Positions 1 to 33,744 of a stretch of 33,744 nucleotides of DNA are shown one piece after another. Position 1 is the first letter of the stretch. The number at the start of each line of letters is the position of its first letter. Where the stretch lies: positions 1 through 33,744 of the forward strand of contig JAHISS010000005.1 in assembly GCA_018817905.1 (NCBI GenBank). Reading direction: 5' to 3'. Origin of the DNA: Nanobdellota archaeon. Its GTDB lineage: Archaea > Nanobdellota > Nanobdellia > Pacearchaeales > GW2011-AR1. A model generated the notes under the pieces. It worked only from the letters and a program-made list of their open reading frames with translations. It made no database searches and was not told the origin of the DNA. Position numbers and translations under genes: made by a program.

Positions 1-1
1 C

Positions 2-646
2 AAAAATTTCTTACAACAAGAATTGAAAAAAACAAAGCATATTCTTACCTTCGGAACAATCGGCTCTTGCAACATCGAAAGCGACATAGACGCAATTATA
101 ACAAAAAAGCCAACTTCAAAAACCTCTGACTTTTACAAAGAGATACATAATTTATTCGATGCTGTAGATAATTACTTGAAAAAATACAACGGAAAAGTAA
201 TTCGTTTTCCAATTGATGAAAATCTAACCCTCCTCGCTGCCAATTACGAAAAAAACGATTTGGCTTTCCACACCATGCTCTACACAAATTATCCGCAAAT
301 TGAAAGAGACTGGGGATGGTTCTTATTCGATGATGAAAACGTTAAAGACATAATCTCTAAATCTTCTTTCTTACTTGGTTCATTCGAAGACCTATCATCA
401 AAAGAATTTCAAAGATCAAGTTACTACGATCCTGCTTACATAATCCTTTACTGGTCTGATTTTATCAATTCAAACATCCCAGAAAAGAATTTAATAAAAA
501 TAATGAACGAAAACTTTAATTCAATTATCAAAAAGAAACTTAAATTTGATTCTGTTCCAAAAGCAAAGAACAAAAAAGAAATCCGAAAGGTTTTTTATGG
601 CGTGTGTGATACTTTAGATGAACTAAACGTTAACAAAGCAAAATAA
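2..646 (+). CDS. Nucleotidyltransferase-fold-like protein, probably 5'-truncated by the window edge
   Basis: The frame is open to the window edge upstream of the TTG at 23. GTIGSCNIESDIDAII resembles the GS...SDxD NTase motif. Confidence 0.5.
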   Translation, partial: KNFLQQELKKTKHILTFGTIGSCNIESDIDAIITKKPTSKTSDFYKEIHNLFDAVDNYLKKYNGKVIRFPIDENLTLLAANYEKNDLAFHTMLYTNYPQIERDWGWFLFDDENVKDIISKSSFLLGSFEDLSSKEFQRSSYYDPAYIILYWSDFINSNIPEKNLIKIMNENFNSIIKKKLKFDSVPKAKNKKEIRKVFYGVCDTLDELNVNKAK

Positions 647-647
647 A

Positions 648-1952
648 ATGAAAACAAAATTCCTATCAATCACAGAAGCCATGAACCAAGGCAAAGGCGA
701 AGTAGCAATAAGAGGTTGGGTCTACCGAGAGCGAGGCTCTAACAAACTGAAGTTCATCGTTCTAAGAGACAGCACAAACATAATCCAATGCGTCCTTGAA
801 AAAGAAAAATTCAAAAAACAATGGTCTGACATCGACAAGTTACAAATTGAAGCATCAATTGAAATCGAAGGAGAAATAAAAAAAGAAGACCGAGCACCTT
901 CCGGATTTGAAATCCACGCCAAAAAATTCAACCTCGTCGGAGAAAGCATAGAATTCCCAATAAACAAAGATCTAAACGAAGAACTCTTAGGCGACAGAAG
1001 ACATTTGTGGCTGAGGTCAAGAAAGATGACTGCGATTATGAAAATCCGCGACACAATTCTGGACGCCATGAGAGAACACTGGCACAAAAAAGGATTCTAT
1101 GAGTTTAACACGCCCTCAATAATCGGACTGCAATGCGAAGGCGGAGCAACTCTTTTCGACGTCGATTACTTCGGCAAAAAGCTGCATTTAGCGCAGACCT
1201 GGCAGCTCCACGCTGAGCCGGGAATCTTTGGTCTGGAAAAAATATTCACAATTCAGCCGTCATTTAGAGCCGAGAAATCTAAAACCTCCCGCCATTTGAC
1301 GGAATTCTGGCACGCCGAAATGGAAGTCGCTTGGGAAAAATTTCCTTATCTTCAGGACGACGCAGAAGAACTAATTAAACACATCGTAAAAAAAGTTTTA
1401 GAGAAAAACGAAGAAGAATTAAAGATATTAGAAAGAAACCCTTCTAAATTAAAACCAATCCTGAAAAAAAGATTTCCACGAATGACCTACACTGAAGCGC
1501 TGAAAATTCTCGAACAAAAGAAAATGAAAATTTCCTGGGGCAAAGATCTTAGAACAATCGAAGAAGATAAACTTTCAGAACTCTATGACACTCCGATAAT
1601 TGTCACGCATTATCCAAAGGACGTGAAGGCATTTTACATGAAAGAAGCAGAAGAACATCCAAAAGAAGGAAAAGTCGTCCTCGGATTCGATATGATTGCT
1701 CCAGACGGCTACGGTGAAATTGTCGGCGCTTCACAAAGAGAAGAATCAATAGAAAAACTTTCCCAAAACCTAAAGAACCAAGGTGAAAAACCAGAAGATT
1801 ATGAATTCTATTTCGACACAAGAAGATACGGCTCCGTCCCGCACGGCGGCTATGGCATGGGCGTCGAACGCGTAATCTCCTGGATTTGCGGCCTCGACAC
1901 AATCAAAGACGCAATGCCCTACCCGAGAACGATGACGAGGTTCTATCCGTAA
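648..1952 (+). CDS. asnS: Asparaginyl-tRNA synthetase (archaeal class IIb)
   Basis: N-terminal OB fold, FRAEKSKTSRHLTEFWHAEMEVAW, RRYGSVPHGGYGMGVERVISW and C-terminal PRTMTRFYP match archaeal AsnRS. Confidence 0.92.
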   Translation: MKTKFLSITEAMNQGKGEVAIRGWVYRERGSNKLKFIVLRDSTNIIQCVLEKEKFKKQWSDIDKLQIEASIEIEGEIKKEDRAPSGFEIHAKKFNLVGESIEFPINKDLNEELLGDRRHLWLRSRKMTAIMKIRDTILDAMREHWHKKGFYEFNTPSIIGLQCEGGATLFDVDYFGKKLHLAQTWQLHAEPGIFGLEKIFTIQPSFRAEKSKTSRHLTEFWHAEMEVAWEKFPYLQDDAEELIKHIVKKVLEKNEEELKILERNPSKLKPILKKRFPRMTYTEALKILEQKKMKISWGKDLRTIEEDKLSELYDTPIIVTHYPKDVKAFYMKEAEEHPKEGKVVLGFDMIAPDGYGEIVGASQREESIEKLSQNLKNQGEKPEDYEFYFDTRRYGSVPHGGYGMGVERVISWICGLDTIKDAMPYPRTMTRFYP

Positions 1953-1987
1953 GGTTTATTAAACAAAATTTTTCTTATTCGAGTAAC

Positions 1988-2395
1988 ATGCCCAACAGAT
2001 TAATAGTCGATCAAGTATGCGAAGGAAGTAACTGTCAAAGAGACAGAGGTTACTGCACTCTAAGAGAAATCCTCACGCACTTCGGGCATTCAGAAATCCG
2101 GACGCCTGGAGATAACACTTGCCATAACGGTGGCGTATGCAGTCTAAAAGAGAAAATACTTCAAACAGACTTCACCGATAAAACCCTCACACAATTAAAG
2201 TGTTTAGAATTTTTTAAATACGTTGAAAGCAGATATCAAAGCCGAGACATCGGATGGAATAACGCTTTCGAGCTCTGGGTAGAAAGAGGCCACGCAATAG
2301 CATTCACAGAAATCTACGACATAGATTCCCCAAAAAAACCCAGAGATATTTATAGAGAAGTTATGTCCAGACCAATACAAGCACCGGTTACCTAA
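1988..2395 (+). CDS. Cysteine-containing hypothetical protein
   Basis: ATG at 1988 (MPNRLIVDQVCEGSNC...). The longer ORF call from 1886 overlaps asnS and is less likely. Confidence 0.6.
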   Translation: MPNRLIVDQVCEGSNCQRDRGYCTLREILTHFGHSEIRTPGDNTCHNGGVCSLKEKILQTDFTDKTLTQLKCLEFFKYVESRYQSRDIGWNNAFELWVERGHAIAFTEIYDIDSPKKPRDIYREVMSRPIQAPVT

Positions 2396-2944
2396 CTAAC
2401 CTATCTCAAACTCAATTCCCTTCCCAGATAGACCAACCGCATGGTAAGGCCCATGATCAATCTCCCTACCCCGACGTCCCAAAGAAGTTAAAACTTCTAA
2501 AGATCTTTTGTCTTCAACAGGAAAAACCGCCAGAGCTTTCTTCCCAATTTCACGGAGCTCAGCTTCCAAACCTTCATAAAGTCTACCTAAAACCTCACAA
2601 TAATCCCCAATCCGCGGATCGACACTTTCCCCTATTGCCCCAGAAGTTCTCTGCGCCCGATGTTCATACTCCGTCGCAGCAACATCATAAATCACAGTGA
2701 TCGTCCCAACAACTTTCCCATCCAATTCAGCAACCATGTTCACACTCCTTCCGTTCTTAATCGCTGGAACAAACAGATTTCTCACTTCATCAACAGAAAT
2801 CTCAGTCCTACGAGGAATAAACTTGAACATTCCTTCCTGACTCCGAACGCCATAATTCCAGTATTCTTGAAGATCAACGAAGTCTCTAGGAATTCCTTCT
2901 TCATTCAAATCATCCAAATTAGGTTTTCTGACAACTAAGGCCAT
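2396..2944 (-). CDS. Possible GNAT-like acetyltransferase
   Basis: 182-aa ORF; NMVAELDGKVVGTITVIYD resembles a GNAT core strand. Confidence 0.5.
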   Translation of the reverse strand: MALVVRKPNLDDLNEEGIPRDFVDLQEYWNYGVRSQEGMFKFIPRRTEISVDEVRNLFVPAIKNGRSVNMVAELDGKVVGTITVIYDVAATEYEHRAQRTSGAIGESVDPRIGDYCEVLGRLYEGLEAELREIGKKALAVFPVEDKRSLEVLTSLGRRGREIDHGPYHAVGLSGKGIEFEIG

Positions 2945-2994
2945 AGCATAATCTAGGACGAACGTTTTTTAAATGTTACCCTCCTGATTTACCG

Positions 2995-3927
2995 ATGAAA
3001 CTCCTCGTCATCGGCGATCTTCACGGCCGCAAACCAGAAATCCATTTCAAGGACTTCGACGCAATAGTCCAAGTAGGCGACGTGTGCGACGACAAAAAAT
3101 TTAGACCCCATATAAAAAAATGGTTAAAATTCCTAAAAAAATCTGAAGAAAAAATTTCGCTAAGCTCATTCTTAGAGAAGGAAATCGGAAAGAAGGATGT
3201 AAAAAAGCTGGACAGGGATTCTTTAATCGGAGGAAGAAAGATTCTAAGATACCTAGATTCATTCAACAAACCAGTTTTTGTAGTTCCAGGTAACTGGGAT
3301 CAGAGTTATGGAGAAACAAGAATCAAAAACCCTGACAAGAGCAGTTACGATTACGAAAAATCGTTTTACGATTACTGGCTCGGCAAAAACATGAACCCTC
3401 GCCTCATCCGTGGCCTAAAAAACATCAAAGATTGCCAATTCAAACTTCATACATTCCAAGGAACCAACTTCATCGGTTACGGCTTAAGCAGCGGTCCAGA
3501 AGACCCAGAACTAAGAAAAAAATCTAAAAGAATAAAATACGAAAAAGGCCAATATGAAAAAATCCTAAGAACACACTCAACCTACATGGAAAGACTAAAA
3601 GGAGAACTCAAAAGGAAGATTAAAGGACCCATTGTATTCATCTCACACAACGTCCCCCATAACACCAAATTAGACAAAGTCAAAAACAAAAACTCCCCAG
3701 CCCATAATAAACATTTAGGCTCAACCGTCGCGCGCGAATTCTGCCAAAAAATCAAACCTCTCCTCTGCTTAAGCGGGCACATGCACGAATACTTCGGCAA
3801 AGACAAAATAAAAAATACAACCGTGATCAACGTCGGCTTCGGTAAAAACGCAAACGTCTTAGTCGAACTTGACCCAGAAAAGAACAAAATTAAGAAGATA
3901 ATGTTCAACAAGAGTTACAGGGGTTAG
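2995..3927 (+). CDS. Calcineurin-like metallophosphoesterase
   Basis: GDLHG, GDVCDD, GNWD, SHNVPH and SGHMHE motifs. Confidence 0.88.
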   Translation: MKLLVIGDLHGRKPEIHFKDFDAIVQVGDVCDDKKFRPHIKKWLKFLKKSEEKISLSSFLEKEIGKKDVKKLDRDSLIGGRKILRYLDSFNKPVFVVPGNWDQSYGETRIKNPDKSSYDYEKSFYDYWLGKNMNPRLIRGLKNIKDCQFKLHTFQGTNFIGYGLSSGPEDPELRKKSKRIKYEKGQYEKILRTHSTYMERLKGELKRKIKGPIVFISHNVPHNTKLDKVKNKNSPAHNKHLGSTVAREFCQKIKPLLCLSGHMHEYFGKDKIKNTTVINVGFGKNANVLVELDPEKNKIKKIMFNKSYRG

Positions 3928-3928
3928 A

Positions 3929-4642
3929 TTAATTATAAGTCTTTTCATCAAGAATACGCATCAACCTTACAAACTCTTTTTCGATTTCCTTCACTTCATA
4001 AGGAATCTTATTTATCACATTAAGCCCATATTTGTCCTTCAGATAACAAAAAAGCGATTCCGCAGAGGCCCGGATATTATGCCTCGGAAATGTCTTAATC
4101 CGAGCAGACATTTCAAAATCAAGAATCACGAAATAAGGTTCTAATTTTTCTTGAGGCAAGACTCTAACTTTTTTGATTACATCAAAATTGCCATAAAGAG
4201 GAATCAAATGCTTTTTAACTTCCTTCTCAAAAGAAATTGGATTAAACCTCTTAAAACTTCTATGGTCTGGGAAAAACAGCGAATGAACTGGAATAAGACC
4301 AGGCGCCCCCTCCTCGATGCTGGCAAGATAATAGACCAACTCTTGCATAACCTTCTTAGTACACGTAGCAAGATAGTATCTCTCATGTTCTTTCTTTAAT
4401 TCTTTTTCAATTTCAGCGTAAAGCTCAGTTAACTCAATCAAGACTTCGCCAATTTTCACATCAGTCGCTGGAAAAATCAAAAGATCAATGTCGTGATGTT
4501 CCTTTTTGTCATAATTTGCCACAAGACCAAGAAATCCAAGTTTTTTTGGAACATGTTTTTTAAGAACTTCTTTAATTGCGCTTTCAAATAGGTTCACTAT
4601 TTTAACATCAACAATATGACGGTAGGTATGAATCGTTTCCAT
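3929..4642 (-). CDS. Hypothetical protein, possibly NTase-like
   Basis: 237-aa ORF; KKEHHDIDLLIFP gives a DxD-type signature. Confidence 0.5.
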   Translation of the reverse strand: METIHTYRHIVDVKIVNLFESAIKEVLKKHVPKKLGFLGLVANYDKKEHHDIDLLIFPATDVKIGEVLIELTELYAEIEKELKKEHERYYLATCTKKVMQELVYYLASIEEGAPGLIPVHSLFFPDHRSFKRFNPISFEKEVKKHLIPLYGNFDVIKKVRVLPQEKLEPYFVILDFEMSARIKTFPRHNIRASAESLFCYLKDKYGLNVINKIPYEVKEIEKEFVRLMRILDEKTYN

Positions 4643-4716
4643 ACCATTTACAATAACTTTTAGGTATTTAACAGTTTCTCAAATAATTTTATAAACCCAA
4701 TATCTCTCTTAAGGTC

Positions 4717-5133
4717 ATGGCAAAAAAGAAGAAAGATGAAGACAAAGGAATGTCTCTCGACGACGCTTTTGCCGACGATGAAGACGTAGAATACGCCGAA
4801 GCAAAACCAAGAAAGCTATCTCCAAAAAAGACAGAAAAAATCGCAGCGCCAGACAATGATGAAAACATCAAGCTCAAAGGTTCAAAACCAATAACCGAAT
4901 TAAAGAAGGGCGACAAAATAAAAGTAAACTCATTGGATTTAGAAGTCGACGCCCACATCGTTTTAATCGACCACAACTCAACAAAAGAAATGGCAATCGA
5001 ACTCTTCGACCCAAAAACAGACAAAGACTACCAACTCAGATACTTTTCAGACCGCCCAGAAAACAGCGTTGAAGTTTACGAACTAATCGAAATTCTGTAC
5101 AGCAGACTTCCAGTAAAAAGGATTGAATGGTAA
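4717..5133 (+). CDS. Hypothetical protein with Lys/Asp-rich N-terminus
   Basis: 138-aa ORF preceded by the TATA-like tttataaaccc. Confidence 0.65.
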   Translation: MAKKKKDEDKGMSLDDAFADDEDVEYAEAKPRKLSPKKTEKIAAPDNDENIKLKGSKPITELKKGDKIKVNSLDLEVDAHIVLIDHNSTKEMAIELFDPKTDKDYQLRYFSDRPENSVEVYELIEILYSRLPVKRIEW

Positions 5134-5163
5134 AATTTAAGAATACTTGCCCTATTCACAAAC

Positions 5164-5601
5164 ATGAGAAAACATCCGCAGACCAGCAGCACCGCATGGT
5201 TTAGTGCAAATCACGGACGAACAGTTCACCCGCTGACCGTTGTAGCCATTTTAAGCAGAGACCGCGGCAGACCAGATGGTCTCTATGAATTTCTGGAAAG
5301 AAGAAGGCATCTTATCCCTGCCAGCTATCATGATGGAGCAATAGACGGAGTAAAGCTATTTTTCCCAAAATTGAAAAGACCAAGTGAAATAGAAAGGATG
5401 TACAATCTTCCAACAGGTTCCTTAACAAAAATGCTCGCAAGAGTGTACGTCGAAGATGGCGTACTTCCAGGCGCATTAAGATTGCCGCAAAGTGCAATGG
5501 CAGATTTGTTAAATTCGGGATATTTAGCTAAAGCAGGCCCGATAAAAATAAGTCTTGGAAGAAAAAGCCACGCTTTCCTGAGAGCAAGGAACATCATATG
5601 A
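5164..5601 (+). CDS. Hypothetical protein
   Basis: 145-aa ORF with ATG start and good spacing to its neighbours. Confidence 0.6.
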   Translation: MRKHPQTSSTAWFSANHGRTVHPLTVVAILSRDRGRPDGLYEFLERRRHLIPASYHDGAIDGVKLFFPKLKRPSEIERMYNLPTGSLTKMLARVYVEDGVLPGALRLPQSAMADLLNSGYLAKAGPIKISLGRKSHAFLRARNII

Positions 5602-5666
5602 CCCGAATAAAATGCCGCTAAACAAACAACAATTAAATTTATAATCACTCTTCTCTCCAGAATATA

Positions 5667-6335
5667 ATGCAGATAAAGGGGATAAATATTGAATTCTTAG
5701 GCCACTCTGGTTTCCTAATCAGTTCTGAATCTAAAAGAATCGCAATAGACCCATACAACATTTCTGACAACATCCCAAAAGCAGATTTAATTCTTGTCAC
5801 GCACAGCCACTACGACCACTGTTCCATCAAGGATATTGAAAAAATAAAAAAAGACAGAACAGTAATTGTTATCCCTGCAGACGCGCAAAGCAAAATCACA
5901 AAAATCAAAGACGTGGAAATGCAAATCATCGAACCAGGAGACGAACTAAAAATAGGCAACACGAAAATTGAAGCAATCCCAGCTTACAACACAAATAAAG
6001 ACTTCCACCCAAAAAGAGAAGGATGGCTCGGCTACTTGATAAAACTCAAAGAAATCATAATTTACCACGCAGGCGACTCTGACAAAATTCCTGAAATGAA
6101 AAACCTCACCGGCTACGGCAAACACGGAAACGAATTCATTGCATTACTCCCAGTCTCAGGAAAATATGTAATGGACGCCGAAGAAGCCGCAGAAGTCGCC
6201 TCGTTCCTCTCGCCAACCATCGCAATACCAATGCATTACGGCGCCGGCGTCGCTGGCACAACTGAAGACGCAGAAAAATTCGTGAAACTTTGCAAAGAAA
6301 AAGGCCTTAAGGCAGAGGTTCTGGAGAAGATTTGA
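5667..6335 (+). CDS. MBL-fold metal-dependent hydrolase (UPF0173/UlaG-like)
   Basis: FLGHSGFLI, VTHSHYDHCS and a downstream HAGDSD. Confidence 0.85.
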   Translation: MQIKGINIEFLGHSGFLISSESKRIAIDPYNISDNIPKADLILVTHSHYDHCSIKDIEKIKKDRTVIVIPADAQSKITKIKDVEMQIIEPGDELKIGNTKIEAIPAYNTNKDFHPKREGWLGYLIKLKEIIIYHAGDSDKIPEMKNLTGYGKHGNEFIALLPVSGKYVMDAEEAAEVASFLSPTIAIPMHYGAGVAGTTEDAEKFVKLCKEKGLKAEVLEKI

Positions 6336-6381
6336 TGTTAGCTATACAAAAATTTATATATCTCATTTTTCAAGGAACAAG

Positions 6382-7392
6382 ATGGAAAACAACACCTTCC
6401 AAGAAATCTGGGAAGAACTAAAAAAATGCAAAAAAGTCGTAATGTCTTTGCACTACGGACCAGACGGAGATTCAATCGGGGCTTGCACTGCAATGAAATA
6501 TGTTTTAGAAAAACAACTCAACGCAGAAGTAACCTTAGTAAGTCCAGACACTTTAGCAGAAAACATGGCTAATCTTTCCCTAACAAAAGAAATAGAATTC
6601 AACAAAGATCTCTCTGACTTAGACCTAAAAAACTTTGATGCAATTATTTTCCTGGATTCTGGAATATACACTTGGGTAGCTGGGAGGGGAAAAGAAAATT
6701 TCTCATTACCAGAAAATCAAACAATAATCAACATAGACCATCATGGCACAAACACCCTTTATGGAACGTTAAATTATGTAGATGAAAAACAACCTTCAAC
6801 CTGCTCTCTTTTAATCGACTTCTTTGAAGAAAATAACATCGAGTTTGATAAAAAGCTGTCAAACAGATTACTGCTCGGTGTCTGCACAGATTCTGGATTT
6901 TTCACATTCGACACAAATCCTAACAAAGCAATCAAAGACGCTTCATTCCTAATAGAAAACGGAGCAGATTATCTCAACGAGATACTAAAACCAATCCTTT
7001 ACAACCAGCCATTAAAACTAAAAAAATATTATTCGCTCTTGACAAATCGTCTGAAAATAAACCGCGAAAAACGGTTCGCCTACAGTTACATAACACAAGA
7101 AGAAATTAAAGACTTAAATTTAAATATGGCAGAGGTAAGATTGGGTGTTAACGATTTACAATTTTTATCAGAAATTGATTTTGTCTTCACTTTATCTGAA
7201 ATGCAAGATTCTATCAAAGGTTCGTTTCGTTCAAAAAAACAAGTTGACGTTTCGCTTTTCGCAAAAGCTCTCGGCGGAGGCGGCCATAAATTCGCAGCAG
7301 CTTTTCAACTTCCAAAAACTTCTTTAGAACAAGCAGAAAAAAAAGTCATCGAAGCAATTGAAAAAGTCGGAATCCACAAAATCCAAGATTAA
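6382..7392 (+). CDS. DHH/DHHA1 phosphoesterase (NrnA/RecJ-like)
   Basis: GPDGDSIGA, NIDHHGTN, TDSGFFTFD and GGGGHKFAAAF motifs. Confidence 0.85.
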   Translation: MENNTFQEIWEELKKCKKVVMSLHYGPDGDSIGACTAMKYVLEKQLNAEVTLVSPDTLAENMANLSLTKEIEFNKDLSDLDLKNFDAIIFLDSGIYTWVAGRGKENFSLPENQTIINIDHHGTNTLYGTLNYVDEKQPSTCSLLIDFFEENNIEFDKKLSNRLLLGVCTDSGFFTFDTNPNKAIKDASFLIENGADYLNEILKPILYNQPLKLKKYYSLLTNRLKINREKRFAYSYITQEEIKDLNLNMAEVRLGVNDLQFLSEIDFVFTLSEMQDSIKGSFRSKKQVDVSLFAKALGGGGHKFAAAFQLPKTSLEQAEKKVIEAIEKVGIHKIQD

Positions 7393-7490
7393 CCTCCTTC
7401 CAAACCATAACTCCAAACAACAATCAAATATTTAAACGCCACTAACCCTTACCTCAGATTCACAAAATGAAAGGAGGTACTAAAAAATAG

Positions 7491-8570
7491 ATGGTACTTG
7501 ATTTTGCAAGAGAAGCAATAGAAAACGCTAGTAAACTTAGTATTAATTTCGACGAACTTCGCGCAGGAAAAGCCAATATTAAAGTCTTTGGCATTGGCGG
7601 TGCTGGTTGCAATACAGCAACGTGGCTCTTCAACAAAGGGATTTCTGGAGCAACAGTCTACGGGGTAAACACCGACGCTTTACACCTATCAATAACAAAG
7701 TCAGATGAAAAAATCCTGATAGGAAAAGAATTAACAAGAGGTTTAGGCGCAGGCGGAAGACCAAAAGTAGGAATGGAAGCTGCAAAAGAGTCGCTTTCTG
7801 AACTAAAAAAAGCAACCGGCGGAGCAGACATGGTTTTCATTTTAGTTGGCCTTGGCGGCGGAACAGGAACCGGCGCATCACCGATAATCGCGCAGTTAGC
7901 AAAAGAATCCGGAGCAGTTGTAATTGCAGTAGCAACAATGCCTTTTGACTGCGAAAAAGTCAGACAAGACAAAGCAGAATTCGGCCTTCAAGAACTAACA
8001 GAAGTCGTTGACACAGCAATCCTAATTGACAACAACCGTTTGGTAGACATTGCAGGAAACTTGCCGATGGAACAGGCCTTTGCAGTAGCAAACGAGCTAG
8101 TCAGTACAATGATTAAAGGTATAGTCGAGACTATTACTTTGCCCTCATTGATTAACTTAGACTACGCTGATGTTTCTGCAATTATGAAAAACGGCGACGT
8201 TGCTGTTATCGGAGTTGGGGAGAGCGACACAACCTCAAGAGTTGACGAAGCTGTAAGACAAGCCCTGACACAACCTTTGTTAGATGTTGACTATCGCGGC
8301 GCGACCGGCGCCCTTGTCCACATAACTTGCGGCCCTGATTTCAAACTCGAAGAGTTCGCAGGAGTCGGAGAACTTGTAACAGAAAACATAAGTTCAGACG
8401 CTCAGGTAATTATCGGAGCAAGAATTAACAAAGACTTTCAGAATAAAGTCAGAGTGATAACAATAATGACCGGCGTCAAATCGCCTTACGTCCTCGGAAA
8501 ACACGCGTTAGCAGAAGAACAGCAGCCACGACAAGAAATGTCAGAACTCGGCATAGAAGTCTTCAGATAA
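7491..8570 (+). CDS. ftsZ: Cell division protein FtsZ
   Basis: GGAGCNT, GGGTGTGASP tubulin signature and NTDALHL; SD-like ggaggt upstream. Confidence 0.95.
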   Translation: MVLDFAREAIENASKLSINFDELRAGKANIKVFGIGGAGCNTATWLFNKGISGATVYGVNTDALHLSITKSDEKILIGKELTRGLGAGGRPKVGMEAAKESLSELKKATGGADMVFILVGLGGGTGTGASPIIAQLAKESGAVVIAVATMPFDCEKVRQDKAEFGLQELTEVVDTAILIDNNRLVDIAGNLPMEQAFAVANELVSTMIKGIVETITLPSLINLDYADVSAIMKNGDVAVIGVGESDTTSRVDEAVRQALTQPLLDVDYRGATGALVHITCGPDFKLEEFAGVGELVTENISSDAQVIIGARINKDFQNKVRVITIMTGVKSPYVLGKHALAEEQQPRQEMSELGIEVFR

Positions 8571-8573
8571 ACA

Positions 8574-8632
8574 CTTTTTTATTTTTTTACCTTTTTCTTT
8601 ATTTTTTTGTTTTGTTTTTTTGTTTTTCTTTT
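8574..8632 (+). terminator. Poly-T tract terminator downstream of ftsZ
   Basis: About 60 nt of nearly pure T on the coding strand just after the ftsZ stop. Archaeal RNA polymerase terminates at T-tracts. Confidence 0.65.
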
Positions 8633-8718
8633 AGATAATTTATCCTGCAATCAGAAAAAAACAATTAGATGGTTGTTTATTCTATGGATTTGAGCGGTCG
8701 GGAATTTCTGTAGAGTGA

Positions 8719-9294
8719 TTAGTCTCCGTCTCTTGTAGCATATATTTCATCCCAATATCGATTATAATATCTCTCAGACAATCTTCCAGTTAATTTTCCT
8801 AAAGCGACAGCTAAAAGTCCAAAACCGAGGAACCTTCCAAAACCTTTCTTTATACCTTTCCACTCCAAACCATTATACTCTTGAATTACAGGACTTTTTT
8901 TCATTTCTTTAATATCTGATTTAATTACTGCGGCGAGTTCATCCAAAGATGCTTTAGCTTCCCTGGCTTCTGCAATTGCTTTAGACTTCACAGCAGGTTG
9001 TGTTGCAGGAACATAACCATCTTTCTCAAAACCATCCAAATCAGAACTCCTGATAGTAAAATCATTCTCATCAACCCCCCAACTTCTTCTTTCTGCAAAA
9101 ACGAGGGCATCAAGAGCAGAATTATATCTCCCTATTTCATCCTCGTGAATAGTTCCAATCCAAGGGTGATTTATCCTTTTACCAGTAAGACTTCTAGAAT
9201 CATAAAAGCAACCCTTTAAGGCCAAAGCCCCTGCTAACATTGTAAGTGGAACCCCTATTCTGTTAACTATCTTTCTTTTTGTCAGTGGTTTCAT
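8719..9294 (-). CDS. Hypothetical membrane-associated protein
   Basis: 191-aa ORF with N-terminal IGVPLTMLAGALALKGC and a second hydrophobic stretch, FLGFGLLAVALG. Confidence 0.6.
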   Translation of the reverse strand: MKPLTKRKIVNRIGVPLTMLAGALALKGCFYDSRSLTGKRINHPWIGTIHEDEIGRYNSALDALVFAERRSWGVDENDFTIRSSDLDGFEKDGYVPATQPAVKSKAIAEAREAKASLDELAAVIKSDIKEMKKSPVIQEYNGLEWKGIKKGFGRFLGFGLLAVALGKLTGRLSERYYNRYWDEIYATRDGD

Positions 9295-9510
9295 AATCTC
9301 CTCAAAATCTCCCCCTACTTAAACTTTTCTCTTTGTTACTACTCCAAAGAAACATGATAAACGACAATCTTCAAAAAACCAAAACCCTTAAATAATCCAA
9401 TCATCTCAATAAAGTATCAACTGATATCAAAAACCCACCAAAATAAATCCACCTCCCTAACCCCACATCCCAATAACCAACCAGAATAAACCACCACCCT
9501 CCAAAACAAA

Positions 9511-9822
9511 ATGGCAACACAAAAACTAAAAATCACAAAAACAGAATTAATCGAAAAGACAGATTACAAAATAAAGAGATATCCAAATCTCAACACAGTA
9601 TTGATGGTTGAAGATTTCTTAAAGCAAAACCAAGACATACCCATGAAAATCTCTGAAATAAAAAAACAACTCCCAAAACAAATAATGCACCAAACACTAT
9701 TGCTTATTTTAGAATACCTCTGGAAGAGCGGAAAAATAATCTACGGACCAAGAGGCGTTCAATGGATTTACACAGAGCCGCACCACTTAAAAAAAATGTT
9801 TGAAAACACAATAGAGGTCTAA
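9511..9822 (+). CDS. Small protein, possibly winged-helix
   Basis: 103-aa ORF with an HTH-like helix pattern and charged surface. Confidence 0.55.
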   Translation: MATQKLKITKTELIEKTDYKIKRYPNLNTVLMVEDFLKQNQDIPMKISEIKKQLPKQIMHQTLLLILEYLWKSGKIIYGPRGVQWIYTEPHHLKKMFENTIEV

Positions 9823-9824
9823 GT

Positions 9825-10250
9825 TTAATCACCCTTCTTCACAAAACTCATAACCTCGCCAACAAAATCTTCAAAATCACCAAGCTTATCAAGATTTTCA
9901 AATGCTAATTCATCATCAACCTCTCCATATTTATGGACAAGAATATTTCTAAATCCCTTCATGTCTTTCAAAATCTTCTCCATTTTTCCAGATATTATCT
10001 TTTTATGCTTAAGCTTATCAAAAAGTTCATCTTCATCAGATGGAATGCCGAGTTTCAAATTAGAAACAAGAACATTTCCCACATCTATCACAGTTTCTAT
10101 TGAAATCTGTAAAAGCCTCTCGCACGCTCTCTTTTTTTCTATAGAATCTTTATACTCCTTAAAATCCGCAGGCTTTATTTTCTCAAGCTCATCTAAATAA
10201 TTATTCAACTCGTCTATTTTAGAATATATTTTTCCCCTATCAATTTTCAT
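9825..10250 (-). CDS. HepT-like HEPN protein (DUF86)
   Basis: RNILVHKY matches HEPN RX4HXY. It overlaps the NTase gene. Start set at MKIDRGK, inside the ORF call from 10298. Confidence 0.8.
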   Translation of the reverse strand: MKIDRGKIYSKIDELNNYLDELEKIKPADFKEYKDSIEKKRACERLLQISIETVIDVGNVLVSNLKLGIPSDEDELFDKLKHKKIISGKMEKILKDMKGFRNILVHKYGEVDDELAFENLDKLGDFEDFVGEVMSFVKKGD

Positions 10251-10623
10251 TTTCCACCATACCAAGATATGTATAATAAATTTTCTTATAAAATTCAAAT
10301 TCCTTTATTGTAGAAAAAGCAATCTCATAAAGCAAATCCTCATTTTTACATAAAACAATCTTATTATCCTCGAGTATCCTTTTTCTTATGTAAATCGGAA
10401 GCTGTTGAAACACATGAACGTCAAACTTCGAAGCTAAAATAGAACTGTACCTAAGCTTTTTCTTAGACATTCTCAAATTAGAATATTTTTTGTCAAGAAC
10501 AAGACATACATCAATGTCCCTATACTCCTCACCCCGAGCATATGAACCAAACACAAGCACAGCTATTACTTCAACATCATTCTTAACTTCTCTAATAAAT
10601 TCAGGTTTCAATATTTTCTGCAT
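10240..10623 (-). CDS. MNT-family minimal nucleotidyltransferase
   Basis: VLVFGSYARGEEYRDIDVCLV, the GSYAR...DxD signature; overlaps HepT. Confidence 0.85.
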   Translation of the reverse strand: MQKILKPEFIREVKNDVEVIAVLVFGSYARGEEYRDIDVCLVLDKKYSNLRMSKKKLRYSSILASKFDVHVFQQLPIYIRKRILEDNKIVLCKNEDLLYEIAFSTIKEFEFYKKIYYTYLGMVENEN

Positions 10624-10683
10624 GACTTATTAAAAAGAATACAATATATATAATTTCCTAATTAACAAAGAATCATTCCCCAC

Positions 10684-11259
10684 TCACTTCCCCGGCCGAT
10701 AATCCTCTTTTTCTTCCTCAAAACCCGTCGGCCTTTTACTGTTTCCCCATTCTTCCCAATACAAAGTTCTTTCCAAAGATTTTTTTGCAGATTTTTTTTC
10801 TCTGCCTTCTTCAAAACCAACAGGCACAACTGCTTCAACCTGAATGTGCTGCGGGATGTTTAATTTTTCTTTTAACAAATCGTCGCTGTAAGCTCCAACC
10901 CAGCAAGAATCTATTCCAAAATTAGCCAGTCCCAACAAAAACGTTTGAATCGCAGCTCCAGCCTGCTGCCTTGAATAAACTCTTCCCCGCTCGCCGTACA
11001 AGTTCTCAAGATGAGCGTCGTCAGAACAAACCAAAACCAAAACTCGCGCCTGCTTAATCCAACTTTGCTCGCAAACATCAGCGACATCTTCAATAACTTT
11101 TTTTTTCTCAACAATCAAAAACCGCAAATGATTATTGTTCCCTGCAAACGGCCCTTGGTTCGCGCAATCAATCGCATCCAAAATATCTTTCCAGCTCGGC
11201 TTTTTCTTCTTAAAATTCCTTACTGACTTCCTTAGCCGCACAACCTTCTCAAATTCCAT
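10684..11259 (-). CDS. Nitroreductase-family protein
   Basis: RKSVRNFKKKKPSWKDILDAI, QQAGAAIQTFLLGLANFGIDSCWVGAY, VPVGF. Confidence 0.85.
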   Translation of the reverse strand: MEFEKVVRLRKSVRNFKKKKPSWKDILDAIDCANQGPFAGNNNHLRFLIVEKKKVIEDVADVCEQSWIKQARVLVLVCSDDAHLENLYGERGRVYSRQQAGAAIQTFLLGLANFGIDSCWVGAYSDDLLKEKLNIPQHIQVEAVVPVGFEEGREKKSAKKSLERTLYWEEWGNSKRPTGFEEEKEDYRPGK

Positions 11260-11469
11260 AGATTATGAAAGCAGATAGCGTATAAAAGATTATCGCAAAA
11301 CAACTTTCTGTGTTTCATCAGGGCATTCTCAATTTAACACACTGTAGAGTGAAACTCCCACCGTTCGCTTCGCTCACTTCGCTAAGCTGCGGAGCTTCAA
11401 AAATCAAAAAACAATCATTATCAACAATACATATCCCAATCGACTCTGGTTTATATGATAATCTCTGGT

Positions 11470-11535
11470 GGGCGAGCTGAGTCAGTTTAGTAAAAGAATG
11501 ACAAATAAGAACTGGCTCGGGGAGTTAGGAGGCAT
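11470..11535. repeat. Hairpin repeat homologous to the hairpin at 27336-27390
   Basis: GGGCGAGCTGAGTCAGTTTAGTAAAA...ACAAATAAGAACTGGCTCGGGGAGTT closely matches the sequence at about 27331-27392. Confidence 0.75.
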
Positions 11536-11713
11536 TTACCCAATTACAGCAAGATGTGGGGATTTCTTTCCGATTAATTCTCAATCCAACCTTATAGGAT
11601 TTGTTACTTAATCATTTTTACTACGAAGAATCTTAACGAAGTCAGATTTGAAGTTAATATATTCCAAGCAGATTATTGCGAACTAATTTTCTATCGAAAT
11701 ATGACGACTGATC

Positions 11714-12874
11714 CTACAACCTAATCTCCCCGCCCCCCACCACCCGCTCCCCAAAATATAAAACAATAAACTGCCCCTCAGCAACGCCCTCTACACCTTT
11801 ATCAAAAACAAAAGTCCACCTACCTGCGCTACTCTTTCTCAAAACCCCACCATGCAGCTCCCCCAAATGCCGAATCCTCGCCTTCATTCTTCCCTTCTCT
11901 TCTGAATTAACAAACTTCATATTCTTAACAAAAACTTTTTTCGTTTTCAAAATCTCATCACCTTCCGGCGCAACAACCAAAACATTTCCACGACGTTTCC
12001 CAGCAACAAACAACCTCGTGTTCCGAATTTCCCGACGATACTTATCCAAAATCTCAAAACCCTTCCTGTCACCAACTCTTTCTCCAATTGTAAAAAACCA
12101 AGTTCCAGGATGCGTTCCAATGACCTCGCCACGAGGAGAAACAACATTCCCTTTCTTCTCCTTAATCCTTTCCCGCAAAAACTTTTTCACATCAATCTTC
12201 CCCAAATAACAAATTCCCCGCGAACCTCTTTTGTCCCAATTCGGAAATTTATTCTGCCGCGCAATTTTCCTAACTTCCTCCTTCGTCAGCCCACCGACAG
12301 GAAACAAACATTTTTCCAAAACATCCTGCCCAAGTCCAACCAAAAAATACGACTGATCTTTCTTCTTGTCTTTCCCCCTCAGAAGCTCAACCTCAAAACC
12401 CCCACCACCCCTCAACACCGGACGAGATTTATGAATTATTTTAAGGCGGACGGGTGGGACTTTCTTCCTTCTAACTCTCGCATAATGCCCCGTAGCAATC
12501 CAGTCAGCGCCAATCTCGCGCGCCTTTTTCAAAAGTCCTGGAAATTTCCCGACGTTGTTGCACAAAATATCAGGATTCGGCGTCAGTCCTTTCTCGTAAT
12601 CCTTAAACATTTTAGAAATAACTTTTTTTTCATAACCTTCCTCGCAATCAACAACAAATAATTTCTCAACTCCAACAAGTTTACAAATTTTTTTAACAAT
12701 CTTTTCCTCTTCTTTCCATTTTATCGACGACGGCCAGCTCGTTTTCCCCGAAGGACAAGCATTCATAAAAAACCCATAAACTTCATATCCGCGTCTATTC
12801 AACAGCAAAGCAGCGACGCTGGAATCAACACCGCCCGACATTCCCAAAAGGACTTTCTCTTTTCCCATTATCAA
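11714..12874 (-). CDS. mnmA: tRNA 2-thiouridylase MnmA/TrmU
   Basis: GMSGGVDSSVAALLL PP-loop, NPDILCN, ATGHYAR, RGICYLG second catalytic Cys. Confidence 0.88.
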   Translation of the reverse strand: MIMGKEKVLLGMSGGVDSSVAALLLNRRGYEVYGFFMNACPSGKTSWPSSIKWKEEEKIVKKICKLVGVEKLFVVDCEEGYEKKVISKMFKDYEKGLTPNPDILCNNVGKFPGLLKKAREIGADWIATGHYARVRRKKVPPVRLKIIHKSRPVLRGGGGFEVELLRGKDKKKDQSYFLVGLGQDVLEKCLFPVGGLTKEEVRKIARQNKFPNWDKRGSRGICYLGKIDVKKFLRERIKEKKGNVVSPRGEVIGTHPGTWFFTIGERVGDRKGFEILDKYRREIRNTRLFVAGKRRGNVLVVAPEGDEILKTKKVFVKNMKFVNSEEKGRMKARIRHLGELHGGVLRKSSAGRWTFVFDKGVEGVAEGQFIVLYFGERVVGGGEIRL

Positions 12875-12919
12875 GACAAAAACAATAAGATTTATAATCT
12901 TTCCCAGATACTAATAAAC

Positions 12920-12961
12920 ATGGCTTACATTGTCGAGAGTTTCAAAAGGCACAAGAAATGA
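12920..12961 (+). CDS. 13-aa upstream micro-ORF (MAYIVESFKRHKK)
   Basis: ATG at 12920; its TGA overlaps the ATG of the following gene as ATGA. Confidence 0.3.
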   Translation: MAYIVESFKRHKK

Positions 12962-15900
12962 TAAATCATAAAATTGCATTAATAATAATACTCGTTGTAG
13001 TATTGTTTTCTGTAGGTTACCAACAAGTTAGTATAAGGGAGGAAGTAATCTCTTTTTTTAGTCCTAAGATAGATTCATCATCTCAATATTTATCCCAATA
13101 TTTGGATACAGGAAAAGCATGCAGGAGCGACCTGGATTGTGAACAGTGTGAATTATGTTCTGGTCCGCCAATCGATGATGAAATAATTCCGCAGCCTGGA
13201 GAAATAGTCAGCCAACCAAGTACAAGCCAAAGAATGGGCAGCATTACCACAAATGCGATCAGAAGAGGTTTTTATGGCAGTCAAATAGGAAAAACATGCA
13301 AAAGAATCCAAAACTGCAATCCGCCTCAACCGCCCTTCGGCTCTTTTACAGTCGAGGACGGTGAACCTATCATTGATGAGGATGATATTATTTATTTTTC
13401 CGCTGTCCCTACCTGCCTTACCCAAGAGATATTAGTTGAAGAAATCTTTACAGAAAGCACTGAGCTTGACATTGATTATGGGGGCAGAATTTCTTCGATT
13501 TCTTTTAGCGGGTCATTAGAGCTGTTGTCTCCGAGTGCATATGCGAGGATTATACTTACAGATTATAATGACAAAGAATTCAGCATCTTTAGCAGCGACT
13601 CTTTTATCCCATGTAACGATGATGAGATAAGAGTTAATATTAACAACTTTTGCGAAGAGACATGCAATATTCTAACTACGGATATCAAAAACCTAAAAGT
13701 AGAAATTAAAGATGCCTCCCTGACAATAGATAAATTCCATATCCTTGATGAGGACGGTAACTTTCCCCTATCACCCATCATTTTCCCAGAGGATTACTAT
13801 AAAGAACGACATCTTAATATTAAGATAAATATTCTTAATGAAAGGAACCAGAGAGAAGGACTTGACTGGATTGCTGGAGACTCTGAACCTTGCGGATTAG
13901 AATATTACGAAAAAAAGCAATTACTGGGTGTTGGAAAGAATGAAGAGCTTCCTAATCTTTGTGGTCTTGAGTGTTACAAGGGTGGGGTGTTTCAACGCAC
14001 AACAGAATCTGGAGGGGAAGGAAGAACAAGAGCAGATTCACTGCCAGAAAATTGGGATTGGAGAGATAGACATGGCGAGGATTGGACAACTCCTGTGAGA
14101 AATCAGCTTTTTTGTGGAAGCTGTTGGGCATTTTCTGCTGTTGGAGCTACAGAAGTTTTAACTAATCTATACTTCAATCAACATTTGAATCTAGACCTTT
14201 CAGAGCAGGAGTTAGTTTCTTGTGCGGCCGACATGGATTGTGGTTGTGATGGGTGGTCGCCAGGATTAGCATTAGATTATATTACAAATCATGGGGTGAG
14301 TGATAAAGACTGTTTCCTTTATCAAGCAATTGATGCATGTGGATGCAATGCATGGCTATGTATATTTCCACCTGTTAATTGTGATAATCTATGTACTAAT
14401 CCAAATGAACGAATAAGAATCAGTGGGAGAAATGAATTTACAGACGAAACAGAAGAAACATTAAAAACAATGATTATAGAAGACGGTGGGGTTGTTGGTG
14501 GAATATTAAGCTGGAATCATTCCATGAATTTAGTTGGATATGAGCGAGATACTGTAACAAGTGACACACTATGGGTATTTAAGAACAGCTGGGGAGAACT
14601 CTGGGGTGAAAGTGGCTATGTAACAATGACCATGAATATGTCAGATTTCGTAGGGACACGTTCATTATCAAACCCAATAATTAGCGAAATCCAGGATTAT
14701 ACTATATTATGCAATGACAAAGATGGAGATGGTTATTGCAATTGGGGCGTATCTAATAATAAACCAACTACTTGTCCTGCTAGTTGCAACGGGAATAATG
14801 AAAAAGATTGCGATGACAGCGATCCAGACAAAGGGCCATTTGATGAATATTATAATTGTGTTGCGATTGAAGACGTCGTTTTCCAATGTTCAGATGATAT
14901 CGACAATGACGGAGATGGAGTAAAAGATTATCCTAATGATTTCAGCTGTGTAGGTATCCATGATGATGATGAGACAAACCCAAAAGCAGAATGCCAAGAC
15001 GGATTAGATAACGATTGGGATGGTGTCAAAGATTATCCCAATGATGACAGCTGTTCGAGTTACCAAGACAATTATGAGGATTCACCGGACGTAGATCCTC
15101 AATGTGCAGACGGAGTGGATAATGACGGGGATGGTTTAACAGACTTGAATGATCCTGGCTGCGAAAACAATCAAGATGATAATGAAGCAGACGGGACTAG
15201 CCAATGCCAGGATGGAGTGGATAATGACGGTGATGGTGCAACAGATTATCCAAATGATTTTAGCTGCACCTCTTCAATTGATAATGATGAGGCAAATCCA
15301 AAAGCACAATGCCAAAATGGTATTGATGATGATAGTGATCGGGCAACAGATTATCCAGAAGATTTTAGCTGCTCAAGTTTCCAGGATACAAGTGAAACCA
15401 TACCCAGATCAGAATGCCAGAATAATCAAGATGATGATAGCGATGGTAAATCAGATTATCCGCACGATTTTAGTTGTTCAAGTTACCAAGACAATAGTGA
15501 AGACTATCCCCTAGCTAAATGCCAGGACGGGATAGATAATGATAATGACGGTCAGATAGACTGGCCTGCTGATTCAGGTTGTGTGAATGGTTTTCAAGAT
15601 AATTATGAATATGATTGTGGTGATGACAAAGTCAATCATGCATCTGAGGATTGCGATGGGACTGATCTTGCTGGTGAGACATGCATTACATTCGGATATA
15701 ACAGCGGCACTTTATCATGCGAGGATGATTGTAAGTTTGATCTTACTGAATGCTCATATGAACCTATGCCCGTATGCGGCAATGGAAATATCGAATACGG
15801 AGAGGATTGTGAACCTCCAAATGAGTTTGGCGGGATTACTTGCACCTCGCTGGGGTTTGATGGCGGAAATATGTTATGCACTGATAATTGCAGATTAGAC

Positions 15901-16881
15901 ACTTCAGAATGCACTGTTGAGTGTACAGGTTTTGGTGGATGGGAATATTATCCAGGATTCGCTAAATGCGTATGGGTTACTTACAATGCCAATGCTGATT
16001 ATAACACAGCTTTCCAGGCCTGTACTGACATCGACGGATATATGCCATATAGTAATGAACTCGGAGGATTATGCTCTGCGCAAGGATTCAGAATTAGGCC
16101 AGGTACTGATCTAACGGGTTCAGTGAGGACAAGAGATCTATATTTATCTGGACATAAGATGTGGCATGATAAAGGATTTCATTTTACAAGTGATGAATGT
16201 GGACAGGTTTATTATCAAACTTGTGGAACAACCGGGACAAACGCTAATTGCCAACCCGTTACTTCATGGTCCCAGGATAATACTCTAAGAAGTGGAATCA
16301 TTTGCCTCAAGGATCTCATTACAGTTCCTCGATGCGGTAACAATGATGTTGAAACAGGCGAAGAGTGTGACGATGGTAATAGAGATAATTATGATGGTTG
16401 TTCGATGAACTGTGAGGTGGACGATGGTTGGGAGTGCACTGGTAATCCAAGCGTGTGCACAAATCTCTGTGGTGATGGTTGGAGATATTATCCAGAGTTT
16501 GGAAGATGCATATATAATAGCAATGATTTTCAATTAACAAAAAAATATCCCCAGGCATTATCTTTCTGCCAGAGTGAAGGAGGATGGCTGCCTGGAAACT
16601 GGGAACTTGTAAGTCTATGCAACGATGATGACTTCCAGTTAAGACAAGGCACATGCAATGGACATAGATGCCAGGGTTCTGTCTGGACAACTGATGCATA
16701 TTCGGATGGCCATAAATTATGGCATGATAAAGGATATCATACCTACATAGAAAATTGCGGTGGCGAAATTGTATACAGTGTATGTGGCACAACCGCCATG
16801 AACAATGATTGTGTTGAGGTCAATAGCTGGAGTGGAGACTCTACTAGAAGAAGCTTCATTTGCCTTAAGAATCTGAATTGA
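12958..16881 (+). CDS. Large surface/secreted papain-like (C1) cysteine protease with Asp-rich repeats, Cys-rich repeats and a duplicated C-terminal domain
   Basis: N-terminal hydrophobic anchor; NQLFCGSCWAFSA, NHSMNLVGY and VFKNSWGELWG catalytic blocks; seven CxDGxDNDxDG repeats; CGNG..E.GEEC repeats. Confidence 0.88.
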   Translation: MINHKIALIIILVVVLFSVGYQQVSIREEVISFFSPKIDSSSQYLSQYLDTGKACRSDLDCEQCELCSGPPIDDEIIPQPGEIVSQPSTSQRMGSITTNAIRRGFYGSQIGKTCKRIQNCNPPQPPFGSFTVEDGEPIIDEDDIIYFSAVPTCLTQEILVEEIFTESTELDIDYGGRISSISFSGSLELLSPSAYARIILTDYNDKEFSIFSSDSFIPCNDDEIRVNINNFCEETCNILTTDIKNLKVEIKDASLTIDKFHILDEDGNFPLSPIIFPEDYYKERHLNIKINILNERNQREGLDWIAGDSEPCGLEYYEKKQLLGVGKNEELPNLCGLECYKGGVFQRTTESGGEGRTRADSLPENWDWRDRHGEDWTTPVRNQLFCGSCWAFSAVGATEVLTNLYFNQHLNLDLSEQELVSCAADMDCGCDGWSPGLALDYITNHGVSDKDCFLYQAIDACGCNAWLCIFPPVNCDNLCTNPNERIRISGRNEFTDETEETLKTMIIEDGGVVGGILSWNHSMNLVGYERDTVTSDTLWVFKNSWGELWGESGYVTMTMNMSDFVGTRSLSNPIISEIQDYTILCNDKDGDGYCNWGVSNNKPTTCPASCNGNNEKDCDDSDPDKGPFDEYYNCVAIEDVVFQCSDDIDNDGDGVKDYPNDFSCVGIHDDDETNPKAECQDGLDNDWDGVKDYPNDDSCSSYQDNYEDSPDVDPQCADGVDNDGDGLTDLNDPGCENNQDDNEADGTSQCQDGVDNDGDGATDYPNDFSCTSSIDNDEANPKAQCQNGIDDDSDRATDYPEDFSCSSFQDTSETIPRSECQNNQDDDSDGKSDYPHDFSCSSYQDNSEDYPLAKCQDGIDNDNDGQIDWPADSGCVNGFQDNYEYDCGDDKVNHASEDCDGTDLAGETCITFGYNSGTLSCEDDCKFDLTECSYEPMPVCGNGNIEYGEDCEPPNEFGGITCTSLGFDGGNMLCTDNCRLDTSECTVECTGFGGWEYYPGFAKCVWVTYNANADYNTAFQACTDIDGYMPYSNELGGLCSAQGFRIRPGTDLTGSVRTRDLYLSGHKMWHDKGFHFTSDECGQVYYQTCGTTGTNANCQPVTSWSQDNTLRSGIICLKDLITVPRCGNNDVETGEECDDGNRDNYDGCSMNCEVDDGWECTGNPSVCTNLCGDGWRYYPEFGRCIYNSNDFQLTKKYPQALSFCQSEGGWLPGNWELVSLCNDDDFQLRQGTCNGHRCQGSVWTTDAYSDGHKLWHDKGYHTYIENCGGEIVYSVCGTTAMNNDCVEVNSWSGDSTRRSFICLKNLN
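14884..15615 (+). repeat. Seven tandem ~35-aa Asp-rich, probably Ca-binding repeats within the protease
   Basis: Units such as QCQDGVDNDGDGATDYPNDFSC, with DxDxDG loops and paired Cys. Confidence 0.85.
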
Positions 16882-16937
16882 AAAAAATCCTGACAAATCG
16901 GAAAGTTTATAAATCGTAACTTAATAGTAATAAAATC

Positions 16938-17453
16938 ATGAAAAAAACATTAACATGGCTGCTCGCTGCGGGTTCTGCATTAGCTATTGCTGGCTGTCCA
17001 CGCGCTCCTGATGACTATAGTCCCCAACAACCCGATGTAATAGTCCAAGAAGAAAATATTGCACAAAGGCTCAATGGCTCCTGGTCAGACGGTGAAGATC
17101 TTCGATACCATTTTGACGGAGAAGGCTATCTTGATTGTATTCGGGTAGGCAATGAGTACCTATTTGAGAATGGACAACATATTGAGGGAGATACTAACGG
17201 AATCGGGTCTACAGGATATATGCTCGAGGACTTTTGTCAAACAGAACATTACCAAGATGGTTTTCTAACAACACTAAAAAGGGATTGGTACTGGCAGGAC
17301 CTTGACGGGTCCTTTTTTAACAATGCTTCAATGAACGCGACCATTGAGGGATTCTTTATACCAGATGGACGAATGCAATTGTCTTACACGTCAAGTACTC
17401 CTGATTTATTAAGAATCATCCCAGATATTTCTATTGTTGACAAAATAGAGTAA
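16938..17453 (+). CDS. Putative lipoprotein
   Basis: Signal peptide ending LAIAGC, a lipobox-like sequence. Confidence 0.7.
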   Translation: MKKTLTWLLAAGSALAIAGCPRAPDDYSPQQPDVIVQEENIAQRLNGSWSDGEDLRYHFDGEGYLDCIRVGNEYLFENGQHIEGDTNGIGSTGYMLEDFCQTEHYQDGFLTTLKRDWYWQDLDGSFFNNASMNATIEGFFIPDGRMQLSYTSSTPDLLRIIPDISIVDKIE

Positions 17454-17521
17454 ATCTCAAAAGCAATAATCTCCACTATTGTTGCGACGGCAACTATTGT
17501 CCAAATTTGTTTACTTTCCAT
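17384..17521 (-). CDS. Possible 45-aa single-TM microprotein
   Basis: MESKQIWTIVAVATIVEIIAFEIYSIL...; SD-like AGGTG 6 nt before the ATG on the minus strand. Antisense to the 3' end of the lipoprotein gene. Confidence 0.3.
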   Translation of the reverse strand: MESKQIWTIVAVATIVEIIAFEIYSILSTIEISGMILNKSGVLDV

Positions 17522-17621
17522 TTATTCACCTGCTTTCATATTCCAAATTATCATTTTCTATGTAATTTAAGATATGTCGGTCCTTAGAAAAATTTATAAT
17601 CTTTCCCAACCTCTTAAATTA

Positions 17622-17840
17622 ATGGCAGAAACAGTTTCAACCGGCGGCAATGTCCAATTCCGTTACAAAAAAGATTCCACACCAAAATTAAAAAAAGAAC
17701 AAAAAGTAGAAATCGATGAAGCTTACGAGGAATATTACGAACGGCGTAAAAAAGAGAAAAGAAAAAAAAGAATCGTGACAATCGCAATCATAATCATGGT
17801 CTTGATTATCTTGATTGCCGCGATATTCCTCCGTTCATAA
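17622..17840 (+). CDS. Small C-terminally anchored membrane protein
   Basis: MAETVSTGG... then a basic stretch and the TM IVTIAIIIMVLIILIAAIFL; ATG at 17622 is favoured over 17574. Confidence 0.6.
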   Translation: MAETVSTGGNVQFRYKKDSTPKLKKEQKVEIDEAYEEYYERRKKEKRKKRIVTIAIIIMVLIILIAAIFLRS

Positions 17841-17873
17841 ACTTTAAATACAGTTCTTGTTTTGCCTCAATGT

Positions 17874-17989
17874 GTCCCGGTAGCTCAGCTGGTTAGAGCG
17901 CGTGGCTGTTAGTGTGAGAAGCTTTGCTTCAAATACGTTAGCAAATAGCAGATACCATGAGGTCGTTGGTTCGAGTCCAGCCCGGGACG
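17874..17989 (+). tRNA. tRNA-Asn(GTT) with a 42-nt intron at 17912-17953
   Basis: Acceptor GTCCCGG/CCGGGAC, T-arm GTTGG TTCGAGT CCAGC, anticodon stem CGTGG/CCATG. Intron lies between positions 37 and 38, with a BHB helix CTGT/GCAG flanked by 3-nt bulges. Confidence 0.92.
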
Positions 17990-17994
17990 TTTCT

Positions 17995-18290
17995 ATTTTG
18001 ACAAGTTACCCCTCCACCTCTACAAATCCAACTAATCCGATATTATCCAAAACTCAATTAATGTTGCATCCGATTGGTTTTATTATTAATCTAATGAGTT
18101 GGTTGGAAGTGAAACTATTTTTTCACAAGTTAATGCCCTTCGGGCAGCTCCATCTTCTTAGCAGATTTTTTCGATTATTGAATTTTAATTTCGAGGGCGG
18201 GAGCTGGAGGCGGTCGAAATTCAAATTCGATGGGTGTGCGGGACGAATGTCGAAAAAATCTGCGTTTATACTTTAAGTACAGAAAATTAA
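17995..18290. repeat. Mosaic intergenic repeat, copy A (core plus tail hairpin)
   Basis: Core resembles the copies at ~20.15, 27.0 and 28.85 kb. Tail is bounded by GCAGATTTTTTCGA (18161-18174) and TCGAAAAAATCTGC (18250-18263). Confidence 0.8.
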
Positions 18291-18460
18291 AAAAGAATTT
18301 GTTTTTCTTCATCTTCCAAAAAAACTTAAATCCAATGAAAAAAATCTCCGTCGACAAATATCAAATTAAAAATTTCCCTTTTTGATAAAAAAAGTTTTCA
18401 CGATAAATTTATAAACAAAAAATTCTTAGTTAGACTACACTAAAAGAGGTGTTACTCAAA

Positions 18461-18532
18461 ATGCCAAAGAAAAAAGCAAAAAAGAAAAAAGCCGTGAAGA
18501 AGAAGGCAACTAAGAAAAAGAAGAAGAAATAA
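18461..18532 (+). CDS. 23-aa Lys/Ala microprotein MPKKKAKKKKAVKKKATKKKKKK
   Basis: SD-like agaggtg, TATA-like ataaatttataaac upstream and T-rich sequence downstream. Confidence 0.6.
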   Translation: MPKKKAKKKKAVKKKATKKKKKK

Positions 18533-18603
18533 CCGCTTTGTCTTCTTCTTAATTAGTTTTTATTTTTAACTTGTCGAAACCTTATTCTTTTTATTTTTTA
18601 TTT

Positions 18604-19101
18604 TTATTTAACAATCGAAAAATCAGATTTATCAAGCGTATTCATTTTCTCAAGGTATCTGTAAACATTGGACTGTTTTGAACCTTTGATTATATTAATA
18701 ATCGCTGTTTCAGTATCTTCCACATCTTCAGCATCACCGATAATCCCGACTTCTCCTTCTTTTATCAAAACCTCGCAGCCAGAAATCAAAGAAATCGTTC
18801 TCCTGGTTTTCCCTTTCTTGCCTATCAAACGCGATTTAACAACTTTCAAATTTCTTTTCGTGTAATCTTTTATATGAACCACTCTAAAAACAAAATCTTC
18901 TTCCTTTAACAAAAGCGCTTTTTTAACTGAAAAACCAAAATTAACCGCGTCAAAAAAAATGCGCGCGTCATACTCGTCCAAAGAAGAACCATCGATAACA
19001 ACGTTCCTTCCTAAAATTTTTATTTTGACGTTCAACTTTTTTTCCAACTGCAATTTCAACTTTTCAACTTCTCTCATCCTTTTAACGTAAATTGTTTCCA
19101 T
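18604..19101 (-). CDS. KH-domain RNA-binding protein (archaeal Pno1/Dim2-like)
   Basis: Two KH-like modules; SRLIGKKGKTRRTISLISGCEVLI. Confidence 0.8.
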   Translation of the reverse strand: METIYVKRMREVEKLKLQLEKKLNVKIKILGRNVVIDGSSLDEYDARIFFDAVNFGFSVKKALLLKEEDFVFRVVHIKDYTKRNLKVVKSRLIGKKGKTRRTISLISGCEVLIKEGEVGIIGDAEDVEDTETAIINIIKGSKQSNVYRYLEKMNTLDKSDFSIVK

Positions 19102-19135
19102 GTAAATTAAAACAAATTAAAGTTTTTTAATTTAT

Positions 19136-19432
19136 CTATAACAAAACCAAAGCAAATGGCACTCCTTGAATTTTCCCCATGCTGTCTTCATTAATAATTC
19201 CTGCCTTCATCGCAGCCTCTACCGCGCACGCGCCAACAATGTTAAAAATCGCGTCGTCGAGCGCCAAGCTCTTCAGCATTTCAACAGATTCCACTTCGCC
19301 AACTTCCTCCCCCCCATAAAAATTTTCCCGAACATCCAACTGCATCTTCCCTTCCTCAAACTTCTTCCCGACTAAATCACTGTCGCATAAAGCAACTACT
19401 TTCCTATAGCTCTCGTGAATTTTTATTCTCAT
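19136..19432 (-). CDS. DUF424 family protein
   Basis: MRIKIHESYRKVVALCDSDLVGKKFEEGKMQLDVRENFY...; start trimmed from 19477. Confidence 0.75.
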   Translation of the reverse strand: MRIKIHESYRKVVALCDSDLVGKKFEEGKMQLDVRENFYGGEEVGEVESVEMLKSLALDDAIFNIVGACAVEAAMKAGIINEDSMGKIQGVPFALVLL

Positions 19433-19436
19433 AAGA

Positions 19437-19847
19437 TTATAAATGATATTTAACTGGCGACTTGGCTCCGCAAGCAAGACAATGTTTGTACTTCACACTC
19501 TTTTCTGAAACAATCTCTGTGTCTGGCTTACCGCAAACCGGACAGATAATAAACTCCTTTGCGTATTTTTCAATTTTCTCATTTACCCTCCCAGAACTCA
19601 ATTTTGTCTTCAGTATCAAACGACTACCTCTCAACTGTCCGGAAACAGCCAGCTCTTTCTGCAAAAATTTCGCAACATGCGCCGCATCTTTCCGAAGATA
19701 ACTCACAATAACTGCGAAGTTCGTTATAAAAGTATTCTTCCCGCTAACATGCCCCTCGACCTTTGGCACCTCAAATCTTTTCCCGCCCGTCCCAACTACC
19801 TTAACAGTTGTATAAGCTTTCTCTAATAACTTTTCATAATCATCCAT
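19437..19847 (-). CDS. Translation initiation factor aIF2 beta subunit
   Basis: C-terminal zinc ribbon CPVCGKPDTE...KHCLACGAKSPV and HVAKFLQKELAVSGQL; start at MDDYEKLL, since the ORF from 20195 runs into repeat DNA. Confidence 0.88.
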   Translation of the reverse strand: MDDYEKLLEKAYTTVKVVGTGGKRFEVPKVEGHVSGKNTFITNFAVIVSYLRKDAAHVAKFLQKELAVSGQLRGSRLILKTKLSSGRVNEKIEKYAKEFIICPVCGKPDTEIVSEKSVKYKHCLACGAKSPVKYHL

Positions 19848-19889
19848 AAAAACAAGCGCAATCAAGAGTTTATAAAATTGTGGTTTCCC

Positions 19890-20265
19890 ACAGTATCTCC
19901 GCACAAGAAGAAAAATTTGAAAGTACAATGCGGAAATACTGTCCCGCGGCGTTGTCCGGAGTTCGTTGGTTCTACTAATTAATTGGAAACACAAATACGA
20001 ATCGGGTGAGTTTTTCTTCGTAGAAGAAATGTTAGCGGGATTTGAGAACCAACGAAAAGACAATTTCGGACAAAACCGTTTCCCATCTTTCAGCTCAACA
20101 GCCATAACCAAGATATCGAAGTTCACTACGTTCACAAAATTGAAAAGTACAAGTTGCCCAACCCGCCAAACTCTAACCAACCTAAAAATTATCACAAATC
20201 CAACCAGTATTATACTCCTGATTGTTTTATTATTGAGCGGGGAGGTGGTTACAACTGAAGCTATT
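19890..20265. repeat. Mosaic intergenic repeat, copy B
   Basis: ACAGTATCTCCGCACAAG is identical to 27221-27238; nested inverted repeats to 20073; core copy at ~20148-20260. Confidence 0.75.
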
Positions 20266-20307
20266 TCCCAACAAAAAAATTATAAACTCTCCAATCTAAG
20301 TTCTAAC

Positions 20308-20811
20308 ATGAAAATCAAAAACCTTGTCCTAGGAATAGGAATTGTAGTTGTCTTTGCTCTGACTCTCTGGCAGGGAATAGAAGCATTCCATTCTTCTCCA
20401 CAATGGGACGATTTCTGCGGAGAAAGAACCACAACACCGCGCCCCCTAGACAAACCAGCAGATCAAATAACCCTGCCTGAATGCGAACAGCAAGGCGGCG
20501 TCTGGCAAGACGAATACTGCGATTTTTACTACGAATGTCAGCAAGAATTCAATCATGCTGAAGATGCCCATTCAAAAATCGTCTTCACAATTTCTTTAAT
20601 CGCAGCCCTTGCATCAATCATCCTCGGCTACTTTATCCTCTCCGTCGAACCAGTCGGCTCAGCGTTAATCGCCTCTGGAATCTGGGCAATTTTCTACGGC
20701 TCTGCGATAAACTGGCGAAACTTCTCCAGCATAATCCGGTTTTCACTTTTGCTCGTTGCGTTGGTTTTGTTAATCTGGCTTGCAATGCGATTGAATAAGA
20801 AGAAGAAATAA
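20308..20811 (+). CDS. Multi-TM membrane protein
   Basis: MKIKNLVLGIGIVVVFALTLWQ and further hydrophobic segments; start moved from 19966. Confidence 0.65.
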   Translation: MKIKNLVLGIGIVVVFALTLWQGIEAFHSSPQWDDFCGERTTTPRPLDKPADQITLPECEQQGGVWQDEYCDFYYECQQEFNHAEDAHSKIVFTISLIAALASIILGYFILSVEPVGSALIASGIWAIFYGSAINWRNFSSIIRFSLLLVALVLLIWLAMRLNKKKK

Positions 20812-21585
20812 TTAAACATTCGCCAACGCCTTTTCAAAAGAAACAGAATTCTTCCACATTTCCATAAACTGCTTTCGAAGTATCGCAATTAACGGCTTTG
20901 ACTTCGTCCAAATAGTTATGTAATCCTCCGGGTTTTGAATCTCGGGTTTGCCAATTGTTATCCTCGCCTCCTTGTTGTCAAACACTGTAAACCTCAAGGG
21001 ATAAGACCCATACTTCTCATTGTATGCCCTTATCTTACATCCGGTTTTCTTCCATTCAAAAGCTCTTTCTTTCGTCTCATCATTCACCACCCCAATAATC
21101 CTAACGTCGACTCCTTTTTTAGTCGTCTTCTCCATTTCCCTCAACCCGTCCCCCCAAACCTTCCAATTCCTCTGAACCCCAAATATTTCCTTCTTCACCG
21201 TAGAGTTGTGCTCCGCCAACTTGTCCATTATAGTCCTCTGTCCTTTAATCAAAGAAAAAACAAACTCATTCCCGGTCTCCTTTAACTTATCAACATCTCT
21301 CGCACTCTTCCTTAACTCGCTCAATTCTTTCTCCTTTTCTTTAACTCTCTGGGAAATAAACGTTTTGATATTAGAAAGTTTGTAACTTTTCGTTCCATTA
21401 GGAATAAGTTCCGACAAACCAAAAGTTTCAAAGTCTTTTATTATCTTATAAATCTTGTTCGTGGGAACTCCAGAATCCAGATTTAATTCTTTAGCGTTTG
21501 CTTTTTTCAGCCTTGTGAACGAAGTCAAAACTTTTGCTTCGTAAAACGTCATGCCAAGATTTTGAAAAAATTCTTCCTTGTCCAT
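20812..21585 (-). CDS. TrmB-family transcriptional regulator
   Basis: N-terminal wHTH LGMTFYEAKVLTSFTRLKKANAKELNLDSGVPTNKIYKIIKDFETFGL, then a coiled coil and a TrmB-like C-terminus. Confidence 0.85.
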   Translation of the reverse strand: MDKEEFFQNLGMTFYEAKVLTSFTRLKKANAKELNLDSGVPTNKIYKIIKDFETFGLSELIPNGTKSYKLSNIKTFISQRVKEKEKELSELRKSARDVDKLKETGNEFVFSLIKGQRTIMDKLAEHNSTVKKEIFGVQRNWKVWGDGLREMEKTTKKGVDVRIIGVVNDETKERAFEWKKTGCKIRAYNEKYGSYPLRFTVFDNKEARITIGKPEIQNPEDYITIWTKSKPLIAILRKQFMEMWKNSVSFEKALANV

Positions 21586-21669
21586 CCTATCTGAGTTTTA
21601 TTCGATTTTATAAAGATTTGTACCCCAAAAGTACTTGAAATATTTTTATAGACAATCACCCAAAAGAAC

Positions 21670-22296
21670 ATGACGAATAACTGTGGGCTCTGTTCTGAAG
21701 TTAAAAACGAACCAGTTAAAGGAAGACTTAACAGAATAATACAAAACACTGAAAATTTTTGTGCTTTTGTCACAAAAGGACCTCTTGGTTTAGGGCATCT
21801 GCTAATTGCTACAAGAGAACATTATTTATCAATGGCAACGATTCCTCGAGATTACTTTCCAGAATTAAGGGGCTTGCGTGAAGACCTTGGAGTAAGGCTA
21901 ACGGAATCATTCCATCTTCCACAAACAATATTATTTGAGCACGGCCCTTCAAAACACGACCTAAGGGGAGGTTGCTGTGTTGACCACAGCCATATGCACA
22001 TCATGCCAGTTCGCTTATCTTCAACACGAGCTGTCAGAAAAATAAAAGAATCATTAGGCAATTGCCAAACAATCGAAACTTACGAGGAACTAAGACAATT
22101 AGCTGATGAGGAAACTGCCTATGCTTTTTTCGAGTTTGATGGGATAAAATATTTTTCCAAGATAGAAAAACCAATGCCCTCACAATTTGTAAGGCAAATT
22201 ATCGGAAAATACGTTGGGCGAGAATATACTTGGGATTGGCGCCAGAATCCTCGTACTGAAGATATAATCGAAACAGTAGAAAGATTGAAAACATAA
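21670..22296 (+). CDS. HIT-like protein
   Basis: CGLC N-terminus and DHSHMHIMPV, a HxHxH-type HIT motif. Confidence 0.75.
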   Translation: MTNNCGLCSEVKNEPVKGRLNRIIQNTENFCAFVTKGPLGLGHLLIATREHYLSMATIPRDYFPELRGLREDLGVRLTESFHLPQTILFEHGPSKHDLRGGCCVDHSHMHIMPVRLSSTRAVRKIKESLGNCQTIETYEELRQLADEETAYAFFEFDGIKYFSKIEKPMPSQFVRQIIGKYVGREYTWDWRQNPRTEDIIETVERLKT

Positions 22297-22932
22297 TCAC
22301 CACCCCAAATATCTCAACCTGCCAGGTCGCGGTTCGTAAGCAGCGCCGCCTTCCAACAACTTCTTAATTTCAGCGTTAATAATATTCGGCGGCTCTTTCA
22401 ATTCCAAAATAATCTTATCAATATCAATCCCTTCTTCTTTCTCTGCTTCCTTGACCATTGACAGAATCTTGTCCTTTAGTTCTGCAATCTGTTCTTTCTC
22501 AAGCGTCTTCGGCTGTTCTGCCTCCATTTCAAGCTTTCTAACCAAAAGAAAAGCCGAATCTTTTTTCTTCATTATCTCTGGAGTAACATAAATCTCATCG
22601 TTCCAAAACCTCAACAACCCAACAACCAGCACCGTGTCTCCCTGATTAAATTCCGAGAACTTATCAACCTCTTCCCCAAATGACTTCACTTTTATCTGCC
22701 CGGTTGAATCGTCAAGCGTCAAGCTCCCGAACTTCTTTTCTCCTTCTTGAACATATTTATCAACAACATTCGCAATCAAGTTAATTCTTGAAACATTTTT
22801 CCCGCCGTCTTCAATCCCTTTCAAACGCTCACCTTCAAAAACCTGCTTCCCTGCCAAAATATTTCCAATCCTCATTTTGTAAGCAACTCTCCTTTTCATC
22901 TGCTCGCTGGACAAAGGTAATTGGTCATTCAT
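22297..22932 (-). CDS. OB-fold nucleic-acid-binding protein (RPA-like)
   Basis: ANVVDKYVQEGEKKFGSLTLDDSTGQIKVKSFGEEVDKFSEFNQGDTVLVVGLLRFWNDEIYVTPE; start at MNDQLPL. Confidence 0.75.
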   Translation of the reverse strand: MNDQLPLSSEQMKRRVAYKMRIGNILAGKQVFEGERLKGIEDGGKNVSRINLIANVVDKYVQEGEKKFGSLTLDDSTGQIKVKSFGEEVDKFSEFNQGDTVLVVGLLRFWNDEIYVTPEIMKKKDSAFLLVRKLEMEAEQPKTLEKEQIAELKDKILSMVKEAEKEEGIDIDKIILELKEPPNIINAEIKKLLEGGAAYEPRPGRLRYLGW

Positions 22933-22954
22933 CTTAAACAAAAAGAAATGAGTT

Positions 22955-23389
22955 TTATAAGGTTTTATGTTGTTTCCTATCAACTTTCTCATATTTTCTA
23001 ATTTTAGGAGACCACTGTTCTCTCGCCCTCAAACGAGCAACAGCATAACCAAAACCTGCCGCAGCAATTCCGCCGATTGACCACAAAGCATCGCTCTCAA
23101 GATTAGCAGTAATTCGCTCCGCAGTTCGTCCAAGAGATTCATAATCTCCAAACCTCTCTGCAATCTGTCTCGCGTCAGCCAAATCCTGCCCAAAATCCTC
23201 CAAAACATTCGTGCATCCATTTACAAAATTCCTGCCCGAAAACGCAGCAACAATAAGCCCAGAAAGACAAACAACTAATCCAACACGCTGCCTTGTCAAG
23301 TAATCTCTCCATCCCCTCCCAACCTTAACAGGCATTTCCACCGCGCGATTCATCCTTCGAACAATATCCCCATACTTGTCTTCATCCAT
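22955..23389 (-). CDS. Hypothetical membrane protein
   Basis: Hydrophobic VGLVVCLSGLIVAAFSG and IGGIAAAGFGYAVA; start at MDEDKYG. Confidence 0.55.
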   Translation of the reverse strand: MDEDKYGDIVRRMNRAVEMPVKVGRGWRDYLTRQRVGLVVCLSGLIVAAFSGRNFVNGCTNVLEDFGQDLADARQIAERFGDYESLGRTAERITANLESDALWSIGGIAAAGFGYAVARLRAREQWSPKIRKYEKVDRKQHKTL

Positions 23390-23538
23390 AAAAAGAATTT
23401 TCAAAAGAGGGTTATAAAGTTTTAGCTGCTGAATGCATTAAACAACTCAATGCCTAAAAGAATATCACATTAAACTCGGAATGTATCTTATTATTGTGCG
23501 AGCGCAGCGAGGATATTATTGAAGATAGTTTTACAATA

Positions 23539-26500
23539 CTACAATCTCTGCAAATAACCTTTCCGCGGCTTGAAAATATCTCCTGACTTTGAAAGCTGGT
23601 CAACTGCGTCGTCAAGTTCAGTTTTTGTCATTTTTCCTTCAACAGCTTTCTCTAGTTCTTCAACAGGAATCAACTTTCCAAGGCGACTTTCCAATTGAGA
23701 TAATATCTCTTTAACTAATAAAATCTTGCCCCTCTTCGAAGATGTAATCCCAGTTGTAATTCTATCCACATCAAAAGATTTAGTTTCTTCGTCATAACCA
23801 ACCTGCATCAGAGAAAATTTCAAAAGGTCGATAGCAACACGCGCATCTTCTGACTTCACTTCCTCGCTCAACCTCATCTTAGCATGCGCCTCGCTCAACC
23901 TGACCAGACCTTCCAACTGCCGCGCAGTAATTGGAATCGGCTTTATCTCGCTGTCCGACCGCCCGGGCTGACCTCTCAGCTTTAAGTAAAATCTCTTTAT
24001 TTCTTCAATCGCCTCGTCCGTTAATTTCGGCTTTATTCTCTGGCGCGCATAAGCAATATATTTTCTTAACAATTTAGAATCCACAACATCTCTCACAACC
24101 CCTTGCTTGTGCTCTTCCAAAACATGCGTTGCAACTGCCTCGTCCTGTTTCTTGTTCGGCAAATCCCGAATTACAAAAAGAACATCAAACCTTGTCAACA
24201 AAGCCGGTGAAATATCAATTTGTTGCGGAATTGGGGTGTAAGGATCAAACCTCCCAAGCTTAGGATTCCCGGCAGCCAAAACAGTTGTCTCTGCCCGCAA
24301 GGTCGCGTGAATGTTTGCTTTTGCAACTGTGACAGAATTATGCAAAACCATCCCATTTGAAATAAAACTATGCGTCGGCTCAACAGTAACATCATAAACA
24401 TATTTTATCCTCGGATTTTTTACCTTTTCAACAGATTTTATTTTCATCCACCGAGAAGAACCAAAAGCTAACTTCTTAATTCTCAATAAATCTTTCTTGA
24501 TTTTAGAATCACAAATGTTTTTTCCCGCCATTTTCTGCTCAGCAATCAACACTAATTTCCGCAAATGCTTTCTCTGCTTTTCTACATGTAAATCAATACT
24601 ATGTCCAAGCTCTTTATTCATTGAAATTCCTAACTTCTTATAAATCCCACTTATCAAATCAGTGCATCCGGGAATTATGTCTTTAATTGTGCGATAAGTT
24701 TTTTTCAACTCAAGATATTTCTTCAATCTTTCTTTTTTCTTTGTGGAAAGAAAACTAATTTCCATTAAGAATGATCTTAAATTCTCTTGTCCAGAAATAT
24801 CCAATCTCCAAACTTTAGAATGAGAATCTATAAAAATAGATGATTGAATCCCAAATCTCAATAACAAATCCGAAACCTGTTCAACCAACGCCCGATTTTG
24901 AGAAACAAATGAAATTCTACATCCATTTCGCTGTTGGAAAATAACACTGCCATCTCCATCGTAAAGGGCTCTTAACAAATATTTTATATTTTCATTCGGC
25001 AAGCCCATTATTTTTTCCGGAATTTTTTTCACATCACCTTTCTCCAACAAACTCTCATCCAACTCCATCATTTGTTCAAAAACTTTTTTCGAAATAACCC
25101 TTGAAGCAAACTGGTGTTTTCTCCTAACGATTTTCGGTTTAACATTGAAATATTTTTCAACTGCAATGTTATAATCTTTAATTAAAATCTCGTCATTGTT
25201 CCAAAACTGAATGCCTGTTTTTTTCCCTTTGTTCAGCTCATAACAACCATCACTAATGTGGTATCCGAGAACCTTACATAGATAATCATTCTTTTTTTCG
25301 TAATCTTCTGTTTTGAACTCAGTTTTTGAAGGTATCGGAAAGTACATTCCTTCTTTCAACTTAACAGCAGGAACTGTGAAAATCTTTCCTTCATTAGTAA
25401 CCCAACAAGGATGCTCCGGTGTAACAGTCAATTCTCTCCCATTAGTCAAAACAATCTTAACAAACTCTTTTGAGGCGATATGTCTGCTCACCTTAGAAGC
25501 CTTTAAGGAAAATATATTCGAAAAATCAGTTGATAAAAGTTCTAAATCTTCAACAGGTAAAATCTCACAGTCCCTTCCGTTCATTATTCGGTCTTTATTT
25601 TTTTCCATCAAATTATCCACTAATTTCCCTATCTTTTGTTTAGAACCATCAGATAAAGTGATTTCAAAATCTGGCAAATAGCATTGCTGTTCCATTGCCT
25701 CGTGCATTGTGCTCCTGTCGTGTTCTTCCATTTTTTCAATTTCATCAATGCAAACAACTCCTTTGTTAGACAAAACCATTGCTCCACCTTCCAAACTCCA
25801 GCCTCGCAAAAACTCGTCCTTGACAACAGCCGCAGTCAACCCAGCTGCCGTAGCTGACTTTCCAGAAACATACCTTCCCTTCGGAGCAATTGTAGATGCA
25901 TATTTTAACAACACCGATTTTGCTACGCCAGGGTCCCCGACAAGCAAAACATGAATATCTCCCCGCGTCATCCCGCCGTCTGACTTTTTCTTCTTCACTC
26001 CACTAAACAACTGCAAAAGCACAGCTTGCTTAATCTGCGAATAACCATAAATGCTCGGCGCAATGCTCTCGCTCAATCTCTTGAAAATATTCGGGTCTGC
26101 CGCCAACTCTTGAATCTGCGTCACGTCTTCATCAGACATTTCCAACTCATCAAAAGTTTCTTCCATTGAAATTGTATTGTTCGCTTCCAAAGCAATGTCA
26201 AACCGCGTTGAAATCGAACCTGTCTGCAGAGGCATTGCAACTTCCTTCAAAATCCCGTAAATCTTCACCCGGCTCCCGGGCGTTGTCTTTTTTTCCATCT
26301 TCACATCAACCAAATCCTCTTTCAAAAAAACATTAATTCTCCTCGGCTGTTCTCCACCTTCTAAAGTATCTGGCGATTCCTCAACAACAAGTTTCTGAAC
26401 GTCAACCATTTCCTTGCTCAACAATTTGAAATTCCCTTTCCACCCGCAAGAACATCTGCTCGGCTCTCTAAACTTTCTTTCAATTTGCAATACAGATAAA

Positions 26501-26922
26501 ATCGCGCCGCAGTTCGGGCATTCAAACCTTGCATTGACAACCTGCGGTCTGACCTCGCTCGCCTGTCTGACAATCCCCTCAACCGCAACAAGCCTATCCA
26601 AATGTCTTGCTCTAATCGCCCTAACCATAACATTACAACTCTTAGGAAGTTCAACCAGTCTAACTCGCGGATTAGCCACCAAACCAGATTCCTCCAACGC
26701 CAACTCCAAAATCGCAACTGTCTCTTCCGGCAGTTCCAAAACATTTTCAGCCAAAACCGGCGAAAACGCAACTAACTGCTCAAAATCAAGCCGCACAATA
26801 CCTTCCTCCCGCCGTATCGACTCCCCAATTTCCTTCCTGCAAGAATTAAAAAAGCCCTTCGCCTCCATCATCATGTCCTCTTTCTTCTTCTTCGGCCTCT
26901 GTTTCTCCCCTGTTTCATCCAT
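23539..26922 (-). CDS. mcm: Replicative helicase MCM with an in-frame intein
   Basis: LVGDPGVAKSVLLKYAS Walker A, CIDEIEKM Walker B, LLTRFDVLFVIRD; intein between HEAMEQQ and SVTVAKANIHATLRAE. Confidence 0.95.
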   Translation of the reverse strand: MDETGEKQRPKKKKEDMMMEAKGFFNSCRKEIGESIRREEGIVRLDFEQLVAFSPVLAENVLELPEETVAILELALEESGLVANPRVRLVELPKSCNVMVRAIRARHLDRLVAVEGIVRQASEVRPQVVNARFECPNCGAILSVLQIERKFREPSRCSCGWKGNFKLLSKEMVDVQKLVVEESPDTLEGGEQPRRINVFLKEDLVDVKMEKKTTPGSRVKIYGILKEVAMPLQTGSISTRFDIALEANNTISMEETFDELEMSDEDVTQIQELAADPNIFKRLSESIAPSIYGYSQIKQAVLLQLFSGVKKKKSDGGMTRGDIHVLLVGDPGVAKSVLLKYASTIAPKGRYVSGKSATAAGLTAAVVKDEFLRGWSLEGGAMVLSNKGVVCIDEIEKMEEHDRSTMHEAMEQQCYLPDFEITLSDGSKQKIGKLVDNLMEKNKDRIMNGRDCEILPVEDLELLSTDFSNIFSLKASKVSRHIASKEFVKIVLTNGRELTVTPEHPCWVTNEGKIFTVPAVKLKEGMYFPIPSKTEFKTEDYEKKNDYLCKVLGYHISDGCYELNKGKKTGIQFWNNDEILIKDYNIAVEKYFNVKPKIVRRKHQFASRVISKKVFEQMMELDESLLEKGDVKKIPEKIMGLPNENIKYLLRALYDGDGSVIFQQRNGCRISFVSQNRALVEQVSDLLLRFGIQSSIFIDSHSKVWRLDISGQENLRSFLMEISFLSTKKKERLKKYLELKKTYRTIKDIIPGCTDLISGIYKKLGISMNKELGHSIDLHVEKQRKHLRKLVLIAEQKMAGKNICDSKIKKDLLRIKKLAFGSSRWMKIKSVEKVKNPRIKYVYDVTVEPTHSFISNGMVLHNSVTVAKANIHATLRAETTVLAAGNPKLGRFDPYTPIPQQIDISPALLTRFDVLFVIRDLPNKKQDEAVATHVLEEHKQGVVRDVVDSKLLRKYIAYARQRIKPKLTDEAIEEIKRFYLKLRGQPGRSDSEIKPIPITARQLEGLVRLSEAHAKMRLSEEVKSEDARVAIDLLKFSLMQVGYDEETKSFDVDRITTGITSSKRGKILLVKEILSQLESRLGKLIPVEELEKAVEGKMTKTELDDAVDQLSKSGDIFKPRKGYLQRL
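24337..25683 (-). mobile_element. MCM intein (449 aa) with LAGLIDADG-type homing-endonuclease motifs
   Basis: Starts CYLPDFEITLSDGS, ends THSFISNGMVLHN|S; VLGYHISDGC and LLRALYDGDGS are LAGLIDADG-like. Confidence 0.93.
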
Positions 26923-26949
26923 GCGCTTTCAAATTACATCTTGTTTATA

Positions 26950-27540
26950 TGGTTTGTTGTTGTGTGGCTTTATTGTGGCACACATAAGTTACCTGCCTAA
27001 TTCTAACCAACCAAAAGATTATCCAAAAGTCCACCAGCATTATAACCCTGATTGATTTTGTTATTAATTGGAGGGCTGGCTATAATTAAAACTATTTTTT
27101 TAAAGATTATATGCTATAAGTTAATACTCTTCAGGCAGCTTCATTTTCTAAGAAAACTTTGCAGAATAAACCAAATGCACTAAACAGCAAAGTTCTCTTA
27201 GCAGATTTTTTCGGTTATTGACAGTATCTCCGCACAAGCTGAAATATAATCTGGACGTTTTGCAGCAAATTTCCCAAATCGTGCGCAGAAAAAAATTCAG
27301 CATCGGAAACAGTGCACGATTTGGACCAAAGGGCGGGCGAGCCGAGTCAGTTTAGTAAAAAAGAACAAATAAGAATTGACTCGGGGAGTTGGGTGGGAAG
27401 CAAAACGTCCCAAAAAATTTCCGTGCGGAGATACTGCATTGAATTTTAATTTCGAGGGCGGGAGGTGGGGGCGGTCGAAACTCAAATTCGAAAGGGAGGG
27501 CGGGACGAATATCAAAAAAATCTGCGTTTATACTTATACA
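26950..27540. repeat. Mosaic intergenic repeat, copy D (core, nested hairpin, nested MITE-like element, tail hairpin)
   Basis: Core and tail homologous to copy A. Shares a perfect 28-bp AAACTATTTTTTTAAAGATTATATGCTA (27089-27116) with copy E (28931-28958). Confidence 0.85.
27221..27437. mobile_element. Putative 217-bp MITE-like insertion nested in copy D
   Basis: CAGTATCTCCGCAC/GTGCGGAGATACTG terminal inverted repeats flanked by ATTG(A). Copy A has the uninterrupted site TTATTGAATTTTAATTTCGAGGGCGGG. Confidence 0.65.
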
Positions 27541-27553
27541 GAAATAACTCCAA

Positions 27554-27587
27554 TTACTTTAATAAGTAACGAAAGTTATTTAAATAA
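27554..27587. promoter_or_regulatory. Candidate operator/promoter upstream of the wHTH-NTase gene
   Basis: TTACTT-TAAT-AAGTAA dyad and perfect palindrome TTATTTAAATAA, about 20-50 nt before the ATG. Confidence 0.4.
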
Positions 27588-27605
27588 GTAATCTTAATAA
27601 AATCA

Positions 27606-28223
27606 ATGTTATCAAACGAGAAAGTAATGTTGTTAGAAGTATGGAGAAAGAATCTATTTAGAGAACTAAGCATAGCAGAGATTATGAAAGAATCAGGGAA
27701 AAAAACAAAAACCTGGGTTTTCAACGCGTTAAAATTATTAGTTAGTAATAATGTTTTAAATTCGACACGAAAAGCTAATCTTGACATTTACAGATTTAAC
27801 TTGGAAAATCCCCTGTCTTTGCAGTTACTGCAATATTTAGAAGCCCAAAGCAACTTGAGCTTTTCACAACTAAATATTATATCTGAAATAATTGAAAAAA
27901 TACCAGTTAAAAACTGCTCGATTATTGTGTTTGGCAGTTATGCAGAAAATAAGCAGACAAAGAACTCTGATTTGGACCTTTGTATACTTATAGAAAATAA
28001 AGAAGTTGAAAAGAAAATTAAGCCGTATATTAATGAAATAAAATTAAATCATCCCATAAAAATTGATGAGCATTACGTAACTTCTGAAGATTTTGTAAAG
28101 ATGCTTTTGCACGAAGAAGAAAACCTTGCAAAACAAATTTTTATAAAGCACAGACTATTTTATAACTCTGACACGTATTACCAATTATTAAAAGAGGCAT
28201 ATAAGCATGGATTCAGATCGTAA
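27606..28223 (+). CDS. wHTH plus MNT-type nucleotidyltransferase
   Basis: N-terminal HTH-like LSIAEIMKESGKKTKTWVFNALKLLVSNNVL, then IIVFGSYAENKQTKNSDLDLCILIE. Confidence 0.85.
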   Translation: MLSNEKVMLLEVWRKNLFRELSIAEIMKESGKKTKTWVFNALKLLVSNNVLNSTRKANLDIYRFNLENPLSLQLLQYLEAQSNLSFSQLNIISEIIEKIPVKNCSIIVFGSYAENKQTKNSDLDLCILIENKEVEKKIKPYINEIKLNHPIKIDEHYVTSEDFVKMLLHEEENLAKQIFIKHRLFYNSDTYYQLLKEAYKHGFRS

Positions 28224-28698
28224 AGAAGTGCTATATTTGAATAGGGCAAAGAACGAATTGGATTTGGCCAACGCCGTGTTCAAAATTTCAACAGAGACGA
28301 AGATTAAACTTGATTTGGAGCTGAAAGAAGATTCAACATTTTTTAGCAATGTGATAAGCAATTCATATTATTGCATATTCTACTCCGCAAAAGCGTTTCT
28401 TTATACTAAAAGAATAATCACAATGCCGCCGGAAGAACACAAAAAAACGCTGGAGGAATTTGAGAAGTTGGCGGATTCTGGAGAAATTGATGAAGAGCTT
28501 GTCAATATATACAAAGATATTGTAATAAAGGCAGAAGAGCTTTTAGGAATTTTTGCAAAGGAAAAATCAAAGCGTGGAAAGTTTACGTATAGAATGTTAC
28601 CTCAAACAAATCTTGGCCCGGCAAAAGAAAGCTTAGAAAATGCGGAAAAGTTTTACAAAAATATCAATCTTATTGTAAGCAGAAATAAAACTAAATAA
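28207..28698 (+). CDS. HEPN-domain protein
   Basis: Overlaps the NTase by 17 nt; NVISNSYYCIFYSAKAFLYTKR and a C-terminal SLENAEKFY helix are HEPN-like. Confidence 0.75.
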   Translation: MDSDRKEVLYLNRAKNELDLANAVFKISTETKIKLDLELKEDSTFFSNVISNSYYCIFYSAKAFLYTKRIITMPPEEHKKTLEEFEKLADSGEIDEELVNIYKDIVIKAEELLGIFAKEKSKRGKFTYRMLPQTNLGPAKESLENAEKFYKNINLIVSRNKTK

Positions 28699-28738
28699 AA
28701 AACTGAAAAGGATTGCTTTATTTTGGAATATTCCTAAT

Positions 28739-28972
28739 AAAATTAGGTGCGGAGATATTGTGTGCGGGCTTTATTGTAGCATACGAAAATATCTGCGTTT
28801 ATACTTTATACACTACGAATTATCCAACCCACCACAACTCTGACCAACCAAAACGTTATTGCAAAATCCAACCAGCATTATAATCCTGATTGATTTTATT
28901 ATTGATCTTTAGGGGAGGTGGATATTATTTAAACTATTTTTTTAAAGATTATATGCTAAAAATTAGGTGCGG
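28739..28972. repeat. Mosaic intergenic repeat, copy E
   Basis: Bracketed by direct repeats AAAATTAGGTGCGG (28739-28752, 28959-28972); contains a hairpin and the core. Confidence 0.75.
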
Positions 28973-29079
28973 CTCAATGGAGGTTTTAACATTGAAATTT
29001 TACTAACTGCTGCGCTTTGTTTTACTGTCTTATAAAATTAACGAGATAATAAATATTTGTTGTTTTGGCTAAAGAAGAA

Positions 29080-30084
29080 TTAATTACCAATTCTCGCGCA
29101 GATTGCAATTGCATAAACGTTGCCACCAGGACCACTCCAACTGCAGTACCATGAATCCTCGCTATTAGGATAACTATTAACAAGTTGACCTATATCCCCA
29201 GTACCAGAACACCCGCCGCCAATAATTTTCTTCCCAGGAGTACAAAACATAATAGCAGCGCTGCCAGAAGTAGCCGTGCTAACTCTTCGCTCATAACCCA
29301 TATTAACAGTTCCAGCAACATTGACGTTAGTGCCTACAATCACATTCTGAGCGTTTACATCCCAAACATTATTAATTGTATTCCCACCCATGTTAAAATT
29401 GCCGAGCATTGAATCTCCTCCCCTATTTAAAAACCTTGTATCACAATCACTACAAGTTCCTGTTCCACCACCGATATCCGCCCAGTCAGAAATACAAGGA
29501 CCATCCCAGCTTAAACAAAGCTCTCCAACCACATTCAAGTCAACCAACTGAGATCTCTCATTGCCATCAAAATAGTATATGTGTCCAGAATGGTCTCTAT
29601 CTACAATCTTGCTTGCTACTATTTGATATACATCATCAATATTCTGCCCCCCCATATTTATGTGACTACCAGCAGTGTCCATTTCTAATTCTCCATCAAT
29701 CCTAACATTGCCCACAACATCTAACTTCCTTTCAGGATTTGATTCTCCAATCCCAACATTACCTCCAGCACCATTCGCATAAGCCAAAATAACATTGCCT
29801 GTACTAAAATAATTCAACCCTGTCGTCTTATCACTGCCTGCATCCAAGAAAAGATTCTGACCGTTAGGAGATTTTATTGAAGATTGACCGCCTACTCTAC
29901 CCAAAAGTAACGTAGGACCTCCACCAGGCGTCACGCAAAAGTCCGTCGTGCATTCAACCTCACTCCAAGTATGCCCCACAGGCGTCGGCTTAGTCGCAAT
30001 AACAAGCCCAACTATCCCTGCAACCAAAACAATCCCAACTAAAAAATACAAATACTTTTTCCGAACGTTAAACTTGATTTCCAT
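29080..30084 (-). CDS. Membrane-anchored or secreted fibre-like surface protein
   Basis: N-terminal TM KKYLYFLVGIVLVAGIVGLVIA; NVGIGESNPERKLDVVGNVRIDGELEM typical of beta-rich tail-fibre-like proteins; start trimmed from 30114. Confidence 0.7.
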   Translation of the reverse strand: MEIKFNVRKKYLYFLVGIVLVAGIVGLVIATKPTPVGHTWSEVECTTDFCVTPGGGPTLLLGRVGGQSSIKSPNGQNLFLDAGSDKTTGLNYFSTGNVILAYANGAGGNVGIGESNPERKLDVVGNVRIDGELEMDTAGSHINMGGQNIDDVYQIVASKIVDRDHSGHIYYFDGNERSQLVDLNVVGELCLSWDGPCISDWADIGGGTGTCSDCDTRFLNRGGDSMLGNFNMGGNTINNVWDVNAQNVIVGTNVNVAGTVNMGYERRVSTATSGSAAIMFCTPGKKIIGGGCSGTGDIGQLVNSYPNSEDSWYCSWSGPGGNVYAIAICARIGN

Positions 30085-30151
30085 TTCCTCTTTTGTTATA
30101 CCGAAAAACAACAAAAAGAAACTATTTAAAACTTTTTACATTAGAATAGAC

Positions 30152-30649
30152 ATGAAAAAACCCCTCCTCATTGCCATCATCCTCTTCCTGATCCCATTTA
30201 GTTTATTTTTACTCCGAGCTACAAGCCAAAAACAACTCGACGACCTCAGCCCAGAAATCCCTTGCTCTGAAAACCTAATTGAAAAATCAGATGTTCTCTG
30301 GGTAATCCCAAAGTTCAACAACATCTCAATCCAAGACAAAGAATGGTGCGACTACATTTTAAGTTTAAACAAAACCCTCGGCCTTCACGGAGTTTACCAC
30401 ACTTACGAAGAATTCCAAACACCTCGCTCTCAAGATTATCTCAACGAAGGAATAACTGCATTTGAAAACTGCTTTCATTTCAAACCAGAAATATTCAAAC
30501 CGCCCCAACTAAAAATCTCCAAAGAAAACAAACAGCTCATAAAAAACTCCGGCCTAAAATTAAAAACCCAAGCAAACCAACTGACTCACAAAGTTTACCA
30601 TTGCTCTGACACTGGAAAATTCTCAAATAGATTTATTGATTGGTTCTAG
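30152..30649 (+). CDS. Polysaccharide deacetylase-like (DUF2334-like) protein with N-terminal TM
   Basis: LGLHGVYHTYEEF...F.PEIFKPPQLKISKENKQLIKNSGL; start trimmed from 29948. Confidence 0.6.
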   Translation: MKKPLLIAIILFLIPFSLFLLRATSQKQLDDLSPEIPCSENLIEKSDVLWVIPKFNNISIQDKEWCDYILSLNKTLGLHGVYHTYEEFQTPRSQDYLNEGITAFENCFHFKPEIFKPPQLKISKENKQLIKNSGLKLKTQANQLTHKVYHCSDTGKFSNRFIDWF

Positions 30650-31053
30650 TTACTCAATTGGTAACCAATCACTTTAACATTCCTAATTCTCGAAAAATGT
30701 TTTTCATTATTGGTTATAATTTACTAAAGTAATTGAGATATTAACAAACCAAAAATTAATATTAAAACCAAATATATTTTACAAAGCTTAACAACTAAAA
30801 TTTAGCCTTTTCCGTCTATTGATATTTGTTAATTCCATGCGAATCGAACGTACTATATTTGGCTATTTAGGATGCTAAATGAGAATATTGAATTTAGTTA
30901 TTCTGGATTTGTACTAATCTCCTTTGCTGCTAACTCTTTTGTTGAACGTTTTCTTAAATTTTTGATTATACTTTTATCTCTTCTATATCTTTCTCTTTCA
31001 CATTCTTCCAAGCTCCAGCATGTTTCATTATTTTCTTTCTTCTCATTTAAATC

Positions 31054-32568
31054 CTACTCAATCGCAAACCTAAGTATCGCCCCAACACCTTTGGTCAAAT
31101 TCCAAAACTGCTCGCCGTCTGTATGGTCAAATCCAATAACAAAAACCGCAGACCCAATGTTTTCCGCTTTCTTCTCAAACTCTTTTTCCTTATCTCGGTC
31201 CCATTTTTTAGACAACAGCAAAACTTCAACAGCTCCGCGCTCCAGCGCAGTCAAAACCTCTTTCTCTCCATAAGCCGCCATCTTTCTATCCTTCCCCAGC
31301 GTCTCAAAAAACCTCTCAACAAGTTTCTTTTCTTTCACTAACTCTTGTTCTTGAATCTCGTTCTGCGACGCCTCAACCAACAGCTCCAAGCCATGCTCAT
31401 CAACATAACCCAAATCCTTAATCGAAATAATCTTCTCCTTCAACTTTGTAACCAACTGCCCCTCGTCAAGAAAATCCTCTTTCGTCGGAATCGGCCCGCC
31501 AACCAAAATCCCTTTCAGCTTCGGCATTTCAAAAAATATCTTCTTCATCTCTTCCGCAACTCTCCTAAAAAATTCTTTTGCCAAACCTTCAGTGATGCGA
31601 TGAAATCTCTGCGAAGAATTGTGGACTAACAAGCCATTAGCAAGAAAGTTTTTATTTTCAACTTCTATATCAATCAAATTGCCTTTGTTTACAGCCTTAT
31701 CAATAGATAATATTCTAATTAGCTTACCTCCCCTTGTAATTAAAAAATCTCCGACTTTCAAATCCGAAGCAGCCCTTTCAGTAATTTTATTCTCGGTATG
31801 AACATAAAAAATATGGTCCAAAGAACAATCAATTTGAGAAGATGGATATTCCCCATTAGTTATTATCAATAAACATTCCCTTTTATTTACTAACCATTTT
31901 TTTATACATTTGTTAAAAGTTTTTTTCAAACTATTGAATTCTATTCCCTCTATTAAATCTCCTTCCTTTATATCAGATAATTTTATCTCCCCGTTATCTT
32001 TCATAATCAATGTGTCGGGAGATAAACACTGCCCACCAGCCCGAACCTTCCCCGGAACACCAGACGTCAACTTTTGCAACCTTTTTATCTGGCTTCCTTC
32101 CAACAAACCAATCATAGCTTGCTGCCTATCAATCACAAGCAGACCATAAAGCTCCTGCACCGACGCCATTTCCTTCAACGGCTCAATAACAAATTCCTGG
32201 TCGCATCGATAAATCTTTACATTCAACGACTTCGGCGGCTCATAAACCCACAACTGAATATCCTGCCCGCCTTCTCGTTCAGAAACATTTCCGCAATAAA
32301 TCGCCAACCCGTTAGGGGGCGCCTGCTTCATCCCTTTCAATTCCCGAATAATCATCTCAAGCGCAGCAATAACATTTTTCCTCGTCGCTGCCGACTTTAT
32401 ATTCGACGCCGTGCTCTTCTCTCCCTCCAACTGCCGCGTCACCAAATTAACATTCGCCCCCGCAGGAATCAAAACAGTAACCAACTCAGTATGCCTGCCC
32501 TTGATACTTCCCAGCAGCTCAATCAAATCCTCAAGCTTCTGTTTTTCCCTAGCCTCAAGTTCTGCCAT
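31054..32568 (-). CDS. prf1: Peptide chain release factor aRF1 with an in-frame mini-intein
   Basis: eRF1 family: VPGKVRAGGQ|...|SSQRFHRITEGLAKEFFRRVAEEM, GILVGGPIPTKEDF. Confidence 0.95.
   Translation of the reverse strand: MAELEAREKQKLEDLIELLGSIKGRHTELVTVLIPAGANVNLVTRQLEGEKSTASNIKSAATRKNVIAALEMIIRELKGMKQAPPNGLAIYCGNVSEREGGQDIQLWVYEPPKSLNVKIYRCDQEFVIEPLKEMASVQELYGLLVIDRQQAMIGLLEGSQIKRLQKLTSGVPGKVRAGGQCLSPDTLIMKDNGEIKLSDIKEGDLIEGIEFNSLKKTFNKCIKKWLVNKRECLLIITNGEYPSSQIDCSLDHIFYVHTENKITERAASDLKVGDFLITRGGKLIRILSIDKAVNKGNLIDIEVENKNFLANGLLVHNSSQRFHRITEGLAKEFFRRVAEEMKKIFFEMPKLKGILVGGPIPTKEDFLDEGQLVTKLKEKIISIKDLGYVDEHGLELLVEASQNEIQEQELVKEKKLVERFFETLGKDRKMAAYGEKEVLTALERGAVEVLLLSKKWDRDKEKEFEKKAENIGSAVFVIGFDHTDGEQFWNLTKGVGAILRFAIE
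31618..32028 (-). mobile_element. aRF1 mini-intein (137 aa, no homing endonuclease)
   Basis: Starts CLSPDTLIMKDNGEIKLSDIKEGD; block B CSLDHIFYV; block F/G LIDIEVENKNFLANGLLVHN|S. Confidence 0.95.
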
Positions 32569-32599
32569 GTTAAAGATTAAGAAAATAGGTTAATAAAAG

Positions 32600-33091
32600 T
32601 TGGGTCTCTGTTCTATTGATACAGAAACAAGATTCATGGTTGCTTCTGAATTTACGAAGCATAGGGGTACGAAAGAGTTTAAGCAAGTTTTAAGACAAGC
32701 AAAGAAGAAAACAGAAAATCAAATCTCTGTCATTACAAGTGATGGGTTGATGGCATACCCACAAGCTATTCAAAAAAGTTTTACGATAAAGAAGAAAAGC
32801 AATACAGGAAGATTCGGAGTTATTCACAACCAAGTCAACGCTTCAAAAGGCGAGGGCTTTAACATCAAGATTGAAAGGTTGCACAACAGCGTTAGGCACA
32901 GAATAAAAACATTTAGGGGCTTTCACGGTTCAACCGATAGTGCAAACACAATAATGAAAGGTTGGGAGATTCATTATAATTTCATCAGAAAGCATTTGGC
33001 TTTGGGGAAAACTCTGAGTGAGTTGGCTACGGATGTTAAGTTGAATGGGGATAATAGGTGGTTGGAGTTGATTAAGTTGAGTTGTATTTAA
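32600..33091 (+). pseudogene. 5'-truncated IS6-like DDE transposase
   Basis: SIDTETRFMVASEFTKHRGTKEF, VITSDGLMAYPQAI, ERLHNSVRHRIKTFRGF, W..HYNFIRKHLALGKT. The N-terminal HTH and first DDE segment are missing; an in-frame stop lies just upstream. Confidence 0.8.
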
Positions 33092-33130
33092 CAAGACTTT
33101 ACTTTTGCTTTTCTTATTAATTCTACAAGA

Positions 33131-33334
33131 CTAGAAATGTCTTTCATTTCGGTAAGTACATTTTGCTGGGACATCTCTTTCAAATTCTGGTAAATGTGTG
33201 TTCTCAAAATGGTATACTCCAACTCCATTCCCTTCAATTAAAGGATTTGCATTAAGAGAAGCAGATTTAACTCTATGATACGCTTCCGCTAGTTGTACTA
33301 TTTCTTGCGGAGTATAGTATTCTTTACTTTCCAT
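33131..33334 (-). CDS. Small hypothetical protein
   Basis: 67-aa ORF MESKEYYTPQEIVQLAEAYHRVKSASLNANPLIEG... Confidence 0.4.
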   Translation of the reverse strand: MESKEYYTPQEIVQLAEAYHRVKSASLNANPLIEGNGVGVYHFENTHLPEFERDVPAKCTYRNERHF

Positions 33335-33744
33335 AAAAAAGGAGATAATTGAGCATTTTTAAACTTTTCCTTTACCCAAATTTAAGACCAATTAAGTTAA
33401 CAATGTAGGTCTCTGTTAAGTAAACTCCAAAATGCAACATCATACATCGAAATAATATGGTCAAATAATAGTTATTGATACATTGCTATGCTGCCGAAAT
33501 TGTATAACAATAAATAGGCCAAAGCGGGCAAGGTTGTGCTGTCAATGACATTGATATAATTATTTGGTGGGATGGGTGGTGAGCAACAAATCGTGCTATT
33601 TTATCTTGACCTCGCCACATAGATCCGACTAATTCTGTCACTCAAACAGTTTTGACAGTTGGCTCCTTTATTAAGAATTTGGAGGTTTATCCTCCAAAAT
33701 TGTTCTGACTTCCTGAGAAAAATTCGAAAAGACTTTCTCTCTCA

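Follow-up and report, generated by a model that had tools for sequence, protein, structure and literature searches.

Prokaryotic MITEs are short and non-coding: they have inverted repeats derived from an IS, a target duplication, an intergenic location and a stable foldback (PMC10969869), and in each of these features they resemble the family described here, which we call F1. Palindromic elements of the IS200/IS605 type (PATE/REP), by contrast, have neither inverted ends nor a target duplication, both of which are present in F1. On the side of the autonomous elements, the ISH3 family, which was split from IS4 and is mostly archaeal, is recognized by ends that read CRGT, by direct repeats 4-5 bp long and by a transposase motif of the form Y-2-R-3-E-3-R (PMC2266710). 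F1 agrees with ISH3 in end type and repeat length, and the matching autonomous elements that we found in relatives have the motif; the element that we studied in detail differs from ISH3 ISs in that it is 215 bp long, lacks a transposase and has an interior that is absent from the ISs. What lies between the transposase-recognized ends of a MITE is generally regarded as filler; here the interior is conserved and the ends are exchanged.

The element lies in a 33,744-nucleotide stretch of DNA (the window), which is contig C104 of the home genome, a bin that totals 1.19 Mb over 140 contigs and is 82% complete. The host is a Pacearchaeales-type DPANN archaeon, a setting in which mobile elements are little described. 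The assemblies compared are bins, fragmented for the most part and with many members at contig ends, and all copy numbers given below are minimum values.

Results

Limits and fold of the window element

The window member of family F1 occupies positions 27222-27436 and is given on its G-rich (+) strand. It is bounded by 14-bp terminal inverted repeats, with CAGTATCTCCGCAC on the left (27222-27235, + strand) and its exact reverse complement on the right (27423-27436, - strand). A first-pass annotation, made from the sequence alone, had drawn an insertion of 217 bp running from A to C. The perfect 14-bp repeats that it described are present, and the sequences that it quoted and its inner inverted pairs were all found where it had placed them, but about 20 other members fix the ends at C...G and the length at 215 bp. 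The sequence itself, comparison with the interrupted repeat (F2, below) and the flanks of other family members place the target duplication at 27216-27221 (TATTGA, that is, the 5-bp ATTGA plus one base) and at 27437-27442 (CATTGA). This duplication is imperfect, and can be read either as ATTGA with one offset base or as TATTGA/CATTGA with one change; of the 4 or 5 bp originally proposed, the value of 5 bp holds across the family, with an occasional 6.

No ORF of at least 80 aa overlaps the element, in keeping with the annotation's view that it has no coding capacity. The annotation had also proposed a branched structure, and folding predicts a stem from which two main hairpins branch off. The RNA fold of the window element has an energy of -85 kcal/mol, where shuffled sequences average -51.8 (z = -7.6), and its DNA fold is likewise more stable than those of shuffled sequences (z = -5.5). 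With dispersed inverted-repeat ends, a duplication of constant length, no transposase gene and an empty site, 27222-27436 is, with near certainty, a non-autonomous DNA transposon, that is, a MITE.

The F1 family

Searching the home genome for the end CAGTATCTCCGCAC with at most one mismatch returned 28 sites, compared with none for a reversed control, and with at most two mismatches 41 sites against two. Many other elements with these ends were found when the inverted-repeat pair was searched genome-wide, as the first-pass annotation had recommended. With a 225-nt query, three copies were recovered from the home genome in full and many others in part; covariance model R2 recognized 19 members there. 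One subfamily, of 215 bp, comprises the window element and the copies on contigs C7 and C83; a second, of about 163 bp, comprises those on C17, C51, C67, C78, C89 and C116; chimeras and decayed forms also belong to F1. Among 25 members in three species, target duplications of 5-7 bp were exact in 13, and 20 had a duplication with no more than one mismatch; cross-pairing the flanks of different members gave zero matches in 2000 shuffles. Five members (C7, C83, C124, C51 and C89) have no clear duplication. Nearly all members (22 of 23) are intergenic.

A direct DNA search for the element in 95 relatives yielded no real match. The family confined to one genome that this search suggested was countered by end-pattern and covariance searches. 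Elsewhere in the genus, about 20 members occur in G001, while the few G009 elements that share the ends have no core. A 51-bp relative in the window, at 19891-19941 (+ strand), was found by the end search; it too has the same ends and no core, and its flanks are TCCCA/TCCCG. Several F1 members of G001 (L108, L109, L111, L113 and L114) have further long hairpins nested inside them, which amounts to a third nesting level.

Insertion into an older foldback repeat

The window element sits within one copy (copy D) of another repeat, F2. As comparison of F2 copies shows, the left part of copy D lies at 27198-27221 and its right part at 27438-27544 (both + strand). Copy A, at 18125-18290 (+ strand), is uninterrupted, with the empty site TTATTGAATTTT at 18175-18186. 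When copy A was used to search the genome, the insertion point proved to be unbroken in seven F2 copies, namely copy A itself (window 18158) and those on C137, C60, C128, C98, C17 and C31, which read through as GATTATTGAATTTTAA (one with G for A). The empty site that the annotation had pointed out in the window is thus the majority state in the home genome, with seven empty copies against a single occupied one, copy D. We therefore conclude that the element was inserted into copy D and that copy A did not arise by deletion from a D-like ancestor, the event that the annotation had named as its own refutation. In principle, a DDE transposase can excise an element precisely and could in this way have emptied copy A and the other F2 copies of a D-like ancestor, but seven of eight copies would have to have lost the insert and none of them carries a scar, which makes such a history extremely improbable. 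The nesting of the F1 element within F2 is nearly certain, F2 being the older foldback repeat that received the 215-bp unit.

Some further features of the F2 copies can be recorded here. Covariance model R3, built on the F1 core described below, has a weak match inside copy A (18164-18260, E = 0.015). A repeat unit that abuts F2 at 18040-18121 also occurs alone about 20 times in the genome. Relative to copy A, copy D has an extra 50-bp hairpin at 27150-27199, AAGAAAACTTTGC...GCAAAGTTCTCTT, an arm of which is like the ends AGAGAACTTTG on either side of the PF01609 transposase of C41 (L087, 1027-2175); by this resemblance, the hairpin may be a mini-MITE of the C41 IS.

A probable ISH3-like source of the ends

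ISs with matching ends, which the annotation had proposed looking for, are present in relatives. In G145, almost every contig end found has the CAGTATCTCCGCAC end at a distance of about 100 nt, a pattern that we read as the signature of a collapsed multicopy IS, and matching flanks there carry the 5-bp duplications TTTGA, AAAAT and CATGC. The body of this IS was not found in the G145 bin, where the ends alone occur, and a wider contig scan for it returned the same contigs and one of G009. A 581-bp internally deleted IS in G009 supplied a peptide that led to complete elements in relatives, of about 1.38 kb in G031, 1.28 kb in G130, 1.25 kb in G158 and 1.11 kb in G024, all with CAGTATCTCCG-type ends and a transposase of 339-355 aa.

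The best NCBIfam family for these transposases is ISH3 (4.5e-27, 95 bits), at a score below the equivalog cut-off of 225. CAGT is found at both ends of the window element, the duplications are typically of 5 bp and in some cases of 6, and the Y-2-R-3-E-3-R motif is present in the transposases of the relatives (YKKRWRIETQFR, YKKRWQIETNFR and YPKRWCIETGFR). Since ISH3 is the best family and its published features are all found, but the cut-off is missed, we call these elements ISH3-like. From the ends, the duplications, the empty sites and the matching IS in relatives, all of which are observed, we infer that an ISH3-like DDE transposase, supplied in trans in the past, would have recognized the CAGTATCTCCGCAC ends and moved the 215-bp unit into F2, leaving a duplication of about 5 bp.

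An ISH3-type transposase was not found in the available 82% of the home genome, so present mobility there is unsupported; the family may be dormant at home, or the IS may lie within the missing 18%. Transposases of the IS4 type encoded at home were considered as drivers and rejected, as the PF01609 matches on C92 and C41 are without the end.

A conserved core within F1

The interior of the element contains a core at 27253-27410 (+ strand), which model R3 detects in the window with E = 2e-7 and which covariation supports. Its closing stem, P2 (27253-27263/27400-27410), surrounds a hairpin and a G-tract hub. The hairpin, P3 (27274-27324, + strand; arms 27274-27284/27314-27324), has an A-rich loop that is conserved across subfamilies in our alignments. 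The hub, delimited by comparison of members, spans 27331-27397 (+ strand), where GGGCGGG (27331-27337) and GGGTGGG (27391-27397) are split by a further hairpin, H2a. From the closing stem P2 (...TTTGC/GCAAA...), the core continues with P3 and, after a short linker that reads ATCT in sister species, a hub such as GGGCGGGCGGGTGGG.

Between the subfamilies the stems are rewritten with their pairing kept: both sides have changed in 13 of 37 pairs, against a shuffled mean of 4.1 (0 of 500 shuffles). In a core-only set from five species, both-side changes affect 14 of 20 pairs against 7.2 in shuffles (again 0 of 500) and 37 cells against 9.7, and sliding the partners destroys the signal. As many as 97.9% of cells in this set are paired, a percentage biased towards the structure around which the alignments were arranged, so that the double changes are the stronger evidence. 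The letters of the P3 loop and the G-tract hub, which are unpaired, are conserved while the stems are replaced.

These data bear on the simplest account of the interior, according to which F1 is an ordinary MITE filled with a decayed remnant of its parent IS that has no special structure. Such an origin would agree with the MITE-type ends and duplications, and the internally deleted IS of G009 is a case in point; yet the interior is unlike the end of the G145 IS past the terminal bases, the fold is conserved across species and the covariation disfavours decay, and we consider this account very unlikely.

Taking a G4 motif as four tracts of at least 3 G with loops of 1-7, we found an uninterrupted motif of the GGGCGGGCGGGTGGG type in the hub of most short members. 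When folding was made G4-aware, P2, P3 and the G4 were predicted together in all seven of the short cores tested, with a gain of 19-33 kcal/mol. An uninterrupted G4 motif is absent from the window copy, for which the predicted fold includes none. Across 140 kb of home sequence, on contigs mostly chosen for carrying F1, there are 11 canonical G4 motifs compared with 0.1 in shuffles, and seven of them are in F1 members.

The core-only model R3 has 19, 18, 12, 3 and 4 matches in five species of the genus. Outside the genus, in the rest of the family (187 searched, with stricter filters), there were only three matches (1.6e-5 in G038, 0.0035 in G145 and 0.0085 in G213), which are borderline and not relied on. 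Minimal stem-hairpin-G4 motifs of 66-67 nt with no recognized ends were seen in other genera, at G145:C28:4593-4659 (L248) and G038:C5:2560-2625 (L247).

The same core under IS5-type ends

The covariance model of the whole of F1 also found members in G002, G003 and G008, genomes without CAGTATCTCCGCAC ends, and most of the cores there adjoin GGCTYTGTTGAAAA-type ends. One of them, G008:C92, has a 9-bp duplication, ACAAAATTC; a G003 foldback with GGCTYTGTTGAAAA-type ends upstream of mcm has the duplication TTTTAATGG; and an IS of G008 with GGCTYTGTTGAAAA-type ends encodes an IS5-family transposase that scores above the cut-off. On home contig C31, at 24705, IS5-type ends occur together with the hub and H2a. 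In sister species the F1 core is thus carried by IS5-family elements with GGCTTTGTTGAAAA-type ends, which resemble IS903 ends; they differ from F1 in having other ends, 9-bp duplications and another transposase. Within the genus, MITEs belonging to two unrelated IS families have one core in common. This conservation of the interior across MITEs of different ends, as seen in G002, G003 and G008, goes beyond anything the first-pass annotation had described.

In each of five species (G000, G001, G002, G003 and G008), one or more foldback elements lie just upstream of mcm (window 26922-27600; L273-L276), which suggests that this region is an insertion hot spot. Comparison of sister loci, another check proposed at the outset, found that other foldback elements are present upstream of mcm in four species and that the window element is absent from all four. 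Vertical inheritance of one core at this position was rejected: the copies in G001 and G002 are opposite in orientation, and the foldbacks of G003 and G008 are their own and have ends of the IS5 type, which makes separate insertions the likelier history.

The elements lie upstream of genes, mcm among them in five species, a location that could also be expected of a structured RNA, selfish or useful to the host, that hitch-hikes in MITEs as a small ncRNA gene or regulator, and a conserved loop with covarying stems is the usual sign of one. However, no Rfam match was obtained over the core, even at relaxed thresholds (a sub-threshold hairpin match at 27143-27206 falls outside it), the orientation of the core to mcm differs between G001 and G002, and a G-tract hub can equally act in DNA. 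We therefore regard an RNA function as unlikely.

The G-tract hub as a putative exchange point

The hairpin H2a (27342-27384, + strand), which the annotation had listed as an inner inverted pair of the element, proved to be a separate recurrent module. Genome matches show it alone or in other element families too, at about 15 other places that include the F2 copy at C31:4352 and a second window copy in another element context at 11467-11532 (+ strand). In C33 and C8, a different hairpin occupies the H2a slot. Two members change affiliation at the hub. C103 belongs to subfamily 2 before the hub (87%) and is closer to subfamily 1 after it (84% vs 73%); C124 belongs to subfamily 1 before the hub (94%) and to neither subfamily after it. 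In the F2 copy on C98, the sequence from one GGGCGGGA tract to another is deleted. The 5-bp duplication of the C103 chimera is intact, which argues against an assembly error. Together, the hairpin swaps, the breakpoints in C103 and C124 and the C98 deletion make the hub look like a point of recombination or template switching.

Template switching is documented to make and maintain hairpins (PMC8794818), and the covarying stems might themselves be passive. Intrastrand switching that repairs long quasi-palindromes during replication would copy one arm onto the other and give a fold without function, and as both arms are rewritten at once, covariation can arise without selection. The recombinants with breakpoints at the hub, the C98 deletion between GGGCGGGA tracts and the many nested hairpins all fit this process, but it leaves unexplained the conserved unpaired P3 loop and G-tract hub, as well as the recurrence of the core in both chassis and its fainter recurrence in other genera. 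A purely passive origin is accordingly a serious possibility, although in our estimate a somewhat improbable one.

Other features of the window

The mcm gene of the window (23539-26922) contains an intein with LAGLIDADG and splicing domains, and its frame of 1127 aa compares with about 680-694 aa in nine sister species. Adjoining the element, at 27606-28698, are genes for a nucleotidyltransferase (MNT) and a weakly matched HEPN protein, a pair that is likely a toxin-antitoxin system. A release-factor-like gene at 31054-32568 gives the impression, from its sequence, of being broken by an intein-like insert. Near the contig end, at 32600-33091, is a fragment of a transposase gene that matches the IS6 family in part (9e-12, below the cut-off). 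A tRNA of 116 nt at 17874-17989, longer than normal, was found by Rfam and missed by ARAGORN; it probably contains an intron.

Discussion

Taken as a whole, the locus is very probably best explained as an ISH3-type MITE with a structured foldback payload. The payload is the foldback core, in which P2 encloses P3 and a series of G-tracts that could fold into a G-quadruplex. G-tract hubs and stems would swap between elements through template switching or recombination, and the fold could aid the persistence or movement of an element, for example if DNA at a paused fork or in single-stranded form became exposed while the genome is replicated. Exchange at the G-tracts combined with a benefit from the fold is, we infer, the likeliest reason for the shared core. 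It seems that unrelated elements hand the interior on to one another and that its shape is what is retained, whether the core is a selected fold or a product of template switching.

In a more far-reaching form, the foldback core could be a transferable module selected for shape, a parasite or a helper of MITEs from two or more unrelated IS families (ISH3-like and IS5-like) in one archaeal genus and perhaps further, with the hub as the exchange point through which it acquires new hairpins and ends. We put this forward as a tentative proposal that stops a little short of being probable. If the fold is selected, F1 offers a testable case for the role of DNA (or RNA) shape, including the G-quadruplex, in the success of non-autonomous elements. 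The family is also useful for asking whether hairpin covariation comes from selection or from template switching. We found no description of such a core in the open-access papers searched, which is weak evidence of novelty.

Three described systems allow a closer comparison. The TIMEs (PMC4133298) are mosaic non-autonomous elements that arise between related units, as appears to be the case here; they are derived from Tn3, and the comparison with F1 concerns their mosaic make-up. Recurrent G-quadruplex motifs in prokaryotic repeats, which F1 also has, are known from Xanthomonas and Nostoc (PMC4692102), where they form simple sequence repeats, whereas the G-tracts of F1 stand at a fixed position in a foldback. 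Finally, in comparison with the prokaryotic MITEs described previously (PMC10969869), what distinguishes the present case is that one internal core is common to MITEs of two unrelated IS families.
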